64,000 bases of DNA from Siphonodentalium dalli (lineage: Eukaryota > Mollusca > Scaphopoda > Gadilida > Siphonodentaliidae): the NCBI GenBank assembly GCA_032622095.1, contig CP136066.1, positions 207,474,978-207,538,977 of the forward strand, in the 5' to 3' direction. Below are positions 1 to 64,000 of the stretch, one piece after another. The notes beneath the pieces were generated by a model. The model did not search any database, was not told where the DNA came from, and saw only the letters and a program-made list of their open reading frames with translations. The translations under genes and the position numbers were made by a program. Each line of letters begins with the position of its first letter. Within the stretch, counting starts at the first letter, position 1.

Positions 1-3000
1 GTACTGACATGGCCCATGGGCCCTTTAATGCTGCACCAGCGCAGCTCCCGTCATGTTATTAAAGACAGTAACTAAATCAATACAGAGATCATCTAACCCT
101 CATAATACTGACCAAGAACTATTTACTCCACATTATATTACACAGATATCGGTGGATGTACTGACATGGGACCTTTAATGCTGCACCAGCGCAGCTCCCG
201 TCATGTTATTAAAGTCAGTAACTAAATCAATACAGAGATCATCTAACCTTCATAATACTGACCAAGAGCTATTTACTCCACATTATATTACACAGATATC
301 GGTGGATGTACTGACATGGGACCTTTAATGCTGCACCAGCGCAGCTCCTCCCGTCATGTTATTAAAGACAGTAACTAAATCAATATGGAGATCATCTAAT
401 CCTCAGAATACTGACTAAGAACTATTTACTCCACATTATATTACACAGATATCGGTGGATGTACTGACATGGGACCTTTAATGCTGCACCAGCGCAGCTC
501 CCGTCATGTTATTAAAGTCAGTAACTAAATCAATACAGTGATCATCTAACCCTCAGAATACTGACCAAGAACTATTTACTCCACATTATATTACACAGAT
601 ATCGGTGGATGTACTGACATGGGACCTTTAATGCTGCACCAGCGCAGCTCCCGTCATGTTATTAAAGTCAGTAACTAAATCAATACAGTGATCATCTAAC
701 CCTCAGAATACTGACCAAGAACTATTTACTCCACATTATATTACACAGATATCAATGGATGTACTGACATGGGACCTTTAATGCTGCACCAGCGCAGCTC
801 CCGTCATGTTATTAAAGTCAGTAACTAAATCAATACAGAGATCATCTAACCTTCATAATACTGACCATGAACTATTTACTCCACATTATATTACACAGAT
901 ATCGGTGGATGTACTGACATGGGACCTTTAATGCTGCACCAGCGCAGCTCCTCCCGTCATGTTATTAAAGTCAGTAACTAAATCAATACAGAGATCATCT
1001 AACCCTCAGAATACTGACCAAGAACTATTTACTCCACATTATATTACACAGACATCGGTGGATGTAATGACATGGGACCTTTAATGCTGCACCAGCGCAG
1101 CTCCCGTCATGTTATTAAAGTCAGTAACTAAATCAATACAGAGATCATCTAACCATCAGAATACTGACCAAGAACTATTTACTCCACATTATATTACACA
1201 GACATCGGTGGATGTACTGACATGGGACCTTTAATGCTGCACCAGCGCAGCTCCCGTCATGTTATTAAAGTCAGTAACTAAATCAATACAGAGATCATCT
1301 AACCCTCAGAATACTGACCAAGAACTATTTACTCCACATTATATTACACAGACATCGGTGGATGTACTGACATGGGACCTTTAATGCTGCACCAGCGCAG
1401 CTCCCGTCATGTTATTAAAGTCAGTAACTAAATCAATACAGAGATCATCTAACCATCAGAATACTGACCAAGAACTATTTACTCCACATTATATTACACA
1501 GATATCGGTGGATGTACTGACATGAGACCTTTAATGCTGCACCAGCGCAGCTCCCGTCATGTTATTAAAGTCAGTAACTAAATCAATACAGAGATCATCT
1601 AACCCTCAGAATACTGACCAAGAACTATTTACTCCACATTATATTACACAGATATCGGTGGATGTACTGACATGGGACCTTTAATGCTGCACCAGCGCAT
1701 CTCCTCCCGTCATGTTATTAAAGTCAGTAACTAAATCAATACAGAGATCATCTAACCATCAGAATACTGACCAAGAACTATTTACTCCACATTATATTAC
1801 ACAGATATCGGTGGATGTACTGACATGGGACCTTTAATGCTGCACCAGCGCAGCTCCCGTCATGTTATTAAAGTCAGTAACTAAATCAATACAGAGATCA
1901 TCTAACCATCAGAATACTGACCAAGAACTATTTACTCCACATTATATTGCACAGATATTGGTGGATGTACTGACATGGGACCTTTAATGCTGCACCAGCG
2001 CAGCTCCCGTCATGTTATTAAAGTCAGTAACTAAATCAATACAGAGATCATCTAACCTTCATAATACTGACTAAGAACTATTTACTCCACATTATATTAC
2101 ACAGATATCGGTGGATGTACTGACATGGGACCTTTAATGCTGCACCAGCGCAGCTCCCGTCATGTTATTAAAGTCAGTAACTAAATCAATACAGAGATCA
2201 TCTAACCCTCGTAATACTGACCAAGAACTATTTACTCCACATTATATTACACAGATATCGGTGGATGTACTGACATGGGACCTTTAATGCTGCACCAGCG
2301 CAGCTCCTCCCGTCATGTTATTAAAGTCAGTAACTAAATCAATACCGAGATCATCTAACCATCAGAATACTGACTAAGAACTATTTACTCCACATTATAT
2401 TACACAGATATCGGTGGATGTACTGACATGGGACCTTTAATGCTGCACCAGCGCAGCTCCTCCCGTCATGTTATTAAAGTCAGTAACTAAATCAATACCG
2501 AGATCATCTAACCATCAGAATACTGACTAAGAGCTATTTACTCCACATTATATTACACAGATATCGGTGGATGTACTGACATGAGACCTTTAATGCTGCA
2601 CCAGCGCAGCTCCTCCCGTCATGTTATTAAAGTCAGTAACTAAATCAATACCGAGATCATCTAACCATCAGAATACTGACTAAGAACTATTTACTCCACA
2701 TTATATTACACAGATATCGGTGGATGTACTGACATGGGACCTTTAATGCTGCACCAGCGCAGCTCCTCCCGTAATGTTATTAAAGTCAGTAACTAAATCA
2801 ATACAGAGATCATCTAACCCTCAGAATACTGACCAAGAACTATTTACTCCACATTATATTACACAGATATTGGTGGATGTACTGACATGGGACCTTTAAT
2901 GCTGCACCAGCGCAGCTCCCGTCATGTTATTAAAGACAGTAACTAAATCAATATGGAGATCATCTAATCCTCAGAATACTGACCAAGAGCTATTTACTCC

Positions 3001-5112
3001 ACATTATATTACACAGATATCGGTGGATGTACTGACATGGGACCTTTAATGCTGCACCAGCGCAGCTCCTCCCGTCATGTTATGTCAGTAACTAAATCAA
3101 TACAGAGATCATCTAACCCTCAGAATACTGACCAAGAACTATTTACTCCACATTATATTACACAGATATTGGTGGATGTACTGACATGGGACCTTTAATG
3201 CTGCACCAGCGCAGCTCCCGTCATGTTATTAAAGTCAGTAACTAAATCAATACAGAGATCATCTAACCCTCATAATACTGACCAAGAACTATTTACTCCA
3301 CATTATATTACACAGATATCGGTGGATGTACTGACATGGGACCTTTAATGCTGCACCAGCGCAGCTCCTCCCGTCATGTTATTAAAGTCAGTAACTAAAT
3401 CAATACAGAGATCATCTAACCTTCATAATACTGACTAAGAACTATTTACTCCACATTATATTACACAGATATCGGTGGATGTACTGACATGGGACCTTTA
3501 ATGCTGCACCAGCGCAGCTCCTCCCGTCATGTTATTAAAGTCAGTAACTAAATCAATACAGAGATCATCTAACCTTCATAATACTGACTAAGAACTATTT
3601 ACTCCACATTATATTACACAGATATCGGTGGATGTACTGACATGGGACCTTTAATGCTGCACCAGCGCAGCTCCTCCCGTCATGTTATTAAAGTCAGTAA
3701 CTAAATCAATACAGAGATCATCTAACCTTCATAATACTGACTAAGAACTATTTACTCCACATTATATTACACAGATATCGGTGGATGTACTGACATGGGA
3801 CCTTTAATGCTGCACCAGCGCAGCTCCTCCCGTCATGTTATTAAAGTCAGTAACTAAATCAATACAGAGATCATCTAACCTTCATAATACTGACTAAGAA
3901 CTATTTACTCCACATTATATTACACAGATATCGGTGGATGTACTGACATGGGACCTTTAATGCTGCACCAGCGCAGCTCCTCCCGTCATGTTATTAAAGT
4001 CAGTAACTAAATCAATACAGAGATCATCTAACCTTCATAATACTGACTAAGAACTATTTACTCCACATTATATTACACAGATATCGGTGGATGTACTGAC
4101 ATGGGACCTTTAATGCTGCACCAGCGCAGCTCCTCCCGTCATGTTATTAAAGTCAGTAACTAAATCAATACAGAGATCATCTAACCCTCAGAATACTGAC
4201 CAAGAGCTATTTACTCACATTATATTACACAGATATCGGTGGATGTACTGACATGGGACCTTTAATGCTGCACCAGCGCAGCTCCTCCCGTCATGTTATG
4301 TCAGTAACTAAATCAATACAGAGATCATCTAACCCTCATAATACTGACCAAGAGCTATTTACTCCACATTATATTACACAGATATCGGTGGATGTACTGA
4401 CATGGGACCTTTAATGCTGCACCAGCGCAGCTCCCGTCATGTTATTAAAGTCAGTAACTAAATCAATACGGAGATCATCTAACCCTCAGAATACTGACCA
4501 AGAACTATTTACTCCACATTATATTACACAGATATCGGTGGATGTACTGACATGGAACCTTTAATGCTGCACCAGCGCAGCTCCCGTCATGTTATTAAAG
4601 TCAGTAACTAAATAAATACAGAGATCATCTAACCCTCATAATACTGACCAAGAACTATTTACTCCACATTATATTACACAGATATCGGTGGATGTACTGA
4701 CATGGGACCTTTAATGCTGCACCAGCGCAGCTCCTCCCGTCATGTTATTAAAGTCAGTAACTAAATCAATACAGAGATCATCTAACCCTCAGAATACTGA
4801 CCAAGAACTATTTACTCCACATTATATTACACAGATATCGGTGGATATACTGACATGGGACCTTTAATGCTGCACCAGCGCAGCTCCTCCCGTCATGTTA
4901 TTAAAGTCAGTAACTAAATCAATACAGAGATCATCTAACCATCAGAATACTGACCAAGAACTATTTACTCCACATTATATTACACAGATATCGGTGGATG
5001 TACTGACATGGGACCTTTAATGCTGCACCAGCGCAGCTCCCGTCATGTTATTAAAGTCAGTAACTAAATCAATATGGAGATCAAGAACTATTTACACTTT
5101 TATATTACACAG
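1..5112. repeat. Satellite array, 150/153-bp monomer, about 33.7 copies
   Basis: Monomers begin with GTACTGACATGGGACC at 1, 158, 308, 461, 611, 761, 911, 1064 and so on to 5000, which gives 33 full copies and one partial. The period is 150 bp, or 153 bp where CTCC is expanded to CTCCTCC; one copy near 3029 and one near 4245 lack a few bases. Copies differ by a few substitutions only. The array starts at the window edge, so its true length is unknown. The last copy (5000-5112) has an internal deletion and is cut by a hAT-type MITE. No coding frame runs through it. It lies downstream of the last CEP78 exon found here, so it is probably intronic or 3' to that gene (inference). Confidence 0.97.
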
Positions 5113-5120
5113 AGAGTGGT

Positions 5121-5576
5121 CAAGCCTGATTATAGTGTGTCTGTCATTTGCAGAATGAGGTCCCCAGAGGGTGATTTTAGTGATGCTAGCACGCTATGCG
5201 GGATAGCGTCACTAAATTCACCCTCTGGAAATCTTAGTCTGCTATGGGAGACATAGAATCAGATTGAAGTTCCCAAATGGTGAATATTGTGATGTACACC
5301 CATTGGGATTATGCAATGTGTCATCTGCCAATTTTGGGATACAGAGAAACTAAACTAAAGCAGAATTGGAATCTATGTGAAGAAGTTTCTATGTGAAGAA
5401 GTTTATATCGTAAATTTTATAATAAAGAAACTTTCCAGAAAAGTTGAGGCCTAAGCAGAATGAGGTCACCAGAAGATGAATTTGTTGATGTTAGCCCGCC
5501 ATGCAGGATAGCGTCATTAACTTCACCCTCTGGGGACTTCATTCTGCAAATGACAGACACCCTATAATCAGGCCTG
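5121..5576. mobile_element. hAT-type MITE, copy 1
   Basis: The element has inverted ends CAAGCCTGAT and ATCAGGCCTG. It is flanked by 8-bp direct repeats differing at one base (agagtggt at 5113-5120, aaagtggt at 5577-5584). Sub-terminal blocks around CAGAATGAGGTCCCC and its complement occur at both ends. An 8-bp duplication is typical of hAT transposons; no transposase is present. It sits at the very end of the satellite array, and satellite-like sequence resumes at about 5614, so it inserted into the satellite-related locus. Confidence 0.85.
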
Positions 5577-5613
5577 AAAGTGGTGGTGTAGGAGGGTGTT
5601 ACACCCCCCCCAC

Positions 5614-6680
5614 CCCCTCATAATACCAAGAACTATTTACACTATATCATATTACACAGACATCAGTGGATGTCTGAAAACTTTGGAACCAGAACACTGG
5701 GATTTTGGCACAATGCATTTAACCCCTTTCCTGACTGGAACTTCCTGTGCTTATATATAAGAGAACACATTGGCCTAGCACTACATGTATTTACATTGAC
5801 ATTGTAAGCCAGCGTATTCTCTTATATGTGTGAGGATCCATAAGGGAGACTCCCATATATATAAGAGAATGCACTGGCACAGGGTCTTTAATGCTAAAAT
5901 CCCTGTGCCAATACATTCTCTTATATATGCGAGTCTCCCTTATGGATCCTCACATATATAAGAGAATACACTGGCTTACAATGTCAATGTAAATAGTGCT
6001 AGGCCAATATAAGAACAGGAAGTTCCAGTCAGGAAAGGGTTATGGGAGACTCGCATATATAAGAGAATGCATTGGTCTAACAATATTTACCTTGGCCTTG
6101 ACACTCTTATATATGAGAGATTTTCATATATAAGATAATGCACTGACACGAGACCTTTAATACTACACCAGTGCAACCCCCGTCATGAAAGGGTTAAGTC
6201 AGTAACTAAATCAATAAGGAGATCATCTAACCCTCATGATACTGACCAAGAACTATTTACACTGTATCATATTACACAGACATCAGTGGATGTAGGAAAA
6301 CTTTGGACCAAAAACACTGGGATTTTGGCACAATGCATTTAACCCTTATTTGACTGGAACTTCCTGAAATTGAACGAAAATCCTGTGCAGCCATTGCTTT
6401 CTCTTATATATGCAAGTCTCCCATAGGAAGTCTCGCATATATAAGAGAATGCATTGGTCTAACAATATTTACCTTGACCTTGTAAGCCAGGGCACACACA
6501 CATATGCGAGGGTCCCTATGGGAGACCTGCATATATATAAGAGAATGCACTGACACGGGACCTTTAATGCTGCACCAGCCCAGCTCCTGTCATGTTGTCA
6601 GTAATACAGTGATCATCTAACGCTCATAATACTGACCAAGAACTATTTAAACTGTATTATATTACACAGACAGAAAACTT
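5614..6680. repeat. Satellite-progenitor repeats with TTAA-flanked hairpin MITEs
   Basis: The stretch with ACTGACCAAGAACTATTT followed by a block ending CACAATGCATTTAACCC recurs at about 5630-5722, 6240-6342 and 6635 onward. MITE bodies beginning TTAACCC start at 5719 and 6339. The first has inverted ends (TTTCCTGACTGGAACTTCC at about 5726, its complement near 6020-6040) and a degenerate right flank TTAT. The second runs into the same TTTAATGCTGCACCAGC block that opens the satellite monomer. This looks like an old tandem duplication of flank plus MITE, and is the likely source of the 1-5112 array. Confidence 0.75.
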
Positions 6681-7054
6681 TGTAAATAGTGTGTCTGTCA
6701 TTTGCAGAATGAGGTCCCCAGAGGGTGAATTTAGTGATGTTATCCTGCATGGTGGGCTAACATCACCAAATTCACCCTCTGGGGACCTCAATCTGCTTAG
6801 GCCTCATCTTCTGGGAAGCATCTATAGTCTCAAATTAACATTGTTTTAGTTACTTTTCGTCTTCTGGGAAGATTCTATAGCCCCTAATTTGTAGAAGATA
6901 AATTGCATAATCGAGGTGACTAATGAGTGAACATCTCCAACTTAAACTGGGGAACTTCAATACAGCAGTTGAGACCTAAGCAGAATGATGTTCCCAGAGG
7001 GCCAATATTGTGATCCTCATTCTACAAATGACGGAGACACTATTTGCAGGCTTG
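6681..7054. mobile_element. hAT-type MITE, copy 2
   Basis: Terminal block GTGTGTCTGTCATTTGC at the left and its complement at the right, ending TTTGCAGGCTTG, match the family of the 5121 copy. The left CAAGCC end has been lost. It splits a GAAAACTTTGG-ATCCAGAACACTGGG sequence that is continuous at about 6296-6322, so this is a younger insertion into the satellite-related repeat. Confidence 0.7.
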
Positions 7055-7099
7055 TTGGATCCAGAACACTGGGATTTGGTACAATGCATTAGGGTGAAT

Positions 7100-8420
7100 G
7101 AAAGCATATTTTCTCATACCCTCAAATACACCGTGGTTTATATATACTGATTCCAACAAATCAACAAGAGCATCGCAATGTACTTCAAGCTTTTTACTAA
7201 AAGAATGATAATTAATCAATAAATTGGATATTTGGAAAGAAAATTAATCCGACTCGGGCAGAAAGTATCATATCAATCACGGAAATGGAACGTATAAACA
7301 GACAAAGAGAAATAACTCTATCTAAGCAGGGACTTCATTGCTCTGTCACAAAATATGAGCACTTACTATAGTATAAAAATTGTGCTGAAACAGGAGGATT
7401 CAAAGGTACACATTTTGTTCAACACATTTTAGTGTCGAGAGTATGTCGATCGGCTCATCGAATATTTGTTAGGCTGCCTAAAAATTCCAGGTGGTGAAAA
7501 ATAACAGATTAAAAATATTAGAGGTGCCACGATTATTGATTTTGATAATCGATAATCGGTCGTCAATAATCGACTATAATCGATTAATCGTACCTAATAA
7601 CATCAGTGGAAGTATTCCGTAATATGGCCTATTGGCTAGGTGCTAGTTATCTGCATTGTCGCTGGTTGTTTGAGGCATTAGCGGATGTCATTTTTACGTT
7701 AATAAAGTGCATCATAAACCACTGTTAATGACCATGAACACAATGTATTCAATACCAGCACAATTCTCGGTGATGTTATGGTTATAATATTTGTGAGTTC
7801 ATTAGAACGAACGTAGCTATTAATTTCAGTGTTATAAATAGCCAAACATACAAACAATATAAAAGTAGGAATGCACGACAGATGGCTGACAGTTCCTAAA
7901 AATAAGGAAACTATAAGTTTCATCAAACTTCGAGAGCGTGGATAACAATACAAAGGTGTGCCCCCACACGCAAATTGCAGGACTCAGAACAAGTATTTGA
8001 TAATATCGAGTTTCATTCAGCATTTACTACATGATACGCGATAGCCTGTACCAGTAATATATAAGTATACTTATGCAAACAAAGTATACTCGCAAATGAT
8101 GTCGTGGAGAACAATGCTGATTAAAATGCCGTAGGTTCCCTGGTTTCCAGAGAATGTCAATCAACTCCCCATTGGTTCAATCAGATTCAAGGGCAAGTGC
8201 ATTCAGTTCATTGAATACGGTGACAGTCGGCACATTTCAAAGATGTAGTGCCGCCTTTCAAGTATAAATATACGACGACGTCGCCATAAGTTCAAAGCTG
8301 CAGTGCCGCCAATTTGTAGAATGACCCGAAGAGTAACCATGTCGAATCATCAAATGAACTGCCGACGATTTGCAACATAAATTGGTAGTACTCATGTCGG
8401 AATCTCTTTGATATGACACA
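7100..8420. other. No gene recognised; one short hAT-like palindrome
   Basis: I see no coding exon or named repeat in most of this stretch. At 7519-7596 a short palindromic segment (TAGAGGTGCCACGATTA at the left, its imperfect complement ending CGTACCTA at the right, with ATCGAT-rich middle) resembles paired hAT termini without an interior. No target duplication is visible around it. Confidence 0.4.
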
Positions 8421-8475
8421 GATTCCCAGAGGGTGACCTCATTCTGCAAATGACAGGCACACTAAACTCAGGCTT
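8421..8475. mobile_element. hAT-type MITE, solo end
   Basis: Only the right terminal block of the CAAGCCTG family is present (CCCAGAGGGTGACCTCATT, then a terminus like the one ending CTCAGGCTT). The remainder is missing, so this is a truncated relic. Confidence 0.6.
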
Positions 8476-8729
8476 ATTCTTAGCCTATGCAAATTGACTG
8501 TATAAGGTGCATACGAATGAACACCCTTGTTGCTTAAACTGTTTTTCAGCCAGAGAAGCAGATGAAGCAGATGTACTGACCAGAGAGGCATGGGATCAAA
8601 TGGCACTGTAAAAGCACATTTTTTATGGGCTTTTCAATTTTCCTGGTTTTCATGGTTGTACTTAACAAAAATCATCTCACTGGAACAATCATCAAAATTG
8701 ACATCAATAGTGTGATGGTTATTCCTAAT

Positions 8730-11375
8730 TAGGGATCGACGAATCGGCAATTTCAACATCAAATCGAATCTCGAATCAAATCATGATGATGATTCGAAAT
8801 CGAATCGAATCTCGAATTGAATCTTTTGCCGACACTTTAGAAGATTTGCGGTATATGTCGGTGGGAGGTATGAGCAAAATGAGGGCAAATGTCAGACGAT
8901 TTTATAACGTCTGTGAGATAACGCGAAGCTTACGAAGTTACGATGGAGGTTCATTAAACTACAGTTTTATGACATGGTATGATCAACATTTAGTTTAAAA
9001 TTAGAATGGAACGTCAGTTCATAGTTGTTTTGTTTACACAGTAACTCTGCAGTTTCCGTTTGCAATTGAGTCTGGTGCGAGTCATTGTAATCGGAAACGA
9101 TTCTGCGCATGTACGCCTCGCCCTGTCGCATGCATGGCAGCATGCACGCGCGATATCAGAATTGCGCATTCTGACTTGGGATTGACGCATACGATTGGTG
9201 GTTTACCTCGCTTTTGGCAGGTGGGGCCGGGCTAGATTGCGACATTTCTGGTATTATGTGGTGGAATAAACATTGTGCGCTCTGCTCTCATTTTGGTCCA
9301 ACCGTGCTGAAAACATGACGTGACCCATCACCGATCACCGACCTATATGTTGTTGTATGAGTAACCCGCCGACTTTCCACGTCCGCGAGTAACCACCACT
9401 GAGTCGTTATTTCGCTAAAATCCGGATTCAGAATCCGAAGCCGATTACGGGGGCGGGGCTAATTCCCGATTCTAGGTCAGATTTTGAAATCCACGTGGTC
9501 TCCGAAACTATGTTTAATGTTCTCCCAGCGTCAAACATGGCTCATGTATTTGACACAAGTATCATTTGTATCTTATATTTATAAAGTTCATGTTTGTTGT
9601 GAAAGTCATGCTTTTCTTCTATGTGTATATACACGTCACATAATTTGCTGCCAATCCGACTTAATCGCATCTTTTTTTCAAGTTAAAGTGTGTTTATTGA
9701 TGAGGGCAAGCATATCTAAACGTGACAGCTCTAGGCCTCCTGATTCAAATTCCGAAGATGTTGTGAAGAACACACGAAACTTGTCAGTTGAACAGGGACG
9801 TGATGACAGGGGTTGGTTGGGTGTCTCGACCACCACCCCGAAGTCATTCATACGTGAGGAAAATCAGGATTATTTTGACTAACTGTTCCAAATAATGATA
9901 CGTACAAGCCAGCAAACGCAACAAACTTATGACTAACTCGGGGTGTCCAGTGATCTGTATGTATGTTCAACTTGTTTTGGTAGTCATGTTGCTTTGCCAT
10001 TACTAATTATTTATTTTGTCAGTGTAATAACATATGGGAGAGGGGGTACCCGTGAGTCAGCACTTGTCCCCCAATTCCTTTGTATGTATAAACAAATGTA
10101 TGTGTTTATATCATGTGTTATCTAAATTTGACATATATTTGAAATAAATATATCTAAACTAAACTTTGGTACATTCCAGCAGTCGGAAATTTCATGCATG
10201 ACACACCATATATAGGTTGGCATTGTTCTTATTGTTTGATTTTTTTCAACCAGTAAAAGTTGGTAATTTTCCAATCTTAGTGTTTGTCAGGTTGGATATT
10301 TCCAAGGGGAGCAAATGGAATTCTGCGAACCTGTGAGATTGATGTTTGGTTCAATTGGGGGGGGGGGGGGGGGGGGTGGGGGGGTTGGAGTTGGCCGGAA
10401 ATTTGAGGAAACTTCTAGCCACGTCCCTAGAACTTGTGTCTGTTGTCTATACAGTGACTATTGTGCAAAACGACTGCATTTAACGAAGCAAAACATTTTG
10501 CTATAAGACTAGATGATAGTACATACGTGTATCTGATAATCCCATCGATATCATATAATCCTACTATTTCTTGAATAAGAAGAAACATAATAACGAACAC
10601 AGCAGAAGACATATCCATGCAGGTTCATATGAATTCGGTCAATGGTGACGTATCCGCCGAATTCGAAATCGACATGCGTTCGGGCGGTGTTTTATGGATG
10701 GAATTATGAAATGGACATATGAAAGTGACAATCAACAATGATTTGCTACGCCATCAACTGAATAGTCTCCCAGTTTACATTCAATAAAACAAATTTGTCT
10801 CCGCATTTAAAATTCTTTGATATAGATCGTTTATATTCTGCAATAATTTGTACACAAGAGACGGATTCTTATGTTTTATTGTGTTTTTAAACTCCGAGGT
10901 GGCGAAATCTCGGTTTGTTTACATTACGAACATTTGAGTCCGTAATCGGAATCCGAATCCAGATTCGGATTACCACGAGATTGAGATTACGGTCTGTTCG
11001 TTTACTGATTCTGCCAATTTCTGGTCTGTTCTTTTGCCGAACCAAGTCGTATGGGGACCGATCTGTAATCTGAATCCAGATTCTGAATCGGGATTTTAGC
11101 GAAATAACGCCTCTGGGACAAGGAAGCCTATGTGCAGTGGGTTATTGGGCAACCTATATATACATGTTAGACCACGGAGGTCGCAGATGGTCGCGGAAGG
11201 AGATTCAGGTTACTTATTGGGGATATAATGAACATTTTTAAAGATACTGCAGGCGATAAAGGACTGTTATACAACGATTCAAAATATCCCGAATCACATG
11301 ACCGCTTTCGAATCGAATCGAATCGGAACGTAAGATTCGAAATCAAATCGAATCTTGAAGCTTCGTCGGTCCCTA
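8730..11375. mobile_element. hAT-like element, 2.65 kb, exact 8-bp target duplication
   Basis: Ends are TAGGGATCGACGAA at the left and the complement of TAGGGACCGACGAA at the right, each continuing into TCGAATC-rich subterminal sequence. The flanks are an exact 8-bp direct repeat, ttcctaat, at 8722-8729 and 11376-11383. Both features are typical of hAT transposons. No transposase frame is recognisable; short frames such as 9484-9882 show no known domain. A second inverted pair (9401-9445 with 11066-11115, sharing GTTATTTCGCTAAAATCC) sits inside, which suggests a nested element. A G run at 10357-10376 lies within it. Confidence 0.8.
9401..11115. mobile_element. Inner inverted-repeat element nested in the hAT-like element
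   Basis: The left arm at 9401-9445 (GAGTCGTTATTTCGCTAAAA, then CCGGATTCAGAATCCG) is matched in inverted form at about 11066-11115. The arms are about 45 bp with several mismatches. A nested insertion, or an inner pair of subterminal repeats of the host element, would both fit. Confidence 0.5.
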
Positions 11376-11524
11376 TTCCTAATACCAAGTTTTGTTTCGA
11401 TCAGGATAATTTGAACAGGAGATAACATCAGGATAAGGAATCAGACGGACACATCGACGCACGAACACATGCACACAGGTGATTACTAAAATTCCTCTGA
11501 CTTTAGTCAGGGGACTCGACTTAC

Positions 11525-11628
11525 CTTAATTATCTTGGCCAAACAGTCAGCTGATCTCTTCGTGAGACAACATCCAGAGAAGTTGAGTAAATTTAATGAC
11601 TGTGAATTCTTTATTCCTTTTGAAATGT
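11525..11628 (-). CDS. CEP78 coding exon 5 (leucine-rich repeats)
   Basis: Read on the minus strand, a good acceptor (TTTGTTTAATTTTATAG) precedes the exon and a consensus donor (GTAAGT) follows. The first two bases AC complete the codon left open by the preceding exon (A+AC, Asn), then 34 codons follow and the exon ends in phase 0. The product starts ISKGIKNSQSLNLLNF and goes on SGCCLTKRSADCLAKIIK. That is a leucine-rich repeat matching the CEP78 region just after its IGD-GL repeat. Downstream CEP78 exons, which should encode more leucine-rich repeats and the C-terminal coiled coil, were searched for from here to position 1 and not found. Confidence 0.9.
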
Positions 11629-11811
11629 CTATAAAATTAAACAAATATTATTATATTATTAAAAAACATGAGGTGAGTTCAGAATAAAATTGAGAACAAT
11701 TCAAATTGTACTGTACTGCAAAAATCCTGAATTGACAAGAAAAACAGGACTTTTGAAATATTACAAGCAAGTGTAAGTTTGAGACAGAAATATCTTTTTT
11801 TTTTGGGGGTT

Positions 11812-11892
11812 GGGTGGGATTCGAACCCCGGCCCATGATGGCGAGTGCACCTTGCAACTCAAAGTTCGACGTCAATACCACACGGCCACCGA
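11812..11892 (-). repeat. tRNA-derived SINE head (candidate)
   Basis: On the minus strand a polymerase III A box (TGGCCGTGTGG, complement of 11878-11888) is followed about 50 bases later by a B box (GGTTCGAATCC, complement of 11817-11827). An A-rich stretch follows. A clean tRNA cloverleaf is not obvious, so a tRNA-derived SINE fragment is likelier than a functional tRNA gene. Confidence 0.5.
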
Positions 11893-12622
11893 AGCGACCC
11901 CAAAAAAGGAAGCTCAAATGGCCACTGTATTCCGACTTCACACTTAGGACACTATATGCACACATTTTAAGGTATCTATTGTGTATATATAGCAGATATA
12001 GCACAGTAGCATGTTATATATACTTCTCCGAAACATGTCGAGCATTGATCTTTGAACATGCCTGGGACCATACAACACACCTATTTTTAGAAGCAAGTGT
12101 AATTTTGAGACAGTGCAAATTTTTTTGGTATATATATAATGCCAGGCAAATTTGCGAGTGTGTGAACATGACTTATAGTAGAGCAAGTACAATCATTTAT
12201 TTGCTGGGAAAAGACATTGCTGCTGTGCCATATCTGCTATATATATATGAACATATTACACTTTCCTAAAGGAGTGTTCAGACGAGTTTGTTGCATTGAA
12301 ATTGGATTAGAGACTAACAATAAAACTAAGGCATTCAGTGTCCGTTATACTAAGAGATTCTATTTTCACCTTATATGGTGTGCATCATTACGTTTCTTGT
12401 TTTCAATAGATGAAAGATGGCGATTGTCTTCGAAGCGAAGGAGAATCAACTTGTATTTATGGCCAATTTATTCTGGACCCAACTTCCCATTTTCTGTTAA
12501 AAGAGCAGATGAAGTCTAGACACAAGTATCACTTGGGTAGTTTTACTATTTTTATTATAGTTTATTCATAAAACTAGTTTAATCACCAACTAATTTATGC
12601 GGATTGTCGTAATTATAAGTAA

Positions 12623-12705
12623 TCTGTCGGCATATAGAAGTGTATGATGCCGAACTACATACTTAGTATGTAATTCGGCATCAGACATTTCTATATGCCG
12701 ACAGA
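12623..12705. repeat. Near-perfect 83-bp hairpin
   Basis: The left arm starts TCTGTCGGCATATAGAA and the right arm ends TTCTATATGCCGACAGA. The arms pair almost throughout with a loop of about 5 bases (cttag). It is either a tiny foldback element or a palindromic MITE core. Confidence 0.75.
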
Positions 12706-13305
12706 TGCATCAAAAATGATGCTGATTGCATATATCAAACTTATTAGCTGCAAATATTTATAGGAAGCTCTGTGTTATAATGCAATGTACGCACCCGTGT
12801 GAACTGTTAAAGGAATATTATTCTGAAAATGTTTTAGTATTTTCTTTCAATATACATATATTATATAATTAAAATGTTCAATTTGCCCAAATAATCTTGT
12901 GCTTGATCTCTAATTTTGTTTTTATAATGGAGAAATTTTTTTTTCCGAAGAATGCCGAATATCTCTTGTTGTAGACAAAGTCATGTGATTGAAGCCACAT
13001 GATCATCGGTCGGTGCAGTCACATGATTTAACACGTGACAATGACGTAGCGATTAGGGGAGTTCCCATTACTATCAATCTTCTACGATTTTCAACTTCTT
13101 ATTCATATTTGAATTTATACCAATTTGTCACTGCCTTATATGCTGTTTGCCAGTTTATCTACGTATATAAAGCATTGGGCATATATTATATCTACCTCTT
13201 TGTGTCAATTACGCATAACAATAGAATTATAAAATATATAAACTTTGGTCATGGTTCTTTGAACTTCCAATTATAATATAACACTTTTTGAAGAAGGATA
13301 ATAAT

Positions 13306-13607
13306 CCGGTTTAATAAGTAATCAAGCTCAAACGCCCTTTATGCGCACCATATCGGGAATAGGCTTAACAATAAACACTCTTTATTGAGTCATGGTAACT
13401 CGACTAATTGGGACTCAACCATTTACATCAATACACGTAAATAAATGTACACAAACGTTCGATATATATGCTCCATATACCTGTCAAAGTCATAGCAGAG
13501 TCATTTCCGGTTTATTAAGCACTTTTTATTCGCACCATATCAGGAATACGCTTAACATGGAGCGCTCTTTATTGAGTCATGGTGAATGAAAGTGGGGACT
13601 CGACTAA
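13306..13607. repeat. Direct repeat carrying the CTCTTTATT motif
   Basis: Two copies, about 13306-13420 and 13505-13607, share TCCGGTTTA, CGCACCATATC, GAATA-GGCTTAACA and CTCTTTATTGAGTCATGG in the same order. The same CTCTTTATT core, sometimes followed by CCATATCAGGAAT, recurs at 13701, 16451 and 16493. Confidence 0.65.
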
Positions 13608-14469
13608 GAATAGTTGTCATCGTGAATATTTACTAAATTATTCATCAATATACTCCCCACAATTTTATGTTAAAGTAACCATGCCCAACTAGTAAAATTA
13701 AACGCTCTTTATTTGATATATGCATTCGCTTTTTATTTTTGATTGGATATACTAAATTTATATTCTTTACGGGAGTTGACGTTTTTCTTGGGATGGTATT
13801 CTCGTCGGTGGACATGTTATTTAATGTAGGTGTTGCGTCTCTTCTGAAGTTCTGAGTTGTCATCGGTAGCCACTGTTGGGGCCTAGTGTTTTAAAGTGTG
13901 CTCAAAACAGCTTTTTTCGAAGTGGACGTAAGAAATTCTGGACCATTTTGTCTGCAACCACTTTAATAGTTTCTGATTTTGCGTAACAGGTTTCCCACAC
14001 AAATCCCGCCAAATGTCACATATAAACGAACATCGTTTGGTAATGAATGTAGAATTATACCTAATTGAGAGTCACTTTACCGGCCACAGCCGAAAACACT
14101 GCATTTATTTGGCATTGTCACGAATGAATGAACGAAAAATGATTGTGAATATACGGGACACTCAGGGCATATATAAGGAACATCGTGAACACGCATCGGA
14201 ATAGAGTTCACATGTCGCTCTTGTTTTTATAAGCTTTATTTTCACCTACCGCTCAATCGGCCTTCCATATTTTTGTCAAGACAATACCTTTCCAACAGCA
14301 CTTATGACAAATTACACCAGGTGAAGATAACTCACCGGACGATGACAATTCACCATGTATACACAATTTTATTGTCATGCGTGCCCCTTAGTGATTCCAT
14401 TACACTCACGCGCTCATGTTGATTCCACATTTTACATCGCCACTCAGATGATACAATAGGTAGACACAA

Positions 14470-14869
14470 TTAACCCTTTACCCAACAAACCGGCCAAAAC
14501 CGGCCAAATAAAGCTTCAACAGCCTAAAATATCTTGGGTCTGTCTCAATAAAACCATACAAATATGGATATCATTGGAACCGGCTCATTGACCACATTGT
14601 GATGGTTACAGTTATGCCCTGTGCCAATGCATTCTCTTATATATGCGAGTCGACCATAGGTCGCCTCGCATATATAAGAGAATGCATTGGCCTAAAAAAA
14701 ATCTTTTTTTAACACTTTTTACCATTTTTGCTTACATTCTTTAACAATTTTATAATTTTTAATGTGTTAAGCCAATGCATTCTCTTATATATGCGAGGCG
14801 ACCTATGGTCGACTCGCATATATAAGAGAATGCATTGGCACAGGGCTGTTCTGTTGGGTAAAGGGTTAA
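14470..14869. mobile_element. TTAA-flanked (piggyBac-like) MITE with two hairpin cassettes
   Basis: The ends are TTAACCCTTTACCCAACA and its exact complement TGTTGGGTAAAGGGTTAA, so TTAA flanks both sides as in piggyBac insertions. Inside are two copies of a 69-bp near-palindrome (14623-14691 and, inverted, 14771-14839), each with GCCAATGCATTCTCTT and its complement at the ends. There is no coding capacity. Near-identical copies are at 52105-52497 and 59155-59542. It lies in the intron between CEP78 exons 4 and 5. Confidence 0.9.
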
Positions 14870-15227
14870 CTCCGATTTCGTATTTTTAATTAGTTTACTC
14901 ATTTGACTTCATATGAGGATTTGCGATGGAGATAGCCGACAACCGGTGGGGGTATAATTTATATATTTCTTGGCTTATTTATTACGCGATTGTTATGGGA
15001 CTTGGATCATTGTGATCACAATAGGGGTGGCTTTCCGATAGTGTTTTGTTGTATTCATCAGGATAGCAATCCTTTAACACAACCAACGGATTTTGACAAC
15101 GCAACATACAGACCAATGCAATAGATACAACGAATTTGTCTGAATGCTACTTAACACGGTACATCTGACCCAATACTTTGATGTTGAGTAAGATCTAGAA
15201 GTAAAAATATCGTAAAGGAATACTTAC

Positions 15228-15300
15228 TGTCAAGGCCTTCATCACCTATCTGGCAGTATTCCAGAGAAATTTGAGATAATGTAGAACTCTTACTCAAACC
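15228..15300 (-). CDS. CEP78 coding exon 4 (leucine-rich repeat)
   Basis: The minus-strand exon is bounded by an acceptor (TTTGATTTCAG) and a strong donor (GTAAGT). It reads 24 codons starting in phase 0, GLSKSSTLSQISLEYCQIGD then EGLD, and leaves one base (A) for the next exon. The Leu/Ile/Cys spacing with IGDEGL is a ribonuclease-inhibitor-type leucine-rich repeat and matches the same repeat in vertebrate CEP78. The intron from the previous exon is 4.4 kb and contains the repeated 16-bp motif at 15733-18043. Confidence 0.93.
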
Positions 15301-15732
15301 CTGAAATCAAATTCATATCACATGCGTAAATAGAGGATCTCTAATAAGTCACAATTCTATACAAAATTTATTAATCAAATTTAGTGGATGAGGTTAATAA
15401 ATTTCATATTAAATTGCGATGAATTTGAGATCCTTTTTATCAGATAATCACACTTTAACAAGGAAAAACGATCTTGAAACGGCTGGGGCTAAAACAAAAA
15501 TATTGAATTCCTTATCACAACCAAAGAGGAAGTCAAGACACCTTCAAGAAAAAATATCGTCTCCCGTAGAGTCAAAACATGTCAGGCCACAGAAATTTTA
15601 TCAGTTGCTTTATGAATATCAGGGGAAAAAATCTCTAGTTGGAAGAGTGGCGGGGAAACAAAACAAGCAGGTCATGACATACCGATTTATGATTTTCCTG
15701 CTGATTGCAAATTTCATATCTGGGCAATTCCA

Positions 15733-18043
15733 CGTGACTGACATTACATTCAAAGAACTTTTTCCAGATTCATTGTGATGACATGAGCAACATTTATAAA
15801 CATAAAATCTTACTTCTATGTGTGATGTTGGCTTGTGCCAGGGTGCACCCAAAAATGTGCATTATTCTGAATTTAGTCAAGCGATGATAAAATGGTATCG
15901 TTCAATGTTAGCGTGACTGACATTACATGAAAATATCCAGGCACAGTGCCAACTTGTTTTCAAATTAAATTTGTCTTAAATTTACAAAGACTTGTATAAT
16001 ATTCTTTGTTAATTTTTCATGGTAGATATTTCAAGATAATGTAAAAGCAAAATTTAAGCTTAGAAATAACATGAAATATTTGTTGTTGTCCAAAGTACGC
16101 GTGACTGACATTACACTAATTTCGTGACTGACATTACGCTATGAAATATATCAAATATTTCCAACAGTTTCCAATCCAAATGAGTAATTAGTGCCCTACC
16201 AATCATATTTTATGGGGTTTAAATGCATTTAAAGGCACGGGAGGCCTTAGTTGTCGAAAATATTCATATTTGTTTCAATCACCGTAAACAGAAAAATATT
16301 AAAACGCACACAGTTTCGTTCATATATACCATGACCATCGCGTAAACAGCATGCTATCATAAAGACCTACTGTATTTTACCTAAGCAAGAGCCTGATTGT
16401 GTTACAGAAGACAGCACAGTGTTACTGGCTAATCACACACAAATTATATAAACGCTCTTTATTAGTTCCATATCAGGAATTCAGCAACAAAGAACGCTCT
16501 TTATGTTTACCATCATAATATAAACAAACACCAGGAAAGTAACTTTTTATGCTTTTGTTTACATAACAATGGTCAAACATATGACAATAACATACTGTTT
16601 ATGCGATATTTCTTATTTGTGTACGGCCTCCCGTACCTTTAATATATTTTATTACCATATACAGCACATGAACATGGCATTGACTAATATAGGCGTGACT
16701 GACATTACACAAAATTATCCAAGATACATGGTAACTGGATTTCAAATTTAAGTTGTTTTTCTTTTTCAAATAATTTAATATAAACACCTTTTTCAATTTT
16801 TATAGTTGGTATTTCAAAAAAAAATTATGGACAGACTAATCTGTCTGTGTATGATATTATGTTATTGAATTTGTGCCTAACATTAGCCTATGAAAAAAAA
16901 GAACAAAATATCAGTTCTACATTCTCAATTACCTTTTGCACAAGTTTTTCAGACAATAGCGTTTGGAGACCGGGTGATGGGAAGCTGGTTTGCATCGGTT
17001 GTCTTACTTTGGCAAACATTTTCAAGAAATATTTCATGCCTATGACATTTCAGTTGAAAATTTCACACCAAATGTAGGCTGAAATTTCCCCTGGAATAGT
17101 TTATTTACCAGTATTTAGTGAGATATATTTTGTTTTTATACAAGTTGAATAAATAAATAAGTGGATAAGAATCGTCATTGTATGGCAGCCTCCCGAGAAA
17201 AATGATAGCATAATACTGTGGACTTTCTCGTAGAAGTTGAACAACTCACTAGCCACAACAAAAGTCTGAGCACACTGTTCATTATACCTGGGGACATGAA
17301 TTTCCGAATATATAACCAAGCTGATAATTTTCAGCCCACTTGTAGTTAGAGCTGTAACAATGCAGAAGTTCACGTTGCAATGCACATCACAATGTTTATG
17401 CTTCGATGTGGTGCACACCACGATGCACAATTGCTAGTTGTCACTATATCTATAAATTAATTCAGCCTCATTGTAGGGATCAAATGGCTCATTGCCCAAA
17501 TGGTAACCAACCTGATTCATGCAATTAGGAAGGGTAATTACCTACTCTCTCTTTCTCATTGATGATATTGATGTCACTCTTGGAAATAAATGTTGAGAAA
17601 CTGAATTCTTGAGTGTTGTTTGAAAGCATGTGATGAGTTTTGGATGCAAAAGTATGTTTTTCATACATTCAATGCTCACAAACATCACGAGAACAGTATT
17701 CAAAATTACGAGTTGTAGATGCAACTATATCATAATATGCAACTGCATATGTTTACAAATCCAATTACTAGTATGTTTTCTTACAAGATTTTTATGTTGT
17801 CTACCAGAATAGGAACAAATTGCAAAATGTGACTGACATTACATGCCGTGACTGACATTACATGTGACTGACATTACATATTTCAACTCTTGCTAGCGGT
17901 CAACTTAGACATCGAATGGTGCTTATTTTGAACACAGACGTTCAGGCTCAGGTATATTGAGCGTATCTAAGATATGGTTGTTATATTGTCATACCTTATA
18001 GTTTTATAACAACAATGGTAGTATTTTCGTGACTGACATTACA
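15733..18043. repeat. Cluster of nine copies of CGTGACTGACATTACA
   Basis: The motif (or a form with one or two end differences) starts at 15733, 15912, 16100, 16123, 16694, 17828, 17847, 17863 and 18028, always in the same orientation. Spacing ranges from 16 to about 1,130 bases. Most spacers look unrelated. However, the sequence after the 15912 and 16694 copies is alignable for roughly 120 bp (both have a TATCCA block, then TTTCAAAT and a later GGTA-ATTTCAA), which suggests a decayed repeat unit whose motif was kept. It lies in the intron between CEP78 exons 3 and 4. Confidence 0.85.
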
Positions 18044-19701
18044 TATAGTACGTAGATTTCTGAAAATAATTTTTCCCAAATGGACATCAGGCACAGGAAT
18101 ATAAACCCAAGATGTGTTATAGCGTGCATCGACCTATTTAAATACTGAAATACTGCAGGCCAATCTTAAATAATTGTTTCTATTTGCTCAATTACTTACA
18201 AGCCACTTTGGGCATTTATTTTAGTCGCAAATGTGGGTTAACAATGGCATATGCTTTCATCACTAAAACGATGAATATGAGAGAGAGAACAACTGTTTTC
18301 AATAACTTGAATACCATAACTATCAGATTTTCAAACTGTTTAGTCAATATTCAAGATTTAATTTTTTCACAAATTTCATTCTCCGTCGTGGAATTGCCCA
18401 TCTTCACTTCAAATAAGTTTTTTGTGAATAAAAATAAATAAAACCAACACATTTAATATCTCAATTATTCTCATTTTCCAAAGATATTATGACTGATAGA
18501 ATGGTTTGGTGAGAAGATTTACAAAAACCGAACACAATGGCAGCATTTTTTTGGTGAAAAGTTTGGTAAAAAAGTTGTAAACAAACTAATTAAATTGGCA
18601 TCGCCTCACCAAATTTTTAGTCATGAATTATCTCCCTTTTTTCAAAAATGAGGCACAGTTTACTATTAATACAATTCAGTATCACCAAATCTTTTGTTAG
18701 TCCAGCTGAAAGGAAGTGCAATTTCTGAATGAGCAACAAATCTCAGCGCCACCATAAACAAATCCTACACTCTCTCGGCACTCGTTAGTCATACTCGGAG
18801 ATACAACTCAAATCTTTTATCCTCAATGTACCATCACGACATCACAACAAACAAAAGAATATGTTTATGTCTATAATAGTAACATATCACCAGGCCTTTA
18901 GATTTGTGTAATTTGGGGACACAGCCTTCGAAATTAGGAAAAATGTCTCACAGCAAATTTAATGCTGTGGCGTTATATGTTCCACATGTTGCCATGGTAT
19001 TTCCCACAGCATTGCGATTTGCCATGGCCAATTTCGAGGACTGGAGACATCAGGTTTGGTCTTGTATTTGGGGACATCAGGTACGATCTTAAAGAGGATA
19101 AAATGTCGAAATTTAGAATAAAAAAACTTTAAATCCATACATTAGATATCCGAGAATGATCGATTCCATGATAATTTTTCATTGATATTATGTGTAATCA
19201 TTTTAGAATAATATTGAATCTCAGTGCAAGAGGTATTTAAATCTAATAATTACATTTTATGTTTATTTTAACCACATTTTCATATTTTGGGCACAGCGTT
19301 TATCAACTTAAATTTAGGGGAATATAAAGAAAGGGACAAGCCTAGAGGGCGACTTGGGAGACAAGTTCTTCTAAAATGTGCCACTTTTCCCTATTTTTGA
19401 CCCAGGGAGAAGTAACTTTTCTCTCATATACCAGTATGCATATGTCCCAACAACATAATTTGAGTATATTTACTGATTATAATTGTGTTCTTACTCACTA
19501 TAATGGTTTTATAAATGGACTCACATGTTGCATAATACTATTGGATCATAGAAGGGTGATGTTGGGGTGTAAATTGAACTTCAGTGATTGTTATCTTTCC
19601 CTGATTACAGTCCACTTCTCCCTAAAAACCAAACAGTGACTTCTCCCAATTAGAAACCTCTAGGCCGGTCCCTGTACAAAGGCCTGCATATCATATATTA
19701 C

Positions 19702-19874
19702 CTTGGCAAGAGTAGAGAGATCTCTTTGTCTTAGAGGCAGTCCCTGGATTTCTATTGATGTTAGACACGGTGAAACAGATAAGCATTCTTTGAGAGCGCG
19801 ACACAGCCTGTATGTAATCTCTTTTGATCGAATGGCAGGAGTCTTCTGCTTCTCGAGAATAGTTCTTCGGTTAT
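19702..19874 (-). CDS. CEP78 coding exon 3
   Basis: Minus strand, acceptor TTTCGCTCTTGCAG, donor GTAATA. Two bases (AT) complete a split Asp codon with exon 2, then 57 codons follow and the exon ends in phase 0. Recognisable segments are KTPAIRSKEITYRLCRAL and LPLRQRDLSTLAK, which match the CEP78 region that introduces its leucine-rich repeats. It is in phase with exons 2 and 4. Confidence 0.94.
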
Positions 19875-19968
19875 CTGCAAGAGCGAAACAAAAATCAAAT
19901 TATTATGGTTTTGTTTATATTAATCAGAGGAGAGGTCTTAGCCACAATACTCTAGAGTGCCTAATGAG

Positions 19969-21052
19969 TAGGCCCCTGCGAATCGGATTTTTTTCTATCG
20001 AATCGAATACCGAATCGAATCAGGTAAATGGTATTCGATTTCGAATCGAATTTGAATCAGACATTGTGTCGACATGTGAGGAGTTCATAAACAAAAGTAA
20101 ATACTAATGAGAGAATTCATCGTACACACCGGCATTAATCCCTTGCGTATAACTCTGCCAAAAATGGTCGGACAGAACCCAAGTTCGAACTTGACCTGTG
20201 TTTTGGTGGGAGAAAGTAATATACCAAATTTGGATTCATTCCGATAAACTATACTAAAGTTATCATCCGGACAACAAATTTCAAGGATTTTCTAAGTCAA
20301 AAAACGTCAAATAAGGGGCATAACTCCGGTGAAAATTGGCGGGCGGAACCCAAATTCGAACTTGAACTTACATTTCGGCTAATAAACCCACATACCAAAT
20401 TTTTATAATTTGGTTCACTCTAACTAAAGTTATCATCCGGAAACCAGGTTAACGGACGCCCGGACGGACGGACGGACGTCCGGACCAATACTATAATACG
20501 GCCGTTTTTTCAAACGGGCGTATAAAAATGGAAGTGTCTGCTAACTCGAAGACTAAACCAAGTAAATGGTATGAACACTTTGATCGTCTGGACATTCCGA
20601 TGTGCCGTAATCTGGTAGAAGTTTGCAGCCATGTGCAGCTTGTAAACTATGTCGCAACATCACAGACATCAAAGTGATCACACCGCAGTCATTGAATGTG
20701 GGTCAATCATGCAGGTGTCAAGAATTGTTACACAGTCAGGTCAAGGACGCCCACTGTTTGTGAATTTGCTACTAATGCATATAATATGATAACTATGTTG
20801 TAAACATGTCAGAAAGGAATAAACAGGGAAGATGTGGGTGTTTATGTTTTTAACGCCCACTGTTTGTGAATTTGCTACTAATGCGACACTGCTGTATGCG
20901 TGGTTTTTAGCATGAAGTCTCTGATCTGTAGATATCATGACAATACACCTGGTCGCATTGGGGGAAAAGAATCGATAAAATTTGAATCCAGACAGCCAAT
21001 TTCGAATAAAATTTAATCACACACACCATATCGAATCGTATCACAGGACCCA
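19969..21052. mobile_element. Possible hAT-like element with TCGAATC-rich ends
   Basis: The left end TAGGCCCCTGCGAATCGG and the right end (complement of about 21035-21052) are imperfect inverted repeats, both running into TCGAATCGAAT sequence like the 8730-11375 element. No target duplication is seen. Inside are the dispersed repeat at 20151-20528 and a 31-bp direct repeat beginning ACGCCCACTGTTTGTG at 20747 and 20853. It lies between CEP78 exons 2 and 3. Confidence 0.4.
20151..20528. repeat. Dispersed repeat ending in CGGACGGACGG
   Basis: Two divergent half-units share TTATCATCCGGA and a CATACCAAATTT block; the second includes GAAAATTGGCGGG. The tract ends in a GGACGGACGGACGG run and a TTTTTTCAAACGGGCG hairpin-like tail. 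A related copy is at about 32595-32830. Repeats of this kind are common in molluscan and other marine invertebrate genomes (general knowledge). Confidence 0.7.
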
Positions 21053-21150
21053 AGCTTGACTTGGAATATGGATCTTGGAAATCAACAAAGCAGTGATAAC
21101 CTGTATATATTCATGTATCAGTATCATGCTTGAATAAGATATAAAAGAAT

Positions 21151-21581
21151 CAAGGCTGCAAATCGTGCGTCTGTCATTCGCAGAATGAGGTCCCCAGAGG
21201 GTGAATTTAGTGACGCTATCCCACATGGTGAGCTAACGTCACCAAATTTACCCTCTGGGAACCTGACTCTGCTTAGGCCTCAACTGCTATGGGAGACCTA
21301 GGATCAGATTGAAGTTCCCTAGTTGAAGTTGGTGATGTTCACCCATTAGTCACCTCAATTATGAATTTTATCTTAGGCAAATTAGGGGATACAGAAACTT
21401 CCCAGAAGGGAAAAAGTAACCAAAAACAATATTAATTTGAGACTGTAGATATCTCCCAGATGGTGAGTCCTAAGCAGAATGAGGTCCCCTGAGGGCTAAT
21501 TTGGGATGCGGGATGGCATCACTAAATTCTCCCTCAGGGAACCTCAATCTGCAAATGACAGACACACTATTTGCAGTCTTG
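21151..21581. mobile_element. hAT-type MITE, copy 3, exact 8-bp target duplication
   Basis: Ends CAAGGCTGCAAAT and the complement-type TTTGCAGTCTTG, flanked by identical aaaagaat at 21143-21150 and 21582-21589. Terminal blocks match the 5121 family. Its right flank is only 14 bases from the 3' edge of CEP78 exon 2 (21604), on the intron side. Confidence 0.9.
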
Positions 21582-21603
21582 AAAAGAATGTGAGTAATGA
21601 TAC

Positions 21604-21701
21604 CATCAGGCCTTGGTACTGTGAAGTAGCTTCTGAATGTCACCGATTTCAAGCTCTTGTTTATCTTCAGTGTATTCAGTATTGGCTTCCAATCATTAGC
21701 C
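21604..21701 (-). CDS. CEP78 coding exon 2
   Basis: Minus strand, acceptor TTTTCCTTTTATTTCAG (excellent tract), donor GTATCA (weak but in the right phase). One base G completes the split Arg codon from exon 1, 32 codons follow, and the last G joins the next exon's AT to give Asp. The product includes NDWKPILNTLKINKSL and TFRSYFTVPRP, matching the CEP78 segment with DW-PLL-TLKINK. The weak donor is the only one that keeps phase with exon 3. Confidence 0.92.
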
Positions 21702-21792
21702 CTGAAATAAAAGGAAAATTATCAAATTATACAACCCAAAAACTGTGTACATGTATTCCTATATAAAAATGATAGAGCTCAATTATAGTATA

Positions 21793-21995
21793 CAGTAATG
21801 TCCTAAATAATCGACCCCTAAACCACACCAGAATTAAGGGAAATTTTTCAGGATTTAGTCGGAATATGGCTTATTGCCATTCATCGGAAAGCTCTTAGTG
21901 AGATCTTTCTCAACAAGCCATATTTCCGAATAAATCCTGAAAAATTTCCCATAATTCTACTGTGGTTAAAGGATCTAATACTTCGGCCATTAATG
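21793..21995. mobile_element. TA-flanked palindromic MITE (pogo/Tc1-like), degraded
   Basis: It begins TA-CAGTAATGTCCTAAATAA, and two long arms (TTTTTCAGGATTTAGTCGG and its complement) meet around CATCGGAAAGCTC. The right terminus has decayed. Better copies are at 34591, 52079 and 59129. Confidence 0.65.
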
Positions 21996-21999
21996 TAGC

Positions 22000-22955
22000 T
22001 TTTGGCCCTTGACCTGCTTCAGGGCTGAATTGGTTCATTCAAACCTCAGTTATCAACTAGGATTTTTTTTATAAATGACCAAGGCTCAAAATAAGTGGCC
22101 GGTCACGGTCATTGTCCGGCGAAAAATAGTTTATGTCCAGTGCACTTCTGTATCTGTCGGACATTTTGTCCAATGCAAATTTTTAAACAATCTGTGTCTA
22201 GCCAAATAGGAGATTGAAAGTAAAAAATAGTACTTTTTTAATTTCAGATCAATTCAGAGTGAATATAAATTATGTCGTATGTGAATTGCATGTTTATTTA
22301 CTAATCGAAGTAAAGTTTTAAAAATTTTGAAAACAAAAATAACATGGGTTTTTCCCAGGTGGCAATTGGGCGCTCACTAAAATGTGCACATCATTGACGA
22401 ATAATATGTTAATTGGAAATTTAAATACTGTCTTAAACAGTATATCTGAAAAATTACAGGCACCATTTTGAAATGACCAACACAATCCATTTGGTGCCTG
22501 TCGTTTTGACAGTCAGTACAAAAGAAATTATTTTGAGCCTTGTAAATGACAAAATAATACCACATAAGAATAATATATATCACATAAGAGTCAGCGGAGT
22601 AACAAAGGTTCCATGTTTTTTTCTATCTGATCACCCAACATCTTTAAAAGTTTACTGTAAATTGAGACACATAGCAGTTCAGTCATTTTCTTTCAGAAGT
22701 TAACACCCCTTGCTGAAAACGCCAACAAACAGGTATTGGAGTAACTCACCTACAAATCCAGATTTTTATATGGACAGGGACCCGTGGGGTTAGGAAATAG
22801 GACAGAAAGCCCGACAATTTATGTTTTAATAAGGTCTATCATTGACATTCAAACTATTCGTTGTTGTTATTGACAAAGCACAAGTTACCTGATAATATGT
22901 CCTGTGCACGATATACCGGGATATCGTGGTGATAGTTTCAACCTATCGCAATATT
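22000..22955. other. CEP78 intron 1, no feature recognised
   Basis: I see no exon, structured repeat or RNA gene here. Short frames on both strands are not supported by codon pattern or known motifs. Confidence 0.4.
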
Positions 22956-22959
22956 TTAA

Positions 22960-23250
22960 ATTGTATGAGTAGAGGGGGTATACCATATCTTTGTATAACC
23001 CACATTGTGTGAGTAGAGGGGGTATACCATATCTTTGTATAACCCACATTGTATGAGTAGAGGGGGTATACCATATCTTTGTAAAACCCACATTGTGTGA
23101 GTAGAGGGGGTATACCATATCTTTGTATAACCCACATTGTGTGAGTAGAGGGGGTATACCGTATCTTTGTATAACCCACATTGTGTGAGTAGAGGGGGTA
23201 TACCATATCTTTGTATAACCCACATTGTGTGAGTAGAGGGGGTATACCAT
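22960..23250. repeat. 44-bp minisatellite, 6.6 copies
   Basis: Units start at 22960, 23004, 23048, 23092, 23136, 23180 and 23224, each beginning ATTGTGTGAGTAGAGGGG and ending in TATAACCCAC. Copies are almost identical. Because 44 is not a multiple of 3 and the unit has no stop on the minus strand, all three minus frames stay open through the array, producing spurious frames of about 100-120 codons. It lies in intron 1 of CEP78. Confidence 0.95.
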
Positions 23251-23778
23251 ACAGCACTAAACATGTAGAAAACTACTTCCACAAATAACAGCTTTCACTC
23301 AGTTTATGTACGATTCAACTAAAGCACTGATCATGGTTTGCATCATGGTTGATATGCAATGACAACACGCATCTGGTACAGCAATAGTCGAAGATGCACA
23401 CAGTGAACACTGAACATATTTAGTACAGTGATAAATGACTGACTTCTTCTAACCACTTGTCGAAATCACAATAGGCAGATGCCAGATGGATGGTGAATAT
23501 ATAAGCAGACTCTGCTCCAGAACACACTATAATCATAAATAATCATAAGAGATTATTACACAGTTTACAGACTATAGATCCAGCCTTGTTAATTAGCAAA
23601 ATATTGCATACTGTAGGTTAAAACACAGTCTGGAGTAAACTACATACCTACATATAAAAAATAGTGGGTCTGATGACCTTTCGTTCAGTTTTCATTTCCC
23701 AAACCCGGGAATCCTTGTAATGACCACCAATCAAAACTTAACTCTAAGAAATGTGTGCCCCAATAAAAAACTAGTAAC

Positions 23779-23992
23779 ATGTCACGTGCTCTTGGTGTGG
23801 AAATTCCGAAGGTGTGGCTAAAGGTTGTTAAAATAGTATCCATGACGTCATGTTATACCGGAAGAGAAATTCACAAATCGACAAATAAAGTAAAGATTGT
23901 TGACGAGCGGTTGAAAGTTTAAAATCATGAATCACCGGAATTTGGATTGCAGGCAACTGGTACAATCTTTAGAGCTAATAATACGGCTGTGT
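23779..23992 (+). promoter_or_regulatory. Promoter-like motif cluster (weak)
   Basis: Within about 85 bases lie an E-box (CACGTG near 23780), a palindromic CRE (TGACGTCA near 23842) and an ETS-type site (CCGGAAG near 23857). A plus-strand ATG follows at about 23927, opening a short frame (MNHRNLDCRQLVQSLELI) that meets a possible donor. I do not recognise the product. It lies inside CEP78 intron 1 on the opposite strand, so it could be a nested transcript start, an enhancer or chance. Confidence 0.25.
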
Positions 23993-24892
23993 AAGGTCAG
24001 ATGGGTTTCGGTGGCATTGGTGGTCGAATTGTGTTGCTCTTCGCTCGTTTTGGCTGCGGTGGTGCTACTGCCGGTACTGGGGAACTGATAGATCGTTTTG
24101 TTTTTGTCAAGGTACTTTTTGTTTTAGTTCTGTAGTTGTTTTATCAGATAGTCCCGACATTCATGTATTTTTGATTCGTGGCCGTTGATTTGTGTTATTT
24201 TTTGACTACATGGGCGACAAATCGCCTGGCCAATCTCAAAAATAATTCGTTCTGAATCCACATAAATTGACATTTTTTATAATTTCAAGATCTGTCTTAG
24301 TTATTGTACATTTTATTTTGGATCCCGGAAGCTGTTTCCCTTTATTGTCAGTAAAACAACCGCCGAATGAAAAGTCACAAATCCTGCAACAATTAATTAC
24401 GATTCTTAGAATCGGCTTCACATGGGTTGAAGCGGCCATGTGCACTGCCACGTGACCATGTTTACACCTGTCAATCACAACTAATTTCAGATTTATATTT
24501 AACGCGTTGTGACGTAATTTGGGGGAAGCCCGCAACCGTTCAGAAATGAAAAGTTGATGGGAATGCAATAGACTCAGTATCAGTATGAATCTGAGTGTAT
24601 GTTTACATAGACTGGTTAAAACATTGCCTACGTCAGAAATATTTCCTGAGTAGTTGCATGCTCTACACATACATTTATGACTTCATTTTGCTTTCTGCAA
24701 ACTTCCACAGTGCGATGCTAAGACAATCTCTGCACAGCAATATGTTTCAATTTAGCAAAAATACATGACAGGTTCTGAAATTTACCTGGGCTAAAATATA
24801 TCCAACAAAAAAAATTTCAGCCTCAGCATTTGCCTCGACTCAGCCGATAGCCAATGCTAATTAACAGGAATGTAATCAGCAAATTATCTCAC

Positions 24893-25044
24893 CTGACTCT
24901 GTCACCATTGATATCGAGAATCCCTTGAGCCAAATGACATTTAACAGATGGCAAAGGGCAGGTGTCCTGAAGAGCACAAAGATTCTCGTAGTAGTTTTCA
25001 AAGTCATATGCCCCTCTCTGTCGAATCTGAACACTCTCAATCAT
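24893..25044 (-). CDS. CEP78, N-terminal coding exon 1 (centrosomal protein of 78 kDa)
   Basis: CEP78 is a centriole-wall protein needed for normal cilia; in vertebrates it acts with the DCAF1-containing ubiquitin ligase and influences CP110 (known for the family). The minus-strand ATG at 25044-25042 opens MIESVQIRQRGAYDFENY, and further on CALQDTCPLPSVKCHLAQGI, which closely follows the N-terminus of vertebrate CEP78. The exon has 50 codons plus AG, then donor GTGAGA, and joins exon 2 as AG+G (Arg). A possible acceptor (TTTTTTTTCAG) 22 bases before the ATG suggests an upstream 5' UTR exon. Exons 1-5 (25044 to 11525) join in phase into about 200 residues; vertebrate CEP78 is roughly 700, so the remaining leucine-rich repeats and the coiled coil are missing from this window. 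Introns are 3.2, 1.7, 4.4 and 3.6 kb and rich in mobile DNA. Confidence 0.95.
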
Positions 25045-25439
25045 TCTGACTTCACTATTTTGTCATCTGAAAAAAAATTCACCGGCAATTACTTTAGGCC
25101 TAAAATAATGCCTGAAAAATAGTTAAAAGTAATCCTGAGTTTATAATATAAACAAGAAGCAAGCACGATAACCGAATGGATATACTAGTTCCTCATTTTC
25201 GTTTATTAGCAGATGATGAATAGACTGGAATTGAGACAAGGCAATCTGCTAAAATCAACCTTATCGAGTCTTAGTTGTAATCAAAACCAAATGAGTGTTC
25301 CTTTATAACTTTTCAGAGCACATATGTATATTATTAAAATTGCAATTGACCACAACAAGCACAAGCTTATCTATAGGTGCAAGAATCAAAGGCACTAAAC
25401 ACCTACGGAGGGTCTAAGACACATTATATTGAGGTGCCC

Positions 25440-25904
25440 AATGTATATGAGGGTATCACCCCCCTCCCCCCTGAATCCTAGTTAATTTTGGGGGGTGAAT
25501 CCTGAATACCAGTTAATTTTGGGGGGTGAATCCTGAATACATGTTAAGAAATAATATGCGATAAATGACATACAAATTGACTGTTTTAATATCAGACAGG
25601 TATACAAGCAGAAGTTAAATAGACACATTATGATGCCAGTCGCGTTATGGGGCTGTTATGATACGATTAATGATACTTTATGATGGCATGGTGGTCGAAT
25701 ATGCCCAAGAAGCTATTCTAACCACTCATTCATACAGATAACTAGCACAAAATATTACTTTGCGGCATCAAAACCTGCATCCAAGATGTATTGCTTGAAC
25801 GCGAATACCAGTTAATTCGGGGGTATTAATCCAGCGTACGGCTTCAAAACACCCTGAATCCCGCGTACCGAAAGGGGGGTGGGGGTGATACCCTTGTATA
25901 TTAA
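25440..25904. mobile_element. MITE with AATGTATATGAGGG inverted ends
   Basis: AATGTATATGAGGGTATC followed by a C-rich run at the left is matched by a G-rich run then GATACCCTTGTATATT at the right (about 30-bp inverted ends). Inside, TTAATTTTGGGGGGTGAATC is repeated in tandem. It is non-coding and not matched elsewhere in the window. Confidence 0.65.
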
Positions 25905-26545
25905 AGCGGGTGTCGAATATAAAATCGGCAGACTTGTGTGCAAAGTGGGAGATTAAACAGGTCTGTTGTCATGCAAATTTACAGGTACTAGTGAATTCTG
26001 TTCAAATTATTACCAAAGGCAAAGGCCGAACGTCTGAACGGCAAAACTTGGCTATCTGAAATTATAATATAAATGATAAAATATTTGGTGCTATCGACGT
26101 ATCGTATCTAACTGATCCCAAAAATAGTCTAAAATCATATTTATGTCGGACTTTTAAAGATGTTAATTGAAAGATTATCGTCCGCTTTTTAATATTAAAG
26201 AGACTGACATCTGATCATCCGTTCGTCAACGGAGAAAGGCCCAGTTCGAGCCTGAATTTGGCATTGTGCATTTCAGCTTGCTTAACAAATAAGCAACTGA
26301 TCAATTATGTTTCAGATATAATATGTAATGTCTGAACTAAACACATACTAGCAAATGCTCTAGATATTCTTGAAAGTGTAAAACTACCATTAATTGGGGA
26401 TTGGAACCTTTAGTAAAAATTTGAAAAACGGCGACTTTTACAAAGCGGAAGTAATCAAAACCTCGGTAAATCAAAAGTATCACTGCCAACTAGGAACCGG
26501 ACTGGGACGTGCGGGATAGCGGAAACGCACGCCGATTATATATTA

Positions 26546-26815
26546 CTAGCAGGTTAACTATAGCCCGCCACTGGCGTGGTTCGTCTCATGGCTTTGTTCG
26601 AAAAAGCAATTGCAACAGCTTCCGAGACACGTATGCTGCACCTAGGTGTAAACTTTCGTCGAAATCCGCCCGATTTGACCTTGAATTTATCATTTTCAAG
26701 GTCAGGTCGGGGTCACAATTTAACGCGTCCATGACACTTCCCGCACAAAAGTACGCATAGGTAGCAAGTTTGAGCTCAATCGGTTCGAGTCTATAAAGGA
26801 CACACACATATATAT
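26546..26815 (-). mobile_element. Helitron-like non-autonomous element, fragment
   Basis: Read on the minus strand, it ends in a GC hairpin (CCACGCCAGTGGCGGGC) followed by a short spacer and CTAG (26546-26549), the pattern of a Helitron 3' end. The interior has AAGGTCA-type sequence and the 5' side fades near 26815. It belongs with the copies at 28307 onward. Confidence 0.55.
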
Positions 26816-27443
26816 CATCTGTGGGTAGGCCTACCCGTTTCAAGGTGAAGATCACCTCGGCATGAATTCCACGAAAAGGCGGCCATGGATACCGATAATG
26901 GGTATTTGCATCATTGTCATGTCATCGGGGAATGTTGTTGCTTCTTCTGTATTTCATTATTACTATCCAATGAATATATTTTGGAATGGTCATTGCCCTC
27001 ACTATACAATCTCTTAAACACCAGATATTGTGTGACTGGGGATCAATGATGCGCAGTCAACGCATATTTTCATGTTTTGCCAAATAAGGTCAAATGAACC
27101 AAAATATCATTTTCAAGCAGCTCAATGGTCATTCTAGGTTAATAGTGGGGCATGTGTGGAAATGTTATTTTTGTCACATTTCCCATATCACAATCTGCCT
27201 CAATTACCATAGTATCCCCTTTTTGCACATATATTTTAGTAAAATGACGGTAACCCCTACCAACAACCCGTTTCTAAGGTAAAAACAGTCGCATAGCAAC
27301 CGTTGCCATGGAAAGTATTTTCGTGATTGCCCCCATATCTGAAAATAATACGTGGGACCTACTATACAAATGTGCCAAGTTTTATGCTTTTATGACAATG
27401 TCCGCATTTGTTACACAAAAAACTATACCTAAAAAAATCGCAC

Positions 27444-27857
27444 GGTGATTCCGTCACGCCCGTTGTGTGATTCCGTCACGGCGAACAAACCGAGTTAACT
27501 AGTAATATACACATAAGTGTGTGACAATGCGGCTTTTTTCTGCAAGTATAATGTATCTACTTTACTAATCGGGAACTTTTTCCAGGTCAGCTTGTCTGAA
27601 TGAGCAGGCCGGCGGTTCTTCAATAGTACGGACCTACCCTCATATTGATGGCACTTTTTTGGTGATTCCGTCACGGACACAATTTGACCCAGAGTGAGAT
27701 GATACTTAAATACACATATAGTTGTATATAATCAAACAACTTTGTATAGTATGTACAATGTTTTTTTATTTTAAGCGGTATACCCTACTGGTCATAATTT
27801 TAGATTTTATAAGCCACAGAAAAGTGAAATTCCGTAAAATTTGGTGATTCCGTCACG
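27444..27857. repeat. Cluster of four copies of GTGATTCCGTCACG
   Basis: Exact 14-bp copies start at 27445, 27467, 27662 and 27844, all in the same orientation, with unrelated spacers of 8 to 181 bases. Read on the other strand the motif is CGTGACGGAATCAC, which resembles the CGTGACTGACATTACA motif of the 15.7-18 kb cluster. Confidence 0.85.
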
Positions 27858-28079
27858 CTGGAATTCATGTCGGGCGGAAAAACTGACCCGATGAAAATCT
27901 ACCCCGTTCCTAGGAAGCCCTAATTAGGGCCTACGTAAGAATCACACAACACGCTCAGGTCTGGATACAGTCACGCTCACGTGTGGACCCAGACGTAAGA
28001 ATCACACTAGGGCCTACATGCATATATAGGCCCCCCTACGCTCTTTACCAACGACACTGCGGATATACGAACGCTCTTT

Positions 28080-28306
28080 AACTATCAACGCGATTAACCC
28101 CACAGTGCCAAGGACGTAATTTTTGTGACTGGGTGTGGAGAACGGGTGCTCGGAGCTTCTCTGAAATGCCGCGATCGCACTGTTCGTGGGGTTTTACCGT
28201 TAGATGGGAAGTTTGGTCTCGATCGGTCCAGCCGTTTTCGATTCTATAAAGTATATATATATACACACACATATATATATACGGAGTTCTCAAAATATAT
28301 AGTAGA
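28080..28306 (-). mobile_element. Helitron-like element, 5' portion
   Basis: Minus strand: the 5' end TCTACTATATATTTTGAGAA at 28306 abuts the CTAG of the next element with no gap. The interior has GATCGGTCCAGCCGTTTTCG. Its own 3' end is not identifiable. Confidence 0.5.
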
Positions 28307-29146
28307 CTAGCAGGTTAGCCCGCCACCGGCGGCTTGTCCGAAACATGACATTTTTATATATATTTTTAATTTTTAGCTCCACGCGTTTCAATAAGAAAAA
28401 TTTGTACCCGGTAGCTCCACCAGTTTCCGAGATCTGGTCTGCGCATGAAAATTTGTACCCGGCGCAAGATACATTCACATGCCAAATTTCAAGTCGATAG
28501 CTCCACCCGTTTCCGAGATCTCGTCTGCGCATGCGCTGCACGGGCGTCGCACGGGCTCGGCGACCCGATAAAATTTGTACCCGGCGCAAGATACATTCAC
28601 ATAGCAAATTTCAAGTCGATAGCTCCACCCGTTTCCGAGATCTCGTCTGCGCATGCGCTGCACGGGCTCGGCGAAATTTCAAGTCGATAGCTCCACCCGT
28701 TTCCGAGATCTCGTCTGCGCATGCGCTGCACGGGCGTCGCACGGGCTCGGCGACCCGATAAAATTTGTACCCGGCGCAAGATACATTCACATAGCAAATT
28801 TCAAGTCGATAGCTCCACCCGTTTCCGAGATCTCGTCTGCGCATGCGCTGCACGGGCTCGGCGACCCGATACAATTTGTACCCGGCGCAAGATACATTCA
28901 CATAGCAAATTTCAAGTCGATAGCTCCACCCGTTTCCAAGATCTCGTCTGCGCATGCGCTGCACGGGCGTCGCACGGGCTCGCCAATACGACAACGACCA
29001 CCGCCTGGTCAAACTACACACACGTACCAAGTTTCGTCCCGATCGGTCGAGAATCGTAGATTTGTATGAAGTACAACACACACACAAACATAAATATATA
29101 AGAGAGATATGTAAATTAGATAGATTGTATCAAAATATATAGGAGA
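28307..29146 (-). mobile_element. Helitron-like element with tandem core (type C)
   Basis: Minus strand: the 5' end is near 29146 (TCTCCTATATATTTTGATAC). A CGATTCTCGACCGATCGG block and a core of about five 121-122-bp repeats follow, each with TGCGCATGCGC and GAGATCTCGGAAACGGGTG. The 3' hairpin GCCGCCGGTGGCGGGC and CTAG are at 28307-28310. One core unit is shortened near 28650-28680. Long frames across the core on both strands are by-products of the repeats. Confidence 0.75.
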
Positions 29147-29295
29147 GATATGTAAATGATCTACACACCATTACTGGTGTTTGTCAAAGTTTAGTGGGGT
29201 ATATCAATACTCATTCACGATCATATCATTGAGGTCCGAAGGGTGTGGGCTATCTCTCGAATACAAGGAGTTCTCAAAATATATAGAAGAGAAGA

Positions 29296-29919
29296 CTAGC
29301 CGATGAGCCCGACGTTGTCCGGGCTATTCAAAAACCAAATTTCAAGTCGATAGCTCCACCCGTTTCCGAGATCTCGTCTGCGCATGCGCGAAGCTGACGT
29401 CGCCCGGGCTCGGCGACCCGATAAAATTCGTATCCGGGGCAAGATACATTCACATACCAAATTTCAAGTCGATATCTCCACCCGTTTCCGATATCTCGTC
29501 TGCGCATGCGCGAAGCTGGCGTCGCACGGGCTCGGCGACCCGATAAAATTCGTATCCGGGGCAAGATACATTCACATAGCAAATTTCAAGTCGATAGCTC
29601 CACCCGTTTCCGAGATCTCGTCTGCGCATGCACGAAGCTGGTGTCGCACGGGCTCGGCGACCCGATAAAATTCGTAATCGGGGCAAGATACATTCACATA
29701 CCAAATTTCAAGTCGATAGCTCCACCCGTTTCCGAGATCTCGTCTGCGCATGCGCTGCACGGGCGCCGCACGGGCTCGCCAATACGACAACGTCCACCGC
29801 CTGGTCAAACTACACAAACGTACCAAGTTTCGTCCCGATCTGTCGAGAATCGTAGATTTGTATAAATGACAAACATACAAACATACAAACAGACAGAGGT
29901 CTTCAAAATATATATGAGA
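29296..29919 (-). mobile_element. Helitron-like element, type B
   Basis: Minus strand: the 5' end TCTCATATATATTTTGAAGA at 29919 abuts the CTAG of the neighbouring element. The core has four repeats of about 122 bp with TGCGCATGCGC. The 3' end has the hairpin GCCCGGACAACGTCGGGC, then CTCATCGG and CTAG at 29296-29299. Same type as 37759-38374 and 39102-40039. Confidence 0.8.
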
Positions 29920-30356
29920 CTAGCTGATGTGCCCGACTTCCTCCGGACGGGCTATTTAGGGATTTCTTTGTGATCGCCTCCGTCTGCGGAGAAAGAATCC
30001 AGAATCATGCCTATATGAGCGTATATGAGCAAGGTCAAGGTTAAGGTCAAGGACACGGTCACATTTAAAATTGGACCCACCCATGTGTTTCCTGTGATCA
30101 AAGTAGCCCTACATACCAAATTATAGGTGGATCGGTGGAGTTCCAGAAACATCACTATATGAGCGCATATGAGCGAGGTCAAGGTGAAGGTTAAGGACAC
30201 GACCACACGTGAAATTGGATCCGCCCATGCATATTGATCCCAGGATCAAAGTAGGCCTAGGCTACATACCAAATTTGAGTCAGATTGGTCAAGCAGTTTT
30301 TGAGTCTATAACAAACGTACATACAGACAGACAAACATAAGTTCAAAAATTTATAG
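29920..30356 (-). mobile_element. Helitron-like element, type D
   Basis: Minus strand: CTAG at 29920-29923 is preceded by the hairpin-forming GCCCGTCCGGAGGAAGTCGG region. The interior has two related halves with CTTGACCTTAACCTTGACC-type sequence. The 5' end is near 30356 (TATAAATTTTTGAACTTATG). It is head-to-tail with the type B copy. Confidence 0.6.
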
Positions 30357-30365
30357 GAAATTTGT

Positions 30366-30473
30366 CTCAAATCAAGTGTAGGTGAAGCTAATCTTAAATC
30401 AAGTGTAGGTGAACCTAATCCTAAATCAAGTGTAGGTGAAGCTAATCTTAAATCAAGTGTAGGTGAAGCTAAT
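30366..30473. repeat. 27-bp minisatellite, four copies, open in frame
   Basis: Units start at 30366, 30393, 30420 and 30447 (CTTAAATCAAGTGTAGGTGA core). 27 is a multiple of three, and one plus frame reads LKSSVGEAN with small variants four times, then a short Ser/Thr-rich tail and a stop at about 30513. A stop lies just upstream (30354), so there is no full gene; a terminal exon is possible but unsupported. Confidence 0.85.
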
Positions 30474-30531
30474 ACATCTAAGTCTACATCTGTGACGCGT
30501 TCTGCTAGTTACTAGCCTCATCGATCCTGCA

Positions 30532-32322
30532 TTGCATTGTTCGATGATTGGCTTATTGTTGTATGATTAACCACCATAGAGATGCGAGTATATATATCTA
30601 ATTATTAACTAACTGCTTTTCTATCGATATCAAGTCATTCAACCGCGAGAGTCGAAACATAAGACTTAAGTTGCATAAAATGACACTATCAGGGATAATA
30701 TTTGGCAAAATTAATGCTAAAATAATTTGGCAAAAAATATTTTCAATTGGCAAACTATTTGGCAAAAGTAAATTTCGGTCCAGCACGTACCCTGCAAACA
30801 ATCTATACTAAATGGATTCTCCCCGTGAGTTATAAAAGTATATATTGGAATTAATGATCTATTATTCATGTGTATAGGGGTGTTCCGGTAATAAAAGCAG
30901 ACGACAGACAGAAAAACAGATACAACAAGAGCAGAATGATTCATATTCATTGGTGGGAAATGTTCAGATAATAATTTAAATGCGTTTCCAAAGTATGTCC
31001 ATTTTTTCAAATTATATCTTAGTCTGAAATCAAACAATTCCCGACGACTAATTGCGACTAAGTGAATTTAGCTATATCATTAATTAATCTTTCTCGATCA
31101 AAGCACATTTGACGTGCAGATGAGTCTTTAACAAAATGTTTGGATTAATGTCTCACCGCGTACTTTGATGCTTACACGGTTTACTGAATTTAACAAAAAG
31201 ACCGTGTATATTTAATTTAAATTAAATTTGAAGGCTACACACAGTCATGGCTTACATATCTGAGTGTGAATGTTTATTTAACTCAACACCACATTTAAGT
31301 GACGAATGCAGAGTAATAAGTAATATATATATTTACAAAAATGGGGCCCGTGTTGTATGTTCTTATGACAGAGGGTTTCACAGTTGTATACTATATCGGT
31401 ACCGTATATATAGTCGTGTGATCGTAGTCATCGTCGTCATCATCATCATCATCGGCATCATTTGCATTATTATCACCAATCGCCACCACCACAATCGTTA
31501 TCTCCATCATCATCATCGTCAGTCTCATCATCATCGCAATCGCCATCATCATCATCGGCAGCATCATTATCGCTATCATAATCATCATCGCCATCCACGG
31601 TTCGCGCTGCCACTTGCCAATGGCAAAAATAATTCACATTTGGCAAAAAATATTTTCATTTGGCAAGTCACTTTTTAATTCCTCAACCAATTTGAAAAAT
31701 ATTGCTGAATCAATACCATTAATTTCAGGAAACTCTTATATCGTAATTATATTAGTGGTGTGTTATAAGGTTTATGGACAGTTAACACCTCTATTAAGGT
31801 GCAGTTGATTTCATAGCATTAGTACTTATGGTTGGAGGGATTATTAATATTAATCCTCCTGTGATGTGCCCTACTGATGGAGAAACCCTTCTACCATTGT
31901 ATTGTTCTATGATTGGCTTATTGTTGTATGATTAACCACAATAGAGATGCGAGTATAACTAATTAACTAACTGCCTTTCTATGATATCAAAAGTCATTCA
32001 ACCGCGAGTGTCGAAACATAAGACTTAAGTTTGCATAAAATGATACTATCAGGGATAATATTTGGCAAAATTAATTCTAAAATAATTTGGCAAAAAATAT
32101 TTTTATTTGGCAAAAGTAAATATCGGTCCAGCGCGGACCCTGCAAACAATCTGATTTAACCCTTTCTATACTAAATGGATTCTCCCTGTGAGTTATAAAA
32201 GTATATATTGGAATGATCTATTATTCATGTGTATATGGGTGTTCCGGTAATAAAAGCAGAAAAACAGATAAAACAAGAGCAGAATGATTCATATTCATTG
32301 GTGGGAAATGTTCAGATAATAA
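30532..32322. repeat. Local direct duplication (about 440 bp), 1.37 kb apart
   Basis: 30532-30976 and 31898-32322 match closely throughout (shared GATTGGCTTATTGTTGTATG, ACATAAGACTTAAGTT, CACTATCAGG-type and GTTCCGGTAATAAAAGCAG blocks) with small indels. Both contain a run of TTTGGCAAAA motifs. The end of the unit (GAAATGTTCAGATAATA) also occurs at 55947 as part of a foldback. No target duplication is evident, so this could be two copies of a mobile repeat or a segmental duplication. Confidence 0.8.
31424..31597. repeat. CAT/CGT trinucleotide microsatellite
   Basis: Imperfect (CAT)n with CGT, CGC and CAC interruptions. It makes spurious frames rich in His on the plus strand and Asp or Met on the minus strand. 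Confidence 0.95.
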
Positions 32323-32594
32323 GTTCAACAAACGACATAGTGTAAATACAGCTAAATTCTTTTTAAAATGATGGTCATTTTATGATTTTGCTTTACTATT
32401 CTGAGATATCAGGATAAGTCTGTGGCCTTGTAGTAAATGTTGTGTTAGATTCTATGTTACAACCAACCACCCTTGTTATTTATTTTAGTACCCTTGCATT
32501 TTGTTTCAATATATACCTGGTGCATGGTGCATCTCAATTGTATTGTCCATGTCTTAGAATCCATTTAACTCACATACCAAATTTCATTCCATTC

Positions 32595-32830
32595 AGTTCA
32601 GGCTTACAATCCAGAAACGAAAATTGAGTGCAAATTCCAACAAAAAGGGCCATAACTCTAGTGAAAATTGGCGGGTGGAACCCAAATTTGAATTTGTCCT
32701 GTATTTTCTGCTGGTAAACCCACATACCAAATTTGATAATTCCATTCAGTGGAGACTATCTAAAGTTATCATCCGGAAACCAAAAGCGAACGGACGGACA
32801 GATTGATGAAAGGACGGACGGACCTAAGTT
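32595..32830. repeat. Dispersed repeat, copy of the 20151-20528 family
   Basis: It shares GAAAATTGGCGGGTGGAACC, CATACCAAATTTGATAATTC and TTATCATCCGGAAACC with the 20151 copy, and ends in GGACGGACAG-type sequence. Confidence 0.75.
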
Positions 32831-33193
32831 AATTCACTGACTTTGATATACTGAGTCATCTCGTACCCTCCACTCTTGAAGGTCTCATGCCAATCTGAGG
32901 TGGAAATATGGGTCTGTATCCTAAATAATATAAGAGGGTACAAAATGACTTTATAGGAGGGTATGAGTTGACTCAGAATTGGGTACGTGTTTACTTTTTT
33001 CGGAGGGTACGAGCTGGTCAGGGTACAAAATTACTTGTCCCCCCCCCCCCCCCCCCACCCCCGATAAATATTACAAGGCTTTTCTCAAAAATGGTGTTAA
33101 AATTTCTGAAGAGTATATACATGCACAGTAGCATAGATATTGATTGTACTTGGGTCAAACAAGTACAGAATAAGTTAAAGTAAATGATCAGCC

Positions 33194-33637
33194 TTAAAGG
33201 CCCACTTAATTTTCGAACCACCAGTTCACATTATATAAAATATATGCCACATTATATACCATTTGAAAGAGGAAACTCCATAACATTGTATTGTCAACCT
33301 ATTCGGTGTAATAAACTGTGAAAATGTTGTTTTGTTGAGGTACCAACATGTTTTCTGTGCTTAAGATTCTGCAAAGTCTATTATTTTCAATGGAATTTGG
33401 AATAAATCTATATCTTAGGTTGAATTCAGTTGCATTTTGGGATCGATATGGGGGAAATGTTTCTATCATTTCAGCTATTTTCTATTACTCTACGGGCACC
33501 TTCTGAGACACAGACGTTTCAAATGGTGATGAATTATAGTATTTTAATCATATTTTATGTCATAGATTGTTATTAAAACCGTATATCAAGGCACTATAAT
33601 AAATAATCGGTGACTCGAAAATTAAGTGGGCCTTTAA
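33194..33637. mobile_element. TTAA-flanked MITE, AGGCCCACTT family
   Basis: TTAA flanks both sides; the ends are AGGCCCACTTAATTTTC and its complement GAAAATTAAGTGGGCCT. It is about 440 bp and non-coding. A second copy is at 60054-60479 in a DYNC2LI1 intron. A C run (33039-33056) lies just upstream. Confidence 0.85.
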
Positions 33638-33939
33638 CTGGTTAGTTTGTAAAACTTGATATTGATTGTATATACTGAAAAACACCACACTATTTTAAAG
33701 GGACGGGTCACAGGTCCCCAGAATCCTATCGGATGAAGTATTGTTGTGGTGGGAGTAAATTTTTGTTTTGGGGACCTGTGCTCAAAATAACTTTTAAAGG
33801 TGTATATTTCATTAATTTTTTTATGTTTTTCCGGTTGATTATGATTTAAAAAATTTGAATTTTCCCACCTTGTGACATCATAGCTAACGTTCTGGGCTAT
33901 ACATAGAGTTATAACACATATTCATTTATTACTTGACCT

Positions 33940-34400
33940 CCAATCACTTAAATTAATTATTAGTCACTTGAGGTAAACGTCAAGTATAGCAAGACACTCT
34001 CTGGATAAAGTTACCTCTATCTTTAAATTGATAATAAACGCACTTCGCTGCTAATTATTAGTCATCTGCATGAGATCAATGGCATCTATCCATGACACCC
34101 CCACCCCAAGTCAAATTACCTCTGTGTGCCAATATTCCCACATATCTTTTGAGCTGATGATAAACCCTCTTTGTGTATCATCTATGTTAATATAATATAT
34201 ATTAGTCCACCTTTAAGTCACCATCAGGTCAATGGCGCCTATTCCACGACTTTTTGCTACATATTGTCTAAGCTGATAAGGAACACTCTTTATTGCTCAT
34301 GTATAATAATATAGAGCCCCTTTAAGTTGCCTTGTGTCAACTGCACCTGTCCCATGACACTCATCAGGTCAATTATTTACCCATGTGAATCAATTTTCAA
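33940..34400. repeat. Old degenerate tandem repeat, about three units
   Basis: Three poorly conserved units share TTAGTCA, AGGTCAATGGC-CCTAT-CCA-GAC, GAGCTGATGATAAA and C-CTCTTTAT-type blocks in the same order, about 150-180 bases apart. Confidence 0.45.
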
Positions 34401-34590
34401 TGACCAGATTCCAAACATTTTGAGTATATAATTAATTATTTTGTTAAATTAATTACTAGTGGCCTTTTAAATTAAATTCAAATTACCCCTATGTTCAAAT
34501 ATTGAGCTCTGACGGAAAAAAACATGCTCTAATCTTCCCTGGGCCGAATCTTCTCGTTCCAATAAGAACCAATGTCTTTATGCACCTATA

Positions 34591-34820
34591 CAGTAATGCC
34601 CAAAGTAATCGACTCAACCAGAGCAGAATTATGGGTAACTTTTCAGGATTTAGTCAGAAATATGGCTTGTTGCCATTCATCGGAAAGCTCTCATTGCCAT
34701 TCGCCGAGAGCTTTCCGATGAATGGTAACAAGCCATATTTCCGACTAAATCCTGAAATGTTACCCATAATTCTGCTGTGGTTAAGGACTCATAAGGAGTC
34801 GATTATTTAGGGCATAACTG
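34591..34820. mobile_element. TA-flanked palindromic MITE, intact copy
   Basis: TA-CAGTAATGCCC at the left and GGGCATAACTG-TA at the right, with arms of about 100 bp pairing almost fully (AACTTTTCAGGATTTAGTC, GCCATTCATCGGAAAGCTCT). TA target use and a CAGT start suggest a Tc1/mariner-pogo relative; no transposase is present. Confidence 0.8.
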
Positions 34821-35043
34821 TATATATATATCTGTCAATCACTTATTTTAATACTCAGAAAATAGATATAATAACAAGCGCTCACTCCTGACAATTCATC
34901 AGTTCTTAACATGGGGATACAAACAGGTCGAACACTGATGGAAGTGTCAATGACACTGCAGCTCAACTTGGAAAATGGGATCATGCCATATATTACAGTC
35001 CATAGAGCGATAGAGAACTCGGACAATGTATATGTTTATGTAA

Positions 35044-35510
35044 CTAGAGGTTACCCTGAAGATGCATAAACAGTTTGGGATTAAAAGGAAGAAAAACTTT
35101 GGCTGCAGGGAGTGCCAAAGGATTCAGTAATACTAATAGAAAGAGTAAAATATGAGATGGCTCCCATCTGCAGGTCATCCCAAAGATCCATATGAAGTTT
35201 GGTGATGATCGGATGAGGGAGTTGGCCTCTTGGGTGCGCAGAATGATGTAGTCAAAAGAGTAAAATCCCAGATGGCACTTGACAGCCATGTTTTTCAGTG
35301 AAATAAGGAAATTTGATGGCTCCAATCTGGTGTTCACCCAAAAGATCCATATAAAGTTTAGTTATGAAAGAGTAAAATCCAAGATGGCTGCCAGCAGCCA
35401 TGTTTTTCATCCAAAAATTTTAAAATTCGAGAGCTCTTATCTAGAGGTGATCCTGAATATGCCAGTAAATTTTCAAAACAATTCTCCAACGAGAGGCCAA
35501 TCACGATCGG
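35044..35510. repeat. Dispersed repeat with AAGATGGC units
   Basis: Repeated blocks AGAGTAAAATCCAAGATGGC, CCATGTTTTTCA and GATCCATATGAAGTTTGGTG match the longer tract at 41040-42850. The frames across it look protein-like only because the units are alike. Confidence 0.7.
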
Positions 35511-36302
35511 CAGATGTTTAACCCAACTTGACGATACCGATTAGCTATTTTAATAAACCCTTACACCAACCTTTTCATGAGTGCAAAAGTTTCAACAAGT
35601 CACACCTTACTATTAAGGTCACAAGTGGAATGAGACTTATTGGGCACCTTGCTCACATAAACACAATAGCAACACGGATGTGGCATTCAATTTCAACCTA
35701 TTAGGTCACTCCAACACAGATATGTCTTATACAGTGATAAAGCTAATTAAGCTCAATCCATAGTCAGAGAGAAGCACCATAGCAGTTAAAGACAAAATAG
35801 TTAAGACATTAAGTAGATAAACATCATAGCAACTCCATTTATTTGCTTATTACATTGGAATGTGAGACAAAACATATTTATATGTTTGTTTTTATTATTG
35901 TTATTTTTTGTGTTAGCTGCATATTAAAAATTCATGGGATCATTTAGATGGTAGAAAAGGGTTAATATTTCCAATTCAAAAACCAATCAATACCTGAACA
36001 ACTATATAATTGAGGGATGTATAGACCTGGATATAAAATGATTGGATATAAAATGTTTTAATGCAGAATTTTCAGATAGCTAGAGGTAGGATATGAGATT
36101 GGTCAGATTGAAAATATTAGATTCATTACATTGGATAGCATACTGTATGACTATGTAATGGGGTGGGTTAATTTTCTTCTAAGCTGATCATTGGAAAGAT
36201 ATAATGTATGTAAACAGCGGAAATATAATTAAAGTTATGGTTAATATTATCAAAACAATTCAATCGATACCAAAATCTATACAGGTGAAGAATGTGTCAT
36301 CA

Positions 36303-36790
36303 TTAAAGGTACTCAACCCGTAAAGAGGGTCCCCATCTCAACAGATTCCAACAACAACAATCCGATCAGAGGGTCCTATATTACTATTTCTTTGGCTTTG
36401 GGGGTAAAAAATATTTGATTCGAGTCGAGGAACCCATCAAACAAAGCTCAGAGTCATTAGATATTGATTTTTGAAAATTCTTATGTTCTCGAGATGAGTA
36501 CTTATAACTGCCGTCAATTTGGTAACATGCTCGAGATTTTACGCCAAAATTCTATTCAAACAGACAAGGATGGATAACTCTATAATCAAGTGGGTAATAA
36601 TAACGAATTTTTTACTATCTTCTGGGCCAGAAAGAATTCCCGATAATGAAAAATAATAGATTTCTAAAATCGATATCTAACAAATCTGAGCTTTGATGGG
36701 TGACTTCCTCGACTCGAATCAAATATTTTTGACCCCCGAAGCCATTGAAATAGTAATTGAGAGGAGTTTTATCGGGTTGAGTACCTTTAA
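36303..36790. mobile_element. TTAA-flanked MITE, AGGTACTCAACCCG family
   Basis: TTAA on both sides; ends AGGTACTCAACCCG and CGGGTTGAGTACCT. Subterminal inverted blocks include AAATATTTGATTCGAGTCGA. It is about 480 bp. A degraded relative is at about 47785-48175. The flanking sequence (TACAGGTGAAGAATGTGTCA) matches 40853, so it inserted in an older dispersed repeat. Confidence 0.8.
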
Positions 36791-37134
36791 CATGGATGCA
36801 ATTATTTATATAGTGATCGTGTGAAAAATACTTAGTTATCACATTGTATCAATAGGATTGGAGGAGGATATTAATATTTTTAAGCAAATAAACCATATGA
36901 CCCTCACTATGCAGGTTAGTGTGTGTTATCATAAACTATGCCAAGAACTATAAACATAATCAATGGAAATATTTGAGTTATGAAATCGTATAGAATGGGG
37001 TTAATCTTACCCAAACTAATGAACTGATAAACACAAAAAGTCTATAAAAAGCATGTCATTGGATTTAGAAACCCATACAATAAGTCAGTCTCTAATGTCA
37101 TGAACCTGCTTCAACAAAGGGGTTAACTTAATAT

Positions 37135-37758
37135 TGCACGCCGAGCCGATTTCGATGAAACTTGGTATGTGGGGGTACTTTCAGCCGGGGAGTGGCATGG
37201 GCCTGTTAATTTGCCTGTGCGACGTGACCTTGACCTTGAAATTGGGTCATTTCAATGTCAAACGCCCGAGTATCACGGGATTTCGATGAAAATTAGTGTC
37301 TGGGGATACTTTCGTATGGGGAGTGTCGTAAGCCTATCCGTTTGCCCGTGCGACGTGACATTGACCTTGAAATCGGGTCAATTCAAGGTCAAATCGCGAA
37401 TTTTGATGGGATTTCGACGAAATTTGATACGTGGGGTTACTTTTGTCCACTGAGTGTTTTGGACGGGTCGAGTCGTGACCCCGACCTGACCTTGACCTTC
37501 AAAATGATCAAATCGGGTAAAACCGGATGGATTTCGATGGGTACTTCTGTCGGGTACTTTTGTCCGGGCAGTGTTTTGGACGATTCAAATCGTGACCCCA
37601 CCTCACCTTGACCTTCAAAATGGACATTTCAAGGTCAAATCACGCAATTCGCCGAAAAGCAGAGGGGAAACAGCCCGGACGAAGACCTGACAATTCAAGG
37701 TCAATTCGCCGAAAAACAGAGGGGAAACAGCCCGGACGAAGTCGGGTCCACCTGCTAG
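37135..37758 (+). mobile_element. Helitron-like element A1 (5'-truncated)
   Basis: Plus strand, type A: an interior of inverted pairs built from TGACCTTGAAAT and ATTTCAAGGTCA, then the 3' hairpin CCCGGACGAAGTCGGG, spacer TCCACCTG and CTAG at 37755-37758. The 5' end is missing; the sequence begins near GCCGATTTCGATGAAACTTG. Confidence 0.8.
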
Positions 37759-38374
37759 TGTCATATATATTTTGAAGACCTCTGTCTGTCTGTCTGTATG
37801 TCTGTATGTATGTCATTTATCCAAATCTACGATTCTCGACCGATCGGGACGAAACTTGGTACGTGTGTGTAGTTTGACCAGGCGGTCGTCAACGTCGTAT
37901 TGGCGAGACCGTGCGGCGCCCGCTTCGCGCATGCGCAGACGAGATCTCGGAAACGGGTGGAGCTATCGACTTGAAACTTGCTATGTGAATGTATCTTGCC
38001 CCGGATACGAATTTTTATCGGGTCGCCGAGCCCGTGCGACGCCAGCTTCGCGCATGCGCAGACCAGATCTCGGAAACAGGTGGAGCTATCGACTTGAAAT
38101 TTGGTATGTGAATGTATCTTGCCCCGGATACGAATTTTATCGGGTCGCCGAGCCCGTGTGACGCCAGCTTCGCGCAGACCAGATCTCGGAAACGGGTGGA
38201 GGTATCGACTTGAAATTTGGTATGTGAATGTATCTTGCCCCGATACGAATTTTATCGGGTCGCCGAGCCCGTGCGACGCCAGCTTCGCGCAGACCAGATC
38301 TCGGAAACGGGTAGAGTTATCGACTTGAAATTTGGTTTTTGAATAGCCCAGACAACGTCGGGCTCATCGGCTAG
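37759..38374 (+). mobile_element. Helitron-like element B1
   Basis: Plus strand, type B: the 5' end TGTCATATATATTTTGAAGA directly follows the CTAG of A1. A CTGTCTGTCTGTATG run and CGATTCTCGACCGATCGG follow, then about three and a half core repeats of 122 bp (period measured from 38019 to 38141). The 3' hairpin, CTCATCGG and CTAG are at 38371-38374. Two core units lack part of the GCGCATGCGC block. Confidence 0.85.
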
Positions 38375-39101
38375 TCTATTATATATTTTGGAAGATCTGT
38401 GTGTGTGTGTGTTCGCAATGAACTTGAAAACGGCCGACCCGATTTCGACGAAACTTGGTATGTGGGGGTACTTTCAGCCGGGGAGTGACATAGGCATATT
38501 AATTTGCTCGTGCGATGTGACCTTGAAATCGGGTTATTTCAAGGTCAAACGCCCGAATATCACGGGATTTCAATGAAACTTGGCATGTGGGGTTACTTTT
38601 GGCCGGGGAGTTGCATATGCCTATTAATTTGCCAGTGCGATGTGACCTTGAAAGCGGGTCATTTCAAGGTCATCGCCCGAGTATCACGGGATTTCAATGA
38701 AAATTAGTGTCTAGGGATACTTTCGTATGGGGAGTCTCATAAGCCTATTCATTTGCCCGTGCGACGTGACATTGACCTTGAAATCCGGTCAATTCAAGGT
38801 CAAGTCGCGAATGTTTATGGGATTTCGACGAAAATGATACTTAGGGTTACTTTCGTCCACTGAGTGTTTTGGACGGGTCAAATCATGACCCCGACCTGAC
38901 CTTGACCTTAAAAATGATCAATTCAAGGTCAAATCGGGTAAAACCGGATGGATTTCCACGGGTACTTTTGTCCGGGCAGTGTTTTGGACGGGTCAAATCG
39001 TGACCCCCACCTGACCTTGGCCTTCAAAATGGACAATTCAAGGTCAAATCGCCGAAAAGCAGAGAGGAAACAGCCCGGACGAAGTCGGGTCCACCTGCTA
39101 G
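38375..39101 (+). mobile_element. Helitron-like element A2, full length
   Basis: Plus strand, type A, 727 bp: the 5' end TCTATTATATATTTTGGAAG abuts the CTAG of B1. The interior has repeated GATTTCGACGAAA and TTTCAAGGTCA blocks. The 3' end has CCCGGACGAAGTCGGG, TCCACCTG and CTAG at 39098-39101. The TC start, hairpin and CTAG end fit a non-autonomous Helitron. Confidence 0.88.
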
Positions 39102-40039
39102 TCTCATATATATTTTGAAGACCTCTGTTTGTCTGTCTGTCTGTATGTCTGTCATTGATACAAATCTACGATTCTCGACCGATCGGGACGAAACTTGATA
39201 CGTGTGTGTAGTTTAACCAGGCGGTCAACGTTGTCGTATTGGCGAGCCCGTTCGGCGCCCGCTTCGCGCATGCGCAGACGAGATCTCGGAAACGGGTGGA
39301 GCTATCGACTTGAAATTTGGTATGTGAATGTATCTTTCCCCGGATACGAAGTTTATCGGGTCGCCGAACCCGTGCGACGCCAGCTTCGCGCATGCGCAGA
39401 CGAGATCTCGGAAACGGGTGGAGCTATCGACTTGAAATTTGGTATGTGAATTTATTATATACTTGCCCATGAATTATAAGGTTTTAGCAGTGAGATATAA
39501 ATGATATCCCACTAGTGAGATATAAGTGATATCCCACTGGTGAAATTTCTGATGTATTGACATTCATTGGGGGCCATAGGCAAGTAATTAAAGTATATAA
39601 TAAACAGAATATCCACACTTTTTCAGTAGATATGGGTTAAATCTCATTCGTGATGACAAAACATTTGAATTTCCACTCGTGGCTAAAGCCACTCGTGGAA
39701 ATTCAATGTGTTGTCATCACTCATGAGATATAACCCATATCCACTGAAAAAGTGTGGATATCCTCTATGTATCTTGCCCCGCATACAAATTTTATCGGGT
39801 CGCCTAGCCCATGCGACGCCAGCTTCGCGCATGCGCAGACCAGATCTCGGAAACGGGTGGAACAATCGACTTGAAATTTGCTATGTGAATGTATCTTGCC
39901 CCGGATACGAATTTTATCGGGTAGCCGATCCCGTGCGACGCCAGCTTCGCGCATGCGCAGACCAGATCTCGGAAACGGGTGGAGCTATCGACTTGAAATT
40001 TGGTTTTTGAATAGCCCGGACGTCGGGCTCATCGGCTAA
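39102..40039 (+). mobile_element. Helitron-like element B2, split by a foldback element
   Basis: Plus strand, type B: the 5' end TCTCATATATATTTTGAAGA abuts A2. The core is interrupted at about 39451-39765 by an unrelated insertion and resumes with ATGTATCTTGCCCCG. It ends with the hairpin and CTAA at 40036-40039, an accepted CTRR variant. Confidence 0.85.
39607..39763. repeat. 157-bp foldback palindrome inserted in B2
   Basis: Arms GAATATCCACACTTTTTCAG and CTGAAAAAGTGTGGATATCC pair almost completely around a centre GTGGCTAAAGCCAC. The preceding segment (39452-39606) carries tandem GATATCCCACTAGTGAGATA-type repeats and probably belongs to the same insertion. Confidence 0.8.
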
Positions 40040-40813
40040 TCTATTATATATTTTGGAAGATCTGTGTGTGTGTGATCGCGATGAACTCGAAAACGGCCAA
40101 GCCGATTTCGATGAAACTTGGTATGTGGGGGTGTTTTCGGCCGGGAAGTGGCATAGGCATATTAATTTGTTCGTGCGATGTGACCTTGAAATCGGGTTAT
40201 TTCAAGGTCAAACGCCCGAATATCACGGGATTTCGATGAAACTTGGTATGTGGGGTTACTTTCGGACGGGGAGTGGCATAGGCCTATTAATTTGCCTGTG
40301 CGACATGACCTTGACATAGGGTCATTTCAAGGTCAAACGCCCGAATATCACAGGAATTTTGATGAAAAAATTAGTGTCTAGGGATACTTTCGTATGGAGA
40401 GTCTCATCTCATAAGCCTATTCATTTGCCGTGCGACGTGACCTTGAAATCGGGTAAATTCAAGGTCAAATCGCGAATTTTGATGGAATTTCCACGAAATT
40501 TGATACATAGGGTTACTTTTGTCCACTAAGTGTTTTGGACTGGTCAAATCGTGACCCCGACCTTCAAAATGATCAATTTAAGGTCAAATCGGGTAAAACC
40601 GGATGGATTTCGACGGGTACTTTTGTCCGGGCAGTGTTTTGTCCGGGTCAAATCGTGACCCCACCTTACCTTGACCTTCAAAATGGACAATTCAAGGTCA
40701 AATCGCGCAATTCGCAGAAAAGCAGAGGGGAATGGACAATTCAAGGTCAAATCGCGCAATTCGCCGAAAAGCAGAGGGGAAACAGCCCGGACGAAGTCGG
40801 GTCCACCTTCTAG
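40040..40813 (+). mobile_element. Helitron-like element A3, full length
   Basis: Plus strand, type A, 774 bp: the 5' end TCTATTATATATTTTGGAAG directly follows the CTAA of B2. It has the same internal order as A2, with a duplicated AATTCAAGGTCAAATCGCGC block near 40690 and 40738. The 3' end is the hairpin, then TCCACCTT and CTAG at 40810-40813. This closes the A-B-A-B-A array. Confidence 0.87.
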
Positions 40814-42850
40814 TAATTTATAAACCGATCAACCGATCGATATCAAAAACTATACAGGTGAGGAGTGTGTCATCATAAACATGCACATAAAATTTGAACA
40901 CGATCCGATAAAATATATTCGAGTAATCGAATTAGATAGCAAGTGTCTACGGACAGACAGACGGACGACGGATGGTTGATCCGGACATCGGCATTATGTG
41001 TACCATACATGGTATGGGTACACATAATAAATACGGACTGCAGGGTTTGCCAATAGATTCAAATTTGAAATCCAAGATGGCTGCTGGCGGCCATGATTTT
41101 TAACGGATTTTGGAACAAACCTGATGACTCCCATCTAGAGGTCACCCCGAAGATCAATATGATGTTTAGAGATGATCGGATGAGGGAGGTGCCCTGTGCC
41201 AAAGGCTATAGTCATACAAAGAGTAAAATCCAAGATGGCCACTGGCGGCCATGTTTTTCAATGAAATTCAGAAAAATGTTATGGTTCCCATCTAGAAGTC
41301 ACCTCGAAGATCCATATGAAGTTTGGTGATTATCGGATAAGGCCTGTGTGCCAAAGGATTTAGTCATGCAAAGAGTAAAATCCAAGATGGCTGCTGGCGG
41401 ACATGTTTTTCATAGAAAACTATTCAAGTTTGATAGCTCACGTTTAGAGGTGATCATAAACAAGCCTGTAAATTTTCAAAACAATTCTCCAATAAATGCG
41501 GGCTGCATGGTGATGGTGGCCAATGGATTCAAATTGAAATCCAAGATGGCTGCACATGGCATGTGTTTTAAACGAATTTCGGAAAAATAATGATGGCTCC
41601 CATCTGGAGGTCACCCGGAAGATCCATATGAATTTTGGTGATGAGAGATGTGACCTGTAGGGTGAGCTAATGGAAATTGTTGAAGGATCACGGACACACA
41701 CATGGACAACGGACACCAACCCATGGAAATAGCTCAAACTTCAAGTTGAGCTAAAAATAGGCAGTGGAGCTATAGACAGTGGTACATTGAGCTTCCCATT
41801 CCAGACAGACGACGATACGTTGGTATTTAATTATTCTTACAATAAATATTCTATTGATTTGACTCCTATTGTCATGTATTTAGTTACTAGAGACTGAAGT
41901 TAACACAGAATGCACTAAATATATTCAGTAGGGTTTATTTATACGGAAACAAAATTAGGTTGAGTCCCAAAATGAAAGTGTCAATGACACTGTAGCTCAA
42001 CTTGGAGAGGAGAATATCATACCTGTACCTAACAGTCAATAGAGATAACTATGTGGAAAGTTCAAATGTTTAAGTCAAACCAGAGGTCAACCCAAAGAGC
42101 CATATGAAGTTTGGGATCAACCGCATGGATGAAAAATGTTGGCTTTAGGGCATGCCTAAGACATGCAACTTTAGACTAAAATATAATGTTTTTAACGGAA
42201 AATCATTCAAATTCGATAGCTCCCATCTGGAGATGTTCAAAAACATGCCTGGAAATTTCTCTGACAAATGCGCACTGCAGAGTTTGCTGATGTCTCCCAT
42301 CTGGAGGTCACAACATTGATCTATATGAAGTTTTGTGACAGCTGATGAGGGATGGTTCTGCAGGGTATGCCAAAGGAATCAGTCACACAAAGAGTAAAAT
42401 AAAATGACTGTCGGCAGCCACATTTAAAAACAAATTCAGAAAAAATTTGACAGCTCTCATCGAGAGTTCACCCTAAAGATTCATAAGAAGTTTGACGGTG
42501 ATCGGATGAGGGATGTGGTTTGTAGGGTGTTCCAAAAGATTAGTTAGTCTGACTCTGACATGAAAAGAATAAAATCCAAGATGGCTGCCGACGGCCACAT
42601 TTTTCATCGAAAATCATTCAAATTCGTAGTTCCCATTTAGAGGTGATCCCAAACATGCCTGTAAAGTTTCAAAACATTTCAAAAATATATATGGGCTCCA
42701 TGGAATTCAAATGTCAAATCCAAGATGGCCACTGGCAGCCGTGTTTTTTTAACAGAATTCGGAAAATATGGTAGACTCCCATCTAGAGGTCACTCTGAGG
42801 ATCCATAGAAAGCTTGGTGAAGATCTGATGAGGGATGTGGCCTTACTGTA
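40814..42850. repeat. Tract of divergent AAGATGGC dispersed repeats
   Basis: At least six degenerate units share ATCCAAGATGGC, GGCCATGTTTTT, TCCCATCTAGAGGTCA, GATCCATATGAAGTTTGGTG and CGGATGAGGGATGTGGCC in this order, each unit about 200-300 bp. The start (40820-41035) is another dispersed repeat ending in ACGGACAGACAGACGG and an ACCATACATGGTATGGGTAC hairpin. No host exon is seen in this tract, which borders the KIFBP 3' side. Confidence 0.75.
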
Positions 42851-43074
42851 TATAATAAATTATTTTATTGTTCACCCGATATGCAAGCCCCCATTCATAC
42901 TAAATGAAAGCTCTCAACAGAAAGATGAATAATTAAAACTCAGAATATTCTAGTACATACTAGTACATGTACATGTCATGTTTTTGCATGGAATTATCAT
43001 TTAATAATTTAAATTTAGCAAGTACATACATTTAACTAAAATACACAATCTATTAATACATATATTATATCTAT

Positions 43075-44829
43075 CTAACCATCTAACTGTATTCTTAACC
43101 TCTCCATCTTCATTGGTAATAACATTACCATTTCTTTACATATACTCAATTCACTACTTACAACATCACAAGCACTATGGTTTTTTTCACAGTAATCTGT
43201 AATGTACTTATAACATTCAACACTTTTTCCAGTATAAGATATTCTTTGTGACACATCTGCAGTTAGAAATTTTCCATACAGTCTGCCCATGCAAAACATA
43301 GCAACAAGAGCAGGTCGCAGGACATCATCACAAAACTGTTCCGGTAAGTCAGGTTTACCACCTTTCAATGAAATCAAAAAAGCATTGTACTGTTCTATAC
43401 TCTGCTTTGCTAACTGGTTAACTTTGTTAGCTGCGTGTGGTGAAGGTGTAACTCCTGCTTGCTCTATTATTGAAATCTTTATATCTAGCATTGCACTGTA
43501 AGTCTCTGCAATTTCAAACATTAACTGACGACACAGCAACAAGTAATGTTGTGAGTTCAGGCCTTTAAGTAGATCCTGCAGCATATCTATGCGCCTTTTT
43601 TGCATTTTGCATTGACGCTCTAGTTCAGGCTCAAAGAATGAAAGAAATTTGTAAGCCTTGCTAACATCCTGGGTTATATTTATATAATCAGAACAGTATC
43701 CATCCAATACATAAAACGACTTTGCCGCCTTCGCCCAGTCTAGGATATTGAGGAAAGTACTTCTTGCTTCTTCATAATCTCTTGTAAATTTCCATCTGAT
43801 TCTATCTTCTTTTGAGGTTACTTCCAAATTGAAAAAAACAGAAGGTTTTGACTCTTCATTTCCACTGCATTTTTTATCAGCGTTATGATCAGGTTCATCC
43901 AGGTGTTCAACTTCTTGCAGCAGATAATCGCGTGAGCATTCCAAAAGAGCTAAACCATATTTGATCCAACAACGACAAAAATCAGCTTTCCTTGTACCTA
44001 GCGTCTCCCTCATGTTATCGTCAATTATTACCATTTTATCTTCTGCTTCCTGAAGCATAAAATCTGCACATGCTAAACAATGCCTTGCTTCTGAAAATTT
44101 ACTAGATGAAACATAATATTGTGAAAGTGTAGCGCAGTTTGTTGCCCAATCCAAGCGATCAAATTCCTCCAAATTGAGTTGTCGTTGAAGAGTTGTTTGA
44201 CAATAGGCCGCAGATTTCTCAGTCATCTCTAATCGCGCATAAACTTGGGCCAAATAATACAAAGTATGTGTATACGACTCCTCAAACTTCCTTTCCCTTG
44301 ATCGCACAAGAAAGTTTCCATCATTATTATCATTATCAAATTCATGTGGTTTTATGTATTCGTCAAAAGAGATTGGCGCTCCACCATACTTTTCTTTGTA
44401 TTCGGTGTACAGCTTTTCTGATTCTTCCAGAAACGTCATGGCCTTGTGGTGTCCATCATCACCACGATTTGTCCATAACAACCCCAGCTGATTCAATATG
44501 TTAATATATGTGTCTGTACCTTCGGTACTGAGCTTGAATTTTTCTAAACTATCAAGACATCTGTTGAGTAACTCTTCACTGGAATGTAATTCTTCCGTTT
44601 CAGAGTAATTGATTGCAATTTTCAAATCGACCGCAACAGAAATCAGTAAGCTGTCACATTCAGATTCGTATTGCTTCAAAGAATCTTTAACTTTTTGCAA
44701 TAGCTCCCTTGCTTTATATCTAGATTTATATGGTTCATCTTCTGGGTCGTTTTTAGTTTCCACTTCATCCAAATTTATAGCCTTTTGCAAGGTTTCTTTT
44801 ACATCAGTCGTGAGATATTTGCTCGCCAT
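43075..44829 (-). CDS. KIFBP: KIF-binding protein (KBP), single-exon reading frame
   Basis: KBP binds the motor domains of several kinesins and blocks their attachment to microtubules, so it tunes axonal and mitochondrial transport (known for the family). The uninterrupted minus-strand frame gives 584 residues; the human protein is about 620. The start is the ATG at 44829, giving MASKYLTTDV with a strong context (GAAATGG); an upstream in-frame extension begins with TTG and is not a start. Landmarks are EPYKSRYKAR at about residues 32-41, TPR-like helices with YYLAQVYARLEMTEKSA, WATNCATLSQYYVSSSKF, and the conserved C-terminus ending PMKMERLRIQLDG. There are no frameshifts or internal stops. 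Downstream there is a variant ATTAAA poly(A) signal near 42995 but no genomic poly(A) run or flanking duplication. The vertebrate gene has several introns, so this copy is intronless by intron loss or old retroposition. It is very likely functional. Confidence 0.97.
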   Translation of the reverse strand: MASKYLTTDVKETLQKAINLDEVETKNDPEDEPYKSRYKARELLQKVKDSLKQYESECDSLLISVAVDLKIAINYSETEELHSSEELLNRCLDSLEKFKLSTEGTDTYINILNQLGLLWTNRGDDGHHKAMTFLEESEKLYTEYKEKYGGAPISFDEYIKPHEFDNDNNDGNFLVRSRERKFEESYTHTLYYLAQVYARLEMTEKSAAYCQTTLQRQLNLEEFDRLDWATNCATLSQYYVSSSKFSEARHCLACADFMLQEAEDKMVIIDDNMRETLGTRKADFCRCWIKYGLALLECSRDYLLQEVEHLDEPDHNADKKCSGNEESKPSVFFNLEVTSKEDRIRWKFTRDYEEARSTFLNILDWAKAAKSFYVLDGYCSDYINITQDVSKAYKFLSFFEPELERQCKMQKRRIDMLQDLLKGLNSQHYLLLCRQLMFEIAETYSAMLDIKISIIEQAGVTPSPHAANKVNQLAKQSIEQYNAFLISLKGGKPDLPEQFCDDVLRPALVAMFCMGRLYGKFLTADVSQRISYTGKSVECYKYITDYCEKNHSACDVVSSELSICKEMVMLLPMKMERLRIQLDG

Positions 44830-46490
44830 TTCAGTTCCAGCAAAAATCGACAAAAATATGTCAATATTTATGCAAATAAATTTCAGTCAAGCAAAATTCA
44901 TCCTTTCATCCAAATACCCTTATTTTGAAACAATGTATTGAAAATATTTATGACCGGTCAATTTGATAGTATTACCGATTATTTTAATGAACCTTCTTTG
45001 AAAATTAACCAAGCCGCAGGCCTGCCAAGATTTACTGCGGCGTTACAAATATTTATCTGAATTATTTTTTCGCTGAGAACTTATCTCAAATTTTCGTAGT
45101 GAATGTAAATTAAAGTAAAAGAGAAGAATGCCTAAGAAGTAAAATAATCACGCTATATTTCTTGGTGTATAATACTTGACAAAGAACTAATTAATAGGAT
45201 GGTATCTAAGGACGCGATGTTAATAATTTGCATATATTCGATGTAAACAAAGACGTTAAATTTAACTTCTTAAGTCTTAAGTTAAATAGCGTCGCCCGGT
45301 TTAACTTTCAGTTTCACTAGGACTGGGCGAGCTGCGTTGGCCGAGTTGTTAGTATTTTCGAATACTGTCCTGAGATTTTGCTGATGATGACCCAGATCTA
45401 TTCACCTCGATCCTCAACAAAAACAAAAGTCAGGAGTTCCGAGCGTGCCTATACTATTACTAAATTACTATAGACTAGTAATAATTAGTATAGTATATAT
45501 TAAAATACTTCGTAATCGTATGCCTCGCTGAGGTGTCGTTAAGGGGTAATCCTCTCCCACCCGGGCCAGTGTCATGTACAGGGATGACAATGGTTTGATC
45601 ACATCGCCGCATCGGGAGGGGGCAATCTCTCACGACTTCCCCGTCGAGGAAATTTTGTGCTGAAGTTTGTTAGAATGCATCGCCATCCTCCCACTAGCCC
45701 ACCCACCCCGTGAGGCGTGACCCGGCCAAGTTTTTTCTTATAGTGTTCTTGAAATGTGTCTCTCTTTGGTGTGATTCTTTTGGTGTGCTCGTTTATATTT
45801 AATAAAGGTGACTTTTTACTAAATAACGGGAATACTATATTACTAGAATTATATTTCTTTGAAAAACTCAAAACATTGGGCGATGACGGCGAAGTCGTAT
45901 GATATTGCTGGGTGAGGGTGTAAAATATGTGTCACATGTACAACCATGTGTGCACAATAAAGAACACTACTGTGGGCAACGATCCACAGGTTAATGGCTA
46001 CATTTCCTGTCAAAATTCCTCCCTTCGGGGCGTAAGTTGATAGACATTTCAGGTGATGCTGTAATAGAGTTATCTCTCATCAGTGACCATGGTGGTGGAA
46101 TACACAAAGCTGTGGTATGTATATAGCGTGTGGTGGTGGTGTTGAATTCTCAAAGTACATTTCAGATACAGATGTGGAGATGGTGAACTTACTCGCAAGA
46201 AGTTGGGTGGCCAATGTGGCCAGATAGATTATCATAGATACATAAGATACTAGTTCCAGATTTTGATTTGATTTGATTTGTAATCTGCAGTCTTGAAACT
46301 TGAACGAATGACCAAAACCCAACATGTGATTTGGATCAATCGAAATCGGAGAACACTATACTATACAAACTATACACTATACAAACTGGTACCACTACAA
46401 CATCATAGTCATTTCACTGAATTCCCCATGTTGAGGTTGATTCCAAGTCCGAATGAGTTCACTTGATGATTTGTCATGATGATTTATTTA
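44830..46490. other. KIFBP upstream region, no further gene recognised
   Basis: This should hold the KIFBP promoter and 5' UTR and perhaps the unseen first exon of DYNC2LI1, which runs the other way. I could not identify a start exon. No repeat family of the window is evident. Confidence 0.35.
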
Positions 46491-46497
46491 GGTATCT

Positions 46498-46584
46498 GGA
46501 CATTTCCCTACTGGACATTTCCACAATTTCAAAAGCGGACATTTCCCAACCCGGACTTCTAGTTTTACCCACCGGACATTTCCC
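46498..46584. repeat. Cluster of GGACATTTCC motifs
   Basis: GGACATTTCC starts at 46498, 46513, 46537 and 46574, with a partial copy at 46553, all in one orientation with different spacers. Confidence 0.75.
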
Positions 46585-47784
46585 CACCCCGCTCATAACA
46601 TTAACATGCTAAACTGCTAAACTTAGTCTATATCATACATGTATATGGATAATAATAGTGAGTTTGTGATACCCGTCCGACGGGAACGGGTATGGGTAAA
46701 TCTGTGAACATCGTCACGGTCACTTGGGTACTTTCAATGCAGCACATACAGCGATAGCGAATTGAAACGGGGGTAGATTTGTCCCATTGACCGGTAGACT
46801 TTCACTACGATTTTCTCACTCAAAGGTCCATGAATTCCATGAAATTCCAGTCAGCTATGCGTTAACCTATTTATTGAAAGATTTCATGGGCAAATATTAT
46901 TGATAAAGTTGTCATTTGAACACAGGATTTGTGTTCAAATTCTCGAGGCGGTTTCTAGCACTTAGATAAATACGGAAGGCCGATTTTTTTCACTAACAAC
47001 TTTGTTCACTGCATTAATGACAGGTTGAGATTAATAGAGTGAGTAGATGGTGCTATAGACGCAGTCTCGGCCCATTGCAGGGACATGGCTATAGATGGTC
47101 TGCGCGTTAGGAATGGTGTCCACCTTCGAATTTCTAACTACACATCTCGAACCATATCAAATTCACATGTTTGCGCGTAAATCCACCCCTCCCCTTGGCT
47201 GGCATCAAGCTTTCTAATTGTTGGAAATTTTGAGACCTGACACCCCCCCAAAGCTTGAACAATTTCCAACTGTTTCTGACAGCCATTTCAGTCCAAATTG
47301 TGTTACCAAAAGTAGGGAAATATGCAAATGTTGTTCTAAAAACTACAAATTATCCACTAATAAATTGTTCGAAAATCAAACTACGAAAACAATTTCAACC
47401 TATTGTTTGTGTGAAATTTCCAACAAATGTTGTGTCAGGTATATCAAATTTCCAAATGTTGAACATTTGACCAAAGTTGGGGGGGGGGTTGGTTGAGACA
47501 CCCCTGTCGTCACGTCCCTATCTCAACCCATTGTACAAGGACATAAATATATGGTGGATTTATCTATGCATTGCACATTTGAATACAATTCTTTACAAAC
47601 GCTCTTTATTCAATCCGTATAATAAACAGACTACATTTTGACACCTTTTTTGTTTCCAAGTTAAACATTTCAACCTACCTCCGGGTTTAGATCCCGACAA
47701 CAATCCTAATTCTTGGGATAAATATTCCCTTGCCCCGACGGGCCGACCCTTCGATCTGTTGAAAGATTCCAAACAAAGGTTTAC

Positions 47785-48175
47785 TTAAAATTACTCAAAC
47801 CGATCAGACGGTCCCCATATCATAAAGTTACAACAAGAACATTTCTTCAAAATACGCTTTTGTTATCAGAATCGATTAATTACCACAAAATAATGCTAAC
47901 TGCTGTCAACTATAGTATAAAATGTTGGCCGCATTACCACTTGATTTTAGAGTTAAGCATCTTCATCCGCAATTTTGTCCGAGACCGTCGGTTTGATGAC
48001 TCTTTTCTGGGCCACAAATAATTACACAATTCAAGAAATAACAAACTTCAAAAAATCGATATCTGATCACTCTGCGCTTTGATGGTGGGTTCCTCGATTC
48101 GAATCAAATATTTTTTTTTACCCTCGAAGCCAAAAAAATAGTAACTTGGGAGCGTTAATTCGGATTATGCATCTT
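47785..48175. mobile_element. Degraded MITE of the 36303 family
   Basis: It shares GGGTTCCTCGATTCGAATCAAA, in two overlapping parts, and the AATCGATATCTGATCA, TCTTTTCTGGGCC and AAAATAGTAA blocks with 36303-36790. Termini have decayed. Confidence 0.55.
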
Positions 48176-48672
48176 TGATATGACTAAATATTCCCCAACA
48201 AATGCGGACAAATGCGGTATTATATCGAACTGAAAGTACATGTAGGACAATATTAGACCCTTGGTCTAAAACAATACATTTTACACCGAATATTGGTTGG
48301 ACATTTTAACTATATATAACGTAATTGTATATTTGAGCTATCATAATCTATTTTCTAAGTTTAAAATTTCCAACCGATTTATTGCCAACACTCGATCGGT
48401 CTATGACTTGTAGAATCCAATTGTTGAAAATGTTACCAATATGAGTGAAAGAAAAGCAACGTCCTCTTCCAACTGCCACCTAGCTCGTCCTTGATGAAAG
48501 CAACTGATTATCCTGGGGCTCATCTAATCTAAATACAAATTTCCAACAACCCATAACGCTAAGTATAACATCGGTCAATAACGCGAATAACAATCTATAT
48601 CATAATATTTTTTTTGTTGCAGTTGGCTCACCATACATTACCAGTCGATGTGATGAATTCTACCGGTAAACA

Positions 48673-48753
48673 GTTTGCGATTTCAAAACGTGTACCGGTA
48701 CGGGTAGCTACCCGTACGCGTACCCGTACCCGTACCGGTTTGAAATCGCAAAC
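48673..48753. repeat. 81-bp GC-rich palindrome
   Basis: Outer arms GTTTGCGATTTCAAA and TTTGAAATCGCAAAC enclose ACCGGTACGGGTA and TACCCGTACCGGT with a duplicated CGTACC. It lies just upstream of the reverse transcriptase fragments but has no obvious link to them. Confidence 0.7.
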
Positions 48754-48811
48754 TCGCTAATATGCTAGAAGTTGTGATGGGAACAACAACAACTGACCTA
48801 CTAAATAACTA

Positions 48812-49273
48812 ACGGCCTTCAACAAGGACACGCAAATTGACATGGCAATCCTGGACTTTTCAAAGGCATTTGATACTGTGCCACACACCATGATCCTTGC
48901 AAAACTGAAACATTATGCAATTTATGGCATTGATGGTAATATCTTAGATTGGCTCAAGACCTTTCTGACCAAGACGATGCAGCTGGTAGTTAAAGGAAAA
49001 ACATCTGAAAGCTTTCCCGTGAAATAAGGAGTCCCAGGAACAGTTTTAGGACCACTCCTCTTTCTTTGCCATATTAATGACCTAACAGTCAGTGTAAATT
49101 CACAAGTGTGCCTATTTGCAGACAACTGCCTGCTATATAAGAAAAATCACTACCATCAATGACCAGGTCACCTTACAGAAAGATCTGCACAGCCTGGGGC
49201 ATGCAATTCAATGTGGAAAAATGTTACATCATGTCCATCAAACCAAAGTCATCATATACATGTACATATTACA
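48812..49273 (+). pseudogene. Non-LTR retrotransposon reverse transcriptase fragment 1
   Basis: The frame reads AFNKDTQIDMAILDFSKAFD then TVPH, the start of the palm domain of a CR1/Jockey-type reverse transcriptase. After an in-frame stop at 49025 it goes on GVPGTVLGPLLFLCHINDL and then CLFADNCLLY. The catalytic box is FADN instead of FADD, and GVPQG has lost its Gln. A frameshift follows near 49190 before WGMQFNVEKCYIMSI. It is dead. Confidence 0.88.
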
Positions 49274-49275
49274 GG

Positions 49276-50094
49276 ATCCAAGGTAACATCCAAGATTGGT
49301 TGACATCCTTCCTAACCAAAAGGCGCATGCGGGTCGCAGTCTATGGAACCTACTCCTCGTATGTTCCAGTGGAATCAGGTGTTTCTCAGGGCACTGTATT
49401 AGGACTCAGACTCCTGTTCCTTGTACACGCCCAGTGACCTTCCAAACTGCCTCAAATCCCAAATACGACTCTTCGCAGATGACTGTCTCATTTACTGTAA
49501 CATCACAAAGCAGGAAGACCACATGTTCCTCCAAAATGACCTAAAATCGCTTGAAAAATGGGCAAGTGCATGGGGAATGCATTTTAATACATCAAAATGC
49601 TTCGTCATGAGCACTTGGAATAAATTGTCGCACATGTATGAAATAAATAATAACGTCCTTCATGATACATGATACACAATATCTGGGATTAACCATCTCC
49701 GACGATTTATCATGGTCAGCACATGTGAGGTAAATAACAAAAAAATGCAAACTGCACTCTGGGACTCCTCCGCAGAATTTTGTTTACACTTGCTGGGGAA
49801 GTTCAAGAAAATAGCCTACCCTAGTCAGACAGATACTAAAATACGGAACTGCAATTTGAACAGAAAAAACGGATAGCCTACAGATAAAGATACAGATATT
49901 GGGTGATATGAAATGGACCGCTCATATTAACACGATGACCAACAAGGCAAACACAACAATGGGGTTCCTTCAGAGAAACCTGTGCAAAGCCCCCACCAAG
50001 AGCAAAACCATCACCTATGAAACACTTATAAGAACAAAACTGGAATACACAGCTATGGGGATCAACAAGAATGACTTTGAGTCAATTTTCTTAT
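49276..50094 (+). pseudogene. Non-LTR retrotransposon reverse transcriptase fragment 2
   Basis: Homology restarts upstream in the domain (GNIQDWLTSFLTKRRMRVAV, then VESGVSQGTVLG). It continues in another frame as SQIRLFADDCLIY, with an intact FADD box, and WASAWGMHFNTSKCF. After more shifts it gives NTMTNKANTTMGFLQRNL and LIRTKLEYTA. This is therefore a second, separately broken copy joined directly to fragment 1, from the same or a close family. Confidence 0.86.
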
Positions 50095-50119
50095 GAAAAT
50101 CCATTTAGTAAAGCAAGGG

Positions 50120-50446
50120 TTAACCCTTCCATGACTGGAGCTTCCTGAAATGTTGTGAAAACCCTGTGCCAATGCATTCTCTTATGTATGCGAGTCTCCC
50201 ATAGGGAGCCTTGCTTATATAAGAGAATACATTGGCTTAACAATATTTACCTTGACTTTGTAAGCCAGTGCATTCTCTTATATATGCGAGTCTCCCTATA
50301 TAAGAGAACGCAGATGCATAACAACATTGTAAGCCAATGCATTCTCTTATATATGCGAGTCTCCCTATATAAGAGAATGCAGATGCATAACAACATTGTA
50401 AGCCAATGCTTTCTCTTATATATACAAGGCTCCCTATTATTATTAC
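50120..50446. mobile_element. TTAA-type MITE with hairpin cassettes, right end lost
   Basis: It begins TTAACCCTTCCATGACTGG and contains three hairpin cassettes of the GCCAATGCATTCTCTT type with imperfect arms. The right part is missing where a hAT-type MITE begins at 50455. Confidence 0.75.
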
Positions 50447-50454
50447 AATCAGAC

Positions 50455-50807
50455 CAAGCCTGATTTAGTGTGCCTGTCATTTGCAGAATGAGGTCCCCAG
50501 AGGGTGAATTTAGTGATGCTATCCTGCACAGCGGGGCTAGCATCACCAAATTTACCATCTTTGGACCTCATTCTGCATGGCCTCATTCGTTATAGGAGAC
50601 ATAGACTCAGTTTGAAGTTCCCAAATGGTGAATTTTGTGATGTACACTTGGGAACCTCGATTATGCAATGTTTCATCTGCCAATTTTGGGATATAAAGAA
50701 ACTAAACTAAAAAGGAAATAGAATCTATGTATGCAGGATAGCACCACTAAATTCACCCTCTGGGGGACCTCATTCTGCAAGTGACAGGCACACTAAACTC
50801 AGGCTTG
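50455..50807. mobile_element. hAT-type MITE, copy 4
   Basis: Ends CAAGCCTGATTTAGTGTG and the complement CACACTAAACTCAGGCTTG. Flanking 8-mers do not match, so one flank has probably been rearranged. It lies 91 bases upstream of the first DYNC2LI1 exon found. Confidence 0.8.
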
Positions 50808-50897
50808 CTCCTCAGGATCTCACCAAATTATAATCTGACATGGTTTCTGAATAACTTTATCGCAGCCATATACACATGTACATTTTCTTTATTTCAG

Positions 50898-50959
50898 GCA
50901 ATCCAGGGTTGAAAGGAATCTTTGGGACATTGCCCTGGAGAAGTCACAAGGGACAGATG
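50898..50959 (+). CDS. DYNC2LI1: DYNC2LI1, first exon found (cytoplasmic dynein 2 light intermediate chain)
   Basis: DYNC2LI1 is the GTPase-like light intermediate chain of dynein-2, the motor for retrograde intraflagellar transport in cilia (known for the family). The acceptor TTTTCTTTATTTCAG is followed by G, then 20 codons reading QSRVERNLWDIALEKSQGTD, then G and donor GTCAGT. The LWDIA segment matches the LWEIA near the N-terminus of the human protein. The exon starts in the middle of a codon, so an upstream exon carrying the ATG exists but was not identified. The eight exons seen join in phase into about 215 residues of about 350 expected. All have standard AG/GT borders. Confidence 0.9.
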
Positions 50960-51624
50960 GTCAGTACATCATACAGTGTTGAAAGGACTAGGGAATCACA
51001 TAGTCGACTCGTCGGCAGGTCCTATCATATATACTAGTATATACTGGTAACCCAAAATTCCACCTAAGATTTATCATCAAAGTAAAATTATAAACATCAA
51101 GCACTTTTTCATTTCACAATGTTTTACATCAAACTGCACAGCTGTTTGCCTGTGGTAAATTTATATATAAAAAATGCGCATTAAACAATATTCATCGATG
51201 ACATGTGAGTATAATGTTTTCTGCTTAACAAATAACTGACCACAATAATTTTTGGACAAACTTTGGTAGATTGCTCCAATTGTGACATTGGTCATGACTT
51301 ATGCATAATTTTTGTATTTTCTAACAACCTGCTTGGGCCTTCATAGATCACGGATGTGATTTTATAATATCGTAATTGCGGCCAGCCAGGCGATTCATCT
51401 GTACTATATTATACATGTACCAGTACATGGATGCCTATTATGTTCAAACTGGGTCATGGCAAAAGATTGCCTTGCAGATTGCCGAAGCCAAACAATCTGA
51501 ATTAAGAGGGCTGTAAGTAAATAGGCTGGAATTAGCTCATTGATTATCAACAAAATTTGCATTGATTAATCGTTTCAACACTATACGTGTACATACCCGG
51601 TACATACATGTACTGGTATACCTT

Positions 51625-51961
51625 TAATTGAAGTTGGTGATGTTCACCCATTAGTCACCTCCAATATGCAATTTATCGTCTGCAAATTAGGAGATATAGA
51701 AACTGAACACAAGCAAAAAAGTAACTAAAAACAATGTTAATTTGTATAGATACTTCCCAGAAGATGAGGCCTAAGCAGAATGAGGTCACCAGAGAGTGAA
51801 TTTAGCATCACTAAATTCACTCTCAGGGGACAATTTATTTCCTGGGGACAATTTATCTCTATACAAATTAGGGGATATAGAAACTTGCCATTTAGCATCA
51901 CTAAATTCACCCTCTGGGAACCTCATTTCTGAGAATGACAGGCATGCTATTTGCAGGCTTG
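51625..51961. mobile_element. hAT-type MITE, copy 5, left end lost
   Basis: The right terminus TTTGCAGGCTTG and internal blocks (CCTAAGCAGAATGAGGTCAC) match the family; the left end is missing. It lies in the intron between the first two DYNC2LI1 exons found. Confidence 0.65.
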
Positions 51962-52078
51962 GGTACATGTAACATGTACAGACCACAATAATAGCGGCCC
52001 AAATCTAAACCAGAAATTACATCACTGAAAGGAATGCTGGACTTCAGTATGCCCACATACAGTGTGATGGGAGGATTA

Positions 52079-52633
52079 CAGTAATGCCCTAAATAATCGA
52101 CTCCTTAACCCTTTACCCAACAAACCGGCCAAAACCGGCCAAATAAAACTTCAACAGCCTAAAATATCTTCGGTCTGTCTCAATAGAACCATACAAATAT
52201 GGATATCATTGGAACCGGCTCCTTGACCACATTGTGATAGTTACAGTTATGCCCTGTGCCAATGCATTCTCTTATATATGTGAGTCGACCATAGGTCGCC
52301 TCGCATATATAAGAGAATGCATTGGCCTAAAATAAATCTTTTTTTAACACTTTTTACCATTTTTTCTTACATTCATTTTAGAATTTTTAATGTGTTAAGC
52401 CAATGCATTCTCTTATATATGCGAGGCGACCTATGGTCGACTCGCATATATAAGAGAATGCATTGGCACAGGGCCCTTCTGTTGGGTAAAGGGTTAACCA
52501 CAGAATTATGGGTAACTTTTCAGTATATAGTCGGAAATATGGCTTGTTGCCATTCATCGGAAAGCGACTAAATCCTGAAAAGTTACCCATAATTCTGCTG
52601 TGGTTAAGGAGTCGATTATTTAGGGCATTACTG
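52079..52633. mobile_element. Composite MITE: TA-palindrome carrying a TTAA MITE
   Basis: The outer element is the TA-flanked CAGTAATGCCCTAAATAA palindrome (compare 34591-34820). At its CTCCTTAACCAC site it carries the whole TTAA-flanked MITE at 52105-52497, with TTAA at both junctions. The outer palindrome has lost part of its centre. A second composite with the same nesting point is at 59129-59667. Confidence 0.9.
52105..52497. mobile_element. TTAA-flanked MITE nested in the composite
   Basis: TTAACCCTTTACCCAACA and its complement bound two 69-bp hairpin cassettes (52258-52326 and 52399-52467). It is nearly identical to 14470-14869. Confidence 0.92.
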
Positions 52634-52766
52634 TATCTATAATTAAAAAAAAATTATGAATCATAAACGGTACGCCAATAATTTATTTAGTTTATTGGCT
52701 ACAAGACCTGTTCTTGTTGTATTAATTACCAATATACAATGTCATTTTGCTTTCATTCTTTTCCAG

Positions 52767-52822
52767 ATAGCTCTCAGCAGCCTGACGATATGTGTCTGTG
52801 TGTTGCTGGAAGCAAGAATTCT
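52767..52822 (+). CDS. DYNC2LI1: DYNC2LI1 exon, start of the P-loop
   Basis: Acceptor TTTCATTCTTTTCCAG, donor GTAAGT. Two bases AT complete the Asp codon from the previous exon, then 18 codons read SSQQPDDMCLCVAGSKNS. The last residues GSKNS form the first half of the Walker A motif, completed by GKT in the next exon. Ends in phase 0. Confidence 0.93.
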
Positions 52823-52923
52823 GTAAGTAACACATTAAAGGGGCACTGTACACTAAATCTGGCCATTTATGGGCCCATCTCCTTTTATACTCAACAGAAT
52901 ATATGCAATATATGAATGAATTA

Positions 52924-53088
52924 GAACCATGGATTAGTGCAAAATACACTCATGCGCTCCATGAACAGTGCAAACAACATGGTAATTATAATGAAAATGA
53001 ATTATTGATTTATTGACTTATTATAATTACCATGTTGTTTGCGCTGTTCATAGAGCACATGACTGTATTTTTCACTCATCCATGGCTC
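52924..53088. repeat. Foldback palindrome in a DYNC2LI1 intron
   Basis: Arms with CCATGGATTAGTG, TGAACAGTGCAAACAACATG and ATGGTAATTATAAT pair with the complement on the right, leaving about 30 bases in the loop. TTAA-AGGGGCACTGTACAC begins at 52835 and may be the left terminus of a larger MITE whose right end I could not find. Confidence 0.65.
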
Positions 53089-53099
53089 GAACAAGCTAC

Positions 53100-54580
53100 A
53101 TATTACAGAGTCTAAACAGAATAGCGGTGAATTCCATTACTTCCAAGAATCATTACGCCAGTGTCAGCCAATCACATCTTTAACAGTAATATTGATGAAG
53201 CCAATCAGGCGATTGTCGGACTGAGACTCCCCCGTTTCTCGCTACATTGTTAAAAATAGCGTAATAAATTTCCTGTCACATTTCTAATTTCACAGAGTGT
53301 TTTCAAATTTAGAGATTACGTCACCTAATTAAACACTAAAACATCTCTATGAAGAGTCCAGAATTGACCAATAATACCTAGCAAGAATTAAAAAATTTAG
53401 TATTTCCAAGAATTTCAACAGTTAACACTTGGATTTGTTATTCGCCAAATCAAAACCGAAAGGAGATATCATTCTGTCAATCGTAAAACTATTTGTGCAC
53501 TGAAGCTATTTATAGCAGCGGTAATTTGATTGATAGTGAAATCCTTTAGACTCTGTAACCTGTATCTTGTTTGAGAGATTAATTTTAATTAGAACTGTAA
53601 GTTACACAGTTATATTCTTGGGGCTGACTTCTCTGTGACCGACTTCGCATGGAGCTGGTTTCTCTGGGGCTGACTTCGCAATCAGAGATTTTCATTTGAA
53701 TAGAATCAGCTAAATGATTCCGAATCACATCAAATTTCGAATCGAATCATTGTATGTGGCATATAAATAGTGAATATGTAGATATTGCTTGACTGAGTGG
53801 CCTTACCAGTATCAATTTACTCACTTCATAACGATGATAAGTGATCATCAGTATATGATGTAAATATGATCTATAAATGGATCATATGAGTATCTAACCA
53901 ATTAGTACACATTCTTTCAGCCATCTCTGCTATATAATACAAAAATTAAATATTATCAGAAGCAATAATGAAGCCAGTAAGCAATCGCATTCACGCAGCT
54001 GAAGTTTGACATATATATGAAATTTTGATGGATCAGTTACATCGGTCTTACAATGCTTCGGTTGCCTATATTATGGCTCAGTCGATGACAGTGTTATTTG
54101 TATGTGTGGTCTTTCGTTGGTATCATATTATATCTTCGCAAAAAAGTAACGAGAATGCAACTGGTGCCAATGATTTGATACAATTTGAATAAGGACAGCT
54201 GATTTTGAATAAAATCGAATCGGATGAAAGATTCCATATCACAACAAATCAAATCGATTTGCATGGCCCTATAGCATTCATCTATAATCGATTTGCATGG
54301 CCCTATAGCATACATCTCTGTACTTGTGCTGAACCTTTCTCTATACATACTCTTTTGTAGCCGCCCAGAGTAAATTCTCGTATTTTCATCTGTTCATCCT
54401 CTTTTATTTGATAGGGAGAAATTCTACATTGTATTTTGTAAGAGAGGAATTGAAATTATTAGTTATATACTTTCATCTAATATGATAGGAATTCTTTATT
54501 TTCTGGTATTGCAATGTTCTGTGAAATTAGTTTTAATGAGAGATATCGATCCAATTTTTTAAAGCACCTACATTGTCAAT
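53100..54580. other. DYNC2LI1 intron, little recognised
   Basis: Only minor signals: TCGAATCGAATC-type patches at about 53740 and 54205, and a 33-bp direct repeat beginning AATCGATTTGCATGGCCC at 54253 and 54288. No exon is seen. Confidence 0.4.
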
Positions 54581-54585
54581 TTCAG

Positions 54586-54620
54586 GGAAAAACTAGCTTA
54601 ATTTTACGTTTTCTGGATAG
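54586..54620 (+). CDS. DYNC2LI1: DYNC2LI1 micro-exon completing the Walker A motif
   Basis: This 35-base exon lies between acceptor CATTGTCAATTTCAG and donor GTAAGT. It reads GKTSLILRFLD plus AG. With the previous exon it gives GSKNSGKTS, a complete nucleotide-binding P-loop (GxxxxGKT). The final AG joins G of the next exon to make Arg. A TTAA-type MITE begins only 18 bases after its end. Confidence 0.94.
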
Positions 54621-54637
54621 GTAAGTAACAAAAATAG

Positions 54638-54851
54638 TTAACCCTTCCATACCTGGAGCTTCCTGAAATTTTGTGAAAACCCTGTGTCAATGCATTCTCT
54701 TATATATGCAAGCCTCGCATATATAAGAGAATACATTGGCCTAACAATATTTACCTTGACTTTGTAAGCCAGTGCATTCTCTTATATTAGCGAGGCTCCC
54801 TATGGGATATTTAATACTGCACCAGCTCAGCTCCCTTCAGGAAAGAGTTGA
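54638..54851. mobile_element. TTAA-type MITE beside the micro-exon
   Basis: It starts TTAACCCTTCCATACCTGG, contains an imperfect hairpin cassette (54690-54736) and a half cassette, and ends GGAAAGAGTTGAA, a decayed TTAA end. Same subfamily as 50120. Confidence 0.7.
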
Positions 54852-54859
54852 AGACAAAA

Positions 54860-56540
54860 GCTTGCAAAATAAAATTTTTTTAATTGTATTATTCAGAACG
54901 ATATGACACTTCTTAAGTATTTCCGCAATTACTTTAGCACACCTTGTACAAGTTTCCTTCGACGTAAACCAGCTAGTGAAATCGGTAATGATAATACTGG
55001 TTTATGTCAAAGTACGATTGCTTTCTCTTCTATAGCGGACTTTATGCCCTGATCCAGTCGCAGGATTTTTACGGTCATAATGATGTATATAATCTGACTG
55101 TTGTGTTAAATTACACACATAAAATGCTGTGTGATTAGGAGTAACCTCACATTTGATCTGTTTGTTGTGTCTAGAGTAGAGTTACAAAGTTCGCGAAGTC
55201 GAATTAATTTGTATTTTCAGCTGACAACTCTTATGGAGTTCAGAACAGATAATGTTTTCTATAGAATAAACCAGGTTACTTTCACAACTGTGACATTTTA
55301 TTACCGTCACTGGTGATTTTAGATGAGTAGGTGATTTACGCTTTAAAGTCCATTATAACCATAGTTTGATGTAAACCAGTATAATACCTAAGGCCAAACT
55401 TTTTTATTTTACTGCTTTACGGATCCGCTGACCCTGTTTTCTGTGGCCCGACAAGGAAATAAAAATCAAATATAATTTATTTTTTTATTTTCACCGCCCA
55501 CCTTAGCTGTTTCTTCTTATCAGTAACAAATTATCTAACCACATTTCACTGGTGATTAAAGATGCATAGGACCCACCAACTATAGATATCTCTGGCTTTA
55601 ATTACTTTTAACTACATCCAAGGTGAAAACTGAGAAGTCAGCTTGAGTTTATATGCTTCTGCCACCAAGATACCTGTATGCTTTCTATAAATCTTGACAT
55701 CTCTTTAAAACTTTAAATGGCCTTTAGAATACATTTTGTATTCCTGGGAATTTTTGGTGATCTTTATGACCAAAGACCAATAACAGTCCACAAGATTTCT
55801 TAGATAGGAATGACAAGCTAATGAGTATGTGGGTTTGCTCGAGTTACACATTCATTCTTTATCACTAGCACTAATCTCGCCATTCCCATGTGTGTATTAA
55901 CCCTCTCTATACTAAATACTCATTGACCAGACAAGTAGATTCCTTAGGAAATGTTCAGATAATAAGTTCAACAAACGGCCATAGACCGTTTTCTAAACTT
56001 ATTATCTGAACATTTCCCACCAACTAATAGGAATCCTTCTGCACATATATTATCTGTCGGCTATTTATTTTTCCATGACATCCATCCAGATGAATAATGG
56101 ACTTTTTCAATGTATACATTATAACTGAATGGGGGAGTCCATTTATTTAATAATTAAAATGTTGAACAAAAACAAACTCTTTATTTCTGGATTTTTTCAA
56201 TATTATTCAATAATCTGAGCTATGTTTCAAATAATAGTACTGGATTTGAATTTTGTGATATACGTCCGAAAACTGTTCTCTGAAAGTGACTGACAGAATT
56301 ATGAAGACACAATTACCACCTTAGCGAATGTCCAAAAAAAAAATATGATTCAAGCATTTTTATTTTTATTTTTTTTCCGACCGACTCTACCAAAACAAGG
56401 TTAACAAAATCCGTAAAGCAGAAAAATAAAAAAGTTTGCCTAACGTTTTCACTAGCTGGTTTATGTTTATGCCTTGTATTGGATTTGCCATCTGGTATCC
56501 TTATAGCTGGATTTTCCCATTTTCCATGGATGGTTGTCTT
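54860..56540. other. DYNC2LI1 intron with one foldback
   Basis: The only structured feature is a foldback at 55947-56018 (GGAAATGTTCAGATAATAAG paired with its complement), which matches the end of the 30532/31898 duplication unit. I see no exon that keeps phase with its neighbours. Confidence 0.5.
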
Positions 56541-56543
56541 CTT

Positions 56544-56896
56544 CAAGCCTGCAAATAGTGTGTCTGTCATTTGCAGAATGATGTCCCCAGAGGGTGAATT
56601 AGTGATGCTATCACAAATTCACCCTCTGGGAACCTCATTCTGCTTAGGCCTCAACTGATATGGGAAACCTAGGATCAGATTGAATTTCCCCAGTTGAAGT
56701 TGGTGATGTTCACCCATTTAGTAATTAAAAACAATGTTAATTTGAGACCATTGATACTTCCCAGAAGCTGAAGCCTAAGCAGAATGAGGTCCCCAGAGGA
56801 TGAATTTGTTGATGCTAGCCTGCTGTGCGGGATATCACCAATTCACCCTCTGGGGACCTCATTCTGCAAATGGCAGACACACTGTTTGCAGGCTTA
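56544..56896. mobile_element. hAT-type MITE, copy 6
   Basis: Ends CAAGCCTGCAAATAGTGTG and the complement ending TTTGCAGGCTTA. Flanks gtcttctt (56536-56543) and gtcgtctt (56897-56904) differ at one base of eight. Confidence 0.87.
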
Positions 56897-57075
56897 GTCG
56901 TCTTAGAATTTCCTTCTGAATTGACCAGATTACTGCAAAATTGTGTTTCAACATGAGCTTGCATTACAAATATTAAGCTACAATGACTAACAACGTCATT
57001 GACTTATTTATAGTTAAAAATGCCCAATTTCTTCACACTAATATCACATTTTGCTTTGATTACATTCATCAACAG

Positions 57076-57145
57076 GGAAGAAACGCCAAAGCCCACAGTT
57101 GCTTTAGAATACACATTTGGCCGAAGAGCAAAGGGACACAATATA
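57076..57145 (+). CDS. DYNC2LI1: DYNC2LI1 exon with the GRRAKGHN motif
   Basis: Acceptor TACATTCATCAACAG, donor GTAAGT. G completes Arg, then 23 codons read [20 protein letters not shown] and [18 protein letters not shown] is a signature stretch of the dynein-2 light intermediate chain, just after the P-loop. Ends in phase 0. Confidence 0.97.
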
Positions 57146-58263
57146 GTAAGTTCATACATTGATCTATTTGCTTCTCGTGTTAATAGGTGTAGCGAGCACA
57201 CCTGATAAGTTTTTTAAATGGCCATCTGGGAGATTTTTTGCAGGAGGGACCACCTCCAATGTGCGACCGGATTTCCTGTTCACCATCTGATTCATTCTAT
57301 TCTATATATCACCTTCAATGGGTGGTCACCTGTTAAACGCGACTGTGACCACCTCATTTTCGATTCAAAACACAAATTTCCATCTGTGTTGAGATACCAC
57401 CACCATTTAGTAAAGAGAAAGAAGCAGACACTTTGTTTAAACTAAGTAAATATACTCAGAATTCCACCAGATTCAGCCGGATATGCGTGAAACCGAATGT
57501 ACAAAATCAGAATAAACTACAAAATGGACTCCTCTTACAGTTTAACCCCCAAAAGAAATGGACACATTCTACCATTTATTAACAAATTTTCAGAAGCAGA
57601 AACTTAAGTAAAATAAGTAAAAATGAACCAGAGTTACGTAGGTTACAAATGTACCCGTTTTACAGTGAAAAAGTTGTTTAGTGCCGATGTGTGTACTCAG
57701 TTTATCTGTTGACTTGCGTGGCTCTACATGTCACATGTGGGAGAAATGGGTTGTTTTCCGTATTTTGAAGGTTTTTGCTATGGCAATCAAGGATTCTCAC
57801 TAACAATCCATGAAACTTAACAGCTCTGATAGCCAGTGGCTTGCATTGGACCAAAATTTCTTGCAAAATATAACACACTTTTCGGCAGTTTGCCAGAAAA
57901 GAGCCCCAACACAAAGAACATGATTTTAATTATATTAATATACATGTAATATACTATATTTATAAAACAAAATTTGACCCTATTGAATGATCTTTGAAAG
58001 CTATTTTGAACGGATTAGTAAGCCGAACTCATATAGAAAAAAATCAATGCTTTGAGAGGCGATAGGCCTGTGAAATTTCAGGAGGATTTTATTTTTTTTA
58101 TTTTCGTCCAAAATATAATGATATTTTGTGGCAGTTTGATGAAATTAATGACTAAAACAGTTATATAACATTTTCTACACAATTTTAAAACTCCTTTAAA
58201 TCTGTTGACTTACAAGAATTTGTTTTTTTTATCATATGATTGTTTATGTTGTCTTCATTTAAG
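57146..58263. other. DYNC2LI1 intron, nothing recognised
   Basis: I see no repeat family of this window and no exon between the two flanking, in-phase exons. Confidence 0.4.
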
Positions 58264-58352
58264 GCCAAGGATGTAGGACATATATGGGAACTGGGAGGCG
58301 GCACCTGGTTGTCAAAATTGATGGACATTCCTCTCAACCCAGATACAATAAT
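58264..58352 (+). CDS. DYNC2LI1: DYNC2LI1 exon with the WELGGG motif
   Basis: Acceptor GTTGTCTTCATTTAAG, donor GTAAGT. 29 codons read AKDVGHIWELGGGTWLSKLM then DIPLNPDTI, with AT left to join the next G (Met). WELGGGT matches the equivalent of the G3 region in family members. A hAT-type MITE starts 35 bases after its end. Confidence 0.96.
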
Positions 58353-58386
58353 GTAAGTTATTTCTGTCAATAGGCCTGATTGCAAG

Positions 58387-58798
58387 CAAGTCTGAGTTTT
58401 GTTTGTCTGTTATTTGCAGAATGAGGTCCCCAGAGGGTGGATTTAGTGATGCTATCCCACATAGCGGGCTAGCATCACTAAATTCACACTCTGGGAATCT
58501 CATTCGGCATGGCCTCATCTGCTATGGGAGACATTGACTCAGATTGAAGTTCCCAAATGGTGAATATTGTGATGTACACCCATTGGGAACCTCGATTATA
58601 CAATGTGTCATCTGCCAATTTGGGGATATGGAGAAACCAAAGTAAAACAGAATTAGAATTAATGTGAAGAAGTTTCTATAGTAATTTGATAATAAAGAAA
58701 CTTTCCAGATAAGATGAGGACCAAGCAGAATGAGGTCCCCAGAGGGTGATTTTGGTGATGCTAGCCTGCAAATGACAGGCACACTAAACTCAGGCTTG
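58387..58798. mobile_element. hAT-type MITE, copy 7, exact 8-bp target duplication
   Basis: Ends CAAGTCTGAG and CTCAGGCTTG, flanked by identical attgcaag at 58379-58386 and 58799-58806. It lies just inside the intron. Confidence 0.92.
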
Positions 58799-59128
58799 AT
58801 TGCAAGCAAATGTTTTCCAGACTCTGGTCCCACGTAATATGGCCACCATGAACACCAACCGTTCGACCTTTACTTGCAACGGTTAGCTTGGTCACATTAA
58901 AAAAACACAGATCATATTTAAAATAACCGACAAGCCATAACCCTCCAGGGAAAGATGAAAAAGGGCCCACCCCATAAAATCTCCCCAAATTCTTAACAAA
59001 TTTCCATGTTACAATCAGAATGACAGATTGAGATGTCCCTCAACTCAAATCAAGCTTGAAAATTTAACTTCCTTCTGGCTGCACATCTCATACTTGTCTG
59101 GTTAGGGCTCTATTACAATGGTATTCTA

Positions 59129-59667
59129 CAGTAATGCCCTAAATAATCAACTCCTTAACCCTTTACCCAACAAACCGGCCAAAACCGGCCAAATAAAGCT
59201 TCAACAGCCTAAAATATCTTCGGTCTGTCTCGATAGAACCATACAAATATGGATATCATTGGAACCGGCTCCTTGACCACATTGTGATAGTTACAGTTAT
59301 GCCCTGTGCCAATGCATTCTCTTATATATGCGAGTCGACCATAGGTCGCCTCGCATATATAAGAGAATGCATTGGCCTAAAAAAACACTTTTTACCATTT
59401 TTTCTTACATTCTTTAACAATTTTATAATTTTTAATGTGTTAAGCCAATGCATTCTCTTATATATGCGAGGCGACCTATGGTCGACTCGCATATATAAGA
59501 GAATGCATTGGCACAGGGCCCTTCTGTTGGGTAAAGGGTTAACCACAGCAGAATTATGGGTAATTTTTCAAGATTTAGTCGGAAATATGACATATTTCTG
59601 ACTAAATCCTGAAAAATTACCCATAATTCTGCTGTGGTTAAGGAGTCGATTATTTATGGCATTACTG
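59129..59667. mobile_element. Second composite MITE, same nesting point
   Basis: The outer TA-palindrome (CAGTAATGCCCTAAATAA at the left, GGCATTACTG at the right) carries the TTAA MITE at 59155-59542, inserted at the same CTCCTTAACCAC site as in 52079-52633. It ends 30 bases before the next exon; the splice tract CTTTTCTGTCTGTTGTAG follows directly. Confidence 0.9.
59155..59542. mobile_element. TTAA-flanked MITE nested in the second composite
   Basis: Same termini as 14470 and 52105, with hairpin cassettes at 59308-59376 and 59444-59512. The central A/T stretch has a short deletion relative to 14470. Confidence 0.92.
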
Positions 59668-59697
59668 TGTAATAATGAACTTTTCTGTCTGTTGTAG

Positions 59698-59884
59698 GAA
59701 TTGCACATTGTGCATTATGGTTGACCTCTCCAAACCCACAGAGATGTGGTTCACCTTAGAATCTCTCATACAGTCAGCTCGAGCTCGTATAGAAACTGTC
59801 ATACTGGAGATGAAGTCATCTGACCCGCAGATTAGAGATACGTTGAGGAATCGAGTTTGGGATAGACTTGGACCAGATCACGAT
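59698..59884 (+). CDS. DYNC2LI1: DYNC2LI1 exon with the VDLSKP motif
   Basis: G completes Met, then 62 codons start NCTLCIMVDLSKPTEMWFTL and end NRVWDRLGPDHD before donor GTGAGT. VDLSKP followed by an aromatic/Trp segment is conserved in dynein-2 light intermediate chains. Ends in phase 0. Confidence 0.97.
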
Positions 59885-60053
59885 GTGAGTTTACATTTCT
59901 AATGGTGTAGTTTGTCTAATACATGTAGTCTCATATTCTATTTATTATTTTCTATTGATATAAATCTTGTTGAATTATTTATAGGGATAGGTGTTGAGAC
60001 AAAGAAACATGCATTTTGTGATAAAAGCATATAAGTACCATTTGGAGCCTCGT

Positions 60054-60479
60054 TTAAAGGCCCACTTAATTTTCAAATGCAGATGTAGACACAACATATT
60101 CCATATTATATACCACTTGGAATAGGAACCAAAAATATATATATTCCACCGGAATACGGAACAGCTGTGGCCTAGGTGTGTCCACCAAGTTATAGAGATT
60201 CATCCCCCCCCTGTTGTTAACCCAGAATGCATCAGAATTCAAACTAAAAGATAGTTATTCCCCTTCCATTGAGAATAATAGACTTTACAGTATAGTCCGG
60301 ATCAAAATTAAGCACAGAACACACCTCAGTACCTCGACAAAAACAACATGTTCCCAGTTTATTCGACTGAATCAGTTGATAATACAATGTTTTGAAGCTT
60401 CCCTTTTCAAATGGTATATAATATGGAATATGTTGTATATAATGTGATATGGTGATTCGATAATTAAGTGGGCCTTTAA
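60054..60479. mobile_element. TTAA-flanked MITE, AGGCCCACTT family, copy 2
   Basis: TTAA-AGGCCCACTTAATTTTC at the left and ATTAAGTGGGCCT-TTAA at the right. Internal sequence is only partly like 33194-33637 (both have ATTATATACCA-TTG-A near the ends). It lies in a DYNC2LI1 intron. Confidence 0.85.
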
Positions 60480-60625
60480 GTCCCATGTTTTGTTTTAGTT
60501 AGAAAAAATAATAAGTGAATCCAGACCCAGATAAGACCCTTCCAATATGTATTCTCATTATATCTGTTCAACATTTTGGTAAAAAGATGATATTTTACAT
60601 ATGTATATATAAGCCTTAGGTATAG

Positions 60626-60651
60626 CCCCCCCCCCCCCCCCCCCCCCCCCC
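60626..60651. repeat. C homopolymer, 26 bases
   Basis: An uninterrupted C run. Similar runs are G at 10357-10376 and C at 33039-33056, and there is a T run at 63804-63829. Confidence 0.95.
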
Positions 60652-61210
60652 AGAAGGTTTGAATCTTTGATGTTTTTTCTCCAATAAAATGTAATTATAT
60701 TGGCATAGAGCTGTAAAAAGCTATTAGTAACCATTAGGCATATGTCTTGGAAGTGTGTGAGGTGTAGGGCAGTTTCAAACACCTTGAAAAGTTATATTTG
60801 CGTGAAATGTGTGATATGATATACAAGATCATCATGGTTATCATGGCAATATACAGGAAACAATTTATTAAATAATACGTTTCGTCCAGCAAAATTATTG
60901 ATATTCAGATGAGAACCTTGCAGCAGAGTGTTTCATATCGTTCTAAGACTGTAATATATACCCTTGATCTTAGATTTATAGTCTATCGTTTTAAGTCTTC
61001 ATCTTGACTCATGTCTTCATAGGAAGCATGTGTTTGCTTTGTATATATCATAGAATATTCATACATTAGTTGTAAGCATACCACTATGAAATTATGATTT
61101 TTATGAATGAATACCACTGAACAGATTTTCATTTTAATGACCAACAATGTTTGAACAAGCTTATAAGCAAAACAGATATAAAAGTATCTGGTATTATATT
61201 CATCTTTCAG

Positions 61211-61279
61211 GATAAGAATATGATGGACCCGTTTCTCATACCTCTGGTCATAATCGGAGGCAAATATGATATGTTCCAG
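61211..61279 (+). CDS. DYNC2LI1: DYNC2LI1 exon with the IPLVIIGGKYD motif
   Basis: Acceptor TATTCATCTTTCAG, donor GTAAGT; 23 codons, phase 0 to phase 0, reading DKNMMDPFLIPLVIIGGKYD then MFQ. P-VIIG-KYD corresponds to the nucleotide-base recognition region of the GTPase-like fold. Confidence 0.97.
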
Positions 61280-61861
61280 GTAAGTCCTGAGTTAAAGTGA
61301 ATATAATCTTCAAGCTTTAAATTATATCCCGTAAGGCCATATCAAAATAATAGTTTGTTTCTCAGGGATTTTTTTTTCAAAGTGATGAGGGAGGCAGATA
61401 TTTGTATTTATTATTTATTTGAAATTTTTGTTGTTAGGAGGCAGGTGTTTATATATATGGCAACAGTTTTGGCAACTGGGAATGTTGGGCCAGCACGAAC
61501 CCTGGTAATACCCAACTCACCAGACAACAAACAGCAGTAAGACAGTCTACTTGGTGAAGGATTCCAGCCAGCTCTGATAAGCGCTATGTTTCACAATTTT
61601 ATGAAAGCCGAACAAGCAAAAATTGCAACATTTTTGTGTGAGAAGTATTGCCTTATACTAAAGAGTAATTGAAGGAAGGAAAAGAAAACTTTCTGCCATA
61701 AAATTGTAGAATAATTTTCTCTTTTTGTCAACCTATTTGGGCTTATTTAGTAATATTGAACATACACTTTTTGCCTGCGTGGAAATCATTCTGGTAGTGT
61801 GATTTATGGTAGATTCTTGCCAGGAGTAGCCATCTTTAACCTTGGTTACTCATCATGTTGG

Positions 61862-62125
61862 TTAACTCTTTCATGGCGGCAGATGCACTGGTGCAGCATT
61901 AAAGATCCTGTGCCAGTGTTTTCTCTTATATGCGAGTCTTCCATAGGGAACCTCACATATACAAGAGAATGTATTATTGTCTTACAAGGTCAAGGTAAAT
62001 ATAGTAAGGCCAATGTATTCTCTTATATATGCCAGGCTCCCTATGAAAGACTCGCATATATAACAGAATGCATTGGCACAGGGTTTTCGCAAAATTTCAG
62101 GAAGCTGCAGACATGGAAGGGTTAA
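61862..62125. mobile_element. TTAA-flanked MITE, divergent subfamily
   Basis: It begins TTAACTCTTTCATGGCGGC and ends GACATGGAAGGGTTAA. It has two imperfect hairpin cassettes and a TGCACTGGTGCAGCATTAAAG block that is the complement of part of the satellite monomer. Confidence 0.75.
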
Positions 62126-62271
62126 CACCACTTCTCAGTGTAATATGGTTGGTGAGTGGCGACATATTTATCCTGAGAAAAAAAGCCATATGTGGGTCTG
62201 ACATGTGTTTTATAAAAGTGTTGTTGTAACCTTGCTGTCATCTTCAATAAATCTTTATTCAACTATTACAG

Positions 62272-62349
62272 GAATTTGATTCTGAACAGAGGAAGGTGAT
62301 AAGTAAAACCTTGAGATTTCTAGCACACACATACGGTGCCTCGTTGCAG
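62272..62349 (+). CDS. DYNC2LI1: DYNC2LI1 last exon in the window
   Basis: Acceptor TTATTCAACTATTACAG, donor GTGAGT; 26 codons reading [20 protein letters not shown] then YGASLQ. This matches the family segment ending AH-YGASL. About 130 C-terminal residues of the usual protein are not found before the window ends, so they lie further right. Confidence 0.97.
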
Positions 62350-62554
62350 GTGAGTTCTAATATGATAATATGCAATGTATTTAAGTCCTGTTTTATATGT
62401 TGCGCCAAACGTAATCGTATATTTCGAACAATTTTAGCATTTCTGATACAAAATGCTATTTGCTATAATCATTTCCCATGGGAAGTTGACGAAAATACGC
62501 CGTGATAGTGTCCTCTGACAATGAGCTATAAACTGGCCCTCGTTGTGTCTTTAT

Positions 62555-62803
62555 TTATACTTCTATTCTATATATACAGTGCATGGATCTCGGAAACGCT
62601 TTCGTTGTTTTCAAAATCTCCCTTGAACCTTCATATATATCTCGATCTGCAATATATTTATTCCCAAATTCCATGAAACGTCCTTTGTCAGTCAATACAT
62701 GCATCTCCCCATAGTACCGTACCATTGCATTCAATGTGTATTGACAACAACCAAGAGTCAACATATCTGTGGCACGATGCTGTTTATATGATGTGCCAGT
62801 CAC
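62555..62803 (-). CDS. Unidentified 82-residue minus-strand frame, coding-like composition
   Basis: I do not recognise this product. The frame reads MTGTSYKQHRATDMLTLG at the start and includes YGEMHVLTDKGRFMEFGN and YEGSREILKTTKAFPRSM. It is mixed in charge and hydrophobicity, unlike the low-complexity frames elsewhere. The stop codon overlaps an AATAAA signal (complement of 62550-62555), as in a last exon or retrocopy end. The first residues lie in an arm of the inverted repeat at 62779-62951. It is antisense to DYNC2LI1, in an intron. It could be the remnant of a mobile-element gene or of a nested retrocopy. Confidence 0.3.
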   Translation of the reverse strand: MTGTSYKQHRATDMLTLGCCQYTLNAMVRYYGEMHVLTDKGRFMEFGNKYIADRDIYEGSREILKTTKAFPRSMHCIYRIEV

Positions 62804-62951
62804 GGGTCGTGCTAGGATGGCTCCAAAGATGACTTAATGATGCCAAAAACTTCATTTTGTGCATGCTCTCTACCAAAGAGGTCCTAAATGGGGAGTGACT
62901 TTCCATGAATCATCTTAGCACGACCCGTGTTTAGCATGTCATATAAAACAG
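62779..62951. repeat. Inverted repeat with an 83-base spacer
   Basis: GCTGTTTATATGATGTG and CACGGGTCGTGCTAGGATGG on the left (62779-62824) are matched in inverted form at 62908-62951. It may mark the end of an element that contains the 62555-62803 frame, or a separate foldback. Confidence 0.75.
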
Positions 62952-63677
62952 CCTTGAGCCACTGGCAGGTAGCACATCGGCACCAGACGTGTAGCACGTC
63001 GGATCATGTCAGAGAAATTCTGACAAGCCAGTTGACATTGCTCCAGTCGCGATATCTTGAATTTTGTCATTTTCACACTAATTCGGCTAGCATGACTAAT
63101 GTCTGGCTCAACGTATCAAACAACCCTGGTATGATGTCAAACATACCTGGATTTAACCACCTGACATCGCCACATCGTAAATTATCCTGTGTAAAACAGC
63201 CTAATTTCAGTTTGTTTCTATTTGAATCTGACATTATGTCTGATAGTATTTTTGTGAGTTATTTGCCAGGAATATGGTTACTAAGTTGATTGGCAAGCTT
63301 AACATGGATAATGAACTTGGAAAATAAACCAAAAAATGTAATTCGAGACAGTTGAGAATAGGAAAACTAATTAACTTATTTTGTTACAAAGACTGGAAAA
63401 ATACTAAAATAAATCATCACTAAAATAAATCAAACATTGATGTCCGGAAATGTTTCTATCATTTAATTTAAATGTTATTTAGAATTTCTTAATCACATCC
63501 GCGGGTTAGTTTTAGGGACTATTTTTAGAACAGAAATACAATTTGCCGTGATTGAAAAAGTTAACAAGATAGAGATCTCCTTCTTGGTACATTTGCTGTA
63601 CTCTGAACTTTTTCTTACAATCAAAATAAACCACTTTATTATGTGTTTATAGACAAATAATATACCAAACCTTCAGT
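62952..63677. other. DYNC2LI1 intron, nothing further recognised
   Basis: A plus-strand frame at 62927-63289 starts in the inverted repeat and has no recognisable domain. No exon matching the next part of DYNC2LI1 is seen. Confidence 0.4.
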
Positions 63678-63921
63678 TTAACCCTTTGAGTGCCAGGTCG
63701 ATTTTTGTATCAACCCATATACCCTGTGCCAATGCATTCTCTTATATATGCGAGTCGACCATAGGTCGCCTCGCATATATAAGAGAATGCATTGGCCTAA
63801 CAATTTTTTTTTTTTTTTTTTTTTTTTTTACAATTTTAATAATTTATTCTTATATTCTTTAATAGACTTATTTTGTAGGTTTAGGGCCGATGAGATCGGC
63901 CCCTGGCACACAAAGGGTTAA
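63678..63921. mobile_element. TTAA-flanked MITE, GAGTGCCAGG subfamily
   Basis: Ends TTAACCCTTTGAGTGCCAGG and CCTGGCACACAAAGGGTTAA. It carries one hairpin cassette (63728-63796) that is identical to the one at 14623-14691, although the termini differ. A 26-base T run follows the cassette. Confidence 0.88.
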
Positions 63922-64000
63922 TCTCTATTTTATTCACAAAATAGCTATTTGTAGTCTTGAAATCAGGATTTATAATAATTATGTTGTTGTTGTTGTAATT

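Follow-up and report, generated by a model that had tools for sequence, protein, structure and literature searches.

How do five short Helitron-like elements of two types come to stand head to tail, in strict alternation and without a single base between them? In the 64-kb stretch of Siphonodentalium dalli DNA analysed here (the window), direct reading of positions 37135–40813 gives five units in the order A-B-A-B-A, joined by four zero-gap junctions: A1/B1 at 37758/37759 (CTAG/TG), B1/A2 at 38374/38375 (CTAG/TC), A2/B2 at 39101/39102 (CTAG/TC), and B2/A3 at 40039/40040 (CTAA/TC), the array terminating after A3 as CTAG/TAATTT. A preliminary description had proposed this order and these four junctions, and all four are present; the start that it gave, 37135, is no element end, although the array itself is real, A1 being recognisable from about 37140. 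The copies of each type share their 5′ and 3′ ends, except A1, which has no 5′ end.

All five members lie on the plus strand. A1 (37140–37758) is a 5′-truncated nonautonomous Helitron of type A that lacks the first 58 bp of A2, has one fewer of the ~125-bp units, and ends in CTAG. A2 (38375–39101) is a full-length type A element running from TCTATTATATATTTTG to CTAG, and A3 (40040–40813), also full-length, carries a 49-bp tandem duplication (40682–40781) and ends in CTAG followed by T; the 5′ end common to A2 and A3 is TCTATTATATATTTTGGAAGATC. Of type B, B1 (37759–38374) has a tandem core with units of about 115–122 bp, the hairpin GCCCAGACAACGTCGGGC, and a CTAG end, while B2 (39102–40039) ends in CTAA and is broken by an insert of about 315 bp, partly palindromic, at 39452–39766. 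B1 and B2 share the 5′ end T(G/C)TCATATATATTTTGAAGACCTC, the second base being G in B1 and C in both B2 and B3, a copy described below. The internal tandem units measure 115–122 bp in B and 124–131 bp in A, so that both types have the arrangement of central tandem repeats between two end modules that is a trait of HINE/Helentron elements. The insert in B2 looks like two adjoining inverted-repeat parts, of which BLAST confirms the second only (39606–39764, an 87.5% match to its own complement).

The label “Helitron-like” given to these elements earlier is borne out. The canonical 5′ TC occurs at seven of nine ends (A2, A3, B2, B3, B4, D, and E′), B1 having TG and C having TT, and CTRR closes all nine 3′ ends, although this motif also served to recognise the 3′ ends. 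DNA folding predicts a stem close to each of the nine 3′ ends, but the z-scores are weak (−0.2 to −2.5). The end hairpin quoted for A in the preliminary description is as quoted; that quoted for B is exact for B3 only, B1 differing by one change (GCCCAGAC…) and B2 lacking three loop bases. At the two unchained 3′ ends the next base is T, and B4 and C have A before their 5′ ends; with A as the 5′ flank (at the two unchained 5′ ends), T as the 3′ flank, and CTAG ends, the elements do not show the TT or oligo-T insertion site of HINE/Helentron elements. A Pfam scan of 16 of the 30 window open reading frames of at least 110 aa found no Helitron domain, and among seven reading frames in the B elements three gave weak matches below the curated cut-offs and four gave none. 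Neither an empty site nor an autonomous partner was seen in the 64-kb window.

Judging by their sequences, A, B, and the third type C probably belong to a single group as its subfamilies. Local alignments of the element bodies scored above all 200 first-order Markov randomised sequences generated per comparison in four of four comparisons: A2-B1 (49, against a randomised maximum of 39), A2-C (70 against 46), B3-C (39 against 34), and A2-B3 (50 against 39). The likeness of A to B and of A to C in the body, together with the similar termini, makes shared mobilisation plausible.

The preliminary description held that random insertion would not give strict alternation without spacers. If five elements are picked independently from two types of equal frequency, the probability of strict alternation is by simple arithmetic 2/32, so that alternation by itself is weak evidence and requires no special mechanism. 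The absence of spacers is another matter. With in-orientation landing at random among the 6651 AT sites of the window, and eight 5′ ends assumed, 0.005 zero-gap junctions would be expected among nine 3′ ends; seven were observed, or six without the B3-D junction. An independent insertion at the A/T of a resident's own 5′ boundary need not leave a spacer.

The array does not stand alone. Two more chains lie on the minus strand at a distance of about 7 kb, one consisting of C, B3, and a fragment D, the other of a B-like element and a fragment E′. C (29920–30360) has its 5′ end at about 30360, with TT in place of TC and an A before it, and its CTAG abuts B3 at zero gap. B3 (29296–29919) is a full-length type B element that ends in CTAG and is followed by D (29256–29295), a short 5′-terminal fragment. 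At this junction TC comes right after CTAG, yet the match between D and E′ begins 5 bases later and TCTTC is doubled, so either the two elements abut and a short stretch is duplicated, or 5 bases separate them. In the second chain, B4/E (28307–29107) resembles B in its 5′ part and core but carries another 3′ end (GGCGGGCTAACCTGCTAG), has A as its 5′ flank (TACATA/TC), and is followed immediately by E′ (28209–28306), again a 5′-terminal fragment. The 5′ end of B4 is also found doubled (29148–29107, minus strand), the copies lying 41 bp apart with ATTTACATA before each. Further along the same strand, a relative of A with an E-type 3′ end (26546–26790), its 5′ end undefined, ends in CTAG followed by T, with no element behind it.

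Counted over the 64-kb window, seven of the nine recognised CTAG or CTAA 3′ ends run into a 5′ end of the same orientation, six of them at exactly zero gap and B3-D possibly 5 bases off; because similarity of sequence and the CTAR motif served to pick out the 3′ ends, this fraction is descriptive and no unbiased sample, and elements decayed past recognition fall outside it. Nine 5′ and nine 3′ ends of the window were examined for abutment in inverted orientation, and none showed it. The joined partners are of five kinds, A-B, B-A, C-B, B-D, and E-E′, and A-B is therefore no special unit: junctions of the same kind also join the C-B, B-D, and E-E′ pairs nearby. The presence of several chained subfamilies is useful here for telling rolling-circle multimers from consecutive insertion beside a resident, because simple multimerisation of one element cannot make mixed chains.

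A composite of at least two linked elements could nevertheless move as a unit, replication starting from one 5′ end, passing an internal CTAG, and stopping at a later one; AB pairs inserted before an A would then give [AB][AB]A. This would account for the alternation directly, and each B copy that keeps the 3′ end of its own type (B1, B2, and B3) has a partner on either side, while the chimeric B4/E, with its B-like 5′ part and different 3′ end, resembles a read-through product. Against it, the 64-kb window showed no A-B or B-A junction beyond those of the array, B3 having C before it and D after it, and the distances given below show no sister relation of the two AB pairs. We regard such a composite as unlikely.

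The divergence among copies bears most directly on whether an A-B unit was amplified. Over 610 ungapped columns, with the insert in B2 left out of the alignment, B1 and B2 differ at 37 sites, B1 and B3 at 36, and B2 and B3 at 41; the mean distance of the two array copies to B3 exceeds that between them by 0.0025 (bootstrap 95% interval −0.0139 to 0.0189). In the comparison with random copies that had been suggested for this locus, then, the two array copies are as far apart as each is from an outside copy, B3 being the only such copy, with no full-length A to set beside it. The A copies form a star: over 519 columns A1-A2 differ at 46 sites, A1-A3 at 43, and A2-A3 at 45, private sites number 20 (A1), 22 (A2), and 19 (A3), and each pair is separated by 9–12 gaps. 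A single amplified unit predicts equal divergence of its parts; A-A divergence tends to lie above that of B1-B2 (mean difference 0.0255, 95% interval −0.0015 to 0.0524), but the difference is not clear. A recent local duplication of A-B finds no support in these distances and was rejected, B1-B2 being no smaller than B-B3.

With B4 as the outgroup, over 329 columns, six of nine informative sites join B1 with B2, two join B2 with B3, and one joins B1 with B3, and on account of the first six B1 and B2 may descend from an old common source; by eye, however, four of these six sites fall together in a single uninterrupted block of the alignment. The same six sites would suit a model in which an A-B circle was co-amplified by rolling-circle replication, either before or upon insertion, for which there is also the precedent of precise end-to-end circle junctions in Helraiser (PMC5876387, in the portion available), a finding that keeps multimer models in play. 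The lack of a significant difference between A-A and B1-B2 divergence agrees with it as well. Such a circle is harder to reconcile with a B1-B2 distance no smaller than B-B3, with the same kind of junction in other partner pairs, and with A copies that carry 9–12 gaps per pair and tend to diverge more than B1 and B2 do, and we consider it improbable. Rolling-circle replication of an A-B unit, which the preliminary description had put forward, is thus unsupported, B1-B2 being as divergent as B-B3 and the junction kind being shared by other pairs. Unequal crossing-over between A copies, by which A-B-A would have grown to A-B-A-B-A, is simple, yields strict alternation, and fits the four junctions, but if recent it should have left B1 and B2 closer to each other than to B3, and one A pair closer than the rest, neither of which is seen (the pairs differ at 46, 43, and 45 of 519 sites); it could only be old, and we give it the least credence of all.

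The better reading, ranking above amplification of an A-B unit, is successive insertion: we think it slightly more probable than all else that the array built up step by step, each newcomer among these related nonautonomous Helitrons inserting at the 5′ A/T of a resident. Repeated insertion had been named earlier as the alternative to replication, and it is this alternative that the five kinds of partner pair and the B1-B2 distance, no closer than B-B3, uphold. The ends of short non-coding Helitrons of related subfamilies (A, B, C, and E) would be recognisable by the Rep/helicase of one autonomous Helitron. A Helitron that lands between a host A and T would again have an A/T at its 5′ boundary, because its first base is T, and the transposase could target this resident A/T, made up of the host A and the first T of the element. 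The CTAG of the newcomer would then directly abut the TC of the resident, giving a zero gap and a G/T junction with no need for a non-canonical target. The uniform orientation suggests that the nick would be placed on the resident's own transfer strand, and under insertion at the 5′ boundary the rightmost element would be the oldest. D and E′ are bare 5′ fragments, which would fit a landing site that needs nothing more than a 5′ end. That the junctions keep one orientation, and that such fragments serve as downstream partners, both speak for the resident 5′ end as the target; insertion at the 3′ side (CTAG/T) is also possible and gives the same product, and nothing firmly separates the two. 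The host 5′ junction of the array is missing, A1 being truncated.

Stacked head-to-tail Helitrons are already known, and what deserves notice here is how densely the chains lie and that they mix several types. For tandem Helitrons both rolling-circle multimers and consecutive insertion beside a resident have been proposed (in the available text of PMC2267711 and PMC5148889). The closest likeness is a pair of different adjacent maize Helitrons, of the same orientation and with the same G/T junction (CTAG/TC, G/T standing for A/T), explained by consecutive insertion, with a resident 5′ end proposed as the target for one of two insertion orders (Du et al. 2008, PMC2267711, as far as the available sections go); the maize case has two elements, whereas S. 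dalli has a five-member alternating chain and other chained elements within 13 kb. Perfect head-to-tail junctions are also reported for tandem Helitrons of bats and plants (as cited in the accessible parts of PMC5876387 and PMC2267711), the bat cases being read there as tandem repeats of Helitrons, whereas the S. dalli chains mix several types. For three tandem Helitrons of Metarhizium acridum the same two alternatives were offered, a rolling circle or the landing of one copy at another's 5′ end, although the fungal Helitron termini are non-canonical; the excerpts of that paper cite tandem insertions in bat, Drosophila, rice, and maize (PMC5148889). The oyster element Cg_HINE, in the available text of PMC7492417, is likewise nonautonomous, with central satellite-like tandem repeats and modules shared between elements, but it is of Helentron type with a TT insertion preference, while S. 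dalli has CTAR ends and T after unchained 3′ ends. The available portions of wheat and rice papers (PMC13286980, PMC4683698) held nothing further on chains, and no paper was found with the words “inserted into other Helitrons”.

We put forward more tentatively that a resident 5′ end, even a mere fragment, is a preferred strand-specific landing site for related Helitrons in the S. dalli genome. If true, mixed chains would grow polarly in the 5′ direction and serve as assembly sites for new composite elements, to which chains of similar-ended members are a possible route.

Searches of genome_contigs and viral_contigs gave no exact match to a 28-base core of B. Two matches to the junction pattern in viral contigs (L001 and L002) were taken as chance, the 301 and 451 bases around them having no likeness by eye.

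Type A elements may also carry regulatory motifs. Of 26 copies of TCAAGGTCA in the window, on either strand, 24 fall within A1–A3; this is presumably the half-site of the ERR and FTZ-F1/SF-1 nuclear receptors, and such candidate half-sites could be spread by type A elements. One inverted TCAAGGTCA pair is predicted by folding to form a 12-bp stem (38518–38547, z −4.65).

The surroundings are themselves repetitive. A tandem array at 15–5083 consists of 33.5 copies of a 150-bp unit (a period of 303 bp, two units long, was called as well), and a degenerate tandem family with a unit of about 152 bp containing AAATCCAAGATGGC flanks the Helitron array at 35103–35489 and 41068–42843. The 44-bp stretch directly behind A3 (40836–40879) recurs upstream of the array at 36263–36306, in the same orientation and with 88.6% identity. 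Beyond these repeats, on the minus strand at 43075–44886, lies a KIF-binding protein gene, a 603-codon stop-to-stop frame apparently in one exon, called from Pfam KBP_C (E 9.3e-123) and PDB 6zpg.
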